From: Spirosoma pollinicola
GTDB taxonomy: Bacteria; Bacteroidota; Bacteroidia; Cytophagales; Spirosomataceae
DNA: 64,000 nucleotides
Assembly: GCF_002831565.1 (NCBI RefSeq)
Contig: NZ_CP025096.1
Span: forward strand, 6,129,014-6,193,013
Direction of reading: 5' to 3'
The notes beneath the pieces are model-generated. The model did not search any database, was not told the origin of the DNA, and was given only the letters and a program-made list of their open reading frames with translations. Each line of letters opens with the position of its first letter. Position 1 is the first letter of the stretch. A program made the translations under genes and the position numbers. Of the stretch, positions 1 to 64,000 are shown in pieces.

Positions 1-1
1 G

Positions 2-205
2 AACAACGTCCAGAATCAGTTCAACGAAAAACAATTGATCGCCGGCGCTTTACTGATCGAGTCTGTCTTCCGGGCCTACGCGAATACATCCATTCCCAAG
101 CGATTCGTGTTTATCCGGGATTCGGATATTAGTTGGGTGACGGGTAGATTCCTGGAAATACTCAATCAGAATTATGCGCAGGCAATTGCCAGCGATGCAC
201 GTTAG
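2..205 (+). CDS. C-terminal end of an unidentified protein (5' end outside window)
   Basis: An open frame runs from the window edge to a TAG at 203-205, giving about 67 residues that include FVFIRDSDISWVTGRFLEIL and end in AIASDAR. Its mixed hydrophilic/hydrophobic composition is like that of a folded cytoplasmic domain. I do not recognise a family. It converges on nagA with only 11 bases between the two stops, which supports this being a real gene end. Confidence 0.5.
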   Translation, partial: NNVQNQFNEKQLIAGALLIESVFRAYANTSIPKRFVFIRDSDISWVTGRFLEILNQNYAQAIASDAR

Positions 206-216
206 GTGTCAGGGCT

Positions 217-1416
217 TTATGCCAACTGGTTACCCGATGCCCAGACGCCTTTCACATTCATGCCTTTATCGAGCCGGACCAGATTCGCTACGTAATCTGG
301 CTGAATCCTGCCCAACTGATCGCCCATACCAATGATTTCGGCCGGAATAACCGAAGCCATTCGGAGCGCATTGGTGAGGGGTATACCTGCCTGCTCGACC
401 GCAATTTTAACGCAGTCGATCAGCGTAATGGCCGATCCCGCCAGGTTGCCCTCGTTGTTAACGTATCGACCCGGACCCTCCAGTCCGGGACCCTCCAGTC
501 CGGAACCCCCTAGATCTGGCTCAAAATGCACGATAAATTGGCCCAATTCGAAGGTAGGCCGTGGTGGATTGGCAAAGAGGGCATCTGAAATCAGAAACAA
601 ACGCTCGCCCAGTAGTCGATAGGCAATGCGAATGGTTGTTGGATTGCAGTGGTAACTATCGGCAATGATACTGGCCCGAACGTTCGGATGGTCAAATACG
701 GCACCCACCACGCCCGGTTCCCGGCTCTCGAACCCACGCATGGCGTTATACAGGTGAGTTGCCAGCGGAAATCCATCATCGAACGCCATTGTGGCCTGTT
801 TGTAGGTCGCGTTGCTATGGCCGAGCGATAAGAGCGTACTGGTGTGTTTGAGTTTTTTAAGTGTGCTGAGTTGTTCGGGAGTCAGGATTTCGGGAGCCAG
901 CGTCAGAATTCGAATAACATCGGAATTGGTACTAAACAGGGTTTCCAACTCGCCTTCGGCTGGGGGGCGAACGTAGGCCATGCTGTGCGCTCCCCGTTTT
1001 ATGGGATTGAAATACGGTCCTTCGATATGAATACCCGGCACCCCAAACGGGTTTTCGGCCCGGACAACCTGAACAGCCGCCATCGACTGCTGCATAATGT
1101 CGAGCGAGGTTGAATGGATGGTTGGGAGTAGGGTAGTGGTGCCGTTTCGGGCGTGGGAGTCATAAATGTGCCGAACTGTTTCGGGAACTGGCTGATCGTT
1201 TAAAAATAAAGTTGAGCCACCATACAGTTGTAAATCGATAAGCCCCGGAATAAGATAATCACCGTTGAGATCAATGATCGTCTCACTCTTATCATCGGCA
1301 GGGGATGTACTCGCCTGGTTGATTTCATGGATACGGCCGTTAGCAATTCGAACAGATGCGCCGGGTAACCAATCGGTTCCGGTAAATAAATGAGCGTTTA
1401 TGAACGTATAAGTCAT
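217..1416 (-). CDS. nagA: N-acetylglucosamine-6-phosphate deacetylase
   Basis: Removes the acetyl group from GlcNAc-6-P to give glucosamine-6-P and acetate, in cytoplasmic amino-sugar catabolism and wall recycling. The amidohydrolase pattern is complete: HIEGPYFN with metal ligand Glu132, LGHSNATY (His200), ATHLYNAM (His221), ADSYHCNP (His256) and the catalytic Asp278 in LISDALF. At 399 aa it is of normal family length. A loop at residues 306-315 holds the pentapeptide GLEGP twice, from a 15-base tandem repeat in the DNA; this is probably harmless slippage in a variable loop. It stands alone, convergent with the partial gene on its left and divergent from aroA on its right. Confidence 0.93.
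   Translation of the reverse strand: MTYTFINAHLFTGTDWLPGASVRIANGRIHEINQASTSPADDKSETIIDLNGDYLIPGLIDLQLYGGSTLFLNDQPVPETVRHIYDSHARNGTTTLLPTIHSTSLDIMQQSMAAVQVVRAENPFGVPGIHIEGPYFNPIKRGAHSMAYVRPPAEGELETLFSTNSDVIRILTLAPEILTPEQLSTLKKLKHTSTLLSLGHSNATYKQATMAFDDGFPLATHLYNAMRGFESREPGVVGAVFDHPNVRASIIADSYHCNPTTIRIAYRLLGERLFLISDALFANPPRPTFELGQFIVHFEPDLGGSGLEGPGLEGPGRYVNNEGNLAGSAITLIDCVKIAVEQAGIPLTNALRMASVIPAEIIGMGDQLGRIQPDYVANLVRLDKGMNVKGVWASGNQLA
473..502. repeat. Two 15-bp tandem repeats inside nagA
   Basis: The unit GGACCCTCCAGTCCG occurs twice back to back and keeps the reading frame, encoding GLEGP twice on the minus strand. A degenerate third start follows at 503. Confidence 0.85.
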
Positions 1417-1484
1417 ACTAGTTAGTCCTGAATTCGCTTTGGTAATCTAAATAATGGCCGGAATGTAGTCGATTTTTCGTTTTT

Positions 1485-2777
1485 TTGCGAACTATTTCGT
1501 TTCAGTACCAACCTGTTTATCTCTTGAACGCCGTTCGTTTAATCCCCCCTTCTGCATTAACGCATTCAGTCCAGGCCACGATTCCGTTGGCTTCGTCGAA
1601 AAGTGAAAGTAATCGTGCGTTAATCATCGACGCCCTCACCGGCTTTCGCTGCGACTTGCAAAACCTCTCGACCGCCCGTGATACACAGACGATGATTCGG
1701 CTGTTAAAATCAACTGACAACATTGCCGATGTGTTGGATGCGGGAACGACGATGCGTTTCCTGACGGCCTACTTTAGCATTACAGGTCAGAAAAAAACAA
1801 TGACAGGCACGCCCCGTATGTGCGAACGACCCATTGGTATTCTGGTCGATGCCTTACGAGTGCTGGGTGCTGATATCACCTACCTGAAACAAGCGGGTTA
1901 TCCACCCTTGCAAATAAACGGTTTCGCTCCTGCAACAGAATCTACGAATCGACTCAGTATTCGTGGTGATGTGAGTAGTCAATACATTTCGGCGCTGGTT
2001 ATGATTGCTCCTTTGTTGCCAAGCGGGTTAACGCTGGAGTTGACGGGAGCTATTGGCTCGCAGCCGTACATTGACATGACGCTCGAACAAATGCGCTATT
2101 TTGGTGCCGAGGTTCAGGCCGATTGGGAAGCTAAAACCATTACCGTAGCGCCTGAGGCTTACACGCCAAAACCCTACGCTATCGAGTCCGACTGGTCGGG
2201 GGCGAGTTACTGGTATAGTGTAGCGGCTTTAGCTACAGACCAAACTGCCGAAATTAACTTGTTGGGACTCAAGGCCAAATCATTACAGGGCGACAGTGCC
2301 ATTGTCGATATCATGCGGTCGTTGGGTGTGGAGAGCACGTTTACCGAGTCGGGTGTTCAATTGACCAAATGTCCGACTGCCGAAACGCTTGCCTGGGACT
2401 TCACCGATTGCCCTGATCTGGCCCAGACGGTAGCCGTTTGTGCAGCCGTTAAAGGAGTAGTTTTACGGCTAACGGGTATCGAAAGTTTAAAAATTAAGGA
2501 AACCGATCGTGTAGCCGCTTTGCAGGCCGAATTGCAAAAGATTGGCGCCGAGTTGGTAGAGATCGAGCCAAATCATTTGTATGAAGTTCACCAGTTAGCG
2601 ATAACGCCATCCGCCCCGGCAACCATCGATACGTATGACGATCACCGCATGGCCATGGCGTTTGCACCCGTAGCCATGAGGCACGAAATCATTATCGACG
2701 AACCCGGGGTAGTGGCCAAGTCATACCCTTCGTTCTGGGACGATATGGCGCGGGTTGCCACGGTTGAGTTTATGTAG
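1485..2777 (+). CDS. aroA: 3-phosphoshikimate 1-carboxyvinyltransferase (EPSP synthase)
   Basis: Transfers enolpyruvate from PEP to shikimate-3-phosphate, the sixth step of chorismate synthesis. Signature stretches are SSKSESNRALI (substrate Lys, Ser and Arg), TTMRFLTAYFS, RMCERPIGILVDAL, GDVSSQYISALVM, CPDLAQTVAV, IKETDRVAAL and DDHRMAMAFAP. It is of the short form seen in Bacteroidota. No in-frame ATG lies before the conserved N-terminus, and a TAA at 1452 blocks further extension. The start must therefore be a TTG, at 1485 or at 1524; the second would leave a protein starting just before NAVRLIPPS. The gene is divergent from nagA. Confidence 0.93.
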   Translation: MRTISFQYQPVYLLNAVRLIPPSALTHSVQATIPLASSKSESNRALIIDALTGFRCDLQNLSTARDTQTMIRLLKSTDNIADVLDAGTTMRFLTAYFSITGQKKTMTGTPRMCERPIGILVDALRVLGADITYLKQAGYPPLQINGFAPATESTNRLSIRGDVSSQYISALVMIAPLLPSGLTLELTGAIGSQPYIDMTLEQMRYFGAEVQADWEAKTITVAPEAYTPKPYAIESDWSGASYWYSVAALATDQTAEINLLGLKAKSLQGDSAIVDIMRSLGVESTFTESGVQLTKCPTAETLAWDFTDCPDLAQTVAVCAAVKGVVLRLTGIESLKIKETDRVAALQAELQKIGAELVEIEPNHLYEVHQLAITPSAPATIDTYDDHRMAMAFAPVAMRHEIIIDEPGVVAKSYPSFWDDMARVATVEFM

Positions 2778-2780
2778 GTC

Positions 2781-2932
2781 TACCACCCCCAACCCCCTCC
2801 TAAAATAGGAGTGGGCTATGCCGAAGGGTATTTCTTTCCTGATTCCTCATATATAAGGAGCGGGTTCGGGCTATGCACAAGAGTACCCCGTTATAAAGCC
2901 CCCTCCTGTTTTAGGAGGGGGTTGGGGGTGGT
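2781..2932. repeat. Long inverted repeat between convergent aroA and histidine kinase
   Basis: The left arm (2781-2808) begins TACCACCCCCAACCCCCTCC; its near-complement is at 2908-2932. The right half also contains a perfect 8-bp hairpin (CCCCTCCT / AGGAGGGG, 2900-2920), and a weaker related hairpin lies in the left arm. Lying between two convergent stops, the structure could terminate both transcripts. It also looks like a dispersed C-rich intergenic element. Confidence 0.75.
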
Positions 2933-2949
2933 AAAACACGTCAAACCCC

Positions 2950-4362
2950 CTAGTCTGCAATAACATTCTCGCCAGTTTTTTGCGAGGACTTCGAATTAGA
3001 CGGCGGGGTATACGTTGTGGGAAGAGTGATACGAAAAGTAGTCCCTTTGCCAACTTCGGACTCTACCTGAATTTGACCCTGATGTAACTCAATAATGCGT
3101 CGCGTCAGAGCTAGACCAATGCCGTGCCCGTTAATAGTCATGGTAGAGTCTGAGCGATAAAAAGGCTCGAAAATGTGCGGGAGGTCATGGGGTGGAATGC
3201 CGTACCCCTGATCGCTGAAGGTAAGCTTTAACTGCCCACGCTCAAATAAAATCCGTACCGACATACGTTCATCCGGTGAATATTTACAGCCATTTTCCAT
3301 CAGGTTCTGAAAAGCAGTCTGCAGTAGGGATTCCTCGCCCACAATCACCAATTCCTCTTCATGAACAGGCAAATTGTCGAAGTCGATATCTATCTGATAA
3401 TTAGGTTTTTTAATAACAATGTGACTTTGAGCCAGCCACAATAGTTCATCTATACGAACAGGTTGATAGTTAAGCGTTACAACGTCAGAATTGGCGCGGG
3501 CTAATTCAAGCAGACCGTTCACCAGCCGAATCATACTTTTAACTTCGTCGAGCAGCGCATCAAATGCGACCTCATACTCCTCGGCAGTACGCGCCTGTAA
3601 ACGGGTCACCTCGATCTGACCCATCATTACCGTTAGCGGAGTGCGCAATTCGTGCGACGCGTGCGACACAAAGCTTTTTTGTAACACGAATGCCTCTTCG
3701 AGCCGGATCAGAAGGTCGTTGAAGGTGCGGGCCAGGTCGGCCAGTTCATCGCGCTGGCGGCCAACCCGTAATCGCTCATGGATATTGGTGGCCGAAATGG
3801 CGTTTACCTGTGTAATCAATTCGGCAACGGGCCTAAGCGCATCTGTAGCAAATAAATAGCCTGCTATCCCTACAATGACAAGGCTTAGTAACCAACCCGA
3901 AAACAGAATTTCACGAAGCCTGTCAAGCTTCGACAGTCCATACCGATCATTGCCGGATGCAACAATAATGACGGGCTCCTTTCTAATATTCAGGTGGATG
4001 ACGGCTATCGCTTCGAGGTCGCCAAGGCGAATATATTGCGGCTGCCGGGTTTGTGTAACTTTACGAAGAAAGGCTGTCGTTATCGGAAAGCGAGGCTGCT
4101 TACTATCCTGGTTGTATAAAACCACGCCCTGTCCATTATAAATAGTGACCTGCTCACTAGTCATAACGGGCAAATCATCTCTGGGGATTTCTCCTACATC
4201 TTCACGAAGACGAACAGTAGTAACAGCTTTTTCCTGGAGCCGTTGGCGAAATTCCTGCTCTCTGAACTGGTCATATAAATAATAAACCGAAACAGTAAAA
4301 AGCAGCACAATCGAAGCGACCAGCAGCACAAATAATAATGTTAGACGAGTGCGGATATTCAT
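2950..4362 (-). CDS. Membrane sensor histidine kinase (CusS-like)
   Basis: Sensor of a two-component pair; autophosphorylates and passes phosphate to the regulator encoded just upstream. Order: membrane helix at about 8-27, extracytoplasmic sensor of about 120 residues, second helix at about 150-172, HAMP linker, HisKA with SHELRTP (His237), and HATPase_c with QNLMENGCKYS (N box), DQGYGIP (G1) and GHGIGLAL (G2). A Ser/Lys-rich tail ends the protein. The gap to the regulator gene is about 95 bases, so they probably share a transcript. The nearby CzcA-like pump suggests metal or envelope stress as the signal, but the sensor domain itself does not prove this. Confidence 0.88.
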   Translation of the reverse strand: MNIRTRLTLLFVLLVASIVLLFTVSVYYLYDQFREQEFRQRLQEKAVTTVRLREDVGEIPRDDLPVMTSEQVTIYNGQGVVLYNQDSKQPRFPITTAFLRKVTQTRQPQYIRLGDLEAIAVIHLNIRKEPVIIVASGNDRYGLSKLDRLREILFSGWLLSLVIVGIAGYLFATDALRPVAELITQVNAISATNIHERLRVGRQRDELADLARTFNDLLIRLEEAFVLQKSFVSHASHELRTPLTVMMGQIEVTRLQARTAEEYEVAFDALLDEVKSMIRLVNGLLELARANSDVVTLNYQPVRIDELLWLAQSHIVIKKPNYQIDIDFDNLPVHEEELVIVGEESLLQTAFQNLMENGCKYSPDERMSVRILFERGQLKLTFSDQGYGIPPHDLPHIFEPFYRSDSTMTINGHGIGLALTRRIIELHQGQIQVESEVGKGTTFRITLPTTYTPPSNSKSSQKTGENVIAD

Positions 4363-4457
4363 TGTTTAAAAAAAATAGGCGCTGGTAACGAGAATGGCTG
4401 ACGCAAACTATATAGTATACATCAGCCATTCTAATCACTAACTCCTGATAAAAGTAC

Positions 4458-5135
4458 CTATTCTTCTTTCAGCATGTACCCCATTCCAATCACCGTATGA
4501 ATTAATTTGGTAGGGAAATCTTTGTCAATTTTCTTTCTAAGGAAATTGACATAAACATCAATTACGTTGGTACCTGTATCGAAATGAATATCCCAAACTT
4601 TTTCGGCAATATCGACTCGCGACACGACCCGCCCCCGATTACGCATTAAGTAATCAAGCAAACCGAATTCTTTTGCCGTAAGCTCAATTCGTTTGTCACC
4701 ACGACGGGCAATTTTTTCATTTAGATCCAACTCCAAATCGGCAACTTTCAAAACATTTGCCTGCATACCGGCGTCGCTGCTTCGTTTTGTCAGCGCTCGT
4801 AAACGAGCCATTAATTCCCGAAACTCGAAAGGTTTCACTAAATAGTCATCCGCTCCGGCTTCAAAGCCGGTCAGTTTATCATCTACCGACCCCATAGCCG
4901 TCAACATTAGAACGGGCGTACGGTTTTTTTCCTGTCGAATGGACTGGACGACATCAAAGCCGTTCATTTTTGGTAGATTGATATCCAGCACAATCACGTC
5001 ATATAGATTATTGAGGGCCATATTGCGCCCAACCTGCCCATCATAGGCTACATCTACTTCACACGACTGCTCCTCCAGCCCCTTCTTAACGAAAGAGGCC
5101 AATTTGGGCTCGTCTTCTACTACCAGAATCTTCAT
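4458..5135 (-). CDS. OmpR-family response regulator (CusR-like)
   Basis: Receiver plus winged-helix DNA-binding protein of 225 aa. I chose the ATG at 5135 because MKILVVEDEP is the canonical receiver start; an upstream ATG at 5150 would add five unrelated residues. Acidic pocket E7/D8, phosphorylated Asp51 (VIVLDINLPKMNG), Thr79 and Lys101 are all present. The C-terminal domain shows the Trans_reg_C pattern RIELTAKEFGLLDYLM and ends GMGYMLKEE. It precedes the histidine kinase. Direct repeats of the spacing OmpR-family dimers use lie upstream of this gene and of the RND pump, so both autoregulation and pump control are plausible. Confidence 0.92.
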   Translation of the reverse strand: MKILVVEDEPKLASFVKKGLEEQSCEVDVAYDGQVGRNMALNNLYDVIVLDINLPKMNGFDVVQSIRQEKNRTPVLMLTAMGSVDDKLTGFEAGADDYLVKPFEFRELMARLRALTKRSSDAGMQANVLKVADLELDLNEKIARRGDKRIELTAKEFGLLDYLMRNRGRVVSRVDIAEKVWDIHFDTGTNVIDVYVNFLRKKIDKDFPTKLIHTVIGMGYMLKEE

Positions 5136-5301
5136 ATCGGCAACATACATAGCTATCGGCTGATTTAAAAACGGCAGAATAAAATTATTATTTAATGTAT
5201 ATCCACAGCCTGCAAAAAGTGCCTTATTTTATATAAGCGAACGTCTTCCCGGTTGAGTCCATAAAACTCGTTCGGGCATCTTAAAAGGGATTGAAAATAG
5301 T

Positions 5302-5318
5302 ATTAAAAGGTAGTTAAA
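5302..5318. promoter_or_regulatory. Candidate OmpR-type operator upstream of the response regulator
   Basis: ATTAAA-AGGTA-GTTAAA: two hexamers 11 bases apart, as for OmpR/PhoB-family dimers. The same arrangement, in the same orientation to the gene, is upstream of the RND pump at 8780-8796. It lies about 170 bases before the response-regulator start. Confidence 0.4.
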
Positions 5319-5348
5319 TTAATGTCAATACAGGGTGATAGAATACAA

Positions 5349-5378
5349 AAAAGCCGCTCCGAATATCGGGGCGGCTTT
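5349..5378. terminator. Bidirectional intrinsic terminator-like hairpin
   Basis: AAAGCCGCTCCGA and TCGGGGCGGCTTT form a 13-bp stem with one G-T pair and a 4-base loop, with an A run on the left. On the minus strand this gives a stem followed by a U run, downstream of the RND pump. It separates the pump from the two-component operon. Confidence 0.75.
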
Positions 5379-5398
5379 CCGCTTCTATCCACACCATT

Positions 5399-5522
5399 TC
5401 AAGACTGACGACCAGGCGGCCGCCGAGTCTTGATGTTCAACCTTCCCTTTGTAAAGGATTGTTATGCTAAAAGTAAGCAATTTCTTTTTACACACGAAAC
5501 GTATAGCCGTTTTTATGTGTAA
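5399..5522. other. Two further hairpins in the pump / regulator spacer
   Basis: The 475-base spacer from 5136 to 5610 holds no gene. Besides the operator-like repeat and terminator it has an 8-bp inverted repeat TCAAGACT/AGTCTTGA (5399-5433) enclosing GGCGGCCGCC. An imperfect repeat (5488-5522) pairs TTACACACGAAACG with CGTTTTTATGTGTAA. Neither has a U run, so their role is open. Confidence 0.5.
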
Positions 5523-5610
5523 GACAGTGCAAATGTTGCAACATCTTTTTAAAAAAACGCAAAAACTCAGTTAAAATTATCAAGCGTACCAAAAAGTAGG
5601 CGTTACCCGT

Positions 5611-8600
5611 TTAATTATCGCTGAATTTGTGTTTATAAAAGACGTAGAAAATAAGCGGGAAAACAAACAGGGTTAATAAAGTTGCTGTGATGAGTCCGCC
5701 AATAACAACGATGGCTAATGGCTTGGCTGTTTCAGATCCGATTCCATGCGACACCGCTGCCGGAATAAGACCAATGCCAGCCATCATAGCGGTCATAACA
5801 ACCGGTCGTATACGTGAGATGACGCCTTCCCGGATGGCATCATTCAAGGGGACACCATTGCGTAAGTTTTTCTTGAAAACAGAGATTAGAATTACTCCGT
5901 TTTGAATGCAAATCCCAAAAAGTGCAATGAAGCCAATGCCTGCCGATATGCTGAAGTTAACGTGTGTAATGAGTAATGCCGCAATACCACCAATGATGGC
6001 AAAAGGCACGTTGAAAAGCACCAGCCCAGCGTCTTTTACATTGCCGAACAACACGAACAGAATAAAAAAGATAGCCAGCAAACTAATAGGGACAACCTGT
6101 GCCAACCGAGCCGTTGCCCGCTGCTGGTTCTCGAAATCGCCCGCCCACTTGGCTGTATAACCCGCCGGAAGTTTAACATGTGCCTGTACTTTTTGCTGGG
6201 CTTCGGTAACGGCGCTACCCATGTCGCGGCCCCGTACAGAAAACTTAACAGCTCCGTACCGCTGCCCTGCCTCCCGGAAAATCAATACCGGACCGGTTTG
6301 CGTATAGACGCTGGCAATTTCTTTGATGGGTATCATGCTGCCATTTTCGGTGGGCACCATCAACTGGCTAATTTGTAACTCGCTCGAACGGAAGGGACGA
6401 TCATAGCGAATACGCAGATCGAATTTACGCTCGCCCTCATAAATCTGAGTGGCCCCTTTACCACCAATGGCCATCTCAATAACCGCTTCGGCTTCTGCTT
6501 TGTTGACGCCATACAAGGCCAGCTTATGCTCATCCAGTTCAATCCGCATTTCGGGTTGGCCTGTAGTACGGATCACGCCCAGATCTTCGATACCCTGCAC
6601 CGTAGCCAACTGATTTCTGATCTCATTGGCCTTTGTTTCCAGAATACCCTGGTCCGGCCCATAAATCTTAACGGCAATAGACCCTTTTACCCCTGATACG
6701 GCCTCTTCCACGTTGTCCATGATGGGTTGTGAGAAACCAAAATTTACACCCGGAAAAACGCTGAGTTTCGATTGCATCTGTTCAATCAGCTCCTCTTTGC
6801 TAAGCCCGCTTTTCCAGTCATCCTGTGGGTATATATCCACCAGAAATTCGATGTTGTAAAAGCCGGTTGGGTCGGTGCCGTCATTGGGTCGGCCGGTTTG
6901 TGAAATTACGCCTTTAACTTCGGGGAACTGCTCGAAAATATGTCGCATCTGCACGGTTTGCTTCACCGATTCGGGCAACGAAATGCTCATGGGCATCGTG
7001 GCCCGTACATAAATAGACCCTTCGTTCAGTTCGGGGAGAAACTCGGTACCCAGCAACGAAAAACCCGATAAGCCCACCACCACCAGCACGCCCGTCAGAA
7101 TAATGCTGATTCGTTTGTGGGTAAATGTGAAGTTAAATAACCAGGTCGAGAACTTCGTCACGACGTTAACGAACGGGTTGTGTTTCTCGCGAACGTTCTT
7201 TTTGAGTAAAATACTCGCCAGCACCGGCACTAACGTCAGCGTGAAAATCAACGCGCCGAGCAGGGCAAAACCAAGCGTCCAAGCCAAAGGAGAGAACATC
7301 TTGCCTTCCACTTTCTGAAAGGAGAAAATAGGGATCAGACAGGTAATGATGATGGCTTTGGAGAAGAAAATCGCCTTGCCCATCTCCGTACCAGTTCGGC
7401 GAATAATGCCCATTTTAGCCAGCCGATTGAACTTCGCCATGCCTTGCTGATGAGCCAGTTCATCGAGAGTAACGAAAATGCCTTCCACCATCACCACGGC
7501 ACCATCGACAATAATACCGAAGTCAATAGCGCCCATAGACAGCAAATTGGCCGACATACCTTTGAGTCTAAGGCAGATAAAGGCAAACAGTAACGCGAGC
7601 GGTATAACAATGGATACCGTTACAGTTGTGCGCCAGTCGGCCATGAACAGAAACACAATTACCGTGACGAAGATGATCCCCTCAATCAGGTTGTGGGTAA
7701 CGGTGTGCGTGGCAAAATTGATGAGCGTTTCCCGGTTGTAAAAGGTGTTGATCTCAACGTCGCTGGGAAGAATGCTGGTATTCAGTTCGTTGATCTTGTC
7801 TTTTACCCGCTCAATAACTTCGCTCGGGTTTTCACCTTTACGCATGACCACAATACACTCGACCACATCGTCCTGTTTGTTGCGACCTGCCTGCCCGAGT
7901 TTGGGTAAGGCCGACTCCGAAACCTGGGCTACGTTTTGTACCGTAATGGGCGTCCCTTTGATATTCTTGACAATAATATTCTGAATATCCTGCTGATTTT
8001 TGATCAGGCCAATACCCCGTACAACGTAGGCTTCAGAGTTTTTTTCGATTACATCACCCCCCACATTGACGTTCGCATTGGCAACGGCCTGATAGAGCTG
8101 CAAGGGGGTAATGTTATAATCCATGAGTCGGCGAGGATCTACCGAAATCTCGTAGGTTTTAACCTCACCCCCAAAGCTGACCACATCGGCAACACCCGGT
8201 ACACTCTTCAACTGGCGGTCTATCACCCAATCCTGTATGGTTTTGAGTTCGCGGGCAGTACGCGTTGGCGATTGCAGCGTGTACCGGAAAATTTCGCCCG
8301 TTGGGCCATACGGCGGCTGAACGTCGGGCTTGATTCCTTCGGGTAACTCGACCCCATTGAGCAGGTTGTTTACCTGCTGGCGGGCAAAGGTGTCGTCGAC
8401 TCCATCATCGAATAGAATCTTGACAACCGATAGCCCAAACAGGGATGTTGACCGGATGTCTGTTCGTTTCTGGACCGAATTCAGGCCAATCTCGATGGGG
8501 ATCGTTACAAACTTTTCGACCTCCTCTGCCGAACGGCCCGGCCATTGCGTGATAAGGGTTATCTGGGTGTTGGTAACGTCGGGAAATGCTTCGATTGGGG

Positions 8601-8709
8601 TGTTCTGATAGCTGATAACACCCGCAACGACAGATAGAGCTGTCAGGAAAAAAATGAAAAATTTATTCTTCAGCGAGAAGGATAGAATACTCTTTATGAA
8701 TTTGTTCAT
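5611..8709 (-). CDS. CzcA-type heavy-metal RND efflux pump subunit
   Basis: Inner-membrane proton-driven RND pump, 1032 aa, of the heavy-metal (HME) branch. It has the N-terminal helix, two large periplasmic loops and twelve predicted helices. Helix 4 carries DFGIIVDGAVVMVEG (residues 396-410), whose paired Asp residues are the proton-relay signature of the divalent-cation (Zn/Co/Cd/Ni) class; known Cu/Ag pumps have a different helix 4. The final residue is Gly where CzcA usually has Asn. No membrane-fusion or outer-membrane partner gene is adjacent on either side, which is unusual because these normally form CBA operons. A palindrome and direct repeats precede the gene. Confidence 0.9.
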   Translation of the reverse strand: MNKFIKSILSFSLKNKFFIFFLTALSVVAGVISYQNTPIEAFPDVTNTQITLITQWPGRSAEEVEKFVTIPIEIGLNSVQKRTDIRSTSLFGLSVVKILFDDGVDDTFARQQVNNLLNGVELPEGIKPDVQPPYGPTGEIFRYTLQSPTRTARELKTIQDWVIDRQLKSVPGVADVVSFGGEVKTYEISVDPRRLMDYNITPLQLYQAVANANVNVGGDVIEKNSEAYVVRGIGLIKNQQDIQNIIVKNIKGTPITVQNVAQVSESALPKLGQAGRNKQDDVVECIVVMRKGENPSEVIERVKDKINELNTSILPSDVEINTFYNRETLINFATHTVTHNLIEGIIFVTVIVFLFMADWRTTVTVSIVIPLALLFAFICLRLKGMSANLLSMGAIDFGIIVDGAVVMVEGIFVTLDELAHQQGMAKFNRLAKMGIIRRTGTEMGKAIFFSKAIIITCLIPIFSFQKVEGKMFSPLAWTLGFALLGALIFTLTLVPVLASILLKKNVREKHNPFVNVVTKFSTWLFNFTFTHKRISIILTGVLVVVGLSGFSLLGTEFLPELNEGSIYVRATMPMSISLPESVKQTVQMRHIFEQFPEVKGVISQTGRPNDGTDPTGFYNIEFLVDIYPQDDWKSGLSKEELIEQMQSKLSVFPGVNFGFSQPIMDNVEEAVSGVKGSIAVKIYGPDQGILETKANEIRNQLATVQGIEDLGVIRTTGQPEMRIELDEHKLALYGVNKAEAEAVIEMAIGGKGATQIYEGERKFDLRIRYDRPFRSSELQISQLMVPTENGSMIPIKEIASVYTQTGPVLIFREAGQRYGAVKFSVRGRDMGSAVTEAQQKVQAHVKLPAGYTAKWAGDFENQQRATARLAQVVPISLLAIFFILFVLFGNVKDAGLVLFNVPFAIIGGIAALLITHVNFSISAGIGFIALFGICIQNGVILISVFKKNLRNGVPLNDAIREGVISRIRPVVMTAMMAGIGLIPAAVSHGIGSETAKPLAIVVIGGLITATLLTLFVFPLIFYVFYKHKFSDN

Positions 8710-8769
8710 ACCGACTACGGCGCACGAATTTTATGTCAGCAAAAGTGATGGTGCGAACTTAAATTGGTC

Positions 8770-8796
8770 TTAACCTGCGGTTAAAAGTGCGTTAAA
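8770..8796. promoter_or_regulatory. Palindrome and direct repeat upstream of the RND pump
   Basis: TTAACC-TGC-GGTTAA (8770-8784) overlaps a direct repeat GTTAAA-AGTGC-GTTAAA (8780-8796) with an 11-base period. It sits 61-87 bases upstream of the pump start and matches the repeat upstream of the neighbouring OmpR-type regulator gene. Confidence 0.45.
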
Positions 8797-8937
8797 TCAT
8801 CACAGAGGCCTATTTTGTTTATCAGCACGTTTTCAGCGGACTGAATAGGGCGAAAAACAAATTTTTAGGCCATTAATACGTTTGACAAGTTTATCAGATA
8901 CTCTTGTTATTTATAGCTGTTAATTTTCTAAAGCCTT

Positions 8938-10800
8938 ATGTCTGAAATTCAATCAAATTTTGGTTTTGCCGGTAGTAAAGAAGAATCCAGTAGTCTCGAA
9001 GAACCCGTTAATCCGTTACCCAGGGCCGTTCTGCGTCCCAATACACATTGGCTGCTCGATGGCGAATGGCAGTTTGCGCTCGATGCCAACGATACGGGGC
9101 TGCACGAAAGATGGTTTTTGGGCCATCAATACGAGGATAAAGCCCAATGGCCAGGCTCGATTGAGTCGCACATGGCAATGGCAAAAGGACAAGCCAGTCC
9201 GGTAATCTGGCAGGATAAGGTGATTGCCTGGTATGAGCGTGAATTTGATCTGCCTGAGCGAACCGCATCCCTTTCCTCATCTACTATTCAACTAACGTTT
9301 GGGGCTTGTGGCTATGAAACGAGGGTGTGGCTCAACGGGCACCCCCTTAGCACGATTGAAGGCGAGGCTGTTCATTATGGAGAATACACGTCTTTTTCCT
9401 ACGAACTGGCGGATGAATACCTGCGCCCCACGAACCGATTGACGGTGCGTATTGCCGATACAATGGATGCCGAAACGACCCGTGGCAAACAGGAATCGCA
9501 CGTCTATAAACGAGGAGGTATATGGTATCAGACCTATACAGGTGCCGTGCGGTCGGTCTGGCTCGAAACGGTCGAACGGAACAGGCTGCGGTCGCGAGTA
9601 GGCGTGGTCAGCACGGTGGAAGATGACATGGTTCGCTTCAGCGTAACGACCCGTATTCATGACCCCGGTAATTACATTCTTCGGCTTCAGGTATTTGAGC
9701 GAAAAGCGGCTGAAACGTCGTCACCAATGGCCACCTCCGATTTTCCCTTGTTGCTGGAGGCGGGTCAAAAGCAGCAGCGGGTAACGGTTGAAGTGCCGGG
9801 TGCACAACCGTGGTCGCCCGAGAATCCCATTCGGTATCGACTGATTGCACAGCTTATTGATAGCGATGGACATATCGCGCAGATTGAAACTCAGTTTGGT
9901 TTGCGAAAGATTGAAGCGCGCGGCCGATTTGTTTACCTCAATAACAAGCCCACTTATCTCGATGGTATTTTATACCAGCCCGGTACGGCCACTTATGAGG
10001 AGATGAAGCGGCATATGCAGGCCATGAAAGAACTGGGCTGCAATCTGGTTCGGGTGCATATTGCCGGTATTGACCCGCGTATTTATAATCTGGCCGATAA
10101 ATTAGGACTCCTGCTTTGGGTCGAAGTGCCCAGCCCGCACAGCTCAACATCAAAAAGTCGCCATAATCATCAGGCCGAATTATTTCGGATGCTGGCACTG
10201 ATTGGTACGCACCCATCGGTCGTGATCTGGAGCCTTTACAATGAAGACTGGGGGGCACAGGATATTGCCACGAATCCAGAAACCCGAGAGTATATAATGA
10301 ATATGTACCATTTTATGCAGCTGACCTATCCGCAGTTTCTGGTTGTTGATAATGATGGCTGGCAACATATTTCATACGAGGGTCGACTTAAGTCGGATTT
10401 GCTGACAGCTCATTTATACACACCCGATCCACTGCATTGGCAGTCTCTCCTCGACCGATTGGTAGCGGGTGATCTGAATACCGTTGCCGCTTTCCCGCTG
10501 GTGGTAGGTGATCCATTTTTTTATCGGCGACAGGTTCCTCTGATTGTAAGTGAGTGGGGCGGGTTTGGGTTTGCCAATTACGGTGGCCCGCAGGAATCCG
10601 AAGACCGCGCCGAACGCATTCGACTCTTTAAGCAGGAGATGCGAAAACGACCCATAGCAGGCGATGTGTATACACAGGCGACAAATATTGAAGATGAACG
10701 AAATGGCCTTATTGATCCACAAACGGGGGTTTTATCAGTACCCGCTGGATTACTGGCATCGGGCGGGTATGAAAACGCGACTGCCTTACCGAGAGGATAA
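8938..10800 (+). CDS. Glycoside hydrolase family 2 protein (beta-galactosidase / glucuronidase type)
   Basis: Retaining exo-glycosidase of 620 aa in the GH2 three-domain layout: jelly-roll domain (about 20-195, with TRVWLNGHPL), Ig-like domain (about 200-300) and TIM barrel (about 305-600). The acid/base is Glu436 in SLYNEDWG and the nucleophile is Glu539 in VSEWGG. No signal peptide is visible, so it should act in the cytoplasm. The sugar it cuts cannot be told from the sequence. It is divergent from the metal pump and has no sugar transporter or SusCD pair nearby, so it is not part of a visible polysaccharide-utilisation locus. Confidence 0.85.
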   Translation: MSEIQSNFGFAGSKEESSSLEEPVNPLPRAVLRPNTHWLLDGEWQFALDANDTGLHERWFLGHQYEDKAQWPGSIESHMAMAKGQASPVIWQDKVIAWYEREFDLPERTASLSSSTIQLTFGACGYETRVWLNGHPLSTIEGEAVHYGEYTSFSYELADEYLRPTNRLTVRIADTMDAETTRGKQESHVYKRGGIWYQTYTGAVRSVWLETVERNRLRSRVGVVSTVEDDMVRFSVTTRIHDPGNYILRLQVFERKAAETSSPMATSDFPLLLEAGQKQQRVTVEVPGAQPWSPENPIRYRLIAQLIDSDGHIAQIETQFGLRKIEARGRFVYLNNKPTYLDGILYQPGTATYEEMKRHMQAMKELGCNLVRVHIAGIDPRIYNLADKLGLLLWVEVPSPHSSTSKSRHNHQAELFRMLALIGTHPSVVIWSLYNEDWGAQDIATNPETREYIMNMYHFMQLTYPQFLVVDNDGWQHISYEGRLKSDLLTAHLYTPDPLHWQSLLDRLVAGDLNTVAAFPLVVGDPFFYRRQVPLIVSEWGGFGFANYGGPQESEDRAERIRLFKQEMRKRPIAGDVYTQATNIEDERNGLIDPQTGVLSVPAGLLASGGYENATALPRG

Positions 10801-10833
10801 CACTCAAATAGTTAACGATACAATTCTATAACG

Positions 10834-10859
10834 CCCGTCATAAATTGTGTAATGACGGG
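10834..10859. terminator. Hairpin after the GH2 gene
   Basis: CCCGTCAT and ATGACGGG form a perfect 8-bp stem around a 10-base loop, 34 bases after the GH2 stop. It has no U run, so termination is only possible. Confidence 0.45.
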
Positions 10860-10898
10860 ACCGTGCCGAATGACGACCTTTGTAGAAGAAAAGTTTTT

Positions 10899-10947
10899 GA
10901 CAGGATTAACAGGATTTAAATGGATAAAAAATTCTGTTAATCCTGTT
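10899..10947. repeat. Intergenic inverted repeat, ACAGGATTAACAG type
   Basis: ACAGGATTAACAG (10900-10912) and its exact complement CTGTTAATCCTGT (10934-10946) flank an AT-rich 21-base spacer. It lies just before the copper chaperone gene, so it may also affect copZ-copA transcription or mRNA. Confidence 0.7.
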
Positions 10948-10975
10948 AAAGAATACCAATTAAATAAGCACGAAT

Positions 10976-11182
10976 ATGGAAACCGTAAAATTCAAGACTA
11001 ATATAAAATGTGGTGCCTGCATTGCCACTGTAACTCCCTTTCTGAACGAGGCCGTAGGCGAAGGCAACTGGCAGGTTGACCTGCAAGACCCCAAAAGAGT
11101 GTTAACCGCCGATAACTCAACCGCCGAAAAAGTCAGACAGGCCGTAGAAAAGGCAGGCTATAAAGCGGAGTCGCTAAACTAA
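10976..11182 (+). CDS. CopZ-like heavy-metal-associated (HMA) chaperone
   Basis: A 68-residue single HMA domain. The metal-binding pair Cys12/Cys15 is in KCGACIAT, followed by the beta-alpha-beta pattern and a Lys-Ala-Gly-Tyr end (EKAGYKAESLN). The spacing differs a little from the classical MxCxxC because Lys replaces Met. Such proteins bind Cu(I) and pass it to the CPx ATPase. Only six bases separate it from copA, so the two genes are surely co-transcribed. Confidence 0.88.
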   Translation: METVKFKTNIKCGACIATVTPFLNEAVGEGNWQVDLQDPKRVLTADNSTAEKVRQAVEKAGYKAESLN

Positions 11183-11188
11183 GAAATC

Positions 11189-13540
11189 ATGGCTATACTC
11201 ACCACCGAGTCCGATAGGAAAGCCCCGAAAAGTGGTTCTCCGGCCGAGATTCGACAAACATATCCTGTACTGGAAATGAGCTGTGCGGCCTGTGCCATTA
11301 GTGTCGAGTCGATCCTGAAGCACACGCCGGGGGTGAGCGATGCGGGTGTGAACTATGCCAATCAGTCGGCCTGGGTGCAGTTCGACCCCAGGGTTGTAAC
11401 TCCGAACGAGATGCAAAGTGCCGTTCGGTCAATGGGGTACGACATCATTGTAGAGACCGAACCGTCTGGCCCTGACGCTCGCCAAGTGCAGGAAGAAGCC
11501 CAGCAGAAAAAGACACAGGATCTTAAAAAACGCACGATCTGGGCATTGATTCTGGCGGCACCTATCGTTGTGTTAGGCATGTTCTTCATGGACCGAAACG
11601 TCGGACCACTTTCTTACGGGAACTACATCATGATGATTCTGGCGGCTCCGGTTGTTTTTGGCTTGGGGCGGTCATTTTTCGTCAACGCCTGGAAGCAAGC
11701 CCAACATGGTAAAGCCAACATGGATACACTGGTGGCCCTGAGTACCGGCATTGCGTTTTTGTTCAGTACATTCAACACGCTCTACCCCGAATTCTGGTAT
11801 AGCCGGGGCGTTCATCCGCATGTTTATTTTGAGGCCGCAGCGGTTGTCGTTGCGTTTATTTTGTTGGGTAAACTTCTGGAGGAGCGGGCAAAACTCAGTA
11901 CGTCATCAGCGATAAAAAAACTAATTGGCTTACAACCAAAAACGGTTTGGCTGGTGGAGGGTGATACCGAGCGCGAGATTCCAATTGCGTCTGTTCAGGT
12001 CGGCAATTTACTGGTTGTTCGGCCGGGTGAAAAAATTCCGGTCGATGGGCGAGTGGCCTCCGGTCAGTCGTATGTAGACGAGAGCATGATAAGTGGAGAA
12101 CCCGTCCCAGTGCTGAAGCAAGCTGGTGAGCCGGTTTTTGCCGGTACGATCAACCAGAAAGGGAACTTCCGGTTTTATGCCGAAAAGGTGGGTGCCGATA
12201 CACTTCTGGCGCAAATCATACGTATGGTGCAGGATGCCCAGGGGAGCAAGGCACCCGTACAGCAGATCGTCGATCGAATCGCGGGCATTTTTGTCCCTGT
12301 CGTATTGGGCATCGCTGTATTGACCTTTGTCGTCTGGCTGGTTTTCGGGCATTATTTAGCTCCTGATAGCGACCCGTTAACAACGGCTCTGTTAACATCG
12401 GTAACCGTATTGGTCATTGCCTGCCCATGTGCCTTAGGTCTGGCTACACCCACCGCCATCATGGTGGGCGTGGGGAAGGGAGCCGAAAACAACATCCTGA
12501 TCAAAGACGCCGAAAGCCTGGAAATTGCCCATACGGTCAATGCCGTTGTACTGGACAAAACGGGTACGATTACCGAAGGTAAACCGCTTGTTACAGACCT
12601 GCACTGGACGGTTGACTCAGACGAACAGGTGTTCTTGCCGCCGATTCTTTATTCGTTGGAAAAACAGTCGGAACACCCGCTTGCTGAAGCCGTAACAGCC
12701 TTTTTGAACAGCCGTGAATCTGTTTTGCTTGATGCGTTTGAGAGCCTGACAGGCCGGGGTGTGAAGGCGAGTTATCGAAACGATACCTACTTTATTGGGA
12801 ATCAGCGGTTGTTGATAGAAAATCAAGTCGACTTACCCGCCGGGATGGCTCAACAAACCGAAACATTACGGGCACAAGCCAAAACGGTCGTCTTCTTTGC
12901 CCGGCATGGAGGTGCCCGGCATGGAGGTGCCCGGCAAAAAGAGGGCGGCCTGAGTGGACAGGTCCTGGCCGTAATTGCCATTGCCGACCCTGTGAAAGCG
13001 ACTTCGAAACAGGCTATAGCCACCTTGCTGAGTCGGGGGATTGAGGTGTACATGCTCACCGGCGATAATATACAAACGGCTGCAGCAGTGGCTAAACAGG
13101 TAGGCATTAACCAGTACAAAGCGGAAGTGATGCCGACTGACAAAGCTGATTTTGTGCGTCAGTTGCAGGCTGCCGGTAAGGTAGTGGCCATGGTAGGTGA
13201 TGGAATTAATGATTCGCAGGCGCTGGCTCAGGCCGATGTAAGTATTGCTATGGGGAAAGGCTCTGATATTGCTATGGATGTAGCCCGAATGACATTGATT
13301 ACGTCTGATCTTACCAGTGTTCCAAAAGCGATTTACTTATCAAAGCAAACCGTACGTGTGGTGCATCAGAACCTGTTCTGGGCGTTCATTTATAATCTCA
13401 TCGGTATTCCCATCGCTGCCGGGGTATTGTTTCCTGCCTTCGGTTTTCTACTTAGCCCAATGATTGCTGGAGCTGCTATGGCCTTAAGTTCGGTTTCTGT
13501 AGTGAGCAATAGTTTGCGGCTGCGGGGTATGAAGTTATAA
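11189..13540 (+). CDS. copA: Copper-exporting P1B-type ATPase
   Basis: Pumps Cu(I) out of the cytoplasm using ATP; 783 aa. Order: one HMA domain (SCAACAIS, Cys32/Cys35), eight predicted membrane helices, actuator loop SGEPVPV, intramembrane CPC at 412-414 ([10 protein letters not shown]), phosphorylated Asp456 in [10 protein letters not shown]-domain SEHPLAEA, and hinge [15 protein letters not shown]. The last helix has [12 protein letters not shown], the Cu(I) subgroup pattern. Residues 571-583 hold a repeat insertion (ARHGG twice, then ARQ) in the cytoplasmic nucleotide domain. It follows the CopZ-like gene in one operon. No CueR- or CsoR-type regulator is nearby. Confidence 0.95.
12899..12936. 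repeat. 15-bp tandem repeats inside copA
   Basis: GCCCGGCATGGAGGT occurs twice (12899-12913, 12914-12928), followed by a partial third copy. The frame is kept and Ala-Arg-His-Gly-Gly is encoded twice. Confidence 0.9.
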
Positions 13541-13602
13541 CTGATTTCCGTTTACTGGCTGCGATCAATCAAGCCAATAGGCATTTACAAAAGTCATAAA
13601 AC

Positions 13603-13639
13603 AAAAAAAATGCCCGCCAGATATCTGGTGGGCATTTTT
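13603..13639. terminator. Bidirectional intrinsic terminator between copA and rplY
   Basis: AAAAAAAATGCCCGCCAG, a centre of ATAT, then CTGGTGGGCATTTTT form a nearly perfect stem with A and T runs on either side. It lies between two convergent genes and should serve both. Confidence 0.9.
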
Positions 13640-13679
13640 ACTAGATCTATTAGCCTTGATAATTGGTAAATAATACCAA

Positions 13680-14246
13680 TTATTTGCCCACCGTACCACG
13701 CAACGCACGTGGAATTTCGATGCTGGCAACTGGGTTCGATGCTTCTTCAAGCATCTCGATGTTTTTTACTGTAATCTGGCCAACACGAACAGATTTGCCA
13801 AGGTCAAGGCCCGATACATCCACATCAATAAAGTCAGGGATGTTTTCGACCGTACCTTTCACACGCAGTTTCCGAACGCGGGTTACTAATTTACCACCTT
13901 TCTGAACACCGGGAGCTGTACCGATCAACCGAACAGGAACGGCAATCTTAATGGGCTTTTTGTCGGTGATCAACAGGAAGTCAGCGTGTAGTAACACGTC
14001 GCTAACCGGGTGGAATTGTGATTCCTGAAGGATGGCCCGGTACTCTGTACCTTCGATGTTTAGCAACACTTCAAAAATATTGGGCGTATAGATCAAATCG
14101 CGGAAAAGGATCGCTGGTGCATAAAAATGCACTTGATCGTCTCCACCATATAACACGCATGGAACATTGCCCTCGGCCCGAATCGCCTGTGATTCCGTGC
14201 GGCCGAGATTCGCTCGTTGATACCCTACAATCTCGAGTTTTTTCAT
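13680..14246 (-). CDS. rplY: 50S ribosomal protein L25, long (TL5/CTC) form
   Basis: Binds 5S rRNA in the large subunit; 188 aa, so the long form with a C-terminal beta domain. The N-terminus (MKKLEIVGYQR, then AIRAEGNVPCVLYGG) is the RNA-binding domain. The C-terminal part includes PVRLIGTAPGVQKGGKL and a DVSGLDLGKSVRV stretch typical of the TL5 domain. It lies just downstream of prs on the same strand, a common bacterial pairing, with only a palindromic repeat between. Confidence 0.95.
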   Translation of the reverse strand: MKKLEIVGYQRANLGRTESQAIRAEGNVPCVLYGGDDQVHFYAPAILFRDLIYTPNIFEVLLNIEGTEYRAILQESQFHPVSDVLLHADFLLITDKKPIKIAVPVRLIGTAPGVQKGGKLVTRVRKLRVKGTVENIPDFIDVDVSGLDLGKSVRVGQITVKNIEMLEEASNPVASIEIPRALRGTVGK

Positions 14247-14254
14247 GATAAATA

Positions 14255-14312
14255 GTGCCGAACGTCCACATCCGGCTAAAAGATGAATGATCCGGACGTG
14301 GACGTCCGGTAC
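14255..14312. repeat. REP/BIME-like inverted palindromes between prs and rplY
   Basis: The right unit (14291-14312), read on the minus strand, starts GTAC and then has CGGACGTCCACGTCCGG, itself a palindrome. The left unit (14255-14275) is a slightly degraded inverted copy starting GTGCCG. The pair folds into a 20-bp imperfect hairpin. Because the spacer lies inside a two-gene transcript, it may affect rplY expression or mRNA stability. Confidence 0.7.
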
Positions 14313-14316
14313 TTTG

Positions 14317-15258
14317 TTAATGCTTTATAAACAATGAACTAATAGATTCATGATCCCGAATGCGGCCTATCGCTTTGGCAAATAACTCAGCCACCGACAG
14401 CACTCTGATTTTGTCGTTTAGCTGCTGCATCGGCAACGTATCTGCAACGACTAATTCTTCTAATACCGAATTGGCAATGTTTTCGTGAGCCTTGCCCGAC
14501 ATGATCGGGTGCGTACATACAGCCCGGACAGACAGTGCCCCTTTATCCATAATAATCTGGGCGGCTTTGGCCATTGTACCACCTGTGTCGATCAAATCAT
14601 CTACAAGCACTACGTTGGTTCCTTCCACATCGCCAATAACCTGCATGGATGCAATTTCATTGGCCCGTTTCCGGTGTTTGTCACACAGAACGATATCGGC
14701 GTTGAAATGCTTGGCAAACGTACGGGCGCGGTTGGCACCACCCACATCCGGCGAGGCTACCACCAGATTTTCCAGGTTCAGGCTTCGGATATACGGCACG
14801 AATACCGAAGTACCTTCCAGGTGATCGACCGGAAAGTCGAAAAAACCCTGAATCTGTCCGGCGTGAAGGTCAATGGTCATTAACCGATCGGCACCCGAAG
14901 CCGCCAGCATATTGGCAACCAGTTTGGCCGCAATGGATACCCGTGGTTTATCTTTACGATCCTGCCGGGCGTAGCCGAAATACGGAATTACTACGGTTAC
15001 ATAGTGAGCCGAAGCCCGACGGGCCGCATCGACCATGAGTAACAACTCCAGCAGATTGTCGCCGGGAGGAGGTGTCGACTGAATCAGAAAGACATCACAA
15101 CCACGAACCGATTCCTCAAAACTGGGCGACATCTCACCGTCGCTAAACCGGCGGCAGGTATAACCACCTAGGTCTTTACCGTAATAGTGGGCAATTTTTT
15201 CTGCCAGATAAGTTGATTGACTACCAGAAAAAATCTTGACGGGGTTAAACGAAGCCAT
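14317..15258 (-). CDS. prs: Ribose-phosphate pyrophosphokinase (PRPP synthase)
   Basis: Makes PRPP from ribose-5-phosphate and ATP for nucleotide, His and Trp synthesis. The chosen start at 15258 gives MASFNPVKIFSGSQS, the family N-terminus, and 313 aa; an earlier ATG at 15282 adds eight unlikely residues. Key stretches are FSDGEMSPSFEESVRGCDV, PYFGYARQDRKDKPR (ATP loop), TIDLHAGQIQGFFD and the PRPP loop VLVDDLIDTGGTM. It is followed by rplY on the same strand. Confidence 0.95.
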   Translation of the reverse strand: MASFNPVKIFSGSQSTYLAEKIAHYYGKDLGGYTCRRFSDGEMSPSFEESVRGCDVFLIQSTPPPGDNLLELLLMVDAARRASAHYVTVVIPYFGYARQDRKDKPRVSIAAKLVANMLAASGADRLMTIDLHAGQIQGFFDFPVDHLEGTSVFVPYIRSLNLENLVVASPDVGGANRARTFAKHFNADIVLCDKHRKRANEIASMQVIGDVEGTNVVLVDDLIDTGGTMAKAAQIIMDKGALSVRAVCTHPIMSGKAHENIANSVLEELVVADTLPMQQLNDKIRVLSVAELFAKAIGRIRDHESISSLFIKH

Positions 15259-15437
15259 GAGTGCCGGACAAATTTCCCGCAAAGGTACGAAAAAAAAGGC
15301 CCTCTTGCTGGAATGCTCTCAACTTTCTTTAATCAATAAAGTCGTTAGCTTCCTATTTGACAGGAAATGAACCCTGAGTTGGCTATTTCATACGATAACT
15401 ACAGAAAACAATTCGCCTTCCAACGGCTTAGCTACGT

Positions 15438-16613
15438 ATGGATACGCTTTTACCGATGCCCCCAATTGGTTCTACGTCAACGTTGGCAGTAGATTTGGAA
15501 TCAGACCAACTGAATAGCTTACTGGAAAAGATTGCTGATGCTGCCTCTCTAACAGATACGGATAAAACATTTCCCGAAGATGCCTTTGGCTGGATGGCTG
15601 ATGCTGGTTTGCTGAACGTTACCCTTCCGGGCCATCAACTTGATAATCAACTTCCTAAGACAGACCTTTTACTACACCTGCTGAAACGGGTTGGCGCTGC
15701 AAATCTGGCTGTTGGGCGAGTCTATGAGGGACATATCAATGCTGTGAATCTGATTCATTTATACGCTACTCCGACGCAGAAAGAAGCCTGGCATGCCGAT
15801 GTAGGTGAGCATAAACGATTGTTTAGTGTTTGGAACACACAGGCAGGCGACGGGGTGAAAATTCACGCAATTGGGCATGGCCGCTATCGGCTGGAAGGAG
15901 CGAAAACGTTCTGTTCAGGAGCCGGGTATATTCATCGGCCACTGGTAACCGGCCAATTGCTTGGCGCTCAGAAACAAGGGTGGCAAATGTGTATCATCCC
16001 AACCGAACGGGTGAAGCCGATACCGCAGGACGATAGTTTCTGGCAACCGCTGGGCATGCGGGCTTCCGTGAGTTATAAGCTTGATTTTACGGGTGTTGAA
16101 CTGGACGAAAACGATCTGTTAGGACAACCTGATGACTACTATCGGCAGCCGTATTTTAGCGGGGGAGCTATCCGTTTTGCCGCCGTTCAATTGGGTGGGG
16201 CAGAAGCTCTTTATGAGGCAACACGGGCATTTCTGGCCTCGATGGGTCGTACAGACGATTCGTTTCAGCGTACCAGATTGGCCGAAATGGCCTGGCTTAT
16301 TGAATCGGGAAATCAGTGGCTCAATGCCGCTGGTTCGAGAACGGATGCCTGGCAGGCGAGTGGAGACGAAGCGGATAAGATCGTTGCGTATGCCAACATG
16401 ACCCGAACGGCCATCGAAGAAATCTGTCTGCGGGTCATGCCCCTTGCCGAACGTTCTGTAGGAGCGCGGGGTCTTATGCGCCCGCTGCCTTTTGAGCGTA
16501 TCCACCGCGATTTAACCTTTTACTTACGACAACCCGCTCCCGATGCCACCATTCTGGATATTGGACGGTATGTGCTCGATACTAAACAGCCTGCAAATGA
16601 CCTCTGGCGTTGA
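15438..16613 (+). CDS. Acyl-CoA dehydrogenase-family protein
   Basis: A 391-aa protein of the acyl-CoA dehydrogenase fold: N-terminal helical domain, central beta domain (GHGRYRLEGAKTFCSGAGYIH, then SFWQPLGMRASVSYKLDFTG) and C-terminal helical domain ending near FERIHRDLTFYLRQPAPDA. It should bind FAD. The usual catalytic Glu is not obvious, so it may oxidise or hydroxylate a non-standard substrate. It overlaps the PIG-L deacetylase gene by 17 bases and is the first gene of a three-gene run with the deacetylase and a methyltransferase, so beta-oxidation is unlikely to be its job. The promoter should lie in the 179-base divergent spacer shared with prs. Confidence 0.8.
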   Translation: MDTLLPMPPIGSTSTLAVDLESDQLNSLLEKIADAASLTDTDKTFPEDAFGWMADAGLLNVTLPGHQLDNQLPKTDLLLHLLKRVGAANLAVGRVYEGHINAVNLIHLYATPTQKEAWHADVGEHKRLFSVWNTQAGDGVKIHAIGHGRYRLEGAKTFCSGAGYIHRPLVTGQLLGAQKQGWQMCIIPTERVKPIPQDDSFWQPLGMRASVSYKLDFTGVELDENDLLGQPDDYYRQPYFSGGAIRFAAVQLGGAEALYEATRAFLASMGRTDDSFQRTRLAEMAWLIESGNQWLNAAGSRTDAWQASGDEADKIVAYANMTRTAIEEICLRVMPLAERSVGARGLMRPLPFERIHRDLTFYLRQPAPDATILDIGRYVLDTKQPANDLWR

Positions 16614-17361
16614 TAAAGCTCACTATTTAGACGACATGGCGCGTGTGGCCGAATTAGCCCAGATCGGCAACGCGCTGGTGATTGCCCCGCACCCTGACGA
16701 TGAATCGCTGGGATGTGGCGGCACGATTGCGTTGCTACGACAAAGAGGCTATTCCATCCATGTGCTGTTTGTGAGTGACGGCACCATGTCGCATCCAAAC
16801 TCACCGGCCTACCCGGCTGAACGGTTGCGGAAAGTACGGGAAGCCGAAGCATTAGACGCACTAAAGTGCCTGGGCGTACCCGCCGAAAATGCCATATTTA
16901 TGCGGCAAAAAGATACGCAGGTGGCCACACCAGAGCAGGCTGATTTTGCTAAATTGGTCGATTTTATCCATGACCTGTTGCTAACCCTTTCGCCCACATC
17001 GGTACTTGTACCCTGGCGACGCGATCCACACCGGGACCATCGGGCGTGCTGGCAACTGGTGAATGCTGCGCTCAGCAAGCTCTCGGTAAAACCTCGTTTG
17101 CTGGAGTATTTAATTTGGCTTTGGGAGCTTGGTAAGGAGCAGGATATGCCCAAACAAGATGAGATGTTGGTTTGGAGCGTACCAATAGAGTCGGTTATGA
17201 AGCAACGGGATCAGGCAATTGCCGCCCATCGGTCGCAGGTGAGTCGGATGATTGACGATGACCCATCGGCTTTTTATTTATCGCCGGAGTTGCTCACGCA
17301 CTTTGACACACCCAGAGAGTTGTTTTTAGAAGAACTAGTTAACGAACATAATCATGCCTGA
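16597..17361 (+). CDS. PIG-L / LmbE family deacetylase
   Basis: Zinc-dependent N-deacetylase family acting on N-acetylglucosaminyl-type conjugates. The two zinc motifs are PHPDDESLGCGG (His32, Asp34, Asp35) and HRDH (His145, His148). The ATG at 16597 gives 254 aa starting MTSGVDKAHY; an upstream ATG at 16543 would lie deeper inside the preceding gene. It overlaps the acyl-CoA-dehydrogenase gene by 17 bases and the methyltransferase gene by 8 bases, so translation is probably coupled. In this context the substrate is likely an amino-sugar lipid or glycoside, which is an inference. Confidence 0.88.
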   Translation: MTSGVDKAHYLDDMARVAELAQIGNALVIAPHPDDESLGCGGTIALLRQRGYSIHVLFVSDGTMSHPNSPAYPAERLRKVREAEALDALKCLGVPAENAIFMRQKDTQVATPEQADFAKLVDFIHDLLLTLSPTSVLVPWRRDPHRDHRACWQLVNAALSKLSVKPRLLEYLIWLWELGKEQDMPKQDEMLVWSVPIESVMKQRDQAIAAHRSQVSRMIDDDPSAFYLSPELLTHFDTPRELFLEELVNEHNHA

Positions 17362-17941
17362 TTCCAGCTTGCCTCTCGCGTATTTTGATGATGTTTATCG
17401 CGCCAACGACGACCCCTGGTCTTTTGAAACCAGTCCTTACGAGCGGGATAAATATCAGGCCACAATGGCCGCTTTGCCAAGGAATAAATACAGCAATGTG
17501 TTTGAAATTGGTTGCTCTATTGGCGTATTAAGTGAATTGTTAGCCAACCGGTGCAATCATCTATTGGCTGTCGATGCCAGTGAGTTGCCCCTTGGGGCAG
17601 CCCGAAAACGTCTGGCTGCCTATCCGCACGTGACCGTCAGGCAATTGAGTATTCCCAATGAATTTCCGGATGATCAATTTGATTTGATCCTTTTATCGGA
17701 AGTTGGTTATTACTTGGTGCTGGACGATCTAAAATGTGCCCGGCAGCAAATGCTTGACCATCTCACCGATAAAGGTAATCTGTTGCTGGTGCACTGGACG
17801 CCTTTCGTTCCTGATTATCCGTTGACGGGTGACCAGGTTCATGAGCAGTTTCTGGAAATAGCTGGTGAAGGCAAACCACTTACTCATTTACTGGGCCAGC
17901 GAACGGATAAATACCGGTTGGATTTGTTCCAAAAGCAGTAG
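17354..17941 (+). CDS. NodS-like SAM-dependent methyltransferase
   Basis: A class I methyltransferase of 195 aa. It starts with the NodS-type segment DPWSFETSPYERDKY, then SAM motif I (FEIGCSIGVLSE, residues 50-61), motif II acidic VDASELPLG, and FDLILLSEVGYYL. NodS N-methylates a deacetylated chitooligosaccharide amine, so pairing with the PIG-L deacetylase upstream (8-base overlap) suggests deacetylation followed by N-methylation. Its last 62 bases overlap the end of the convergent glycosyltransferase gene; both frames code through the overlap. Confidence 0.85.
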   Translation: MPDSSLPLAYFDDVYRANDDPWSFETSPYERDKYQATMAALPRNKYSNVFEIGCSIGVLSELLANRCNHLLAVDASELPLGAARKRLAAYPHVTVRQLSIPNEFPDDQFDLILLSEVGYYLVLDDLKCARQQMLDHLTDKGNLLLVHWTPFVPDYPLTGDQVHEQFLEIAGEGKPLTHLLGQRTDKYRLDLFQKQ

Positions 17942-19088
17942 TGAGGTAGTTGCGCAAGTCCCGAATAGCCAGCGTGATGGGCACGGCTGGCCAGCAACTT
18001 GCCCATTGTCCTGTTCTCATTTTTTCGTCGACCTTTTCCCAAACTTCGCCAAAAAAGCGACTTTGGGCTACTTCTTTTATAAGCCAGTTTGGATCGACCA
18101 TCAGGTCGCGCGCAATTTGTTCAACCCTGGTTTCGTCGGGCCACTGGTGGCGCAGTGGCCAGTATAACCGTAGTCTCTGTCGATTTTGAAGTTGGATGAT
18201 AACCGCTTTGGCGGGCTCCGCCAGTTGACATTGATTTGCCTGATTCATGTTGGCCCAATACCGCAGCTGCTCCGAAAAACCAACCGCCACACGACCCTGC
18301 ATTCGGGTTGAGGTGTAGACTTTTACATGGGGACTTTTTCTGACCTTGGCATCCATTCGCAGCAACGCCCGGTAAAAAGCTTCATCTTCCAGACATGGGA
18401 TTTCGGGTAAACGGCCAGCCTGTTCATACATCTGGCAGGTAACGGCAATACTGGCCCCAAAATGTTGAAAGTGACGCGGCCAGGGATCATGAGCGCGCGG
18501 GTCGAAGAGTGCTTCGGCTTTGGCCACCAGGCTTCGGTACATCACATCCCGCAGGTGATACAAACGAACCTGACTTCGATCAGGCCGGGTCAGGATACGC
18601 CCGCCAACGGCATCGTTCCCATTGGCTATTTCGAGCATGATCGCATTAACCCACCGACCGTCGACCACTGTGTCGCCGTCAGTCGATGCAATAATTCCAT
18701 CCGAACGGCCAAGGCTGGTCAGGCGTCGATGCGCTTCGTCCATGAGCAACCTGCGAACAGTTCCGATGTTTGCTTTGGCAGCCGGTAAGTGAATTTGAGC
18801 AATATGTAGGGGGAAGTCCGGATGTTGCAGCTGATAGTTTCGGGCAACCTCAAACGAGTAATCGGTACAGTTATTTGCCAGTAACAGCACTTCGTACAGT
18901 GCTGGATTTACTGGTAATCCGTTGTTATCCTGTTGCTTCCGGAGCGCGTTGAGCGTATCTTCCAGATGGTGCGCTTCATTCCTTACCGGCACAATTACGC
19001 TAAGTCGTACGAACGGGGAGGGCGGGGTTTCATTGAACAAATAGTGATGTATAGTCGTACAGGCTATATCCTCAATTTCGGTTTGCAT
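17880..19088 (-). CDS. Family 2 glycosyltransferase
   Basis: A GT-A fold glycosyltransferase, 402 aa. It begins with SVIVPVRNEAHHLEDTLNAL (30-49), has LLLANNCTD and the metal-binding STDGDTVVD (DGD at 137-139), and an acceptor-side segment ASIAVTCQMYEQAGRLPEIPCLEDEAFYRAL with an ExD pattern. There are no strong membrane helices. The C-terminal 150 residues are a less conserved extension. It is convergent with, and overlaps by 62 bases, the methyltransferase. The PAP2 phosphatase gene is 108 bases upstream on the same strand. It likely belongs functionally with the deacetylase/methyltransferase cassette. Confidence 0.85.
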   Translation of the reverse strand: MQTEIEDIACTTIHHYLFNETPPSPFVRLSVIVPVRNEAHHLEDTLNALRKQQDNNGLPVNPALYEVLLLANNCTDYSFEVARNYQLQHPDFPLHIAQIHLPAAKANIGTVRRLLMDEAHRRLTSLGRSDGIIASTDGDTVVDGRWVNAIMLEIANGNDAVGGRILTRPDRSQVRLYHLRDVMYRSLVAKAEALFDPRAHDPWPRHFQHFGASIAVTCQMYEQAGRLPEIPCLEDEAFYRALLRMDAKVRKSPHVKVYTSTRMQGRVAVGFSEQLRYWANMNQANQCQLAEPAKAVIIQLQNRQRLRLYWPLRHQWPDETRVEQIARDLMVDPNWLIKEVAQSRFFGEVWEKVDEKMRTGQWASCWPAVPITLAIRDLRNYLTTAFGTNPTGIYPFAGPVNE

Positions 19089-19196
19089 GGGCTAATCCTC
19101 GCCCGGATGACTAAATTTCCAACCGGACGTTTCAACGTCTACAACTGAATGCGGGCATGATTGTTACTGTTTAGCGGTAGTTGTTGGGGAAAGGTA

Positions 19197-19772
19197 TCAG
19201 ATCAGTTTTTGAGCTTCTGAACGAGTCTGCCATTTGTTCAGAACAAACACGCAGAGGGTAGCCGATAAAATACCAACACCGGTTCCGGCAAGCACGTCAA
19301 GTGGATAGTGAGCGGCCACATAAATTCGGCTATACGACACGGTGGCCGCCCATAAAAATCCCCATCTCAGCCAGGAGTGTTGTTTGCCCAGCATTAACCA
19401 GAGGCTTGCCGCCAGAGCGAACGTAGTGGACGCGTGAGACGAGCAGAAACCGTACTGTCCACCACATTCGAGCACGGGATGAATCAGTTTTTGCAGTGAC
19501 AGTTCGTGGCAGGGACGAAGTCGGTGGGTGAGGGGCTTAATCACCGACGAGGCTAGCTGATCGGCAACCGCAACCGAAAAGATGATTGTCAAAATATACC
19601 CGACAGCCTGTTTTCTATATCGGTAGATGAGCCAGCCGATTAGCAGCGCATACAGCGGAAACCAGCTGTTACGCTCTGTAATCCAGATCATTATCGGATC
19701 AAGCCAGGGTGTATAACGACCATTGAGCCAAAGAAACAGGTCGATGTCGAGTTGGTTAAGCGTATCAATCAT
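19197..19772 (-). CDS. PAP2-family membrane phosphatase
   Basis: An integral membrane lipid phosphatase, 191 aa, with about five or six helices. The three PAP2 motifs are KPLTHRLRP (79-87), CSSHAST (110-116, where PSGH is usual) and SYSRIYVAAHYPLDVLAG (catalytic His155, Asp159). Members dephosphorylate undecaprenyl diphosphate, phosphatidic acid or lipid A. Only three bases separate it from the upstream sugar isomerase gene, so they share a transcript, perhaps with the glycosyltransferase downstream. Confidence 0.88.
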   Translation of the reverse strand: MIDTLNQLDIDLFLWLNGRYTPWLDPIMIWITERNSWFPLYALLIGWLIYRYRKQAVGYILTIIFSVAVADQLASSVIKPLTHRLRPCHELSLQKLIHPVLECGGQYGFCSSHASTTFALAASLWLMLGKQHSWLRWGFLWAATVSYSRIYVAAHYPLDVLAGTGVGILSATLCVFVLNKWQTRSEAQKLI

Positions 19773-19775
19773 GAA

Positions 19776-20690
19776 TTACAATACCAAAAACTGACTCAAG
19801 TAATTCCGGGCGGTCAGAATGGCCGTTTTAACATCCTGGGGATGGCTTTCATACGCTTTATCTTCGACCTCAATACAAACGGGTCCACGGTAGCGAACGT
19901 CGGTCAGAGCCGCAAAAAAGTCACGCCAGCGCACGTCGCCCAGACCCGGAAGTTTGGGGGAATGATACTCCAGCGGGTTCGCTATAATACCCACCCGGTT
20001 CAACTTGTCGCGGTATAATTTTACGTCTTTCAGGTGGATGTGATGCAGACGGTCGCGATAATCATAGATGGGTTTTACTTCGTCCATCATTTGCCAGATC
20101 AGGTGGCTTGGGTCGTAGTTCAGGCCCAACGCCCGCGAGGGAATGATCTCGAACATCCGATCCCAGATGGCGGGAGTGGTCGCGAGGTTTTTGCCGCCGG
20201 GCCATTCGTCGTCCGTAAACCACATCGGACAGTTTTCAATACCAATTTTAACGTTACACTCTTCGGCTACTTTGACGATAGCGGGCCAGTGCTCAGCATA
20301 TAGTTTCAGATTATCGGCAATGCTCAGCGAGGGATTCCGACCAATAAAGGTGTTTACCACCGGAACGCCCAACTTGGCAGCCGCCCGGATAATCTGTTTG
20401 ATGTGTTCGCGATAGAATTCGGCCTGTTCCGGGTTGGGGTCTAGTGGATTTGGGTAGTAACCCAGTCCTGAAATCGAAACATTGTAAAGTCGGGTTAGCG
20501 TATGGACCTGATCGACGTGCAGGTTATTAACGTCAATATGGGTCACGCCCGCATATCGGCGTGCATCGGCATTGCCCGACGGCCAGCACATGAGTTCAAC
20601 ACAGCTAAACTTATGCTCCGAGGCAAATTTCAACACACCATTGAGATCATAATCGGCCAGAATGGCCGAAACAAAACCGAGATTAAGCAT
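19776..20690 (-). CDS. Sugar phosphate isomerase/epimerase (xylose-isomerase-like TIM barrel)
   Basis: AP-endonuclease-2/IolE-type TIM barrel, 304 aa. Likely metal ligands are the Glu in IGIENCPMW, the Asp in LNYDPSHL, the His in HHIHLKDVK and the Glu in CIEVEDKAYES. This family isomerises or epimerises sugars, inositols or keto-sugars in the cytoplasm. The exact substrate is not evident. It is immediately upstream of the PAP2 gene and downstream of deoC on the same strand. Confidence 0.85.
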   Translation of the reverse strand: MLNLGFVSAILADYDLNGVLKFASEHKFSCVELMCWPSGNADARRYAGVTHIDVNNLHVDQVHTLTRLYNVSISGLGYYPNPLDPNPEQAEFYREHIKQIIRAAAKLGVPVVNTFIGRNPSLSIADNLKLYAEHWPAIVKVAEECNVKIGIENCPMWFTDDEWPGGKNLATTPAIWDRMFEIIPSRALGLNYDPSHLIWQMMDEVKPIYDYRDRLHHIHLKDVKLYRDKLNRVGIIANPLEYHSPKLPGLGDVRWRDFFAALTDVRYRGPVCIEVEDKAYESHPQDVKTAILTARNYLSQFLVL

Positions 20691-20799
20691 AAACAGAGGT
20701 ACGATTTATGGATTTACGAAGTACGATTTTGAGGGAATAGTAAGCTGATGCGGTAGATCGGGAACGAATAAATGTAGCTGCTGAAAACCACAAATTGGC

Positions 20800-21567
20800 T
20801 CAATACCCTGTTGATTCGATCCTGAATGAGGTAGGCGTGTGCTCCGGGGCAATTCCGGCCCGGCGATTGGCCTCCCGAATGATCGCAGCCGTTGATGAAG
20901 TGCCTACACGAGCGACTCCCATGTTGCATACCGCCAATAGCTCATCCAGCGTGCGGATTCCTCCCGATGCTTTGACCTGAACACCCAGACCAACATGGCT
21001 GAGCATCAGCCGCAAATCATGTTCTATAGCGCCTTTATACTCATATTTACCATCAGCACCCTTCACGAAACCGAAACCCGTAGAGGTTTTTACGAAGGCT
21101 ACGCCCGCATCTGTGCAAATCTGGCAGAGTCGTATTTTGTGAGTGTCGTCGGGTAAATAATCGGTCTCGAAAATGACCTTCAGAATTGCCCCTTCGGTCT
21201 GGCAGGTGTACTGTATGGCCTGGATCTCATTCGTTATATACGACCAGTCTTCGCTTAGCACCTTACCTATGTTCACAACCATATCGATTTCAACGGCTCC
21301 ATCGCGGCAGGCCTGCACCGTTTCGGCAATTTTTACCGGCAGGGCATTACTGCCGTGTGGAAAGCCAACAACCGTACCTACCCGAACCCGCGAACCGGCC
21401 AGTATATCGCGTGCCAATGATACGGCATAGGGTTTAATGCAAACCGAAGCTACTTCATAGATCAATGCCTCTTCGCAGCCCGCCCGTAATTCGGTATCGG
21501 TAAGGGTAGGATGCAGCAGGGCATGGTCAATAAGACCGGCGATTTCGTGAATGGGTGTTGAGCTCAT
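20800..21567 (-). CDS. deoC: Deoxyribose-phosphate aldolase
   Basis: Cleaves 2-deoxyribose-5-phosphate to glyceraldehyde-3-phosphate and acetaldehyde. The ATG at 21567 gives MSSTPIHEIAGLIDHALL; an earlier ATG at 21600 adds residues unlike the family. The Schiff-base Lys lies in AFVKTSTGFG and the second Lys in VKASGGIRT. VVGFPHGSNALPVK and EIDMVVNIG are further family signatures. It is followed by the sugar isomerase gene after 109 bases. Confidence 0.94.
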   Translation of the reverse strand: MSSTPIHEIAGLIDHALLHPTLTDTELRAGCEEALIYEVASVCIKPYAVSLARDILAGSRVRVGTVVGFPHGSNALPVKIAETVQACRDGAVEIDMVVNIGKVLSEDWSYITNEIQAIQYTCQTEGAILKVIFETDYLPDDTHKIRLCQICTDAGVAFVKTSTGFGFVKGADGKYEYKGAIEHDLRLMLSHVGLGVQVKASGGIRTLDELLAVCNMGVARVGTSSTAAIIREANRRAGIAPEHTPTSFRIESTGY

Positions 21568-21747
21568 AGCTGGGTAGAAATTGTGGCTGCGAAGATACAC
21601 GCCAGGATAGTATTTGAAACGACATTAAGGTAAGAGTTGACGTATTGGCCAAGAAAAATCCCGTATTTACGAGGTTAACGTATTGACAATGAAATGCTTC
21701 TCTGTTAATAATTAACTTTAGAGGCACATCTTAAACCACCTTTTGCC

Positions 21748-22776
21748 ATGAATATCAACATCTCTACCCTGCTCGATGTAGCAATAGGACTCATTTTCAT
21801 CTTTTTCGTTTTCAGCATGTTTGTCTCGGGAATTGTTGAGCTTATCAACAGCCTTTCTGAGCAACGTGCCAGCCTGCTTCGTAAAGCCCTGACTAAAATA
21901 TTGGGTGGAAATGCTACTGATTTCTTCAACCACCAGCTTACTAAAGTGAAAGAAGATAAGTTTTGGGGATTTAATAAACCTGTGAATTACCTGTCTGCCG
22001 ATTCATTTTCGACCGTGGTGATTGATCTGCTGGCAAAAGCCGATGGCTCTCCGCTAGTAGGCGACGGAAAGCCGACGGAGCAGGTATTTGAAAAGATTAA
22101 GCAGGCAGCCCTAAATCATAAGGATGAGGCTGTAAAGGAATTGATTCGGCCAATACTCGCCAAGTCCGATGATTTTAAAACGTTTAAAGCTGAGTTGGAA
22201 AAGTGGTACAATGGCTATATGGAGCAAGTTTCCGGCTGGTTTAAACGATATGCTCAGGGAGTAGTATGGGTAGTAGCTGCACTCGTTGCCATCGCCTTAA
22301 ATGTAGATACAATTCATTTGACGAACAGGCTTTTTAATGACAATGGCCTACGCGACCGGGTTGTAGCTCAAGCAATAATGACGACAAAAAATGGCGGAGA
22401 AACCTTTGCCAAAGACATAAAATTCGTTGAGTATCTTCATACGAATGACGTGACATTGGTAGATACTACTGATTCGAAAAAGTTTGTAGTTAAACCAAAC
22501 CTGACCGGACTTGACAGCATAGCGGTACAAACGGCTTATCTACGCTTTGTTCAGGAAAACGTTGCCGAACTCAGCTTGCCAATTGGCTGGGTATCGGGCG
22601 AAGGGAAATCTCCATTTCAACCTGGTCAATCCTGGTGCTTGGCCATTTTAGGCTGGGTATTAACTACAGCGGCCCTTTCCTTTGGTGCTCCCTTCTGGTT
22701 TGATCTGCTGCTTAAACTGGTAAACATCCGGAATACGGCCCGCCGGCCACCCGGGAATCCTAATCCGTCAAACTAA
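21748..22776 (+). CDS. Conserved membrane protein of unknown function
   Basis: 342 aa with a helix at about 8-30, one at about 170-190 and one at about 300-320. A soluble, charged, helical segment lies between the first two, and a domain of about 100 residues between the last two. The C-terminal GAPFWFDLLLKLVNIRNT followed by a Pro/Asn-rich tail is a recurring signature in an uncharacterised family of bacterial membrane proteins. I do not recognise a function. It is monocistronic, ending in a strong terminator. Confidence 0.75.
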   Translation: MNINISTLLDVAIGLIFIFFVFSMFVSGIVELINSLSEQRASLLRKALTKILGGNATDFFNHQLTKVKEDKFWGFNKPVNYLSADSFSTVVIDLLAKADGSPLVGDGKPTEQVFEKIKQAALNHKDEAVKELIRPILAKSDDFKTFKAELEKWYNGYMEQVSGWFKRYAQGVVWVVAALVAIALNVDTIHLTNRLFNDNGLRDRVVAQAIMTTKNGGETFAKDIKFVEYLHTNDVTLVDTTDSKKFVVKPNLTGLDSIAVQTAYLRFVQENVAELSLPIGWVSGEGKSPFQPGQSWCLAILGWVLTTAALSFGAPFWFDLLLKLVNIRNTARRPPGNPNPSN

Positions 22777-22811
22777 AAAGAGGTGTCCTTTTCAAAAGGA
22801 CACCTCTTTTT
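22775..22811. terminator. Perfect bidirectional terminator
   Basis: AAAAAGAGGTGTCCTTTT and AAAAGGACACCTCTTTTT form an 18-bp stem with a one-base loop. It directly follows the membrane-protein stop, and its far end overlaps the stop codon of the convergent LuxR-type gene. Confidence 0.92.
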
Positions 22812-23043
22812 ATAGAGAAACGATACCTGTTTTTACGGCCCACAGAGCCAGGCCAACCCGACTTTTTATATTGTATCGTTCAAATAAAGCTTCGCGATAA
22901 CCGTCGACAGTGCGGGGGCTAACGCACATTTTGTCGGCAATTTGAACGTAGGTTAGCTCGGAACAGGCCAATTGTAAAAAATGGCGTTCACGATGATTTA
23001 GCTGAACAGAGTTCAGATTGTAGGTAGAGGATAGGCTGTTCAT
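22810..23043 (-). CDS. Stand-alone LuxR-type HTH protein
   Basis: A 77-residue protein that is almost only a LuxR/GerE helix-turn-helix: LNHRERHFLQLACSELTYVQ, then IADKMCVSPRTVDGYREAL, then NIKSRVGLALWAVKTGIV. No receiver or ligand domain precedes it. Such free output domains may be constitutive regulators or partners of full-length regulators. Its stop codon overlaps the terminator hairpin shared with the convergent gene. Confidence 0.82.
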   Translation of the reverse strand: MNSLSSTYNLNSVQLNHRERHFLQLACSELTYVQIADKMCVSPRTVDGYREALFERYNIKSRVGLALWAVKTGIVSL

Positions 23044-23152
23044 TGTGTGGGGTGTTAATAGTGGTCATATAATCAGCTAGCAAGCTGAAAGTAAGCTAAT
23101 ATGCACACCCTTCCCAAATGAACTGAGTTAACGGTAGTTTTCTGGCTAACAG

Positions 23153-24130
23153 CTAGTTAAAGCCGAGTTTTTTCCTAACACGCGCTATGGTTTTACCCGC
23201 TACTACCCGTGCCTTTTCTTCGCCAGCCCGAAGCTCGGCCTCAAGAGCGTCATTGTTCGTCATATAATAATCAAATCGCTCGCGCTCGGCAGCAAACAGC
23301 GTTAAAATGAGTTCGTAGAAGGCTTTTTTCGCTGTACCGTAGCCAAAATTACCGCCTTCATATAACCCGCGCATGTCGGCAATCTGTTCGTCGGAGGCCA
23401 GTAACGAATACAACTGGAACGTGATGTCAGTATCCGGATTCTTTGGTTCCTCGAGGGGCGTAGAATCCGATTTAATCTTTTTGATTACTTTCCACAATTC
23501 ATTTTCGGATAGGAAAATGTCAATATAGTTGTTGTATGACTTGCTCATTTTCGCTCCATCAATGCCGGGTATCGTCATCAGGCGGTTGTCGATTCGGGCT
23601 TCGGGCAGTACAAAAACCTCGTCGTCGTACTGCCGATTGAAAATACTGGCAATATCACGGGTCATTTCGATATGCTGACGCTGGTCTTTTCCCACTGGAA
23701 TTATTTCGGCGTCGTACAGCAAAATATCGGCCGCCTGCAAAACCGGATAGACGAACAAACCCGTATTGACCGGGCCGCTGGAGCGCTCCGATTTTTCCTT
23801 AAACGAGGTCGCGTTATTCAGCATCGGAATGGGCGTGAAGCAACTCAGATGCCAGGACAACTCCGTGTGCTCGGCCACGCGAGACTGCCGCCAGAATGTG
23901 TTTTTCTCCGTATCCAGGCCAAACGCCAGCCAGGTCGACGCTACCGCCCGTGTAAACTCCCGACGCATAGAACCATCCTTAATGGTGGTGAGGGAGTGAA
24001 GGTCAGCGATGAATAAAAAGGACTCATTGTCAGGGTGTTTCGACAAGTCGATGGCGGGTTTAATTGCCCCCAGAATATTGCCTAAATGCGGTCGCCCGCT
24101 GCTTTGAATACCGGTTAAGATTCGTGCCAT
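23153..24130 (-). CDS. trpS: Tryptophanyl-tRNA synthetase
   Basis: Charges tRNA-Trp; class I synthetase, 325 aa. The ATG at 24130 gives MARILTGIQSSGRPHLGNIL, with the HIGH-like motif at PHLGNI. The frame is open for 41 more codons upstream, but those encode Arg/Lys- and Ser/Pro-rich sequence read from the purine-rich spacer. KMSKSYNN is the KMSKS loop, and GKDQRQHIEMTRDIA matches the family. It follows maeB on the same strand across a polypurine/polypyrimidine inverted repeat. Confidence 0.95.
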   Translation of the reverse strand: MARILTGIQSSGRPHLGNILGAIKPAIDLSKHPDNESFLFIADLHSLTTIKDGSMRREFTRAVASTWLAFGLDTEKNTFWRQSRVAEHTELSWHLSCFTPIPMLNNATSFKEKSERSSGPVNTGLFVYPVLQAADILLYDAEIIPVGKDQRQHIEMTRDIASIFNRQYDDEVFVLPEARIDNRLMTIPGIDGAKMSKSYNNYIDIFLSENELWKVIKKIKSDSTPLEEPKNPDTDITFQLYSLLASDEQIADMRGLYEGGNFGYGTAKKAFYELILTLFAAERERFDYYMTNNDALEAELRAGEEKARVVAGKTIARVRKKLGFN

Positions 24131-24137
24131 ATTTTGG

Positions 24138-24222
24138 TTGGGGAGGATGGAAGAAAAGGAGGAAGGAGGAAAGGTATTATTCCTCTCGTCCCTTTTCTCC
24201 CTTCTCCCTTTCCTCCTTTTAT
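24138..24222. repeat. Polypurine/polypyrimidine inverted repeat between maeB and trpS
   Basis: A purine tract (24138-24174, GGAAGAAAAGGAGGAAGGAG region) faces a pyrimidine tract (24180-24220, CCCTTTCCTCCTTTT region), and the two are imperfectly complementary. In the maeB-trpS transcript this makes a long hairpin just before the trpS start, so it could attenuate trpS or stabilise the maeB end. Confidence 0.6.
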
Positions 24223-24224
24223 AG

Positions 24225-26492
24225 TTATTTTCCCTGTGCTTCGACCACCGCAATGGCGACCATATTAACGATTTCTCGTTCCGACGAGCCTAACTGCAGC
24301 ACATATACCGGTTTGCGGATACCGAGCAAAATAGGCCCAATGGCATCGAAACCGGCGGCTTCGCTCATTAAGTTGTAGGCGATGTTTGCCGCCGACAGGT
24401 TCGGGAATATAAGCGTATTGGCGCCTTCGCCAACCAGCTTGCTGAACGGGTGATTTTGTTGTAGTAGTTCTGTATTAAAGGCTAAGTGAGCCTGAATTTC
24501 ACCATCAACAATCATGTCGGGGTGTTTTTGTTGCAGAATCTCAACCGCACGGTTCATCTTCTCGGCATCTTCGCCCTGTGCGCTCCCAAAGTTCGAGTAC
24601 GTGACCAGGGCAATGCGTGGCTTGATATTGAACCGTTCAACAGTTTGAGCCGTTAGCTCGGTTATCTCGACAATTTCTTCGGCGGTGGGGTTGAAGTTGA
24701 CCGTTGTGTCGGAGAAGAAAAGCGGCCCGCGTTTAGTGAGCAGAATGTACATACCGGCAACCCGCTTAACGCCCGGCTCTTTACCAATTATCTGCAGCGC
24801 GGGTCGGATCGTTTCGGGGTAGGAACTCGTCAGACCCGAAATCAAGGCGTCGGCTTCACCCGTTTCGACCATCATCGCACCGAAGTAGTTGCGGTAATAC
24901 ATCATCTTCCGAGCTTCGGTAACGTTAACGCCTTTACGCTTACGCTTATCGAAATAAACGCTCGTAAAGCGATCGATCAATCCTACCTGATCGGGCGAAC
25001 GAGGGTCGAGAATTGGAATCTGGCCCAAGTCGAGGCTATTCTCCTGAATAAGCTGCTCGATTTTTTTTCGGTCGCCCAATAGAATTGGACGCGCAATACC
25101 TTCGTCCCGCACTTGTTGGGCGGCTTTCAGTACTTTCAGGTTTTCGGCATCGGCAAAGACAACCCGTTTTGGATTCGCTTTCGCTTTCGTTAATATAACC
25201 CGCGAAATCTGATTATCCTGTCCCAATCGGCGGGCAAGCTGTTGTTCATAAGCGTCCCAATCGGTGATGGGCAACCGAGCCACCCCGGAGTCTATAGCCG
25301 CCTTTGCTACGGCTGGTGCTACCGTCGAAAGTAGTCGAGGATCAACAGGCTTAGGCAGAATATAGGTTCGCCCAAAAATCATATTCGATTCGCCGTAGGC
25401 CAGATTGACCAGATCGGGCACGGGTTTCTTGGCTAAGTCGGCCAGTGCGTAGGTAGCCGCCAGTTTCATCGCTTCGTTGATTTCGGTAGCCCGAACGTCC
25501 AGCGCACCCCGAAAAATGTAAGGAAAACCAAGCACATTGTTCACCTGGTTGGGGTAGTCTGAGCGACCCGTTGCCATGATAATATCGGGGCGGGCAGCCA
25601 TCGCTTCGTCATAGCCGATTTCGGGCGTTGGGTTTGCCATCGCAAATACAATCGCGTTGGGAGCCATCGCCCGAATCAGATCCTGATTCACGATACCGCC
25701 TTTCGATAAGCCAACGAATACGTCCGCTCCGGCAAAGGCATCGTCCAGTGAGTTTATATCCCGCGTGGTAGCAAACGGACGCATGATCTCGCTCAGGTCG
25801 GTGCGGTCGGCGCGAAGCGGCCCGTTCACGTCGAACATCACAATGTTCTCGTGTTTGGCACCTAATGCCACATATTGGCGGGTACAGGAAATAGCGGCTG
25901 CTCCAGCGCCCAGAATTACAAATTTGGCTGTTGCAATAGGTTTGTCGACCAGTTCGAGCGCGTTAAGAAGTGCCGCCCCGCTCACTATGGCCGTACCATG
26001 CTGGTCGTCGTGCATGACCGGGATATTCATATCTCGTTTGAGTCGCTCCTCAATTTCGAAACATTCCGGCGCTTTTATGTCTTCGAGGTTGACCCCGCCA
26101 AAAGTCGGTTCCATAATTTTGACCGTGCGGACAAACTCGTCGATGTTTTTGGTATTCAACTCAATGTCGAACACATCGATATCGGCATAAATTTTAAACA
26201 GCAAGCCCTTGCCTTCCATGACAGGTTTACTGGCTGCGGGGCCAATATCGCCCAGCCCCAGAACAGCCGTACCATTACTGATAACCGCTACTAGGTTTCC
26301 CTTGGCGGTGTATTTAAAGGCATCGTCGGGGTTGGCTTCAATTGCCAGGCAAGGTTCGGCTACGCCGGGGGAGTAGGCTAATGACAGGTCGCGCTGGGTG
26401 CTGTATTCTTTTGTGGGAATGACTTCTAATTTACCCGGACGCCCTTTGGAGTGATAATCAAGGGCATCTTCGCGCCGGATTTTCTGATTCAT
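24225..26492 (-). CDS. maeB: NADP-dependent malic enzyme with phosphotransacetylase-like domain
   Basis: Decarboxylates malate to pyruvate. At 755 aa it is the fused form: an N-terminal malic enzyme (about 1-420; [30 protein letters not shown], and the dinucleotide loop [12 protein letters not shown]) and a C-terminal PTA_PTB-like domain (about 430-755; [23 protein letters not shown]-type segments and [20 protein letters not shown]). The C-terminal domain is regulatory in characterised homologues, usually sensing acetyl-CoA. It supplies NADPH and pyruvate during growth on C4 acids. Confidence 0.95.
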
Positions 26493-26568
26493 ACTAGTGT
26501 TGCTGAGGTGATATTGGTCTCAACGTTTGGGAGCGCGAAGGTACGGAAAAAGTAAGCGGGGTTCTGTA

Positions 26569-27597
26569 TCAATTCGCCCCGATAACCTTGTGGCGGTCGA
26601 TATAAACCCAGCCTGTCCAACAGAAAAGCAGCAGAATGCCGAACAGGAATGCACGTTGGGTTGGATTGGTATAGGTGGTCTCATAAACCGGTTCGGGCGT
26701 TTGGAGGTGAACGGTATTTCCCTGCTCAACGCCAAAAACTAAAATCTGCTTGTAATTAATATACTTGTCGCCAATAGTGAGTGCTTCTGTTCTGGCTAGT
26801 TTTTTGCGAAAGTCGCTGGCCCGAATTAGTAGTTGCACCGGGCGCTCAGAAGCTATTGCTGACTTTAGCCCATCTAAACGGACATCGTAATTTTTACGGG
26901 AAACTAAAAACGAGAAATCCGGGAAGGCATGCAAGGAGATAGTTACACCTGTTAGTTTGCCTTTATTCCTGTTTTCCCTCACCTGGGTAATGGTATCTAT
27001 TACTGAAACAAGTTGGGCGGGATTTTTATCTATAGGCTCATACGCAACATAGCCAAAGACGATGTTTCCTATGCTTAACAAGGCTAGCCCGCCCGTAAGC
27101 CAGCGGATTCGGTTCCTTTCCGACAACGTCACTACTTTGACAAAAGGGACGGGTTCCCCATACTGACATAGGTGATCCCTTAACTGCTCATACGCTTGAA
27201 AATCACTTGATTTAACGATGAAATAACTATCGGTCATATACACGGTTAGCACCTGGAAGGAGCCATTTTTGCCAACTTCCATGTGCTCATTGTGGGCGGT
27301 AATAGTGCTGTATGGAAACCGTTCCGGCCTTTGCAGAAATTTTTTAACGACGAACGGGTCACGTTCGAGTCGGACAAATACCGTATGGCGACCGAATTCA
27401 AATACAATCATCAACCATATAAAACCAGTTGCCGAGGAGAATGTCAATACTATATTGAGATCAGGATATAACTGCCCGGCAGTAGCAACTAGGAAGGGAA
27501 TGAAGATCGTCGATATAAAAAGCAACGAAAGTATTAACCAGTGGAGCCACTGAGACTTGGAGCTAATACGGAATGAAGCATCCTGGTGAATGACCAT
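26569..27597 (-). CDS. Hypothetical membrane protein
   Basis: 342 aa with two N-terminal helices (about 17-40 and 48-68), a cytoplasmic-looking domain with FPYSTITAHNEHMEVGKNGS, a third helix at about 167-185, a soluble domain of about 120 residues and a C-terminal helix at about 315-335. The layout resembles membrane proteins with a PH-like domain after two helices, but I cannot assign a family. It is not linked in an obvious operon; maeB lies 76 bases downstream on the same strand. Confidence 0.65.
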   Translation of the reverse strand: MVIHQDASFRISSKSQWLHWLILSLLFISTIFIPFLVATAGQLYPDLNIVLTFSSATGFIWLMIVFEFGRHTVFVRLERDPFVVKKFLQRPERFPYSTITAHNEHMEVGKNGSFQVLTVYMTDSYFIVKSSDFQAYEQLRDHLCQYGEPVPFVKVVTLSERNRIRWLTGGLALLSIGNIVFGYVAYEPIDKNPAQLVSVIDTITQVRENRNKGKLTGVTISLHAFPDFSFLVSRKNYDVRLDGLKSAIASERPVQLLIRASDFRKKLARTEALTIGDKYINYKQILVFGVEQGNTVHLQTPEPVYETTYTNPTQRAFLFGILLLFCWTGWVYIDRHKVIGAN

Positions 27598-27642
27598 CTG
27601 GCAACTGTTTATGGGAGTAACCGCTATGTACGCTTTTATACG

Positions 27643-28059
27643 TTAACTCCCAATAACGGCAATGGTTAGCCGACTTACACAGACCAGTTTGCCCTGCTCA
27701 TCGGTAATACGGATATCCCAGATGTGGGTTGTGCGGCCGATATGAATGGGTGTGCAGCGCCCGTAAACCCAACCTTCACGCACCGAGCGAATGTGATTGG
27801 CATTGATCTCAAGACCAACTGCCCGTTGTTTGGTGGGGTCGTCCAATAGCATAAAAGACGCTACACTGCCCAGTGTTTCGGCTAACACCACCGAGGCTCC
27901 CCCGTGCAAAATGCCAAAAGGTTGATGCGTTCGTTGGTCAACGGGCATGCGGGCAATCAAATACCCTTCGCCCGCTTCAATAAATTCAATACCAAGAAGT
28001 TTACTGATTGAATCGGTATGGAGAAAATCAAGTGCAGTCAGATCGAAGTCAGCTTTCAT
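27643..28059 (-). CDS. Hotdog-fold thioesterase (PaaI / MenI type)
   Basis: Acyl-CoA thioesterase of 138 aa. The ATG at 28059 (MKADFDLTALDFL) is preferred because the longer frame upstream has unrelated residues. Family features are GILHGGASVVLAETLGSVA (helix with the catalytic acidic residue) and LEINANHIRSVREGWVYGRC. Close relatives hydrolyse 1,4-dihydroxy-2-naphthoyl-CoA in menaquinone synthesis or phenylacetyl-CoA-type esters. No menaquinone gene is next to it. It is divergent from the histidine phosphatase gene, with 71 bases between starts. Confidence 0.85.
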   Translation of the reverse strand: MKADFDLTALDFLHTDSISKLLGIEFIEAGEGYLIARMPVDQRTHQPFGILHGGASVVLAETLGSVASFMLLDDPTKQRAVGLEINANHIRSVREGWVYGRCTPIHIGRTTHIWDIRITDEQGKLVCVSRLTIAVIGS

Positions 28060-28130
28060 TAGGCGCGTGTTTTTTGTAATTTCGCACTCAAATTTGGAAA
28101 AATTTGCCAATAGGCAAGCCAATACGTTTG

Positions 28131-28763
28131 ATGCAAAAAACAATTTATCTGATTCGCCACGGCGAAACTGACTACAACCGGCGGGGCGTCGTGCAGGGAA
28201 GTGGCGTTGATTCAGACCTCAACGATATGGGACGGGCGCAGGCTCAGGCTTTTTTTCAGGCCTATCAGCATGTGCCATTCAGCAAGATTTACATTTCTGG
28301 ACTGAAGCGAACCTACCAAACCGCCGAACCTTTTATTGAACTGGGATTACCGTTCGAAAAGCTGACCGGCCTCAATGAGATAAGCTGGGGTGTTATGGAG
28401 GGCAAAGCGCCCGGTAATCTGGACAATGAGTATTACCGCGATCTGATCGAAGCCTGGGAGTCGGGCAACACGGCCAAAACAACCGATGGGGGTGAAAGCC
28501 CCGAACAGGTGGCCGCCCGACAAAAAGTGGCTGTAGATATTATTTTGTCGCATCCAGAGGAAGAGACCGTGCTAGTGGCCATGCACGGACGCGCCATGCG
28601 TATTTTGCTATGTTGGATCACCAACCGGCCGCTCTCGAAAATGGATCAGTTCGAGCACAGTAACCTCTGCCTTTATAAACTCCAATACGATTACGATTCG
28701 GCCCTGTTCACAATAGAACTGGCCAATGACACCGCCCATTTGCTGTCCCTGGCATTGGCCTGA
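28131..28763 (+). CDS. Histidine phosphatase family protein (phosphoglycerate-mutase-like)
   Basis: A 210-aa branch 1 histidine phosphatase. The catalytic His is in YLIRHGETDYNRRG near the N-terminus, and the second core His in VAMHGRAMRILL; SGLKRTYQTAEP supplies a phosphate-binding Arg. The ATG at 28131 starts MQKTIYLIRHGE. It may be a phosphatase or mutase acting on a small phosphorylated metabolite; the substrate is not clear. Confidence 0.87.
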   Translation: MQKTIYLIRHGETDYNRRGVVQGSGVDSDLNDMGRAQAQAFFQAYQHVPFSKIYISGLKRTYQTAEPFIELGLPFEKLTGLNEISWGVMEGKAPGNLDNEYYRDLIEAWESGNTAKTTDGGESPEQVAARQKVAVDIILSHPEEETVLVAMHGRAMRILLCWITNRPLSKMDQFEHSNLCLYKLQYDYDSALFTIELANDTAHLLSLALA

Positions 28764-28937
28764 AAAACTGGAAGGGCGATGAGTCAATAAGATTTTTCGT
28801 CCTTCCCGTTTTCTCTTCGACTAGTTAGTTTTCCGGCCTTCCTCCTTTTTTTCCATTGGTGTAGTATATACCGCCCGGCCCGGCCCTTAGTCTGTATATT
28901 CGTTTACCAACTGGTATAAGGACCGTAACAGAAAGGC

Positions 28938-30026
28938 ATGTCTAAGCAAAAAATATATTGGTTTTGTCAGTTATTCGGCTGGTCGCTCCTCATTTTGGTG
29001 GAGTATCTGGCCTATCTGTTTGAAGATGGTTTCCAAGCTGATGAACTGTACTTAGCCATTGTCAATATTTTTCTTGGCATTTCCCTAACGCATCTCTACC
29101 GGCTCATGATCAGGCGGTGGAACTGGGTGCAGCTACCGTTTTTTCGACTTGCCCCACGCGTTTTACTGTCCGTTTTTGTGCTTGCCCTGATCATGACCAT
29201 GGTGAATTTGCCCATGGACCGGCTTATCGTTCCGCAACATTTGATGGGCGAACCCTGGCTATTGTTTGGCTACATTATGACTTGGGGTAAAACCATGCTT
29301 GCCTGGGTGTTGAGCTATACCGCTTACCATTATGTGGAAGAAAACCGGAATGCCGAGATCGAAAAAATCCTATTAAAAACCAGCATTCGCGAAACAGAGG
29401 CCAAAGTGTTGCGGTCGCAGTTGAATCCGCACTTTGTCTTTAACGCCCTCAACAGTATTCGGGCACTGGTGTATGAAAATCCCACAAAAGCACAGCAAAG
29501 CATTACGCAACTCTCTAATTTACTGCGTAACTCACTACTGGCCGACCGGCGGAAAACAGTTGAGTTACGCGAGGAAATTAAAACGGTAGAGGATTACTTA
29601 GACCTCGAAAAAGTCCGTTATGAGGAGCGGCTGGTTTCGCACATTGAGCTTGATGGCAGAACTTTATACTGGCAAGTGCCGCCTATGATGCTGCAAACAC
29701 TGGTCGAAAATGCGATCAAACATGGGGTATCAACGGCGGTGGGTGGCGGCTTTATCGAAGTAAAATCCAGCCTGGTAGCCGATAAACTTCACATAATTAT
29801 TCGAAACACAGGTGTTTTGGGAGATAAGGAAGCTTCCGGGGGCTTCGGCTTAGCTAATACGGCACAGCGTCTTGAACTGCTGTACGGGCCTGATGCGAAG
29901 TTTCATATTTTCCAGGAAAACGAACTCCAGAACGGTAGCCCTGTTGTTTGTGCCGAAATCACTATTCCCGCCCAGTCGGAGGGCATATTCCGTCGAAAGG
30001 AAATAGGGGTCAGGAGTTTAAAATGA
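28938..30026 (+). CDS. LytS/AlgZ-type membrane histidine kinase
   Basis: 362 aa with four predicted N-terminal helices (about 10-28, 38-55, 72-90 and 108-130), a short coiled linker, and His_kinase domain LRSQLNPHFVFNALNSIR (His165). The ATPase domain has TLVENAIKHGV and GGFGLANTAQRLELLYG. The signal is sensed in or near the membrane, since there is no large external domain. The LytTR regulator gene starts 66 bases downstream, forming a standard pair. Confidence 0.92.
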   Translation: MSKQKIYWFCQLFGWSLLILVEYLAYLFEDGFQADELYLAIVNIFLGISLTHLYRLMIRRWNWVQLPFFRLAPRVLLSVFVLALIMTMVNLPMDRLIVPQHLMGEPWLLFGYIMTWGKTMLAWVLSYTAYHYVEENRNAEIEKILLKTSIRETEAKVLRSQLNPHFVFNALNSIRALVYENPTKAQQSITQLSNLLRNSLLADRRKTVELREEIKTVEDYLDLEKVRYEERLVSHIELDGRTLYWQVPPMMLQTLVENAIKHGVSTAVGGGFIEVKSSLVADKLHIIIRNTGVLGDKEASGGFGLANTAQRLELLYGPDAKFHIFQENELQNGSPVVCAEITIPAQSEGIFRRKEIGVRSLK

Positions 30027-30092
30027 AGGCTGACATACGCTAAATGACATCTTTTTATACCTCCTCTCGTCCAACGTCTAACGCAAATAAAA

Positions 30093-30830
30093 ATGAAAAC
30101 CCTTATCATTGACGACGAGCGACTGGCCCGCAACGAATTGCGTCGGCTGCTTGAGAATTTCCCCAAAATCCAGATTATTGGCGAAGCCGCCAATGCAGAT
30201 GAAGCCCTTCCTATGATTGAAGAGCTTGAACCGGACCTGTTATTTTTAGACATTCAGATGCCCGGCAAAAATGGCTTTGAGTTGCTGCAGTCTATTGAAG
30301 GCAAAACGCCGGAGGTGATCTTTACCACGGCATTTGATGAATACGCGATTAAAGCGTTTGAGTTTAACGCGCTCGATTATCTGCTCAAGCCTGTTGAGTT
30401 AGCGCGACTGTCGGAGGCTATCCATCGGGTAGAGGAGGAGCAGCATAGCCAGGAAACATCCGGTGGTGCTTCATCAGGAATTTCAACAAAAATATTAGGC
30501 GAAAATGACCAGGTATTTGTGAAGGATGGCGAAAAATGCTGGTTTGTTAAACTGGGTAAAGTGCGGTTGTTCGAGTCGATGGGTAACTATGTCCGGCTGT
30601 ATTTTGATGATCAAAAGCCACTGGTTCTCAAGTCGTTGAACGCACTGGAAGATCGTCTGAACCCCGCTACGTTTTTCCGGGCAAACCGCAAGCATATCAT
30701 TAATTTGCAGTGGATTGAAAAAATTGAGCCCTGGTTTAGCGGGGGGTTATTGGTCACGCTGCGAGGAGGAGATAAAATCGAAATTAGCCGCCGACAGGCT
30801 ATTCGGTTTAAAGATTTGTTAAGTTTGTAG
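30093..30830 (+). CDS. LytTR-family response regulator
   Basis: 245 aa: receiver domain (IIDDERLARNEL, phosphorylated Asp53 in LLFLDIQMPGKNG, Lys in LDYLLKPVELARL), a Ser/Gly-rich linker at about 125-140, and a LytTR DNA-binding domain (VFVKDGEKCWFVKLGKV, then MGNYVRLYFDD, NPATFFRANRKHIINL and EISRRQAIRFKDLLSL). It is the partner of the preceding kinase. Its targets are not obvious; the DUF3298 lipoprotein gene follows 67 bases after it. Confidence 0.93.
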   Translation: MKTLIIDDERLARNELRRLLENFPKIQIIGEAANADEALPMIEELEPDLLFLDIQMPGKNGFELLQSIEGKTPEVIFTTAFDEYAIKAFEFNALDYLLKPVELARLSEAIHRVEEEQHSQETSGGASSGISTKILGENDQVFVKDGEKCWFVKLGKVRLFESMGNYVRLYFDDQKPLVLKSLNALEDRLNPATFFRANRKHIINLQWIEKIEPWFSGGLLVTLRGGDKIEISRRQAIRFKDLLSL

Positions 30831-30897
30831 TGTTGTGGCACTTGGTTTGTAGAATAACTTACCTCGAAACCAGGTGCCACGATTACGACAACGGTCT

Positions 30898-31695
30898 ATG
30901 AAGAATACGCTGGCCATCCTTCTCTTTGGCTTAATCAATATAGTTTCGGCTTGTCAGTCTACGGATTCAGAGCCACCCGTTTTGGATAAACAGAACTTTA
31001 CCTTTACCGGATCGAGCCGCTGCGATACCACTAAAAATGCGGGCGTAGATGTTTCTGTTGCATATGTACTTCTGAAGAGTGATACAGAAGGCGACCGGAA
31101 AATAAATGATAGTTTGCGCCGTCTTGCCGTTAACAGTATTGTTGGCTGGCTCGACAATGAAACCGTAGCCGAGCACCCCGATGTACAGACTGATTTAGCG
31201 AAAGCAGCTACCTTATTTGCGACCGATTACGAAATCGTGCGAAAGGATATGGGTAATTTAAGTGGTTGCTGGGAAGTGAAAACTACCGCTGACACACTGC
31301 ATGCCGGTCCCAAAACCTTGTCGGTTAAATACGAAACGTTTGCTTACACAGGCGGTGCGCATCCAAACTCCAGTGTATCTTTTTATAACTTCAATCGGGA
31401 AACAGGAAAAATAATTACCCTGGCCGATATGGTATCGGACACGACCGCTTTGCTCAGGGTCGTTGAAAAAGCGTTTCGGAAGCAACAGGACTTACAGCCA
31501 CAGAATAATCTTGAAGAGAAAGGTTATTTTCTTCATGACGGCCGATTCTTTTTACCGGCCAACATCGGTATGAGTACCAGCGGGCTGATATTTTACTATA
31601 ACCCTTACGAGATAGCTGCTTACGCCGTCGGGCCGATTCAAGTCACGGTTCCTTATGCCCAACTGAGCGGGATCCTTCACGAAAATTGGTTGTAA
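30898..31695 (+). CDS. DUF3298-type lipoprotein
   Basis: 265 aa. The ATG at 30898 gives MKNTLAILLFGLINIVSACQ, a type II signal peptide with lipidated Cys19, so it is probably anchored in a membrane. The body contains KYETFAYTGGAHPNSSVSFY and GKIITLADMVSD, then FFLPANIGMSTSGLIFYYNPYEIA, the RsiV/DUF3298 pattern. Relatives include lysozyme-binding anti-sigma RsiV. No ECF sigma gene is nearby, so it is more likely an independent envelope protein. It may be controlled by the LytTR system just upstream. Confidence 0.8.
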   Translation: MKNTLAILLFGLINIVSACQSTDSEPPVLDKQNFTFTGSSRCDTTKNAGVDVSVAYVLLKSDTEGDRKINDSLRRLAVNSIVGWLDNETVAEHPDVQTDLAKAATLFATDYEIVRKDMGNLSGCWEVKTTADTLHAGPKTLSVKYETFAYTGGAHPNSSVSFYNFNRETGKIITLADMVSDTTALLRVVEKAFRKQQDLQPQNNLEEKGYFLHDGRFFLPANIGMSTSGLIFYYNPYEIAAYAVGPIQVTVPYAQLSGILHENWL

Positions 31696-31784
31696 AAGGC
31701 TTCCTGTTATTTACCGTAGCCATCTTACTGTATACCACCAGTTTTTGCCTTTAACGCTTCTATACCAGCTAAATTTGCTACAAA

Positions 31785-32072
31785 ATGACATTCGATCAAT
31801 TTACGGCCACGCTTTCACAAGCCCAACCCCCGGCCGACTTGCATCCGGTGGTACAGGGGCTTTGGTACGATGCCAATGCTAATTGGGAACAAGCGCACAA
31901 CATTGCCCAAAGCCGTGAGGGCGAACAGACGTATGATCGATTACACGCTTATCTGCACCGCAAAGAAGGTGATCGATTCAATGCGAATTACTGGTACCGG
32001 CGGGCTAAAGCACCCTTTTTTGAGGGCTCTCTGGACGAAGAGTGGCGTACCCTGGTGAAACAATATTTGTAG
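31785..32072 (+). CDS. Small conserved protein of unknown function
   Basis: 95 aa, soluble and rich in Trp, Tyr and His: NWEQAHNIAQSREGEQTYDRL and AYLHRKEGDRFNANYWYRRA. I have the impression of a family widespread in bacteria, but no function can be given. It converges on the globin gene with six bases between stops. Confidence 0.75.
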   Translation: MTFDQFTATLSQAQPPADLHPVVQGLWYDANANWEQAHNIAQSREGEQTYDRLHAYLHRKEGDRFNANYWYRRAKAPFFEGSLDEEWRTLVKQYL

Positions 32073-32078
32073 GCCCAC

Positions 32079-32561
32079 CTACGGAATGTAAGGTCCGCCT
32101 GTTTCGCCCCAGCCCCAGGTTGGCATAGGCGCATCTACCTGTTCACTCACGATATTCTCTCGTGAATTAATAACGGCAAGCCTGGAACCCCACTCCAGAT
32201 AGCCAACCAGTGCAGAACGAAATTCCGGATCATCGGGTAAGCCAACTATGTCGGCCGTGTCCAGAATCAGGCCAATCCAGCGTTGGCGTTGCTGTTCGGT
32301 TAAGTTTTTTCCCAGATGATGATGGATCATTTCATAATGACTGCCTTCTTCTGTGCTGTATGTCGATGGCCCCCGGAAGACCTCGGCAATAAAATGAGCC
32401 ACATGACGCGTATGTTCGGGTGACATACCCCGAAAAACGGGCTCAAGTTCAGAATCCTGGTGAACCCGCTGGTAAAATAAGTCGGTCCAGGCTTCAAATT
32501 TCTCCATACCCCCCGCCCATTCATAGAGTGTGGGAATACCTGTGTTCGGTTGTGTATTCAT
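32079..32561 (-). CDS. Group II truncated haemoglobin-like protein
   Basis: 160 aa. The globin core runs from TLYEWAGGMEKFEAWTDLFY through HVAHFIAEVFRGPSTYS to MIHHHLGKNLTEQQRQRW, with the probable proximal His among residues 80-82, and WGSRLAVINS near the end of helix H. The C-terminal 25 residues (PMPTWGWGETGGPYIP) are a Trp/Pro-rich tail. These proteins bind haem and O2 or NO. No haem or nitrosative-stress genes are adjacent. Confidence 0.85.
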   Translation of the reverse strand: MNTQPNTGIPTLYEWAGGMEKFEAWTDLFYQRVHQDSELEPVFRGMSPEHTRHVAHFIAEVFRGPSTYSTEEGSHYEMIHHHLGKNLTEQQRQRWIGLILDTADIVGLPDDPEFRSALVGYLEWGSRLAVINSRENIVSEQVDAPMPTWGWGETGGPYIP

Positions 32562-32591
32562 ATGACAGAGAGATAATTGCCATTAAACTAC

Positions 32592-32624
32592 AAAAAAAAG
32601 GCCGCACTCTTGCGAATGCGACCT
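32592..32624 (-). terminator. Intrinsic terminator after ald
   Basis: Read on the minus strand: AGGTCGCA, a 9-base loop, TGCGGCCT, then eight T. It lies 31 bases beyond the ald stop. Confidence 0.8.
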
Positions 32625-32654
32625 GCGTCTGTCGATGAATAAGTAATATTTTTA

Positions 32655-33785
32655 TTAAGCCATTTCTTCTTCGGTAAGCACCGTGCTTACGTCAGTCAAT
32701 GGCAAATTGAATGCATCAGCAACACCTTTATACACAATCTTGCCATCGACTACATTCAGGCCCAGTTTCAGGTCAGAATTGTCGCGGCAGGCTTGCTGCC
32801 AGCCTTTGTTGGCTAATTGAAGTGCATAAGGCAACGTCGCATTGGTCAAGGCCAGCGTGCTTGTGTATGGAACAGCACCCGGCATGTTGGCAACGCAGTA
32901 ATGAACGACACCGTCAATGATGAAGGTTGGATTTTCGTGGGTAGTAGGCGAGCAGGTTTCAATGCAACCGCCCTGGTCAACAGCTACGTCTACCAGCACC
33001 GTACCGGCACGCATCAGTTTCAACATCTCCCGTGTAATAAGGTGTGGCGCTTTAGCCCCTGGAATCAACACCGCACCAACGATCAGGTCACAGACTTTGA
33101 TCATCTCCCGAATGTTGTATTCGTTCGACATCATCGTTTGCACGTTTGGTGGCATAATGTCTGACAGGTAACGTAAACGGGCCAGGCTGACATCCATGAT
33201 CGTAACGTGTGCTCCCAGACCAGCAGCCATTTTAGCCGCTTGGGTACCTACAATACCACCGCCTAAAATAAGAACGTTGGCAGGTTTCACACCCGGAACG
33301 CCACCGAGCAGAATGCCCCGGCCTTTCAATGGTTTTTCTAAATATTTAGCACCTTCCTGAACCGCCATCCGGCCAGCTACTTCCGACATGGGAACTAGCA
33401 ACGGCAAGCTGCGGTCCGGGCGCTCAACGGTTTCGTAGGCCAGGCAAACAGCCCCTTTCGCCAGCATGGCCTGCGTCAGTTCCTCCGATGAAGCGAAGTG
33501 GAAATAGGTAAACAGCAACTGGTCTTGCTTGATCAAATCGTATTCGGAAGCAATAGGCTCCTTAACCTTCATGATCATTTCGGCGATGTTATACACTGCT
33601 TCAATGGTTGGCAGCATAATGGCACCAGCCGCGATGTACTCTTCGTCCTCGAACCCACTACCTTCACCGGCATTTACCTGTACATAGACCGTGTGGCCAT
33701 GCTTACGTAGTTCGGTTACACCAGCGGGCGTTAGTGCCACACGGTTCTCGTTGTTTTTGATTTCTTTTGGAACACCAATGACCAT
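32655..33785 (-). CDS. ald: Alanine dehydrogenase
   Basis: Reversible NAD-dependent oxidative deamination of L-alanine to pyruvate and ammonia. The ATG at 33785 gives MVIGVPKEIKNNENRVALTP, the exact family N-terminus, and 376 aa; an ATG 39 bases upstream is less likely. The NAD-binding GGGIVGTQAAKMAAGLGAHV and MTMSNEYN-like region (TMMSNEYNIREM) are as expected. It is divergent from an Lrp/AsnC regulator gene, with a perfect dyad midway between them, and ends in its own terminator. Confidence 0.95.
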   Translation of the reverse strand: MVIGVPKEIKNNENRVALTPAGVTELRKHGHTVYVQVNAGEGSGFEDEEYIAAGAIMLPTIEAVYNIAEMIMKVKEPIASEYDLIKQDQLLFTYFHFASSEELTQAMLAKGAVCLAYETVERPDRSLPLLVPMSEVAGRMAVQEGAKYLEKPLKGRGILLGGVPGVKPANVLILGGGIVGTQAAKMAAGLGAHVTIMDVSLARLRYLSDIMPPNVQTMMSNEYNIREMIKVCDLIVGAVLIPGAKAPHLITREMLKLMRAGTVLVDVAVDQGGCIETCSPTTHENPTFIIDGVVHYCVANMPGAVPYTSTLALTNATLPYALQLANKGWQQACRDNSDLKLGLNVVDGKIVYKGVADAFNLPLTDVSTVLTEEEMA

Positions 33786-33863
33786 GACGAATGAATGCGT
33801 TTGGAAGATTTCGCGATTAAGCATTACAAAGGTATGTTCACCGTTGTTGTTTTCTAATAGAAT

Positions 33864-33885
33864 GGTATTTTTTAGGAAAAATACC
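33864..33885. promoter_or_regulatory. Perfect dyad between ald and lrp: candidate operator
   Basis: GGTATTTTT-TAGG-AAAAATACC, a 9-bp perfect inverted repeat with a 4-base spacer. Its centre is 90 bases from the ald start and 86 from the regulator start. The AT-rich core and the near-equal spacing fit an Lrp-family site controlling both genes. Confidence 0.5.
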
Positions 33886-33960
33886 TAATTATGTGCTTAT
33901 TTAACGGAAATAAATCTAATGATTGCCAGATAAACGAGAATAAGCCGTAAAAATGCCTTT

Positions 33961-34425
33961 ATGGAAATTTTAGATAAAACGGATCGCCGAATCCTTACTT
34001 TACTACAGCAGAATGCTCGACTAACCATACAGGAAATAGGTCAAAAGATTAATTTGTCTAAGACCCCCGTTCATGAGCGCATAAAAAGACTTGAACGAGA
34101 AGGCATTATCGAGCGCTATGTAACGATCCTTGACAAGAAAAAACTCGGGAATTTACTGATCGTTTTTTGTCAGGTAACACTCGACCGGCAAACCCGCGAC
34201 GCCTTCGCCGATTTTGAAACGGCTGTACGCGTTTTGCCGGATGTGCTGGAATGCAACCGGGTTTCGGGGACGTTCGATTACCTGATCAAAATCGTTAGCA
34301 AGGACATGGAGTCCTATAATTATTTTTATCAGGAGCAATTGTCGGTCATTCCCGGTACACTACACATTAGTAGCTTTTTTGTCATGGCCGATGTTAAAAA
34401 TTCGACGGTTATACCGGTCGAGTAA
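33961..34425 (+). CDS. Lrp/AsnC-family transcriptional regulator
   Basis: 154 aa: N-terminal HTH (KTDRRILTLLQQNARLTIQE, then KINLSKTPVHERIKRLEREG) and C-terminal RAM ligand/oligomer domain (VSGTFDYLIKIVSKDMESYN). Regulators of this family often sit divergently from ald and activate it in response to alanine or leucine; the 175-base shared spacer with a perfect dyad supports that role here. Confidence 0.92.
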   Translation: MEILDKTDRRILTLLQQNARLTIQEIGQKINLSKTPVHERIKRLEREGIIERYVTILDKKKLGNLLIVFCQVTLDRQTRDAFADFETAVRVLPDVLECNRVSGTFDYLIKIVSKDMESYNYFYQEQLSVIPGTLHISSFFVMADVKNSTVIPVE

Positions 34426-34600
34426 AAGGGTAAATGCTTCCGTAAGGGATACATAAGCCGCTTGATGTTGTCATTTTGATCACTTCCTGCTTCCCGGAGA
34501 TTCACTATACAGGTCAGCAAAGTGATAACAAGTTAGAGTAGTATCGGGCAAACTTCTGGTTTGTTAACCAGTCACTTTATTCCTCTATATATTGGCATTT

Positions 34601-35566
34601 ATGAAGGTGCATTACCTCTGTTTTCTGGGTCTGGTCGGCATCAGCCTTACCGCAAAAGCCCAAACCTGGGAACCCGTTACCACGCAAAATACATGTTCAA
34701 CCCGCCACGAAAATGCGGCTACGCTCATTGGCGATAGTTTGTATGCGGTAGGAGGTCGTGGTATCAAACCGTTAGAAGCGCTGAACCTGAAGACGCTGGT
34801 TTGGCAAACACTGCCCACTCCACCGCTCGAAATGAATCATTTTCAGGCTATTACCTATGGCGGGGAGTTGTATGTTATTGGCGCTTTTCAGGGTAAATAT
34901 CCACACGAAACGCCTATTCCGAATATTTACATCTATAGTCCTAAGCAGGGAAAATGGCGAATGGGACCGGAAATTCCGAAAGAGCGGCTTCGGGGATCGG
35001 CGGGCGTGGTCGTTTATAAAAACAAAATCTATGTGGCCTGCGGGATTATTGATGGCCATTTTGATGGTCATGTCGCTTGGTTGGATGAGTATGACCCAAA
35101 AACGAACACCTGGAAACGCCTGGCCGATGCCCCCCGCACCCGCGACCACATTACAGCCGCCGTTGTTGATGATAAGCTATACTTGGCTGGCGGACGTAAT
35201 TCGACAGCTCGTATCAATAAGGTGCTGGAGACAACTATTGCTGAAGTCGATGTTTACGATTTCAAAACAGGACGTTGGGAAACGTTACCCGCTTCATCGA
35301 ATATCCCGACTCAGCGAGCAGGTGCTACAGCCGTAACGCAGGGCGGAAAAGTCTGGATTATTGGTGGTGAAACCGTGCAGTTACTGGCCCATAACGAAGC
35401 CGAAGCACTCGATCCAAAAACCAATAAATGGACAACAGGCCCAACCCTGAAACAAGGTCGACATGGTACGCAGGCCGTTGTTCATGATGGTAAAATCTAC
35501 ATTGTGGCAGGCTCGGCCAATCACGGTGGCGGTCCTGAATTAAATACCGTCGAAGTGTTAAATTAA
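34601..35566 (+). CDS. Secreted kelch-repeat protein
   Basis: 321 aa. The ATG at 34601 starts a signal peptide (MKVHYLCFLGLVGISLTAKA, cleavage likely before QTWEPV). About six kelch units follow, each with a Gly-Gly pair and spaced Tyr/Trp: LYAVGGRG, LYVIGAFQG, IYVACGIID, LYLAGGRN, VWIIGGETV and IYIVAGSAN. This predicts a beta-propeller in the periplasm or outside. No catalytic residues are evident. It may relate to sialic-acid (NanM-like) or galactose-oxidase-like propellers, but without support. Confidence 0.85.
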   Translation: MKVHYLCFLGLVGISLTAKAQTWEPVTTQNTCSTRHENAATLIGDSLYAVGGRGIKPLEALNLKTLVWQTLPTPPLEMNHFQAITYGGELYVIGAFQGKYPHETPIPNIYIYSPKQGKWRMGPEIPKERLRGSAGVVVYKNKIYVACGIIDGHFDGHVAWLDEYDPKTNTWKRLADAPRTRDHITAAVVDDKLYLAGGRNSTARINKVLETTIAEVDVYDFKTGRWETLPASSNIPTQRAGATAVTQGGKVWIIGGETVQLLAHNEAEALDPKTNKWTTGPTLKQGRHGTQAVVHDGKIYIVAGSANHGGGPELNTVEVLN

Positions 35567-35572
35567 GTTATC

Positions 35573-35666
35573 GGAACACAGATGGAACGGATTGAACAGA
35601 TCAACACAGATTTGTAACGTCAACTTTATCTGTGCTAATCCGTCCAATCCGTTCCATCTGTGTTCC
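35573..35666. repeat. Long inverted repeat between kelch and DUF1080 genes
   Basis: GGAACACAGATGGAACGGAT plus TG (35573-35594) is perfectly complementary to 35645-35666. Partial pairing continues inward (CAACACAGAT against ATCTGTGC), leaving a small centre. It lies in the spacer of two co-directional genes. Confidence 0.85.
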
Positions 35667-35693
35667 TATTTTTCCCACTATCTATCTTCTTAC

Positions 35694-36593
35694 ATGAAAA
35701 TCTCACTTAACATACTTCTCCTTTGTTTGACGACCTTCACGATGGCTTTTGCCCAAAAAGCTGCCAGTAAAGAAGAATGGGTGTCGATTTTTAATGGGAA
35801 AGATTTGAAAGACTGGGATATAAAAATTGCTGGTCGACCGCTCAACGACAATTACCAGAACACCTTTCGAGTCGAGAATGGTATCATGCGTGTTGTGTAT
35901 GACCAGTACAAAACGTTTGATTTTAAATATGGGCACATATACTATAAAAAGCCCTACTCATACTATCGCGTACGGTTCCAATATCGGTTTTTAGGCAATC
36001 AAACGCCCGGTGGCGACTCCTGGAATGTACGGAATAGCGGTATTATGCTTCACTCCCAATCGGCAGAAAGTTTATCGCTCAATCAAACGTTCCCTGTCTC
36101 TCTGGAAATGCAGTTGCTGGGTGGCCTAGGTAAAGGTGAGCGCCATACGGGTAACCTGTGTACGCCGGGTACGCAAGTGTTTATAGGAGATAAACTCCGC
36201 CCCGAACATTGCACGGACTCCGATTCGAAAACGTATGATGGCGACCAATGGGTTACCGCTGAAGCGATCGTGATGGGCGATTCGATTGTGCACCATTTGA
36301 TCAACGGCGACACCGTGTTGACATACCAACGACCACAAGTTGGTGGCGGATTCGTAAGCCCTACCAGTGACTGGGATTCAGGACGATTTGGAGCAACTGC
36401 CGCAAATCACTGGATCAGCCAGGCCAATACGCCACTTGGCAGCGGGTTTCTGGCGTTACAGGCCGAAAGCCATCCTATTGATTTTCGGAATATTGAGGTG
36501 TTAGATCTAGTCGGCTGTATGAACCCTAAAGCGTTGAATTACAAATCGTATTATGTAAAAGCTGACAATACAAAATGCCGGTATAAGAAATAG
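35694..36593 (+). CDS. Secreted DUF1080 (3-keto-disaccharide hydrolase) protein
   Basis: 299 aa. The ATG at 35694 begins a signal peptide (MKISLNILLLCLTTFTMAFA|Q). The DUF1080 concanavalin-like domain includes WVSIFNGKDLKDWDIKIAG, YYRVRFQYRFLG, NSGIMLHSQ, FPVSLEMQLLGG and GFLALQAESHPIDFRNIEVL. This family binds or hydrolyses sugar derivatives in the envelope. The C-terminal 25 residues (GCMNPKALNYKSYYVKADN, then KCRYKK) form a Cys-bounded motif like those ending many Bacteroidota surface proteins. Confidence 0.88.
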   Translation: MKISLNILLLCLTTFTMAFAQKAASKEEWVSIFNGKDLKDWDIKIAGRPLNDNYQNTFRVENGIMRVVYDQYKTFDFKYGHIYYKKPYSYYRVRFQYRFLGNQTPGGDSWNVRNSGIMLHSQSAESLSLNQTFPVSLEMQLLGGLGKGERHTGNLCTPGTQVFIGDKLRPEHCTDSDSKTYDGDQWVTAEAIVMGDSIVHHLINGDTVLTYQRPQVGGGFVSPTSDWDSGRFGATAANHWISQANTPLGSGFLALQAESHPIDFRNIEVLDLVGCMNPKALNYKSYYVKADNTKCRYKK

Positions 36594-36596
36594 CTT

Positions 36597-36665
36597 GTAG
36601 TACCGACCGTCCCGGTCGGGCGTGTGTTCTACCGTTCCTCGCCCGACCGGGACGGTCGGTACTAC
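36597..36665. repeat. REP/BIME-like element with GTAG heads
   Basis: Two 26-base units (36597-36622 and 36640-36665) are exact inverted copies. Each starts, reading inward, GTAGTACCGACC, and each contains the palindrome CCGACCG-TCC-CGGTCGG. The unit layout (GTAG head plus palindrome) and the paired inverted arrangement match the REP/BIME definition. It lies directly after the DUF1080 stop. Confidence 0.85.
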
Positions 36666-36677
36666 GGCATCACTATA

Positions 36678-37865
36678 ATGACCAATCAATACATGAAGCG
36701 CGTAACCGCTATTGACATAACACGTGGGCTGGTCATGGTTATAATGGCCCTTGATCACGTTCGTGACCTTTTGCACACACCCGCCCTTACGCAAAATCCG
36801 ACCGATCTGGCGACAACGACACCGGCCATTTTTATGACCCGGTGGATTACCCATTTATGTGCGCCCACGTTCGTTTTTTTATCGGGTACGTCGGCCTATC
36901 TTTCCTTACGAAAGCAAAGTGCGACTGGTACAGATAGTGCATCGGGCCGACGGTTTCTGCTGAAACGAGGTTTGGTTTTGATTCTACTCGAACTTACGGT
37001 TGTCAACTTCGCCTTCTGGTTCGACATTCATTTTCAATCCCTGATGCTACAGGTTATTTACGCCATCGGTGGTGGATTGGTTGTTCTTTCACTACTGGCG
37101 AAACTTCCCGTCAAATGGGTGGGTATTATAGGGGTAGCCATTGTATTCGGACATAACATACTGCAGGCCGTTCCTCCGTTTACCGAACCCGTACCTAAAC
37201 TGTTGTGGGCCTTATTTTTCCGAACGGATTTCTTGCCTATCAGTCCGCACTTTGCCCTGTTAGCTGCGTATCCGCTGATTCCCTGGCTGGGTATTATGCT
37301 CGTTGGCTTTGCCTTTGGCCAATTAATGGAGCGACCGATGGAACAGCGGAAACCATTTGTGCTGCGTATCGGATTTGGGGCGCTACTCCTGTTTGTATTG
37401 TTGCGTTACCTGAACTTGTATGGCGATCCGGCGCCCTGGTCTGTTCAGAAAACAGAGCTATTCACTTTCTTTTCGTTCATCAACGTCACCAAATATCCGC
37501 CTTCGCTGTTGTACACATTGCTCATGCTTGGCCTGATGCTGGTATTCCTATCAGCTATTGATGGGAAAGAGAATGCGCTTACCCGCATTTTTACCGTGTA
37601 TGGTAAAGTGCCTATGTTTTATTACATCATCCATTGGTATCTGGTGCATTTGTCCATGATTGGCATGAGTTTGCTTCAGGGATATTCGCTGGCCGATCTG
37701 CCGTCTGGCCCTCTTAACTTCGGCCGGCCTGAGCACGCGGGTATCTCGCTGGTGGGCGTCTATGCCGTCTGGCTCGGGCTGGTCATTCTGCTATACCCGC
37801 TCTGCAAATGGTATGGGAAGTACAAGGCCGCTCACACTGAAATTGGTTGGCTACGCTATGTGTGA
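36678..37865 (+). CDS. DUF1624 / heparan-alpha-glucosaminide acetyltransferase-like membrane protein
   Basis: 395 aa with about ten predicted helices. The N-terminus RVTAIDITRGLVMVIMALDH, then CAPTFVFLSGTSAYLSL, is the family signature, with Asp and His residues that take part in transmembrane acetyl transfer in related enzymes. The start at 36678 (MTNQYMKR) avoids reading into the REP element; an ATG at 36693 is equally possible. It probably moves acyl groups across the inner membrane onto an unknown acceptor. Confidence 0.82.
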   Translation: MTNQYMKRVTAIDITRGLVMVIMALDHVRDLLHTPALTQNPTDLATTTPAIFMTRWITHLCAPTFVFLSGTSAYLSLRKQSATGTDSASGRRFLLKRGLVLILLELTVVNFAFWFDIHFQSLMLQVIYAIGGGLVVLSLLAKLPVKWVGIIGVAIVFGHNILQAVPPFTEPVPKLLWALFFRTDFLPISPHFALLAAYPLIPWLGIMLVGFAFGQLMERPMEQRKPFVLRIGFGALLLFVLLRYLNLYGDPAPWSVQKTELFTFFSFINVTKYPPSLLYTLLMLGLMLVFLSAIDGKENALTRIFTVYGKVPMFYYIIHWYLVHLSMIGMSLLQGYSLADLPSGPLNFGRPEHAGISLVGVYAVWLGLVILLYPLCKWYGKYKAAHTEIGWLRYV

Positions 37866-37935
37866 AGCGGGTCATTCGTTTTGATTGCATAGTATGATTC
37901 AGTAGATTTGGTATTAGCTGATAACACACCTGCCC

Positions 37936-38517
37936 ATGCAACTCCCATTGCACATACCTCAACTCGACGGTTTTACCGATGATGAATTAGTCCGGTTCTG
38001 TCTGGCTAATCCTGAACTAACCATTGAACGCGACGAGAACGGTATTTTGTATATTAATATGTCTCCCACCCACCTTTTAACGAGTACGAATAATAGCGAG
38101 TTGAATGGCGAGTTCGTTATCTGGAACCGCAAGACAAAAGCCGGTAAAGTCATTGACTCGAACGGTGGGTTTTTCCTGAAAGACAAATCCATGAAAGCAC
38201 CCGACGTGGCCTGGATACGGCGCGAACAGTGGGATGCGTTGAGTAAAAAAGAGAAACATTCCTTCCCGCATCTGGCACCGGATTTTGTCCTCGAATTAGC
38301 TAGTGACTCCGATAATCTTGACGTTGTTAAAGAGAAGATGGAGAAGTGGCTCAGCAATGGTGTCCGGTTGGCATGGCTGATTTCACCTGAAGAAAAACTA
38401 ACCTATATCTACCGCCCAGACCAAACGGTCGAAACAAAAACCTTTACTGAAACGCTGTCGGGCGAGGAGGTCATGGTTGGATTTGAGACTGTATTGGCCG
38501 AGATTCTGGAAGAGTAA
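37936..38517 (+). CDS. Uma2-family (DUF820) PD-(D/E)XK protein
   Basis: 193 aa. A restriction-endonuclease-like fold is suggested by MKAPDVAWIRREQWD (catalytic Asp), PDFVLELASDSDNL (Glu) and VKEKMEKWLSNGVRLAWLIS (Lys, then helix). These proteins are abundant in Bacteroidota, cyanobacteria and other groups, and their role is largely unknown. It stands alone with no mobile-element flanks. Confidence 0.85.
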   Translation: MQLPLHIPQLDGFTDDELVRFCLANPELTIERDENGILYINMSPTHLLTSTNNSELNGEFVIWNRKTKAGKVIDSNGGFFLKDKSMKAPDVAWIRREQWDALSKKEKHSFPHLAPDFVLELASDSDNLDVVKEKMEKWLSNGVRLAWLISPEEKLTYIYRPDQTVETKTFTETLSGEEVMVGFETVLAEILEE

Positions 38518-38622
38518 CGGTGAGGAGAATACCCTTATGAAATGTTTTGCCAAATTGGAGCTGGTTAACGTTTCTGGCAGTTTAGTAAAGGACTAATTAT
38601 AGTACAGTTTCTAAACCATAGT

Positions 38623-39129
38623 ATGATTTTAGATCAGCTGGATAAAGAGGAAAACAATTTACTTTCCCAAATCAATAACATAGCAGGTTCGATAGAAGAA
38701 AAAGTAAGGCAATCAGAAATTAAGGGAATAGTTGATGCTTACAAATCAATACATGCACGGTATGCTGAGCTTGCAAAAAAAAATAGCGAAGCTTTAAAGC
38801 GAGGTTTGTTTTTACAATGGTACGTCCTTGTAGAGCCTTCTTACTTGAGCGGTATTAGTGATATTGATACGAGGTTAGAGAAAGTAATAATAGATGCTCT
38901 GGATGACAATATTGGCCAGAATAAAATTGATCCTGAACTGTATGCAATGGTGAGTTATTATTCAGACTTGGAATTTGTATTTGATCGTTTTGAAGACTGC
39001 GTCAATCTTCAGAAATTTCTTGAAAGTAGATTAGACTATGGTACAATCATTCGCCAAGTTGAGCAAAGTGACTTGAATCACAGAGGTCAAATGGGAATCT
39101 ATTGGCAGTCAATTATATCCCTTGATTAA
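38623..39129 (+). CDS. Hypothetical protein
   Basis: 168 aa, soluble, charged and helical, with a coiled-coil-like first 60 residues (EENNLLSQINNIAGSIEEKV). I recognise no family. Its codon and base use is clearly AT-richer than its neighbours (many AAA, AAT and ATA codons), which suggests recent acquisition or a lineage-specific gene. The gene downstream is 30 bases away. Confidence 0.65.
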   Translation: MILDQLDKEENNLLSQINNIAGSIEEKVRQSEIKGIVDAYKSIHARYAELAKKNSEALKRGLFLQWYVLVEPSYLSGISDIDTRLEKVIIDALDDNIGQNKIDPELYAMVSYYSDLEFVFDRFEDCVNLQKFLESRLDYGTIIRQVEQSDLNHRGQMGIYWQSIISLD

Positions 39130-39159
39130 TTTAATGAAAAAGTCAAAACCTCTTACTAT

Positions 39160-39375
39160 ATGCTACTAACCCCTGACTTAGGTTTGATGCTCTGGCAACT
39201 TGTAAATCTCCTGTACCTACTTGGGGTTATTTTTGCTTTGGTTCAGCTTTACAAACATCAACTATCTTTTCAGACAAAGACGTTGTGGTGCTTTATTAGT
39301 TTAATTATTCCGTTTGGATGGATTATCTACTTGATTTTTAGAGGACAGTTGCGCCAAACAAAAGCTTTTGATTAG
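39160..39375 (+). CDS. Small two-helix membrane protein (PLDc_N-like)
   Basis: 71 aa with helices at about 8-30 and 42-60. The segment LWCFISLIIPFGWIIYLIFRG resembles the PLDc_N family of short membrane domains found alone or before phospholipase D domains. There is no catalytic domain. It may form an operon with the preceding AT-rich gene. Confidence 0.65.
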   Translation: MLLTPDLGLMLWQLVNLLYLLGVIFALVQLYKHQLSFQTKTLWCFISLIIPFGWIIYLIFRGQLRQTKAFD

Positions 39376-39389
39376 TAGTATCAACAGGC

Positions 39390-39929
39390 ATGAAAATAAC
39401 TGTTATGGCTATGTCAATTGACTGCGAATTATGCATCATCCGTTCCTTTCAACAGAGCGATGAACGGACAATAGCTCAACACGCTAACAACAAAGAGATC
39501 TGGCTGAACCTGCGAGATCACTTTCCACACCCTTACACGCAGGCCGATGCTCAACAATGGCTTGAATCTATCGTGGGTGCCATTCCTGAAATAACCTTCG
39601 CGATCAGTGTTGACGGAAAAGCCGTAGGGGCTATAGGTTTAGTACTCCAAGAGGACATCGAGCGTTGTTCGGCTGAAGTGGGCTACTGGTTGGGACAAGC
39701 CTATTGGGGGCGTGGCATACTTACGGCAGCACTAAAAACCTTCACCCGCTATGCCGCTGATGAATTTAAGCTAACGCGCCTGTATGCCGTTCCCTTTCTT
39801 CGCAATACGGCGTCAATGAAAGTGCTCGAAAAAGCAGGCTACCAACGCGAGGGCATCATGCGTCGAAGTGCCATCAAAGATGGTCAGGTCATAGACCAGG
39901 CGCTCTATGCTTATATTCCTGCCTACTAA
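39390..39929 (+). CDS. GNAT N-acetyltransferase (RimJ/RimL type)
   Basis: 179 aa; the start could equally be the ATG at 39405 (MAMSIDCEL) or 39411. GNAT features: RSFQQSDERTIAQHANNKEI, EVGYWLGQAYWGRGILTAAL (acetyl-CoA pyrophosphate loop with QAYWGRG) and VPFLRNTASMKVLEKAGYQREG. The substrate may be a protein N-terminus or a small amine. Confidence 0.85.
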   Translation: MKITVMAMSIDCELCIIRSFQQSDERTIAQHANNKEIWLNLRDHFPHPYTQADAQQWLESIVGAIPEITFAISVDGKAVGAIGLVLQEDIERCSAEVGYWLGQAYWGRGILTAALKTFTRYAADEFKLTRLYAVPFLRNTASMKVLEKAGYQREGIMRRSAIKDGQVIDQALYAYIPAY

Positions 39930-39951
39930 CTGAACAAATTTGCGCAGAAAC

Positions 39952-39982
39952 AAAAAAAGCGTCGGACGTTTCCGCCCGACGC
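39952..39982 (-). terminator. Intrinsic terminator after acs
   Basis: On the minus strand GCGTCGG and CCGACGC pair around a 10-base centre, followed by seven T. It sits 28 bases beyond the acs stop and may also act on the convergent GNAT gene. Confidence 0.8.
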
Positions 39983-40009
39983 AATTGAAAACAACAAATC
40001 ACAAGTTTT

Positions 40010-41920
40010 TTATAAAGCCCCTTTCATTATGTCCTCCACTACGGCAGGATCGAGCAGGGTTGAGGTATCTCCCATATTACTGGTTTCGCCTTCGGCAATC
40101 TTGCGCAGAATCCGGCGCATGATTTTGCCGGAACGGGTTTTTGGTAAGCCTGTTACGAACTGTATTTTGTCAGGCTTGGCAATGGGCCCGATAACGCGGG
40201 TTACCGTCGCCAGGATATCCCGTTTGGTAAGGTCGGCATCGTGACCTTCAGGGAACTGCTCGGCAATAATGTAGGCGTAAATGCCCTGTCCTTTAATGTC
40301 GTGCGGGTAACCCACCACCGCGCTTTCAACCACACCCGTGTGCATGTTGATTGCGTTTTCGACTTCGGCAGTGCCAATGCGGTGACCCGATACGTTCAGT
40401 ACGTCATCCACGCGGCCTGTGATCCGGTAATATCCATCTTCATCACGCATGCAACCGTCGCCGGTAAAATACAGACCCGGATAAGTCGCGAAATACGTCT
40501 GGCGGCAACGTTCGTGGTCGCCGTAGGTTGTCCGAAGAATACCCGGCCAGGGGAACTTCATACACAAGTTTCCACTAACGCCATTGCCTTCAATCTCGAC
40601 GCCATTTTCGTCCACCAGAATTGGTTGGACACCAGGCAAAGGAAGCGTTGCGTAACTTGGTTTTGTTTTGGTAATACCGGCCAGGGGCGAAATCAGGATG
40701 CCTCCCGTTTCGGTCTGCCACCAAGTATCGACAATCGGGCAGTTGTTCTTGCCAATGTGATCGTCGTACCAATGCCAGGCTTCTTCGTTGATTGGTTCGC
40801 CTACAGAGCCAAGCACCTGCAAACTGCTCAGGTCGTGATTTTCAACTTTATCTAATCCAAAACCCATCAGCGAGCGAATCGCCGTTGGAGCGGTGTAAAG
40901 CGTATTTACTTTATGCTTGTCGACAATATCCCAGAAACGTCCGGCATCAGGGTAAGTAGGAACACCTTCAAAAATCAGCGACGTGCCCCCACAGGCCAGC
41001 GGGCCATAAACGATATAGGAGTGCCCCGTGATCCAGCCAATGTCGGCAGTACAGAAGAAAACCTGCCGACCCGTCGGACCGTCCTTCTCATACTGAAACA
41101 CATTCTGGAATGTATAAGCGGCATAAACCATGTAGCCTCCACAGGTATGCACAACGCCTTTTGGCTTGCCGGTTGAGCCGGAAGTGTACAAAATAAACAG
41201 CATATCTTCGGCATCCATCACCTCGGCGGGGCAGTCGGCGGTTACCTGCTTGAGTTCCTGCTCCCACCATACGTCGCGTCCTTTGAGCATCGACACTGGC
41301 GTACGGGTACGGGTAAGTACAATAACTCGTTTAACACTTGGGCAACCGATCAACGCATCGTCGACCGTGTTTTTCATTGGAATTTCTTTATTTCCCCGGT
41401 AGGCACCGTCCGACGTAATGATGAGTTTACATTGAGCGTCATTGATGCGGTCGGCAATGCTTTGCGCCGAAAATCCGCCGAATACCACCGAATGGATCGC
41501 CCCGATCCGGGCACAGGCCAGCACGGCAATGGCCAGTTCGGGCACCATTGGCATGTAAATACATACTCGGTCACCTTTTACAACACCATTCCGTTTCAAC
41601 ACATTGGCAAACCGGCAAACCTGATCGTGAAGCATCCGGTAGGTGAGCGTTACGCCCGCTTCATTGGGGTCATTCGGCTCCCAGATAATAGCGGGTTCAT
41701 CGCCCTGCGTGGCTAAGTGCCGGTCGAGGCAATTCTCCGTAATGTTAAGTTTACCGCCAACGAACCACTTTATGTTCGGTTCATTGAAGTTCCATTGAAG
41801 GGTTTTGGTCCATGGTTTGGTCCACTGAAATTCCTGGGCTATCTCGGCCCAGAAAGATTCTGGGTCTTCAACACTTTTTTGGTAGGCTGTTTGGTATTCG
41901 TCAAAGGTTCGGATACGCAT
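40010..41920 (-). CDS. acs: Acetyl-coenzyme A synthetase
   Basis: Activates acetate to acetyl-CoA through acetyl-AMP. 636 aa, full length: N-terminal SFWAEIAQEFQWTKPWTKTL, adenylate motif LYTSGSTGKPKGVVHT, DTWWQTETGG, YFTGDGCMRDEDGYYRITGR, and the lysine-acetylation site PKTRSGKIMRR. It lies 116 bases downstream of a propionyl-CoA-synthetase-like gene, in a minus-strand block with receptor, transporter and porin genes, so acetate and short-chain acid use is the shared theme. Confidence 0.96.
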   Translation of the reverse strand: MRIRTFDEYQTAYQKSVEDPESFWAEIAQEFQWTKPWTKTLQWNFNEPNIKWFVGGKLNITENCLDRHLATQGDEPAIIWEPNDPNEAGVTLTYRMLHDQVCRFANVLKRNGVVKGDRVCIYMPMVPELAIAVLACARIGAIHSVVFGGFSAQSIADRINDAQCKLIITSDGAYRGNKEIPMKNTVDDALIGCPSVKRVIVLTRTRTPVSMLKGRDVWWEQELKQVTADCPAEVMDAEDMLFILYTSGSTGKPKGVVHTCGGYMVYAAYTFQNVFQYEKDGPTGRQVFFCTADIGWITGHSYIVYGPLACGGTSLIFEGVPTYPDAGRFWDIVDKHKVNTLYTAPTAIRSLMGFGLDKVENHDLSSLQVLGSVGEPINEEAWHWYDDHIGKNNCPIVDTWWQTETGGILISPLAGITKTKPSYATLPLPGVQPILVDENGVEIEGNGVSGNLCMKFPWPGILRTTYGDHERCRQTYFATYPGLYFTGDGCMRDEDGYYRITGRVDDVLNVSGHRIGTAEVENAINMHTGVVESAVVGYPHDIKGQGIYAYIIAEQFPEGHDADLTKRDILATVTRVIGPIAKPDKIQFVTGLPKTRSGKIMRRILRKIAEGETSNMGDTSTLLDPAVVEDIMKGAL

Positions 41921-42036
41921 GGGTTTGTGACGTTATTGGGGAATTATTGCATTCGACCGTTAAAGGTAAAACGGTCTGTTGAATTTTAGGGCACTAGAAG
42001 CCGGTAATGTTGCTTATTTGCTATAGATGGCTCTTT

Positions 42037-43950
42037 TTACGCAAAGGCAAGCCCTATATGACGTTCCTGCAAGCTGGCTTTTATCTCGTCCAGAATAGCC
42101 GGATCGTCGATGGTAGGAGGGAGTGTGAAAGCTTCGCCATCGGCTAACTGCCGAATCGTTTTTCGGAGAATTTTTCCTGAGCGGGTCTTCGGTAATCGCT
42201 TCACAGTCAGGGCTTGCTGGAAACAGGCAATGGCGCCAATCTGTTTACGAATCAACGCGATCAATTCTTTCTCTACCTGATCGGGGGTGATGGTCTGGCC
42301 GTCTTTCAGGACCACGAAACCAATTGGGCGCTGCCCGCGCAAGTCGCAGGCGATACCTACCACGGCACACTCGGCAACTGCCGTATGACTGCCAACTAAT
42401 TCTTCCATCTCACCGGTAGATAATCGGTGCCCGGCCACATTAATGACATCATCGACGCGCCCCATGATAAATACATACCCGTCGTCGTCAACATAACCTC
42501 CATCGCCCGACAAATAATAGCCCGGAAACCGACTCATATACGATGAGTGGAAACGGGGCGTATCGCGCCATAGGGTAGGCAGGCAGCCTGGGGGAAGCGG
42601 CAGCTTTAGACATACATATCCGGTTGTAGTGGGACCAACCTGCTGCCCGTGTTCGTCCAGAATCTGTAAATCGTAGCCTGCCGTAGGCCACGTTGCCGAT
42701 CCGGCTTTGACTTCCTGTAATTTAATGCCCACCGGATTGGCCACAATTGGCCAGCCTGTTTCAGTTTGCCACCAGTTGTCAATAACCGGAACACCCGTTG
42801 TCTGTTCGAGCCAGTTAAGCGTGGATGGGTCGCAGCGTTCACCAGCCACGAATACATACCGCAGCGTGGAGAGGTCGTACTGGTGGCGCAGCGATGCCTC
42901 GGGGTCTTCTTTCCGAATCGCACGGAAAGCGGTTGGTGCCGTAAACAGGACATCGACCTTATAGTCACTGATAATTCGCCAGAACGTACCGGCGTCGGGT
43001 GTCCGGACGGGTTTGCCTTCCAGAATAACCGATGTGCAGCCCCTTAGCAAGGGTGCATACACCGAATAACTATGGCCAACTGCCCAGCCGAAATCAGATG
43101 CCGTAAACATCACATCGCCCGGTTTGAGGTCATAAACAGCCACCATACTATAGACCATAGATACTGCATGGCCCCCGTTGTCGCGCACAATTCCTTTGGG
43201 TTTGCCCGTGGTGCCCGAAGTATATAAGATGTAGAGTGGATCGGTAGCCTTGACCGGCACGCACCCGGCTGGTTCGGCCTGCGAAACTGATTCCTGCCAG
43301 TCGAGATCGCGACCAGCCTGCAACGTTGCCGTACATTGTGGGCGTTGTAAGATCAGAGTATGCGCGGGCTGATGGGTTGCCAGAGAAAGGGCTTCATCAA
43401 GCAGTGGTTTATAGGGTATAACGCGGTCGATTTCAATGCCACAGGATGCCGATAACACGACTTTAGGTTGTGCATCGTCAATACGGATGGCTAGTTCATG
43501 GGGAGCAAAGCCGCCAAAAACAACCGAGTGAACAGCCCCTAAGCGAGCGCAGGCCAGCATAGCAAAAGCTGTTTCGGGGATCATGGGCATATAAATAACC
43601 ACCGTATCGCCTTTTTCAACGCCCATTGAGCGGAGGGCACCTGCCAGCCGCGCGACTTCATCGCGAAGTTGCCCATAGGTGAAGGCCTGTTTTATGCCCG
43701 TTACCGGAGAGTCATATATAAGTGCATTCTGGTCGGCGCGGCCATTGTCGGCGTGATAATCTACGGCGGCATAGCATGTATTAAGAACACCATCGGTATA
43801 CCAGCGGGTTAGCCCTTCCTCATCTGTGGTCAGGATTTGGGTGGGCGTTTCGTACCAGGGGATTCTGTCAGCCTGTTCGGCCCAGAAGGCAGTCGGGTCT
43901 GAGAGGCTGTAGGTGTGTTCATTAGCGTAGGTACGGGTGGGTGTATTCAT
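42037..43950 (-). CDS. Propionyl-CoA synthetase-like acyl-CoA ligase
   Basis: 637 aa from the ATG at 43950 (MNTPTRTYANEH). It belongs with PrpE rather than Acs, on features such as NALIYDSPVTG, FVAGERCDPSTLNWLE and NWWQTETGWPIVANPVG. Other motifs are LYTSGTTGKPKGIVRDNGGH and PKTRSGKILRK (target Lys of acetylation). Probably activates propionate or another C3-C4 acid. It lies between acs and the receiver gene, so it is likely co-regulated with them. Confidence 0.88.
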   Translation of the reverse strand: MNTPTRTYANEHTYSLSDPTAFWAEQADRIPWYETPTQILTTDEEGLTRWYTDGVLNTCYAAVDYHADNGRADQNALIYDSPVTGIKQAFTYGQLRDEVARLAGALRSMGVEKGDTVVIYMPMIPETAFAMLACARLGAVHSVVFGGFAPHELAIRIDDAQPKVVLSASCGIEIDRVIPYKPLLDEALSLATHQPAHTLILQRPQCTATLQAGRDLDWQESVSQAEPAGCVPVKATDPLYILYTSGTTGKPKGIVRDNGGHAVSMVYSMVAVYDLKPGDVMFTASDFGWAVGHSYSVYAPLLRGCTSVILEGKPVRTPDAGTFWRIISDYKVDVLFTAPTAFRAIRKEDPEASLRHQYDLSTLRYVFVAGERCDPSTLNWLEQTTGVPVIDNWWQTETGWPIVANPVGIKLQEVKAGSATWPTAGYDLQILDEHGQQVGPTTTGYVCLKLPLPPGCLPTLWRDTPRFHSSYMSRFPGYYLSGDGGYVDDDGYVFIMGRVDDVINVAGHRLSTGEMEELVGSHTAVAECAVVGIACDLRGQRPIGFVVLKDGQTITPDQVEKELIALIRKQIGAIACFQQALTVKRLPKTRSGKILRKTIRQLADGEAFTLPPTIDDPAILDEIKASLQERHIGLAFA

Positions 43951-43975
43951 GGCACTAGGGATTGATAGGTCCAAT

Positions 43976-44365
43976 TCAGGTATTATTTGCGGGCAATTCA
44001 GCAGGTATCAGGTCACGAACCTTAGCAACCAGTTCACGGGTAGAGAAGGGTTTGGGCAAGTACAGGTCCGCTCCGGCTTCGTACCCGAGTTTTACATCGC
44101 TCTCTTTACTTTTCGCACTCAGGAAAATCACTTTCGTTTGTTCAAAGCCGGGGGTTTTGCGAACGTATTTACACAACTCATAGCCATTCATACCCGGCAT
44201 CATAATATCAAGCAGCAGTACAGTAGGGCGATGTTGCTGTATTAAGTCAAATGCTTCGCTGCCATCGCGGGCTATCAGTACCTGATAGCCTTGTTTCTTC
44301 ATTAAAAACTCTAATGACAGCAGTATACTCGGATCATCGTCGGCAATTAAAACGTGAGTAGGCAT
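43976..44365 (-). CDS. Single-domain response regulator
   Basis: 129 aa from the ATG at 44365 (MPTHVLIADDDPS). It is a receiver only: Asp9-Asp11 cluster, phosphorylated Asp53 in LLLDIMMPGMNG, and Lys in YLPKPFSTREL. There is no output domain, so it must act by protein contact. It lies 44 bases downstream of the symporter-kinase gene, which is its likely phosphate donor. Confidence 0.9.
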   Translation of the reverse strand: MPTHVLIADDDPSILLSLEFLMKKQGYQVLIARDGSEAFDLIQQHRPTVLLLDIMMPGMNGYELCKYVRKTPGFEQTKVIFLSAKSKESDVKLGYEAGADLYLPKPFSTRELVAKVRDLIPAELPANNT

Positions 44366-44409
44366 TCTATAGGCGGTTAATAATTTGTTTGTCAATTGAG
44401 CTTGGCGGC

Positions 44410-47163
44410 TCAGGATAAATAAGGCGTTTGGTTATCCTTCCCTACTGAATTGTTTATAAGTAAAGGTAAATGAAATGTGAACGTCGACCCCTTGCCGGGC
44501 TCACTGTCAACAAGTAGCTTACCCTGGTATAGTTCGATTAGTTTGCGGGAAATGGTCAGCCCCAGGCCACTGCCTTTAGGCATTACTGTTTCATTGGTCT
44601 GTGCGCGATAAAATTTCTCAAAAATAAGCTCCAGATAAGCGGGTGCAATACCCATGCCTTGGTCAGTGACCTGCACACGGCAGCTATGTTGACTCCGATC
44701 AACCCGAACCCGAATCGGTTCGCCACCGGCCGGGCTGAATTTAACGGCATTCGATACAAGGTTGATCATAACCTGCATAAGCCGGTCGGGGTTGACCATA
44801 ATCGAAATTGGGCTTTCGGGAATTTCGGTAACAATTATAAGTTGTTTATCCGTAGCCAGGGGTCGTACTGTCTCGACCGAGTCCCGAACGATTTCGGCCA
44901 GCGATACCAGGGCAAGGTCGAGCGGTTCCCGACCCGACTGAATGCGTTCGAGTTCGAGGATTTGGTTAATTAGTCGTGTCAGCCGTTCTGATTCCTTCGT
45001 AATCGTACTCAGAAACCGCTGGCGGGTATCTATGTCCAGATCAGGCTCATCGTGCAGAATTTCTATCAGTGCCCGAATGGACGTTATGGGGGTTCTGATT
45101 TCATGACTTACCGTCGATAAAAAGTCGTCTTTCTGCTGATCGGCCGTTTTGAGCAGTTCGTTAGCTTCGCTTAACTGCCCCGTCAGTTGCTTTAACTCTG
45201 CCGATTGCCGGGTCAATTCTTTATTTGCGACCATCAGCGCCTGCGAGCTTTTTAAAATCTGGATTACTTCATTGGCAGTGATGGGTTCCTCTTTGGCTAC
45301 CGAGGCAACCAGAATCCGGGCTGAAGCAGCGCCAACAGCTCCGGCCAGCAACCGTTCGGCGTGGGCTACCAGACGTGGGTCGGCATAGGGTTGGTTCGCG
45401 TCAATTCGATGCCGCCGAATATACCGACCTACCACATGATCGGCCTGGGGCGGGCCAAAAAATGTAGCCAGTAATCCCTGAACATCGGTTAACAGGGCGG
45501 TACCTTTCCAGACAACCGGGTTTTGGCGGGCGCGGTTCAGGTCAAAAACATCCACAAACAAAACTGCCTGATTGGCGTCGATAGCGCTTTGGGGACTACG
45601 AAGCGATCCCCAGACATACAGGCTGGTATTTATGAACAATGACCAGAAAGCCGAGTGCGAAATGGGATCGTATTGATGAAGGCCGAATAAACTTTGTGGA
45701 GTCAACAGACTCAGGCCAAATGGTCCGTCGGTCAGTAACGAAGGCGGTAAAATAGCCGGAACCAGCGTGGGAATAATGAGCGTATAGAGCCAGATACCAC
45801 TACCCGCCAATAGTCCCAGACGGGCACCCTCTTTAGAGCCTCGCTTCCAGAACAGCCCACCAATAATGGCTGGTGCAAACTGAGCGACGGCCGCGAATGA
45901 AATCATGCCAACCGACACCAGCGACAGTCGATTCGATACTTCCCGGTAATAGCTATACGCAAACAAGAGTAATAACAGAATAGACAGTCGCCGGATGTTC
46001 AATACAAAAGCGCCGGGGCGTATTCGGCGTTGTCGCTGCCAGCGTGGTATGGTGACCAAAAGTGGCATAATCAGGTTGTTGCTGATCATAACGCTCAGGG
46101 CCGTCGTTTCTACGATAATCATACTGGCAGCCGCCGAAAATCCGCCCAGGTAAGCGAGTACGGCCAGGCCCAATTGTCCGTGCTGAAGCGGTAACGACAG
46201 TACATATTCGTCGGTGTTCGTATGATTACCGAGCAGCAACTGGCCACCAAATGCCATGGGCAAAACAAACAAACTGATGAGGAACATATAGAGTGGAAAC
46301 AGCCACATGGCTTTGTTGAGGTGTTTCTCATCTCCGTTTTCTACGACCGCTACCTGAAATTGCCGGGGTAAAAAAAGTACGGCCAGACCAGATAATAAAC
46401 ACTGCCAGAACCAGTCGCCCGAGCTATGGCCAGGCCCGAAACTATACTCAGAGCTTAGAGCAGGAACCTTAGCTGCCTGCCGAAAAATGTCGGCAGGCCC
46501 ATTGAATAAACTGAATGAGACAAATATGCCTACGGCCACAAAGGCCACCAGTTTCACCAGCGACTCAAAGGCAATAGTTGCCACCAGTCCCTCGTGTCGC
46601 TCAGTGGCTTCGAGTTTACGGGTACCGAACAGAATGGCAAACAGGGCCAGAACGAGGGTGATCAAAAAAGCCTGATCGCCCAGAAAGAAGGGCTTGGCAG
46701 TAGCTGCACTTTGTCCCGACAGGGTGGCAAAACTGCCCGCAATGGCTTTGATCTGGATAGAAATATAGGGGATGATACCGACGACGCAGAACAGGGTGAC
46801 CAGTACACCCAGTTCGCGGCTCTTACCGTAACGGGCCGAAATAAAATCGGCAATGCTGGTAATATTCTGTTGTTTGCAAATGCGGATCATCTTGCGCAGC
46901 AGAATCCACCAGAGAGGAGCCATGAGGGTAGGGCCAACATAGGCCGACATAAACTCAACACCTGTTGACGCAGCCTTACCAACACTCCCATAGAACGTCC
47001 AGGCGGTACAATAAACTGCTAACGAAAGGGCATAAACGTATGGATTACTGACAACACTGCGTTTCGGCGAGGATTTAAGGCCGCGCCGTTCTGCCCTATC
47101 GGCAATTACGAACAGCAGAGCCAGGTACAGCAGCGAACACAGTATGAGCGTCAGGCTATTCAT
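44410..47163 (-). CDS. CbrA-like sodium:solute symporter fused to histidine kinase
   Basis: 917 aa. Residues about 1-510 form an SLC5/SSS transporter of about 13 helices (YALSLAVYCTAWTFYGSVGK, then SARYGKSRELGVLVTLFCVV). A STAC-like linker at about 560-620 and a coiled coil (ELTRQSAELKQLTGQLSEAN) follow. The kinase has STVSHEIRTP (His687), the N box NLVSNAVKFSP and the G2 box KGSGLGLTIS. CbrA-type proteins link transport of a substrate (histidine in the known case) to signalling. Placement with acs, prpE-like, MFS and porin genes points to carboxylates here. Confidence 0.92.
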   Translation of the reverse strand: MNSLTLILCSLLYLALLFVIADRAERRGLKSSPKRSVVSNPYVYALSLAVYCTAWTFYGSVGKAASTGVEFMSAYVGPTLMAPLWWILLRKMIRICKQQNITSIADFISARYGKSRELGVLVTLFCVVGIIPYISIQIKAIAGSFATLSGQSAATAKPFFLGDQAFLITLVLALFAILFGTRKLEATERHEGLVATIAFESLVKLVAFVAVGIFVSFSLFNGPADIFRQAAKVPALSSEYSFGPGHSSGDWFWQCLLSGLAVLFLPRQFQVAVVENGDEKHLNKAMWLFPLYMFLISLFVLPMAFGGQLLLGNHTNTDEYVLSLPLQHGQLGLAVLAYLGGFSAAASMIIVETTALSVMISNNLIMPLLVTIPRWQRQRRIRPGAFVLNIRRLSILLLLLFAYSYYREVSNRLSLVSVGMISFAAVAQFAPAIIGGLFWKRGSKEGARLGLLAGSGIWLYTLIIPTLVPAILPPSLLTDGPFGLSLLTPQSLFGLHQYDPISHSAFWSLFINTSLYVWGSLRSPQSAIDANQAVLFVDVFDLNRARQNPVVWKGTALLTDVQGLLATFFGPPQADHVVGRYIRRHRIDANQPYADPRLVAHAERLLAGAVGAASARILVASVAKEEPITANEVIQILKSSQALMVANKELTRQSAELKQLTGQLSEANELLKTADQQKDDFLSTVSHEIRTPITSIRALIEILHDEPDLDIDTRQRFLSTITKESERLTRLINQILELERIQSGREPLDLALVSLAEIVRDSVETVRPLATDKQLIIVTEIPESPISIMVNPDRLMQVMINLVSNAVKFSPAGGEPIRVRVDRSQHSCRVQVTDQGMGIAPAYLELIFEKFYRAQTNETVMPKGSGLGLTISRKLIELYQGKLLVDSEPGKGSTFTFHLPLLINNSVGKDNQTPYLS

Positions 47164-47368
47164 CGTCGGACAAGGAATTGTCGGGTAGCGAGGAGCGATG
47201 AATCACGTAAGCCAGCATGCCAATGAGCAGCGCCCACACCAGCAGGACGTATAAATACAGAACAGGGATGCCCCCTATCAACTCGGCATCACTCACGATC
47301 GAAATGATCGGCTCATTGAGCAGTAGTAGAAACAACGCGCTAAGGAGTAGCAAACGGACATTTTTCAC
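47156..47368 (-). CDS. Small membrane partner of the symporter-kinase
   Basis: 70 aa with two helices (about 4-22 and 33-57; LLLSALFLLLLNEPIISIVS and GIPVLYLYVLLVWALLIGML) and an acidic tail. It overlaps the symporter-kinase start by 8 bases, so translation is coupled. Small two-helix proteins commonly precede SSS transporters (for example DUF485/DUF3311 types) and are thought to assist them; the assignment here is by position and layout. Confidence 0.75.
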   Translation of the reverse strand: MKNVRLLLLSALFLLLLNEPIISIVSDAELIGGIPVLYLYVLLVWALLIGMLAYVIHRSSLPDNSLSDDE

Positions 47369-47425
47369 GGTTTTTAAGGTAAGGAACGGTGGGTGAACAG
47401 GGTATTGTCGGGTACAGGTAATAAC

Positions 47426-47460
47426 AAAAGCGGTTGCCCCTTATTGGGAACAACCGCTTT
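47426..47460. terminator. Intrinsic terminator-like hairpin
   Basis: AAAGCGGTTG (after an A run) pairs with CAACCGCTTT around a centre of CCCCTTATTGGGAA, which itself pairs further. It separates the MFS/DUF-type block from the symporter-kinase operon on the minus strand. Confidence 0.78.
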
Positions 47461-47503
47461 GTATCGGGCCGGGTGTAAACCAGCGGTCGACCCAGACCGC
47501 GTG

Positions 47504-47722
47504 TCAGTCGTCGTATTCGCCTTGTAAAGCGTATAGACCGAAACGTATTAAACCACCAACAATCAGGGGCATAAGTACGATAACAATGATAAGACCGAAA
47601 ACCAGGTCATCTGTTTTACCGGAGGCAAGTTTGGGTAAACCCAAGGAGGTGAGGCCAAAGTAGCCTGCCAGTGCTGCCAGACCGAGCCAGACAACGCCCA
47701 TGAATCGTTTTACTGTGTTCAT
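47504..47722 (-). CDS. Small two-helix membrane protein downstream of the MFS gene
   Basis: 72 aa, with helices at about 7-24 and 42-64 (GLIIVIVLMPLIVGGLIRFG) and an acidic end (EYDD). It looks like the short proteins that accompany MHS-type MFS transporters in Bacteroidota (a DUF6814-like protein, by memory). It lies 48 bases after the transporter stop and should be co-transcribed. Confidence 0.7.
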   Translation of the reverse strand: MNTVKRFMGVVWLGLAALAGYFGLTSLGLPKLASGKTDDLVFGLIIVIVLMPLIVGGLIRFGLYALQGEYDD

Positions 47723-47770
47723 AATCGACTAATGTTAACGAGTTTATTTTAGAGAAATGTCTGAAGCAGG

Positions 47771-49351
47771 TTAATCCACTACCTGCGCTTTGTTCTTGAT
47801 GTAAATCAGTCCGATGGCAAGGCTGACACCCGCCACAATGATTGGATACCAGAGACCTTCCAGGTAAGGGGCTGCATAGGGGAGGGCCGTACCCGCTTTA
47901 TCGGCAAGCGTATTGGCCTCTTTAGCGCCCGTAGCCAGATAGGTAGCCACGGCTGGCAACAGGCCACCGAAGATACCATTACCGACGTGGTAAGGCAGTG
48001 ACATGGACGTGTACCGTATCTTGACCGGGAACATCTCGACAAGGAAGGCCGCAATTGGGCCATAAACAAGGGTCACAAAAATCACCTGGATGAACACCAG
48101 CCAGATCAGCGACCAACGATCGGTATCCGTAATTTTTACTGTCCTTTTGATTTCAGGTTTCGCTGGTTCAGCGGAGGGATCAGCGGCAATTTTCAGTTTT
48201 GTCACTTCGGTCAGTTCTGTACCGTCTGTGTAGGCACGTGTAACGGTTTTCGTTTTGATCGAACCACCGGCAACTTTAGGATCAGACGCTACTGTAGAAT
48301 CAGCCGTGAAACTGGCGACAACTTCCTGTTTGTTTTTCAGGTTGGTGGTCTGGTACATTTTCTCGTAGATAGTCCGGTAGGAGAGAATAGCTACCAGCAT
48401 CCCGAACATCATGATACCCTTCCGGCCAATTTTATCAGACAGCCAGCCGAACACAACGAAGAAAGGCGTACCCATCAACAGCGCAACGGTCATTAACTCA
48501 TCCGACTGGATAGCGTCAACATTACAAACCGTTTTGATAAAGTTCATGGCATAGAACTGGCCTGTATACCAAACCACACCCTGCCCCATCGTAGCACCAA
48601 ACAGCGCCAGCAACACAAATTTGAAGTTGTATTTGTTGCCAAAGCTTTCTTTGAGGGGATTCGTCGATGTTTTTCCTTCTGCTTTCGCTTTAGCAAACAA
48701 CGGCGATTCGTGCATATTTTTCCGGATGATGTACGAAACCAGTACCATCAGGATCGACACCAGGAACGGCACGCGCCAGCCCCATTCATCAAACTCTTCT
48801 TTCGACATTGACTTGCGGGTCACCAGGATAACCAGCAGCGAGATAAACAGACCGATGGTAGCCGTTGTCTGAATCCAGGATGTCCAGTAACCGCGCTGAC
48901 CAACGGGCGAATACTCCGCAACATAAGTTGCCGCACCACCGTATTCACCACCCAGGGCCAGACCCTGTAAAAGCCGAAGGACCAGTACCAGGAAAGGAGC
49001 CAGATAACCAATAGACTCAAAACTTGGAATCAAGCCAATCAGAAAGGTGGCACCACCCATCAGCATGAGGGTAACCATGAACGTATATTTCCGGCCAATG
49101 AGGTCACCTAAACGACCAAAGAAAAGCGCACCAAACGGGCGAACAATGAACCCGGCGGCAAACGTAGCCAGTGTCGATAAAAAAGCCGCAGTAGGATTAC
49201 CCTCCGGGAAAAACTTGGTGGCAAGTACGGTAGCCAGCGATCCGAAGATGTAAAAGTCGTACCACTCAATGAGCGTGCCGACAGAGGAGGCCCCAATCAC
49301 GCTTATCAGGCTGCGTGTGTTGGAGGTAGCTTTAGGTGCTTCTGTAATCAT
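47771..49351 (-). CDS. MFS transporter, metabolite:H+ symporter (MHS) type
   Basis: 526 aa from the ATG at 49351 (MITEAPKATSN), with twelve predicted helices. Family signatures are GTLIEWYDFYIFGSLA, RPFGALFFGRLGDLIGRKYT and LQGLALGGEYGGAATYVAEY. Relatives import dicarboxylates, proline, shikimate or alpha-ketoglutarate. An insertion of about 80 residues at 331-411 interrupts the C-terminal half between two helices; it is rich in Thr, Lys and Asp, and ends KRTVKITDTD. The gene stands between a porin gene and a small membrane-protein gene, so it probably imports the acid taken in by the porin. Confidence 0.9.
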   Translation of the reverse strand: MITEAPKATSNTRSLISVIGASSVGTLIEWYDFYIFGSLATVLATKFFPEGNPTAAFLSTLATFAAGFIVRPFGALFFGRLGDLIGRKYTFMVTLMLMGGATFLIGLIPSFESIGYLAPFLVLVLRLLQGLALGGEYGGAATYVAEYSPVGQRGYWTSWIQTTATIGLFISLLVILVTRKSMSKEEFDEWGWRVPFLVSILMVLVSYIIRKNMHESPLFAKAKAEGKTSTNPLKESFGNKYNFKFVLLALFGATMGQGVVWYTGQFYAMNFIKTVCNVDAIQSDELMTVALLMGTPFFVVFGWLSDKIGRKGIMMFGMLVAILSYRTIYEKMYQTTNLKNKQEVVASFTADSTVASDPKVAGGSIKTKTVTRAYTDGTELTEVTKLKIAADPSAEPAKPEIKRTVKITDTDRWSLIWLVFIQVIFVTLVYGPIAAFLVEMFPVKIRYTSMSLPYHVGNGIFGGLLPAVATYLATGAKEANTLADKAGTALPYAAPYLEGLWYPIIVAGVSLAIGLIYIKNKAQVVD

Positions 49352-49466
49352 GTAAGGAAGAAATTTAGGAAAATGAATGTAGGTACTTGTACGATGGGAA
49401 TCAATAGGACATTTGTTGCCTGAAAAGAAACGAATACCCAATTAATTACTTGAAAAATTAATAATC

Positions 49467-50822
49467 TTAGAACGCGTAGGTTGTGGTAAGCAACAAACGC
49501 GTATTTGTAAATGACTCGGTATCAGAAACTTTAGCGTCGCTCGTTGAGGTGCCGTAAGCCGCCGATGTGATTTCCAGCTCGGTGCCAATTTTAAATTTAC
49601 CAGCGATGAACTCAACCCGGGGAGAAACTCGCATCAGATCATTGATAGCCCCACGACCTGACAGTGCAATACCGCGGCCATAGGCAGCAATGGCGTTTAT
49701 GTCGGCACCCGATGTTGTGCAATAACCGAAAAAGATACCCGGTACCACTACTTTGCCATTGCCCGACAGATCAGCCCAAACGGAGGTGATTTTCGTAGGT
49801 TTGTACGACGTTTCGATGCCGTTTACACCGTAGGCCAGATATCCGCCCAGCATAACATGGTCTGTCATGTTTGAGCCCGTCATGGCTTCGGCTTTAAAAG
49901 TCACTGACTTACCCACTGCTTTCATATAAACCATCATGGCCGTGCTTCCTACTGTAGCGTTGCTAACACGAAGTGTAGCCCCGGAACCAACCGACAAACG
50001 GGGCTTTAACAGCTTGTAATCAAAGGCTGCGCCTGCCACAAATCGATCACTTTTGTATTGTAACTGGGCGTGCATGTTCGGTACGGCCGAGTTACGCAGG
50101 TATTCAGATGAACCGGCATTGATACCTATGCTCGTAAAATCGCGCTGAGCAATGGCAGCAATAATCAAATGTACATTTTTGCTCAAATGCTCTGTCAAAC
50201 GAATTTGCGGGCTTCGGTTAAATGGCTGAAATGGGATACCCGTGTTGAAGTTAATAACGCCGGGAAATACTTCAGGTACAAATAACGGGTGCCAGAACTG
50301 ACCGAAAGCGATCTGCCGCTTCGACCAGTCGAGTTTGGCCCAGGCGTGACGTAAACGAACAGCACCAACGGCAGCATCGGACGGGCCGAAGAATTCCATT
50401 TCCAGTAATCCCGAAACTTTAGCACCAAAGGCATCGGGTCCGCTAAAGGCCATACCCAGGCGGCTATTGATGGCCAGCATGTTAGTATTAGTTACGGCAT
50501 TTATGTCTTTTCCGTCAATATCCAACTGCTTGTCTTTCGGATACAGATCAACCGAAGCTTCACGTAAAAGAGTGTTTTGACGGGAATCAATCGAAAAATC
50601 ATTCCGCACAAAACCACTGAATTTAAGCGAAAACGCTGTGGGTGCCGGTGTTTCGGCTGGCTTGGCAACTGTTACCGGTGCAACATCCGCCGGAGTGGCT
50701 ACGGCAAGGGAGGTAACTGTTGTTGAGGCTGGAACCGTGGCCTGACCTTGACTGAACGCGGGTAGCGTTGCAGTAAGGCAGGCCAGGGCGGTTAGTACGT
50801 TACGGGTAGATAATCGATGCAC
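49467..50822 (-). CDS. Outer-membrane porin
   Basis: 451 aa. A signal peptide (MHRLSTRNVLTALACLTATL, cleavage about FSQ) is followed by an Ala/Thr/Pro/Val-rich linker of about 40 residues. A beta-barrel with alternating strands follows, ending LLLTTTYAF with the C-terminal Phe of outer-membrane barrels. RLRHAWAKLDWSKRQIAFGQFWHPLF resembles DcaP-like/phosphoporin folds. It lies 115 bases upstream of the MFS gene on the same strand, which suggests coupled outer- and inner-membrane uptake of one substrate class. Confidence 0.85.
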   Translation of the reverse strand: MHRLSTRNVLTALACLTATLPAFSQGQATVPASTTVTSLAVATPADVAPVTVAKPAETPAPTAFSLKFSGFVRNDFSIDSRQNTLLREASVDLYPKDKQLDIDGKDINAVTNTNMLAINSRLGMAFSGPDAFGAKVSGLLEMEFFGPSDAAVGAVRLRHAWAKLDWSKRQIAFGQFWHPLFVPEVFPGVINFNTGIPFQPFNRSPQIRLTEHLSKNVHLIIAAIAQRDFTSIGINAGSSEYLRNSAVPNMHAQLQYKSDRFVAGAAFDYKLLKPRLSVGSGATLRVSNATVGSTAMMVYMKAVGKSVTFKAEAMTGSNMTDHVMLGGYLAYGVNGIETSYKPTKITSVWADLSGNGKVVVPGIFFGYCTTSGADINAIAAYGRGIALSGRGAINDLMRVSPRVEFIAGKFKIGTELEITSAAYGTSTSDAKVSDTESFTNTRLLLTTTYAF

Positions 50823-50936
50823 GGTATAAATTTAGGTTTAGGTAAGTGGTAGTTTTTTGACAAGACAAAAGTCAAATCATTCACGCACTCTGCCTAATAC
50901 CCGATATAGCTATGCAAAATCAGTATAGATGACGCT

Positions 50937-51359
50937 CTAATCGCTCCGAAAACGTTCCCACTTAATGAGCATAAACTTATCTCCCAGCTCGGTAACAATC
51001 ATACCAGCCCCTGTTACATTGTCGCGATTACTGAAGTACGCTGCCAATTCGCTCTGATTGAGGATTTTATAAGTAGGATGGTATGAGTTTTTTGCTGGGA
51101 CCCGTATCTGATATTTCTTCACCCAGTTCATCACCGACACGTGACTAACGCCCAGTAAACGCTCGATTTCCCGGAAACTGACGCCCTCTATGTATAGCTG
51201 AAGTGCCTTAATTACGTAATAAGTATCTATACCCTTGCCAACCTTCTGAACCGTGAAATTATAATCGCAGTTTTTGCACCGAAACCGCTGTCGCCCCCCC
51301 ACAACACCGTTGCGGACGGTTTCCGTATTCTCACATTTAGGACATTTTGAAGAACTCAT
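50937..51359 (-). CDS. IS1 InsA-like zinc-ribbon HTH protein, stand-alone
   Basis: 140 aa. The zinc ribbon has Cys6, Cys9, Cys28 and Cys31 (SSKCPKCENTETVRNG; FRCKNCDYNF), followed by an HTH (SFREIERLLGVSHVSVMNWV). This is the layout of the InsA/IS1595 N-terminal DNA-binding part. A C-terminal 45 residues (LNQSELAAYFSNRDNVTGAG and on) has no transposase catalytic domain. There are no terminal inverted repeats and a good own promoter, so it looks like a domesticated regulator. The adjacent porin gene is a plausible target. Confidence 0.75.
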   Translation of the reverse strand: MSSSKCPKCENTETVRNGVVGGRQRFRCKNCDYNFTVQKVGKGIDTYYVIKALQLYIEGVSFREIERLLGVSHVSVMNWVKKYQIRVPAKNSYHPTYKILNQSELAAYFSNRDNVTGAGMIVTELGDKFMLIKWERFRSD

Positions 51360-51392
51360 ATACGGTGGGTAATTTTATCTATACATTCTTAG

Positions 51393-51425
51393 CAAATATA
51401 TAGTAATTTAGCAAAATCACCCAAA
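51393..51425 (-). promoter_or_regulatory. Bacteroidota-type promoter of the InsA-like gene
   Basis: On the minus strand TTTG (51425-51422), a 21-base spacer, then TATATTTG (51400-51393), matching the -33 TTTG / -7 TAnnTTTG consensus. Two TTATCTATA direct copies flank it (near 51376 and 51427) and could bind a regulator, perhaps the gene product itself. Confidence 0.6.
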
Positions 51426-51530
51426 TTTATCTATATATAAGTCAATTTCTGGTTTTTTTTGATCAAATGCGGTGGGTTAATTCTGGTATTGCATCAGACA
51501 GCAGGGATACTGTCTGATACGACGGTTACA

Positions 51531-52178
51531 TTACGGCGACAGTCGGTCGATTTGCCAGGCCTGACCAATAGCTGTCCGGCTGTACCGAATCCGGTCATGA
51601 AGACGGCTGGGTCGGCCCTGCCAGAATTCCAGCGCGTCGGGCACCACCCGATACCCGCCCCAATGTGGTGGGCGTGGCACGGGTTTATCGGCAAACTGAG
51701 CTTCGAGTTCATGCTGACGGGCTTCCAGTACGGCTCTATTGTCGATAATAGTGCTTTGGTCTGATACCCATGCCCCGATCTGGCTGCCGCGCGGGCGGCT
51801 GTTGAAGTACTCGTCCGACTCCTCTGCACTTACTTTTTCGACAGTTCCCTCAATACGGATCTGGCGTTCGAGTTGGGGGTAAAAAAAAGTAAGAGCGGCA
51901 AACGGATGGTCGCTTAACTCGCGCCCTTTACGGCTTTCGTAATTCGTATAAAAGACAAAGCCGGCATCCGACATATCTTTGAGCAGTACAATTCTTCCAT
52001 CGGGGCGTCCACCGGCAGTTACCGTGCTAATGTGCATGGCATTTGGTTCTGGAACAGACGCGCCGAGTGCCTCATCGAACCATTGCCGAAACTGAGTAAA
52101 CGGATCGGGTGAAACATCGGTAGTATCTAACCCGTTTAGGGTATATTCATTTCGTAAGTCGCTGATTGCTGACGGCAT
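51531..52178 (-). CDS. pdxH: Pyridoxamine 5'-phosphate oxidase
   Basis: FMN enzyme that makes pyridoxal phosphate. 215 aa, of family length. It has [80 protein letters not shown] and the C-terminal [20 protein letters not shown] with the conserved RLHDR. It is divergent from the DUF349 gene, with 94 bases between starts. Confidence 0.95.
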
Positions 52179-52272
52179 TGGATGAGTTGTGTTAATGGCT
52201 TTTCCATGACTGTACTACAAGAAAATCCGCATATTGTCGTACTTTTGCAAAAGTAATCGGTACGTTCCCAAC

Positions 52273-54636
52273 ATGGCAAACCAAGAACAGGAAATTAACC
52301 AGCAGCCGGAAACCCAAAACCAGGCTACTGACTCGCTGGCAGTTAATACTCCCGAAGATATCAACAACGAATCGGAGGCATCTGTTACAGCACCCGCTCC
52401 AGAACCTACGGTCGAGGATAGCGCTGCAACAACACCCGAATCTGTAGAAGCACCCGTGGCTTCTGCAGACGAGACACAGCCCGAAGCTGTTGGTATTGAC
52501 GGCACAAATGAAGTACCAACCGCCACACCGGTTGACGAACCCACACCGGAGGCTGCTCCCGTGGAGGCTACATCTGCGCCCGAAGAATCAACTCAGGTTG
52601 AAGCCACTGCGCCGGAAACAACGCAGGAGGCCACCCCGGAAGTGAGCGAGCCAGTTGCCGAAGCAGAGGTTGCCCAAACGGACGTTGCCCCAACGGAGGT
52701 TGCCGAAGCAGAGCCCACAGCCGATGCTCCCGCAGAGCCGACGGCAGAAGCTGTTGCCAGCGAAGAAATGACAGCACAATATGCTGATGTTCAGGAAGCT
52801 GAAGACGAAAGTCCGGTCGCTTCGGTCGCTGACTACAGCCAGTTTTCGAAGGCTGATTTCGTTAATCTTCTCGAAACGCAGATGGCCGCCATCAGCGTCG
52901 CTTCAGTTACGCCCGGCGATTTCAAGAAAGCCGATCTGACATTGAAAGAGGTGAAGCCGCTGTTCGACCAGATGAAGCGGGCCGAGCGTGAAGCCGCTTT
53001 GCAGGCTTACGTGACGGAGACTGGTGCCGAAGAAGGATTCGAATACAAATACGACGAGTCCGTTCAGCGGTTCGACGAATTATATAAGTTAATCAAGAGT
53101 CAGAAAAATACGTATTTCCAGAACCTGGATAAGGCAAAGGATACCAACTTTGCCTCGAAGACGGACTTGCTGACCCGCCTGCGCGAACTGGTCGAAACCG
53201 ACGAGAACAACGCTGGTGATCCGAAGGTTAGCTGGAACGAGTTTAAGAAAATACAGGACGAGTGGAAAGCTGCCGGGAACATGAACTCCCCGCACAATGC
53301 CACACTTTGGGCTACTTACCACGCCCTTGTCGACCGGTATTACAGCAACCGCAATATTTATTTTGAATTAAAAGAACTCGACCGGAAGCGCAACACTAGC
53401 CTGAAAACGGAGGTGATCGAGAAAGTTGAAGCCATGGCGAAAGCATCGGAAGAAACGCCGGTAACGCGCCAGACGATCGACGAAGCCAACGCCCTGTTCG
53501 AGGAATATAAGCACATTGGTCCAGCCCCTAAAGCTGAGCAGGAAGTGTTGTGGGGACGCATGAAGGCGGCTCTGGATGTACTGTACGATAAACGCCGGGG
53601 TCAAACCAATGAGCAGCGGAAAGAGTCGGCACAGTTATACGAAGAGAAGTCGGCTATATACGAAGAATTAGTGCCCATTACCTCATTTGCGTCGAACAGT
53701 ATTAACGACTGGAACGACAAAACGAAGGCGGTAATGACGTTGCAGGATCGCTGGAATGCCATCAAAGGGCCAATGCCACGCGAAGAAGGCAAGGAACTGA
53801 GCAAGAAGTTCTGGGCAGCGTTGAAAACGTTCTTTCACAATAAAGGCGAATTCTTCCGTCAACTCGAAAGCAAGCGGGAAGAAAACCTGCGGGCCAAAGT
53901 CGACCTGTGCGAACAGGTAGAAGCTATCCTGGCAGCAGGGGAGGAGTCGCCTGAAATCACGCAGACGGTTATCGAACTGCAACGTCAGTGGAAAAATATT
54001 GGTCAGGTGCCTGAAAAGCAGAAGAACAGCATTTTCGACCGGTTCAAAGCGGCCTGCGATGCGTTCTTCAATAAAAAACGCTCCAAGAACCAAGAAACCG
54101 AACGCGAATTTGAAGGTAACCTAGCCAACAAAATTGCGTTGATCGAACGGATCGAAGCGGCCGCTACGGCCAACGCCGACCTATCCCAACTGAATGAGTT
54201 CAAGAAGGAGTGGAACAGCATTGGGTTCGTGCCGAAAAAAGATATGCAGTCTACCCAAAAGCGGTATATCAATGCGGTGAACGCACTGGTTGGCTCAACG
54301 GGTAAAATACCGGCAAAAGATAAAGAGCGCATCATGCTGCAAAGCGAAGCCGAAGCAACCCGTCCGGGTCGCAGCGATCGTGGTGACCGGGGTGATCGTG
54401 GCGACTACAATCGCGGCAATCGCGATGGGGGTAATGTGGAGAACAAACGCGAAAGTGATATTCGTCGGCGCATCACATCCATCGAGAACGACATTGCAAC
54501 TTATCGAAACAACATTGAGTTTTTTGCCCGGTCGAAAAACGCCGATAAACTCCGCGCCGACATTGACCGGAAAATTGCCGACGCCGAGAAACAGCTGGAT
54601 GACCTGCGTCATCAACTGCGTGTGGCTCAGGCATAG
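52273..54636 (+). CDS. DUF349-repeat protein
   Basis: 787 aa from the ATG at 52273 (MANQEQEINQQ). Residues 1 to about 180 are low-complexity and acidic (Glu, Pro, Ala, Thr, Val), probably disordered. Several DUF349 repeats follow, each about 70 residues with a Trp-containing core: FKKIQDEWKAAGN, EYKHIGPAPKAEQEVLWGRM, LQDRWNAIKGPMPREEGKEL, LQRQWKNIGQVPEKQ and FKKEWNSIGFVPKKD. An Arg/Gly/Asp-rich stretch (DRGDRGDRGDYNRGN) and a final coiled coil end it. The function is unknown; it is most likely a cytoplasmic scaffold or nucleic-acid-associated protein. Confidence 0.85.
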   Translation: MANQEQEINQQPETQNQATDSLAVNTPEDINNESEASVTAPAPEPTVEDSAATTPESVEAPVASADETQPEAVGIDGTNEVPTATPVDEPTPEAAPVEATSAPEESTQVEATAPETTQEATPEVSEPVAEAEVAQTDVAPTEVAEAEPTADAPAEPTAEAVASEEMTAQYADVQEAEDESPVASVADYSQFSKADFVNLLETQMAAISVASVTPGDFKKADLTLKEVKPLFDQMKRAEREAALQAYVTETGAEEGFEYKYDESVQRFDELYKLIKSQKNTYFQNLDKAKDTNFASKTDLLTRLRELVETDENNAGDPKVSWNEFKKIQDEWKAAGNMNSPHNATLWATYHALVDRYYSNRNIYFELKELDRKRNTSLKTEVIEKVEAMAKASEETPVTRQTIDEANALFEEYKHIGPAPKAEQEVLWGRMKAALDVLYDKRRGQTNEQRKESAQLYEEKSAIYEELVPITSFASNSINDWNDKTKAVMTLQDRWNAIKGPMPREEGKELSKKFWAALKTFFHNKGEFFRQLESKREENLRAKVDLCEQVEAILAAGEESPEITQTVIELQRQWKNIGQVPEKQKNSIFDRFKAACDAFFNKKRSKNQETEREFEGNLANKIALIERIEAAATANADLSQLNEFKKEWNSIGFVPKKDMQSTQKRYINAVNALVGSTGKIPAKDKERIMLQSEAEATRPGRSDRGDRGDRGDYNRGNRDGGNVENKRESDIRRRITSIENDIATYRNNIEFFARSKNADKLRADIDRKIADAEKQLDDLRHQLRVAQA

Positions 54637-54647
54637 TACCTAACCAC

Positions 54648-54725
54648 AAAGACGAAAAGGTATGGCGTAACGAGCGCAAAGAAGATAATTAATTGCGCTC
54701 GTTACGCCATACCTTTTCGTCTTTG
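54648..54725. repeat. 32-bp perfect inverted repeat upstream of the tRNA
   Basis: AAAGACGAAAAGGTATGGCG and the rest of the left arm (54648-54679) are exactly complementary to 54693-54724, with a 13-base centre. It directly follows the DUF349 stop. With the A/T edges it can terminate the upstream transcript. The AACGCAAAG-like ends recur near 63.8 kb. Confidence 0.85.
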
Positions 54726-54749
54726 CGTTAAAAAAAATAGTGCCTCCAC

Positions 54750-54780
54750 TTGCATAGAAAAGCGAAAAAGCCTACTTTTG
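54750..54780 (+). promoter_or_regulatory. Promoter of the tRNA gene
   Basis: TTG at 54750-54752, a 20-base spacer, and TACTTTTG at 54773-54780 match the Bacteroidota -33/-7 consensus exactly. The tRNA 5' end is 35 bases after the -7 box. A GATTCG-GAAA-CGAATC hairpin (54787-54802) lies in the leader. Confidence 0.7.
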
Positions 54781-54814
54781 CATCATGATTCGGAAACGAA
54801 TCAAGTAAAGAGTT

Positions 54815-54898
54815 GCCAGTGTCGGATAGCGGTCGATTCCGCCTGATTTGTAATCAGGATGCGCAAGCGCGTCGGGGGTTCGAATCCCTCCACTGGCT
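54815..54898 (+). tRNA. tRNA with TGT (Thr) anticodon and class II variable arm
   Basis: Acceptor GCCAGTG (54815-54821) pairs perfectly with CACTGGC (54891-54897). The D arm has a 3-bp stem GGA/TCC with A14, G15, G18-G19 and A21 in place. The anticodon stem CCTGA/TCAGG is perfect around TTTGTAA, so the anticodon is TGT. The variable region (54859-54873) is 15 bases and folds as ATGCG-CAAG-CGCGT. The T arm is GGGGG-TTCGAAT-CCCTC. The discriminator is T, and CCA is not encoded. A class II arm is expected for Leu, Ser or Tyr, not Thr; the 3-bp D stem and T arm also look Ser-like. C at position 9 is unusual. It is a single-gene unit with its own promoter and terminator. Confidence 0.85.
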
Positions 54899-54909
54899 CA
54901 TTGATTATT

Positions 54910-54943
54910 AAGCACTTACAGAAATACTGTAAGTGCTTTTTTT
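54910..54943 (+). terminator. Intrinsic terminator of the tRNA unit
   Basis: AAGCACTTACAG and CTGTAAGTGCTT form a perfect 12-bp stem with a 5-base loop, followed by a run of T. It starts 12 bases after the tRNA. Confidence 0.93.
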
Positions 54944-54992
54944 ATGTGGTTGCAAAACATTTTTGATAGTTGCCGTGGGATGTAACGTCTAC

Positions 54993-55125
54993 GGATCAAT
55001 TCCAAAAGTTGGGATCAATTCCAAAAGTTGTGGAGAGCGTTGTATTTTTCTAGGTTTGTGTTCTTAATGGATCAATTCCAAAAGTTGTGGAGAGCGTTGT
55101 ATTTTTCTAGGTTTGTGTTCTTAAT
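54993..55125. repeat. Tandem 57-bp direct repeats (plus a 19-bp partial copy)
   Basis: A 57-base unit starting GGATCAATTCCAAAAGTTGT is present twice, identically (55012-55068 and 55069-55125). The first 19 bases occur once more just before (54993-55011). The repeats end where the transposase remnant's upstream region begins, so they are probably a duplicated end of the ISAon1-type element. Confidence 0.9.
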
Positions 55126-55139
55126 CAAACCTACTTGCT

Positions 55140-55313
55140 TTGGAGAGTTTCTTACCCATCATCCAGTTCCTGTTGCCTGAGTTTATTCTGGAAAATTTCG
55201 AATTGACATCCATTGACCGGCTCCAGGGCGTCTTTCACGTTCATATCGAAGAGAAAAATGCCGATCAGCGGGATCCGGAACGTAAAAACCTACTCTCCAA
55301 AGGTTTCTTCTAG
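55140..55313 (+). pseudogene. Remnant of an ISAon1-type transposase N-terminal protein
   Basis: From the TTG at 55140 the frame encodes 57 residues: ESFLPIIQFLLPEFILENFE, then FHVHIEEKNADQRDPERKNL and LSKGFF before a TAG. This matches the N-terminal small protein of two-gene ISAon1-family elements, which is normally about twice this length, and is cut off in the LSKGFF region. No transposase gene follows; the next sequence is a histidine kinase fragment, so the element has been deleted through. Confidence 0.75.
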
Positions 55314-55320
55314 CTAGCTA

Positions 55321-55653
55321 GTGCTGAACCTGTTCACCAATGCGTTTTATGCGGTTCAGCAGCGCCAGAAGCAGGCGGGCAGTGAATCGGGTTACCAGCC
55401 CACGGTGAGAGTGAGCACGCGCTGTGCCGGTAGTGAAGTGGTGATCAAGGTGATCGACAACGGGACGGGTATGTCGGAGGAGGTTCAGCAGAAGATTTTC
55501 CAGCCCTTTTTCACCACCAAGCCCACGGGGGAGGGGACGGGGTTGGGTCTGTCGCTGGCTTATGAGATCATCACCAAGGGGCATCAGGGCAGCCTGAAGG
55601 TAGCCAGTAAAGAAGGAGAAGGAACAACGTTTCTGTTGAAATTGCCGGGTTGA
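55321..55653 (+). pseudogene. C-terminal fragment of a sensor histidine kinase
   Basis: About 110 residues that are only the end of a kinase ATPase domain: LNLFTNAFYAVQQRQKQAG (N box), VIDNGTGMSEEVQQKIFQPF (G1/F box) and GTGLGLSLAYEIITKG (G2). The sensor, HisKA and first half of the ATPase domain are missing. It resembles the same segment of the intact kinase at 58461-59864, so it is a broken paralogue. The break coincides with the end of the ISAon1-type remnant. Confidence 0.85.
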
Positions 55654-55774
55654 AAGAGATTCGGCTGAAATGCCCACCTTTTAGTTGGCATACTATTGAC
55701 TACCAGTAGGTTACTTTTGGGATTTTAGATAAATAACGTACATTGTCTTTCCTCTAGTCCTATCCTCTTGATCT

Positions 55775-57775
55775 ATGCCAAAAGTTGTAATACTCGGTGG
55801 TGGCGTTGCCGGTATGAGCGCAGCCCATGAATTAATTGAACGCGGCTTTTCGGTCGATGTATACGAGAAAAAACCCTATTATCTTGGCGGCAAGGCCCGT
55901 AGTGTAAATGTTCCCGGATCGAACCCCGCCGATCCCAATGGAATGAACCCTACCGCTCCCGGCAGCAGTAAGCATTCGCTACCCGGAGAACATGGCTTTC
56001 GTTTCTTTCCGGGTTTCTACAAGCACATTACGGATACCATGAAACGGATACCGTACACAAACGCGGCTGGTCAGAAAAACCGCCAGGGGGTGTTCGATAA
56101 CCTTGTGGATGTAACCCGTGTTGGTATCCTCCGCAATGGCAAAAAGCCTATCATTACGATTGTTAGTTTCCCAAAGTCACTGGCCGACATTGAAGCAGCT
56201 ATTGGCGTATTGCATACACACGATACCGGTTTGCTGCCGGGCGAAGCCAGATTCTTTGCCGGTAAGGTTTGGCAGCTTATGACTTCCTGCCAGAGAAGGC
56301 GCGACCTGGAGTATGAAAAAGTTGGCTGGTGGCAGTTTATGGATGCTGACGGCCACAGCCATGCCTACCAGCATCTATTGGTAGAAGGTCTTACACGCAC
56401 ACTCGTGGCGGCCAATGCCAAATTTGCCAGTACGAAAACCGGGGGTGATATTTTTATTCAGCTCCTGTTCAACATTGCCAATCCCGGCATGCATACAGAC
56501 CGCGTTCTGAATGGGCCCACAAACGATGTGTGGTTGGACCCGTGGGAGGACTACCTGACAAAAAAGGGCGTTCGATTCTTTAAAGGGGCGTTGATTGAAG
56601 AGGTCGTTTGCGACAAGGGTCATGTTACGTCCGTACAGATTCAGGACTGGCAAAAAGCACTGGCTGCCGAGAATCCGTCGGCCGTACCCGTACCATCCAA
56701 TGCCTCCCCTAAGACTCAGGCGGCTCAACCCGTACCGGATCGGTTTGCCTACGATCCGCCCGCTGTTGGCGACTACTACTTGCTGGCCACACCCGTCGAA
56801 GTAACAGCCGTGCTACTCTCCAATGAGGTTAAGAAAAGTATTGGTAGTCTTGAACACATCGACGAATTAGCTGCCGATGTGGCGTGGATGAATGGCATTC
56901 AATTCTACCTGAATCAGGTGGTTGAGGTGGTGCATGGGCATTGTATTTACGTCGACAGCGAGTGGGCCCTGACATCTATTTCGCAATTGCCTTTCTGGGG
57001 TGATTTCGATATAAATAAGCGAGGGGATGGGCTTGTAAAAACTATTTTTTCGGTAGATATCTCAGATTGGGAGGCTGCCAGCCCCGCCGAGCCAGGGTTG
57101 CCGTCCCTGAAAGCCAGAGAATGCCAGACTTTCGATCAAATAGCCGACCGGGTATGGGCGCAACTCAAGCGAAGTTTGAACGTGAATGGCACGGTAGTGC
57201 TCACCGACGATATGAAGCAGGGCGTTTATATGGATCATGACGTACCTTATCGGGGCTATTACCTTGACCATGACCTAAACGAGCAAGTACCCCCCAATGT
57301 GGCCGACCCAACCGCTTCGGCTGTGGGGAAGCAGAAGGAAGGAAAACGGGTGCTGGTCGATCACGAGCCGCTTCTGGTCAATACCGTTAACAGTTGGGCC
57401 AACCGCCCGGATGCCTTTCTGCCGGGTTTGTCAAACCTGTTTCTGGCGTCGGATTACGTGCGCACCAATACAGATTTGGCCACCATGGAAGGTGCCAATG
57501 AAGCAGCCCGGCGAGCTGTTAACTGCATCATTGACTTATCGGGCGTCGATGCGTCGCCCTGTCGTGTCTGGAATTTGCACGAACCGGTATTTTTTGCGCC
57601 CTTCAAGTGGTATGATGCCTGGCGTTACCGGCTTGGTATGCCTTACCGAAAAACACCGGGCTGGTTCGATGCGCTCATGGTGGTCTGGGGCGTGGCCTAT
57701 GCCGCCGGATTTCTGCTCTACACCGCCTGGACGGCCGTTACGTCCTGGATAAGCCAGCTTACTAAAAATTCCTGA
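55775..57775 (+). CDS. FAD-dependent phytoene-desaturase-like oxidoreductase
   Basis: 666 aa. The N-terminal dinucleotide fold is VVILGGGVAGMSAAHELIER, with GFSVDVYEKKPYYLGGKARS completing the FAD pattern of the phytoene desaturase / hydroxysqualene dehydroxylase group. The C-terminal FAD segment is FLASDYVRTNTDLATMEGAN. An insertion of about 40 Pro/Ala-rich residues is near 300-335, and a membrane helix near 640-660 (VVWGVAYAAGFLLYTAWTAV) suggests membrane attachment. It is only 18 bases upstream of a membrane protein that resembles PaxB/Pyr4 terpene cyclases. The substrate is probably an isoprenoid, which is an inference. Confidence 0.8.
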   Translation: MPKVVILGGGVAGMSAAHELIERGFSVDVYEKKPYYLGGKARSVNVPGSNPADPNGMNPTAPGSSKHSLPGEHGFRFFPGFYKHITDTMKRIPYTNAAGQKNRQGVFDNLVDVTRVGILRNGKKPIITIVSFPKSLADIEAAIGVLHTHDTGLLPGEARFFAGKVWQLMTSCQRRRDLEYEKVGWWQFMDADGHSHAYQHLLVEGLTRTLVAANAKFASTKTGGDIFIQLLFNIANPGMHTDRVLNGPTNDVWLDPWEDYLTKKGVRFFKGALIEEVVCDKGHVTSVQIQDWQKALAAENPSAVPVPSNASPKTQAAQPVPDRFAYDPPAVGDYYLLATPVEVTAVLLSNEVKKSIGSLEHIDELAADVAWMNGIQFYLNQVVEVVHGHCIYVDSEWALTSISQLPFWGDFDINKRGDGLVKTIFSVDISDWEAASPAEPGLPSLKARECQTFDQIADRVWAQLKRSLNVNGTVVLTDDMKQGVYMDHDVPYRGYYLDHDLNEQVPPNVADPTASAVGKQKEGKRVLVDHEPLLVNTVNSWANRPDAFLPGLSNLFLASDYVRTNTDLATMEGANEAARRAVNCIIDLSGVDASPCRVWNLHEPVFFAPFKWYDAWRYRLGMPYRKTPGWFDALMVVWGVAYAAGFLLYTAWTAVTSWISQLTKNS

Positions 57776-57793
57776 CGTTCACGATAACCTCCT

Positions 57794-58459
57794 ATGAATC
57801 AACCTTTACTGAACCTTCGCGATTATACTCCTCTAGAGCTTATTACATTTGGCGCCGGCTGTTTTCTCTGGATCGTTGTCTATTTTTTTACCCTTCGAAG
57901 CATATTTAAACGTCAATTTGTCGAAATTCCGATTGTTACCATCTGGGGCAACATTGTGTGGGAGTTTTTATGGAGTTGGGTGTTCGTGCCGGATATCGGT
58001 AGTTTGTTTATGTGGGGCTACCGTGTCTGGTTTTTTATGGATTGCCTGATCGTATATGGAGCATTTCGGTATGGCCACAAACAGGTTACACTACCCCAGA
58101 TTAACAGACATCTTGGCCTGTTGAGCGTATTGGGTATTCTGGCATGGGCGCCATTACTTTATTTTTATATTGACATCTACGACGCTCCACTGAGCAAAAT
58201 GGGGGCCTATTCGGGCTATTTGTTGAACATACTCATCTCGGCGCTTTATATTCCCCTGGCGCTTCGGCTAAATGACTGGACATTATTTTCGTACCCAACT
58301 GCCTGGTGCAAGGGTATTGGCACCCTGCTCATTTCTGTGTTTTGCTTCCTTCATTTTACAGATGGCTTCCTATTGACCATGTGCGTTCTGACGGCTTTGC
58401 TCGATGGGGTGTATATTTATCTATTTTCGCAACAGCGCAACCAACCACTCGTGTCGTAG
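57794..58459 (+). CDS. Seven-helix membrane protein resembling PaxB/Pyr4-type terpene cyclases
   Basis: 221 aa, with about seven hydrophobic helices and little else. The segment IPIVTIWGNIVWEFLWSWVF, with Glu57 after Trp, and a C-terminal LLDGVYIYLF with Asp204 correspond in position and context to the paired acidic residues of membrane-integral terpene cyclases of the Pyr4/PaxB class. YRVWFFMDCLIVYGAFRYG is also typical. Neighbours support isoprenoid chemistry: the desaturase-like gene is 18 bases upstream. A histidine kinase gene starts one base after its stop, so the three genes look like one operon. A non-cyclase member of the same fold is possible. Confidence 0.6.
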   Translation: MNQPLLNLRDYTPLELITFGAGCFLWIVVYFFTLRSIFKRQFVEIPIVTIWGNIVWEFLWSWVFVPDIGSLFMWGYRVWFFMDCLIVYGAFRYGHKQVTLPQINRHLGLLSVLGILAWAPLLYFYIDIYDAPLSKMGAYSGYLLNILISALYIPLALRLNDWTLFSYPTAWCKGIGTLLISVFCFLHFTDGFLLTMCVLTALLDGVYIYLFSQQRNQPLVS

Positions 58460-58460
58460 T

Positions 58461-59864
58461 ATGAAAAAAAGCCTGTTCAAAAAGGGCGAGATATGGAACC
58501 TGTTCGGGTTCGATGGGTTAGATGCTGAAGAGTTCAAGAAGCGAACGACGGCCGTACAACTGGCTATTTTTACGGCTGCATCGGGCGTAGTCTATGCGCT
58601 GATCTATGTTTTTCTGGGCTTTCCATCGGTAGCTTATGTCATCTACATTTACATTCCTATTTGTCTGTTAAATCTGATCTACCTGCGTATCTCACACCGA
58701 TATGATGTCTTTGGGGTTGTTCAACTGGCGCTGATTTTCCTGTTTCCGCTGGTCACTCAGTTAACAATTGGTGGGTTTGTTGAAGCTAGTGCCGTTGTGT
58801 TCGCTGTCTTTCTGGCTCCTGCGGGCGCCCTGCTATATACCCGGCGTAGTGTAGCCCGGATTAGCTTTTATCTATTTGTGATCGTAATTATCGCAGCCGC
58901 TGTCTGGGAATATCAGTATGGGCGGCAGGAGCCAGTGCTGCCCCGTGGTGTGATACTTACGTTTTTTGCCTCTAATCTGGTCACAATTTGCGGAATCGTT
59001 TATTTTCTGCTCGAAAGCTTCCTGCAAAAACAGGAAGAGTTACGGGCCGAGTTGCGGCAATCGCTCGATACACTCCGCACCACGCAGGACCAGTTGATAC
59101 AGGCCGAAAAAATGGCTAGTTTGGGGGAATTGACCGCTGGCATAGCCCACGAAATTCAAAACCCGCTCAACTTCGTCAAAAATTTTTCGGAAGTTTCAAT
59201 TGAGCTGATCCAGGAACTAAGCGATGAACACGCAAAAGGAGATCAACGCGACCAAGTGCTGGAAGCGGACCTAATGGCCGACCTCTCGCATAATATGTCC
59301 AAAATCAGCCATCATGGAAACCGGGCGTCGAGTATTGTCAGGGGTATGCTGGAGCACTCGCGGCAAAGTTCCGGGCAAACAGTGCCGACTGATTTGAACG
59401 CTTTATGTAATGAGTACATAGGGCTGGCCTATCATGGTTTACGAGCCAAAGACAAGTCATTTAATGTTGATCTGGTCAAGGACTTAGCGCCCGATTTGGG
59501 ACTGGTAAACCTTATTTCGCAGGATGTAGGTCGGGTTTTGTTGAATTTGTGTACAAATGCATTCTACGCCGTTCATCAACGCCAGAAGGTAATGGGGGAG
59601 CTTTATAAGCCTCGTGTACAAATCAGTACAAGGCGGATCAACAATAAAATTACGATTCAATTGATTGACAACGGAACCGGTATACCCGCCGACATTCGTC
59701 AAAAAATTTTCCAGCCGTTTTTTACGACTAAACCACCCGGACAGGGTACAGGTCTGGGCTTGTCATTAGCCTACGACATCATTACAAAAGGACATGGAGG
59801 AACGCTCACCGCAGAGAGCGTAGAAGACAAAGGGACAACTTTCACGATTACATTACCCGCTTAA
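58461..59864 (+). CDS. Six-helix membrane histidine kinase
   Basis: 467 aa from the ATG at 58461, one base after the preceding stop. About six helices (30-185), a coiled coil (QKQEELRAELRQSLDTLRTT), HisKA with ELTAGIAHEIQNPLNFVKNF (His230), N box LLNLCTNAFYAVHQR, IDNGTGIPADIRQKIFQPF and GTGLGLSLAYDIITKG. No receiver gene follows directly; two receiver proteins at 61054 and 61431 are the nearest candidates. The fragment at 55321-55653 is a broken relative. Confidence 0.88.
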   Translation: MKKSLFKKGEIWNLFGFDGLDAEEFKKRTTAVQLAIFTAASGVVYALIYVFLGFPSVAYVIYIYIPICLLNLIYLRISHRYDVFGVVQLALIFLFPLVTQLTIGGFVEASAVVFAVFLAPAGALLYTRRSVARISFYLFVIVIIAAAVWEYQYGRQEPVLPRGVILTFFASNLVTICGIVYFLLESFLQKQEELRAELRQSLDTLRTTQDQLIQAEKMASLGELTAGIAHEIQNPLNFVKNFSEVSIELIQELSDEHAKGDQRDQVLEADLMADLSHNMSKISHHGNRASSIVRGMLEHSRQSSGQTVPTDLNALCNEYIGLAYHGLRAKDKSFNVDLVKDLAPDLGLVNLISQDVGRVLLNLCTNAFYAVHQRQKVMGELYKPRVQISTRRINNKITIQLIDNGTGIPADIRQKIFQPFFTTKPPGQGTGLGLSLAYDIITKGHGGTLTAESVEDKGTTFTITLPA

Positions 59865-59927
59865 CCTGATAATGAATACAAATTACCTGAACTGAAATGA
59901 AGTAATTAATTAACCATTCATCAACTC

Positions 59928-60983
59928 ATGCGCAACCTGTATCTGGTCTTTCTAACCCTCATTCTTCACTGTGTTACCTATGGGCAAAGTACGCCACCAA
60001 GCCAAACAACGGCTTCGCCAACGGATCTGAATGAACGTATTCGGATGCTGGAGGAAAATCTCCGGTTAGCGAATCAGGGGTTGGCTAAAACCGTTGACGA
60101 CCTGCTTTGGTACCAGAAGCTGGGCGATGTGGCTGCCATTGATAAGATTCGGTATGGCAGCAAGCCGCCCCATGTTGTCAAGAATCCGACAGGTCAAGGA
60201 GCGACAAACCCGGTTGTCATTCCGGCTTATACGTTTGTGCCAAAGAAGTTTACGTCAGCTAAAAAACTGCCGCTTTTGATTTTTGTACATGATGGGATTC
60301 ATGGCGATTTCAGTACGCTTTATGCACACGTTGTTCGTGAGCTACTCGATCAGGGATACCTGATTATCGCCCCAGAGTACAGGGGAAGTGCTGGCTATGG
60401 CGGTGAGTTTTATAAACAGATCGACTACGGGGATTACGAAAACGACGATGTACTGGCCGGGAAACGATGGGCGGTTGAAAACATGCCGCAAGCAGACCCC
60501 GATCGCGTAGGCATCATTGGCTGGAGCCATGGGGGCATGATCTCGCTGATGAATATTTTCGATCACCCCGACGATTATAAAGTGGCCTATGCCGGTGTGC
60601 CCGTTACGGATATTATTGCCCGGTTAGGCTACAAGCCGCAGGCATACCGAACCATTTTTTCGGAGGCTACCCACATTGGCAAAGACCCGTCCGATAATGT
60701 AGCCGAATACCGCCGTCGGTCGCCGGTCTGGAACGCCCAGAAACTTAAAACGCCCCTTCTGATTCACACCAATACAAACGACGAAGACGTAAACGTGCTG
60801 GAAGTTGAGTCGCTGATCAACGCATTGAAAGCGCATGAGAAAAAATTCGAGTACAAAATCTATCAGGATGCACCCGGCGGGCATAGCTTTAACCGACTCG
60901 ATACGAAGCTGGCCCGCGATTCGCGCGAGGAAATTTACAAGTTTCTGGCCCGTTATCTGACCCCGCCAAGCCCGTTGAGATAA
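59928..60983 (+). CDS. Secreted S9-type alpha/beta hydrolase
   Basis: 351 aa with a signal peptide (MRNLYLVFLTLILHCVTYGQ). A short helical segment (about 35-70) precedes an alpha/beta hydrolase of the prolyl-oligopeptidase class. Nucleophile Ser200 is in GIIGWSHGGMIS; the acid is Asp285 or Asp287 (NTNDEDVN) and the His is His319 (GGHSFN). APEYRGSAGYGGEFY is typical of S9 enzymes. There is no propeller domain, so it could be a peptidase or an esterase in the periplasm. Confidence 0.85.
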   Translation: MRNLYLVFLTLILHCVTYGQSTPPSQTTASPTDLNERIRMLEENLRLANQGLAKTVDDLLWYQKLGDVAAIDKIRYGSKPPHVVKNPTGQGATNPVVIPAYTFVPKKFTSAKKLPLLIFVHDGIHGDFSTLYAHVVRELLDQGYLIIAPEYRGSAGYGGEFYKQIDYGDYENDDVLAGKRWAVENMPQADPDRVGIIGWSHGGMISLMNIFDHPDDYKVAYAGVPVTDIIARLGYKPQAYRTIFSEATHIGKDPSDNVAEYRRRSPVWNAQKLKTPLLIHTNTNDEDVNVLEVESLINALKAHEKKFEYKIYQDAPGGHSFNRLDTKLARDSREEIYKFLARYLTPPSPLR

Positions 60984-61026
60984 AAAGGAACATAGACAGT
61001 TTTAAAGAAGGCACGAGTCAAATTTC

Positions 61027-61034
61027 TATATTTG
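61027..61034 (+). promoter_or_regulatory. Putative -7 box before the receiver operon
   Basis: TATATTTG matches TAnnTTTG, 20 bases before the receiver gene start. A weak TTTA at 61001 is 22 bases upstream; the -33 match is poor. Confidence 0.4.
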
Positions 61035-61053
61035 ATGTATACCTCACTCTTTT

Positions 61054-61434
61054 ATGAAGAAAATTTTAGTGGTTGACGACGAAACAGACGTAAAAGACCT
61101 ATTTCTCCAACGCTTTCGTCGCGAGATTCGTAATGCCGAGTTCCAGTTAGCATTTGCCAATTCGGGCGAAGAAGCATTGACTTATCTGGCCGGTCATACA
61201 TCGGAAGTTATCCTGATTTTATCCGATATTAATATGCCCGGCATGAGCGGTTTTGAGCTGCTGCGGCACATACGGCAGGATTTTCAGGCACCTCCACCCC
61301 CCGTTGTCATGATGATTACGGCCTATGGCGACCCCGACTCGGAGCGGCAGGCCGTTTCGTTGGGCGCGAACGATTTTTTAACAAAACCCCTCGACTTTAC
61401 AGTCCTCAAACAAAAACTTCACGATTTAGCATGA
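61054..61434 (+). CDS. Single-domain response regulator
   Basis: 126 aa receiver: VVDDETD, phosphorylated Asp58 in [13 protein letters not shown], and Lys in [12 protein letters not shown]. It overlaps the cyclase gene by four bases (ATGA), so translation is coupled. It is closely related to the receiver half of the next protein, which suggests a tandem duplication. Confidence 0.92.
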
Positions 61435-62477
61435 AGGCCAAAATATTGGTGGTTGATGACGAGACAGATCTTGAACTGCTTATCAAGCAGAAGTTTCGAC
61501 GACAGATACGGGAAAAACAATACGAATTCATCTTTGCGCACGATGGTGTAGAGGCTTTGGAGGTTCTGGCGCAGGAGCCGGATACAGATATGGTGCTGAC
61601 CGATATCAATATGCCCGGCATGGATGGTCTGACGCTGTTGATCAAACTTCACGAAAACAACCCAATGCTCAAGGCCGTCATTGTGTCGGCTTATGGGGAC
61701 ATGGACAATATTCGCACTGCCATGAACCGGGGGGCATTTGATTTCGTGACCAAGCCTGTCAATTTTGAGGACCTGGAGTTGACAATGCAGAAAACGATGG
61801 AGTATGTGATGCAACTTCGTAAAACGCTGCAAGCCATTAAAGAAAACAACATTTTGCGGATGTATGTCGATGAGTCGGTGTTGACGTTTATGAATCGGCC
61901 CGAGTTCGAAACATCGTTGTCGGCAAGCGAAACTGTTGTAGCTACCGTTCTTTTTATTGATATCTGTGGTTTTACTGCCATTTCAGAACGCGAATCAGCC
62001 GATACGGTCGTGCGTCTGGTGAATCGCTATTTCGACGTGATGGTTAAGGAAATCATTGCGCAGGGAGGCTACGTCGATAAGTTTATGGGCGATGCTGTGA
62101 TGGCCGTTTTTCGGGGGGAGTATCACTTCGACCGGGCCATTGAAGCGGCACTTGCTGTGCGAACACAGGTAACTACGCTTGAAGACAACCTGCCCAATCA
62201 CCCAAACTATCACCCGCAGGTATCTATCGGCATCAACACCGGCGAAATGGTGTCGGGTAATATTGGTTCAGCCACACTCCGGCGTCTGGATTACACCGTA
62301 ATTGGCGATGCGGTCAACATGGCTCAGCGTTTGCAATCGGTGGCTCAGGCTGGCCAAATTGTCATTGTCGAATCGGCACAACAGCAAATCGCCGAGTCGT
62401 TCACCTGCGAACGCATCGGCGAAGTAACCTTAAAAAACAAATCCGCCCCCGTGGTGATCTACAATGTGGTGGGATGA
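61431..62477 (+). CDS. Receiver-class III adenylate cyclase
   Basis: 348 aa: receiver (phosphorylated Asp58, Lys108 in [12 protein letters not shown]), a coiled linker (about 112-145), and a class III cyclase domain (about 165-345). Metal ligands are Asp177 ([11 protein letters not shown]) and Asp221 ([13 protein letters not shown]). Lys217 and Asp287 ([11 protein letters not shown]) are the adenine-specifying pair, and Asn296/Arg300 stabilise the transition state, so ATP to cAMP is predicted. This is the output of the upstream signalling genes. Confidence 0.92.
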
Positions 62478-62487
62478 ATTGATTTAC

Positions 62488-62554
62488 GATGTACGAGTTA
62501 CGATGTACGAGTGGGGCTAACGCATAAGAAATCGTACATCGTAACTCGTACATC
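62488..62554. repeat. 23-bp perfect inverted repeat between convergent genes
   Basis: GATGTACGAGTTACGATGTA and the rest of the left arm (62488-62510) are exactly complementary to 62532-62554. Each arm also has internal direct repeats of GATGTACGA. It fills the gap between the cyclase stop and the permease stop and may end both transcripts. Confidence 0.85.
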
Positions 62555-62557
62555 AGT

Positions 62558-63766
62558 CTATTCTTCCGCCAGCGTTCTTGAGATGTTCATGCGGTAAACG
62601 CCCAGAGCAGGTAGAGCAGCCGCCAGAAGGCCAATAAGGATGGCAACGCCTAACAAAATCCATTCTTCGGGCAGGATACCGAAGGCCGCCAGATTGTAAT
62701 GATATTCTGAGGAGACACTACTCGAAAATAGCCATAATCCAATACGGCTGAGGAGAATGCCCAAAACAAATCCTATCAGTGCCAGCACCAGCCCTTCCAG
62801 TAGCAGCATACCAAAAAGCTGGGCGCGGGTTGCACCCATAGACAGCATCAGAGCCATTTCATAACGTCTTTCCTTCAACGAGTTATAGAGGGAGACAAAT
62901 ACGCTGATGCCGGAAATAAGCATAATGACAATGGCCAGCCCCCGCAGGGTTTCGACACCCACGCCGAGTAACGAGAACAGCCTATTAATTTCAATATTGG
63001 GTAGGGCGGCCTGAAGTTTGGAGTTGCTGTTGATACCCCGTGCCAGCATCATACCCATCGGATTCCGAAATTTGATAAGCATGCTCGTAATCTCGCGGGG
63101 TTCTTCCGGGCCTTCCGTAGCATCGGCGGCTGGTGCTTCATGTTCTTCGTGATGCTCATGAATGGCCCAGATGCTGGAAAGTGGTGTAAGAATGAGTTGG
63201 TCGGTAACGGTGTTTGTACCACTCAAAATGCCAACAACTTTGTATTTCGTATCGGCATGTACTTCGCCATCCTTGTCGAGGCCGTGCGAGCCGGAGAAGG
63301 TATCCCCAATTTTCAATCCTGTAACAGCCGCCACACGGGGTCCGATAACGGTCTCTAAATCCTGTTGGAATAGCTTGCCCTGGGCTACGGTAGCTCCAAA
63401 GTGATCGAGGTATTTTTTGCTGGTGCCAACAATACGAAACGACTGGTAATTATCGCCCATCGACAGGGGGATGGCCGTTTTGATCATTGGGTTGCGCGTT
63501 AGCCGTTCGGCTTCATCAAGCGAAATATTGCCGACCGGCGAGTCGATCTGGTATATACTGGACAGAATCAACTGGAGCGGGCTTCCTTTAGCGCCCAACA
63601 CCATATCGATGCCCTTTATATTTTTGCGAAACTGATCATCGAGTTGCTTGTTGAGCAAGAGTAGCAGCGAAATAATCGTGATGCCAAATGTCATCAAAAG
63701 CCCACTCAGGAAACTGCTTAGTGGTTTGTCTTTAAGATTACTCCAACTAATTCTGAACAGATTCAT
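62558..63766 (-). CDS. FtsX/MacB-type ABC transporter permease
   Basis: 402 aa. N-terminal helix (LSGLLMTFGITIISLLLLL), a large extracytoplasmic domain (about 40-270) and three C-terminal helices ending ALPALGVYRMNISRTLAEE. The FtsX domain signature SLKERRYEMALMLSMGATRAQL is clear. The external domain contains a His/Glu-rich loop (IHEHHEEHEAPAAD and acidic residues to about 225) that could bind metal. The ATPase subunit gene is not in this window; it is not on the minus strand downstream, and the gene upstream at the edge is a GNAT fragment. Confidence 0.85.
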   Translation of the reverse strand: MNLFRISWSNLKDKPLSSFLSGLLMTFGITIISLLLLLNKQLDDQFRKNIKGIDMVLGAKGSPLQLILSSIYQIDSPVGNISLDEAERLTRNPMIKTAIPLSMGDNYQSFRIVGTSKKYLDHFGATVAQGKLFQQDLETVIGPRVAAVTGLKIGDTFSGSHGLDKDGEVHADTKYKVVGILSGTNTVTDQLILTPLSSIWAIHEHHEEHEAPAADATEGPEEPREITSMLIKFRNPMGMMLARGINSNSKLQAALPNIEINRLFSLLGVGVETLRGLAIVIMLISGISVFVSLYNSLKERRYEMALMLSMGATRAQLFGMLLLEGLVLALIGFVLGILLSRIGLWLFSSSVSSEYHYNLAAFGILPEEWILLGVAILIGLLAAALPALGVYRMNISRTLAEE

Positions 63767-63811
63767 AGTATTTTAAAGATAAACGCAAAAGCCGCCAAGT
63801 ATAGGGTAAAG

Positions 63812-63837
63812 AACGCAAAGAAAGGTTTTTTTGCGTT
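63812..63837. repeat. AACGCAAA hairpin
   Basis: AACGCAAA and TTTGCGTT pair around a 10-base centre. Similar sequence occurs at the edges of the repeat near 54.7 kb, so this may be a shorter member of the same intergenic family. Confidence 0.5.
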
Positions 63838-63839
63838 AA

Positions 63840-63924
63840 GTAGCGCGGACATCCTGTCCGCGTAGCCGAAGGCTAATTAGCGCAATATTAGCTTTCGGCT
63901 ACGCGGACAGGATGTCCGCGCTAC
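63840..63924. repeat. REP/BIME-like element with GTAG heads
   Basis: Two 31-base units (63840-63870 and 63894-63924) are exact inverted copies. Each begins GTAGCGCGGACATCCTGTCC and contains the palindrome CGCGGACA-TCC-TGTCCGCG. The centre also pairs partly (GCTAAT / ATTAGC). It lies directly before the stop of the convergent-side GNAT gene. Confidence 0.9.
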
Positions 63925-63925
63925 A

Positions 63926-64000
63926 TTACAAATCCAGCTTAAAATGATGACTGGTGATGTTAAATCCTTTCTTTAAATAAAGTCGATGGGCATCGTAACG
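63926..64000 (-). CDS. C-terminal end of a GNAT acetyltransferase (partial)
   Basis: The last 24 codons encode RYDAHRLYLKKGFNITSHHF and then KLDL before TAA. AHRLYLKKGF is the typical end of GNAT enzymes (helix alpha 4 and strand beta 7). The rest lies beyond the window. Confidence 0.7.
   Translation of the reverse strand, partial: RYDAHRLYLKKGFNITSHHFKLDL

Follow-up and report, generated by a model that had tools for sequence, protein, structure and literature searches.

A class II tRNA-Thr(UGU), fixed in the genus Spirosoma, at the locus of the class I gene

Long variable arms are confined to the tRNAs for Leu, Ser, Tyr and Sec according to the portions covered of three publications (PMC7609411, PMC9976931, PMC4033280), and these portions, together with that of PMC8450103, make no mention of a class II tRNA-Thr. 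Likewise, a literature search at the level of titles and the beginnings of abstracts, with most subscription papers outside its coverage, found no paper on such a tRNA. The allo-tRNAs (Mukai et al., 2017, as presented in the covered part of PMC7609411) resemble the gene reported here in combining a class II shape with a non-Ser anticodon, but they carry a 12-bp branch of 8/4 or 9/3 pairs and Ser identity elements, whereas the Spirosoma tRNA has a 7/5 branch and Thr-type ends. Similarly, the nematode nev-tRNAs join a long variable arm to a class I-type anticodon; according to the covered part of the source, they are eukaryotic, lowly expressed and charged with Leu (Gly-CCC), whereas the Spirosoma gene is bacterial and the only isoacceptor (PMC4033280). 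Since tRNA finders already call tRNA-Thr here, the gene itself is not new; what is new is the class II shape of a tRNA-Thr(UGU), its fixation in a genus and its distribution.

In this study, we analyzed a stretch of 64,000 nucleotides (the window) from Spirosoma pollinicola, comprising positions 6129014-6193013 of an 8.79-Mb contig. ARAGORN called tRNA-Thr(tgt) at 54815-54899 as the sole tRNA of the window, and the covariance-model check proposed by an earlier note on this DNA gave the same gene, with an RF00005 match at 54815-54898 (E 3.8e-9) and no other Rfam match in the window at the gathering threshold. The features of the locus are as follows.

52234-54636, plus strand: upstream DUF349 gene (Pfam PF03993, E 7.4e-79), the family-wide syntenic marker of the tRNA-Thr(UGU) locus
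54750-54780, plus strand: Bacteroidota-type promoter motif (TTG ... TACTTTTG), from the sequence; a TTTTGCA-type block recurs in other Spirosoma loci
54815-54898, plus strand: class II tRNA-Thr(UGU) gene (ARAGORN; Rfam RF00005, 55.2 bits)
54822-54841, plus strand: 20-nt D region (positions 8-26) with a 3-bp stem as in Ser and Tyr tRNAs, from the parsed sequence
54849-54851, plus strand: anticodon TGT (ARAGORN position 35)
54859-54873, plus strand: 15-nt variable region with a 5-bp arm, from the parsed sequence and predicted in the MFE fold
54910-54938, plus strand: intrinsic terminator-like hairpin (one found by the scan vs 0.4 expected by shuffles)

The anticodon arm consists of CCTGA, a 7-nt loop (TTTGTAA) and TCAGG. 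As the CCTGA/TCAGG stem closes this loop, UGU occupies positions 34-36, and the Thr anticodon read earlier is agreed on by ARAGORN, Rfam and the pairing of the arm. The alternative register with GTA (Tyr), raised in the earlier note, leaves the stem without pairing as judged by eye, and the UGU register stands. The variable region, ATGCGCAAGCGCGTC, had been described as a folding arm of 15 bases, and RNAfold indeed predicted its 5-bp stem in the MFE structure (-38.1 kcal/mol, z -3.38, 0 of 200 shuffles as low); in the same structure, the D region is paired otherwise than in the cloverleaf and the standard D arm is absent. The acceptor is GCCAGTG/CACTGGC, followed by U73, the discriminator T of the earlier description, and CCA is not encoded; the acceptor branch comprises a 7-bp acceptor and a 5-bp T stem. 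The D region shares its length of 20 nt with the Ser and Tyr tRNAs of the same genome. With its 15-nt variable region the gene lacks the customary class I shape, shape being no identity element. The body had also been called Ser-like, which agrees with the 3-bp D stem and with Ser-CGA as the nearest tRNA of the genome. Bacterial tRNA-Ser is alike in the class II arm, the 3-bp D stem and similar D and T arms; however, tRNA-Ser of the same genome has a Ser anticodon, an A/GGAGAG-type acceptor and G73, whereas the Spirosoma gene has a Thr anticodon, a Thr acceptor and U73.

The gene had further been credited with its own promoter, leader hairpin and terminator. TTG at 54750 and TACTTTTG at 54773-54780 form a motif that fits what we take to be the Bacteroidota promoter consensus, and the TTTTGCA-type block recurs upstream of the tRNA in the other Spirosoma loci examined. 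An own promoter is favored by this motif but not by the sigma-70 scan, which found no promoter on the tRNA strand. The terminator is supported by the site at 54910-54938. The supposed leader hairpin did not hold up, as the inverted repeat at 54644-54725 sits upstream of the promoter motif and outside the leader. This repeat is near-perfect, with arms of ~33 bp, lies between the DUF349 gene and the promoter motif, and was found in no other genome among the tRNA loci compared. In addition, a 57-nt unit (window 55012-55125; L013, L014/L061, L018, L023 and L062) occurs 79-113 nt downstream of six different tRNA genes of this Spirosoma genome (Thr-TGT, Ser-TGA, Pro, Asp, Met and Arg), always in tRNA orientation and in 8 full-length copies in total, with tandem pairs at two genes; it looks like a tRNA-downstream element, in a sample biased to tRNA loci.

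The Spirosoma genome contains 41 tRNAs (RF00005), and only one of them, the class II gene, bears the UGU anticodon. The other Thr tRNAs have GGT and CGT, both of class I, and the Ser tRNAs have GCT, TGA, CGA and GGA. An ordinary class I tRNA-Thr(TGT), which the earlier note had proposed to seek, was not found among these 41 matches. Across the genus, the class II gene is present at 100% identity over 84 nt in 33 of 36 Spirosoma genomes, its own included; the copy of G015 is 99% identical, the incomplete G012 holds nt 30-84 only, and no copy was found in G002, which is 84% complete. A class I pattern run over the same 36 genomes gave a single match, in G021, which is not tRNA-like by eye. These results showed that no UGU tRNA besides the class II tRNA-Thr(UGU) was found in the genome and that this gene is fixed in the genus. 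The earlier proviso that relatives may use it as their ordinary tRNA-Thr applies within the genus, with its identical copies, but not to the other genera examined, which have class I.

The earlier note left a choice between a genuine Thr tRNA with an unusual arm and a Ser-type tRNA that mistranslates ACA. We aligned tuf, nusG, rplK, rplA, rplJ, rplL, rpoB and rpoC with 3-4 relatives of other genera (G067, G060 and G085, with G036 for tuf and nusG only); class I tRNA-Thr(UGU) was shown in G036, G067 and G085, and for G060 there is a pattern match whose length is not listed. Opposite the 57 aligned ACA codons, the relatives had 180 residues, of which 148 were Thr, 13 Ser and 19 other; opposite ACG codons, 306 residues comprised 233 Thr, 30 Ser and 43 other. 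Invariant columns at ACA held Thr in 44 of 49 cases and Ser in 2 of 49, in comparison with Thr in 64/70 for ACG, 30/32 for ACC and 11/14 for ACT. ACA makes up 27% of the aligned Thr codons and is therefore not avoided. Additionally, the GCC/GGC acceptor and U73 are shared with the genome's class I Thr tRNAs, whereas all four Ser tRNAs of the genome have G73. The G1-C72 and C2-G71 pairs are present as well, which we take to be the acceptor identity pairs of E. coli tRNA-Thr. According to the covered part of a published account, Thr identity lies in acceptor-stem pairs and anticodon bases, position 73 being weak save in H. volcanii and yeast (PMC9976931).

Given ACA codons at Thr positions, a Thr acceptor end and the lack of G73, charging of the class II tRNA by ThrRS is very likely on these sequence grounds. 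A Ser-type tRNA charged by SerRS, placing serine at ACA by mistranslation or codon reassignment, would fit the long variable arm, the Ser/Tyr-like D region and the nearness of Ser-CGA in the own genome, but we regard it as highly improbable, as the residues at ACA are mostly Thr and resemble those at ACG, the discriminator is U73 instead of G73, the acceptor end is of Thr type and no second UGU tRNA was found to put Thr at ACA. Together with the status of sole UGU tRNA, the same evidence supports the genuine Thr tRNA and speaks against mistranslation of ACA.

The DUF349 gene (PF03993) lies upstream of the tRNA in 27 of 30 Spirosoma loci, the others being L032, at a contig edge, and L037 and L044, with other neighbors. 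Elsewhere in the family, 18 of 18 loci sampled from 16 genera have a class I tRNA-Thr(UGU) downstream of the same DUF349 gene; these loci were picked by their class I match with neighbors not a criterion, and the distance is mostly <0.5 kb and at most about 1.2 kb. This family class I gene is almost invariant. It shares with the Spirosoma gene the UGU anticodon, the GCC/GGC acceptor, U73 and the DUF349-adjacent locus, but has a 5-nt variable loop and a TAGCTCAGCTGGTAGAGCA-type D arm, in contrast to the 15-nt arm and 20-nt class II D region of Spirosoma. A pattern search of the family matched 170 of 200 genomes, and the matches listed outside the genus were of class I length, save four longer ones that are chance or decayed by eye. 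Five of 36 genera were without a match; three of these have a class I gene, at 89-93% identity, in 9 of 10 genomes (g31 and g56 lie outside the sample), and G175 gave only weak class I matches. In the complete family listing for the class II-length pattern, the 40-nt class II match was confined to Spirosoma. The 89-nt tRNA-Thr in L657 was judged by eye to be a class I gene in decay. As class I stands beside the same DUF349 gene in every one of the 18 family loci, class II has replaced class I tRNA-Thr(UGU) at class I's own locus. Two MAGs, one from Cytophagales (L287) and one from Hymenobacter (L289), likewise have a class II tRNA-Thr(UGU) at the DUF349 locus, and class II at one locus in three Cytophagales lineages is open to a non-phage history too.

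Sequence identities of the tRNA bodies, calculated with acceptor, anticodon and arm removed, bear on the source of the gene. The Spirosoma body reaches an identity of 0.90 with L287, G613 and a viral copy (L529) and of 0.88 with two copies from Kiritimatiellia; with Ser-CGA, the nearest tRNA of its own genome, the identity is 0.80. By this measure, the body was shown to be most like the class II tRNA-Thr(UGU) of phage arrays and scattered bacteria, a grouping made in this analysis. The best full-length viral match to the gene was 0.82, and a near-identical gene in a Spirosoma phage or element was not found. Like all our tRNA trees, those calculated for 171 tips after removal of the anticodon loop depend on about 50 positions and lack stability. 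In them, the neighbors of the Spirosoma gene are class II Thr copies from viruses and cells, with no other tRNA in the group up to 13 tips (node supports outward 0.93, 0.0, 0.89 and 0.85); beyond this, the tRNA-Tyr of the Hymenobacter MAG joins. Another tree with acceptors grouped 18 of 19 class II Thr (0.79); without acceptor stems they formed no clade, and Spirosoma stood with Tyr tRNAs, two Gln tRNAs and the Ser-CGA of its own genome. In G618 (Eremiobacterota), the class II Thr is nearest to the tRNA-Tyr of the same genome (0.86), and class II tRNA-Thr(UGU) thus likely arose more than once, with several origins. The tRNA-Tyr of the Hymenobacter MAG (G625; L352 1293-1373) was found to carry TCGCATAGCGGCAATTGC, a D arm that is characteristic of the class II Thr group.

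These identities also weigh on two origins within the genome. First, a duplicated Spirosoma tRNA-Ser (UGA or CGA) might have been remolded by changes of base 36 and the acceptor and have supplanted class I Thr. One base separates Ser-UGA from Thr-UGU, the D regions of the G613 class II Thr and Bacteroidota Ser-UGA agree at 17 of 20 positions and those of Spirosoma's own Thr and Ser-UGA at 15 of 20 (both by eye), and the 0.80 identity to Ser-CGA points the same way; yet the body is closer to class II Thr of other lineages and phages (0.88-0.90) than to any own tRNA, and occupation of the exact class I Thr locus is unexpected for a Ser duplicate, which leaves this origin unlikely. Second, the class I gene might have turned into class II in situ by growth of its arm and D region. 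The locus is the same, and the phylum of G618, with both classes and five variable regions of 6-7 nt, indicates that length can drift, but the nearly invariant class I of the family is unlike the class II body along the whole D arm and would have to converge on a 0.90-identical body, so that we consider such growth quite improbable.

Class II tRNA-Thr(UGU) is also carried by phages. A class II pattern matched at least 120 stretches in IMG/VR, of which 14 were dropped and 106 kept; these 106 form a tRNA-Thr(UGU) fold in which the variable region measures 11-23 nt, and N73 is T in 86, A in 13 and C in 7. At least two tRNAs occur in 94 of the 106 viral stretches and at least five in 72, and at four viral loci, 9 of 10 neighbor proteins matched PHROGs, e.g., HNH endonuclease, thymidylate synthase and RNA ligase. 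Sampling that admitted either class gave 99 new class I loci, 15 loci without a cloverleaf and six repeats from the class II scan; four of the six are identifiable as class II, and class II therefore accounts for at most 6 of 105 viral tRNA-Thr(UGU). Among unique viral variable regions of >=13 nt (n = 63), 8 have stems of >=4 bp vs a shuffle mean of 5.3 and maximum of 12, and we accordingly claim no conserved long stem for the viral set. Single examples among deposited phages include the 636-kb uncultured phage LR756504, whose tRNA-Thr has an arm of 17 nt; Sinorhizobium phage phiM12, where a gene of 84 nt is annotated as tRNA-Thr and its variable region of 12 nt lacks a clear stem; and Pseudomonas phage HPP-Temi, for which the annotation gives a tRNA-Thr of 87 nt. 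In a comparison with phage records, 105 matched the Spirosoma tRNA, but those among the matches listed are mostly tRNA-Tyr at 73%, so this number is no count of class II Thr. No match to the Spirosoma tRNA was found in plasmids at E 0.01. Class II-shaped phage tRNAs of other isotypes were also observed (Ile 12, Asn 11, Pro 7, Gly 4, Glu 4, Lys 4, Met 3, Cys 2, Gln 2, plus singles; within L418-L653, for example, L522 5657-5741, L477 3605-3691, L483 1126-1213 and L434 220-306), and some of them share the D arm of class II Thr.

Among cellular genomes, a class II pattern scan of GTDB gave at least 117 stretches, from which 42 were chosen by eye, one Spirosoma record standing for ten; archaeal matches were set aside by eye as putative intron-bearing Thr tRNAs. 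Among the matches listed, the chosen copies come from Eremiobacterota/WPS-2, Kiritimatiellia and relatives, Bacteroidota MAGs and others. Seven acceptor pairs are present in 41 of the 42, L214 being cut at the locus start, and the D arms of L203, L230 and L311 are class I-like. The class II Thr of phages and scattered bacteria resembles the Spirosoma gene in UGU, GCC/GGC, a variable region of >10 nt and a similar D arm, a likeness that is partly selected at TTGTAA, part of the T loop and GGC because the patterns demanded them; unlike the Spirosoma gene, which is single-copy, the sole isoacceptor and at an ancestral chromosomal locus, the phage genes stand mostly in arrays beside the host's tRNAs. 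With a combined pattern, 18 of 20 class II-bearing genomes, of unstated completeness, show class II alone and two (G626 and G627) show both classes. The phylum of G613 (Verrucomicrobia bacterium UBA7008) has matches in 127 of 135 genomes, class II being confined to G613, and that of G618 has matches in 101 of 118, about 27 being class II as judged by length alone. In the latter phylum, the tRNA-Thr(UGU) match lengths of G822, G825, G852, G874 and G878 imply variable regions of 6-7 nt, and these tRNAs are possible intermediates between the classes. Over 395 genomes of the Spirosoma phylum, the class II pattern matched six, two of them tRNA-like by eye and both Spirosoma.

This distribution might reflect vertical descent of an ancient class II tRNA-Thr(UGU) alongside class I, with differential loss, as the occurrence in several phyla, the two genomes with both classes and the DUF349 locus shared by L287, L289 and Spirosoma would allow. 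However, losses would be needed nearly everywhere, given so few tRNA-like class II genes in the Spirosoma phylum and the isolation of G613 in its own, and we judge this history improbable.

We consider it reasonably probable that the class II gene is the working ACA-reading, Thr-charged tRNA of Spirosoma and that it arrived laterally, likely with a phage or element, and displaced class I in situ. A mobile class II tRNA-Thr(UGU) would have entered the DUF349 locus, most likely via a phage or tRNA-integrating element, where we infer both the transfer and its direction, and the incoming gene would then have displaced the essential class I gene in place. It may have been retained if a Thr acceptor end and a UGU anticodon are enough for ThrRS, with SerRS kept off by U73 and perhaps also by the geometry of the arm. 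More tentatively, and with chances we see as nearly even, phage-borne entry may have displaced class I repeatedly (in Spirosoma, the Cytophagales MAG and the Hymenobacter MAG), phages using the class II body as a general chassis. If true, a viral tRNA would now be the host's only dedicated ACA reader, class II would not be limited to Leu, Ser, Tyr and Sec, and the phage chassis would also serve Gly, Cys, Lys, Ile, Asn and Pro anticodons, possibly evading host defenses that cut or modify tRNAs. According to the covered portions of two sources, own isoacceptors let phages overcome tRNA-targeting defenses (PMC11559606), and one defense system cuts a tRNA variable loop (PMC13096335).

In Spirosoma, a genus that can be cultured, an essential tRNA for Thr breaks the rule on long-armed tRNAs, and a class I copy was not found alongside it. 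The gene is also a naturally occurring case for studying acceptance of a class II body by ThrRS and its rejection by SerRS, and it suggests that phage tRNAs, usually deemed accessory, can take over core decoding. In addition, the DUF349 locus makes the states before and after comparable across genera.

tRNA genes commonly serve as integration sites. Copies of the 3' part of the tRNA (about nt 30-84) occur in 9 of 36 Spirosoma genomes, five of them on the same contig as the full gene and 6-77 kb apart from it. In G004, a 3'-half copy lies about 160 bp from a tyrosine recombinase, and no integrase was found among the few neighboring ORFs scanned at the 3'-part copies of G023 and G006. Present-day elements thus seem to use the tRNA-Thr(UGU) gene as an integration site. 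A second copy in L071 (8966-9029; G000:C1:1472965-1473028) covers nt 16-80 at 97% without acceptor stems and is uncalled by ARAGORN, and an ORF for an rve integrase lies about 1 kb from it. In G003, a degenerate second copy (L074 6611-6654; 86% over nt 20-63) follows ~120 nt downstream of the intact gene, and in G006 an Evf family protein (PF18270; L078 6269-7120) is encoded between the tRNA gene and its 3'-part copy.
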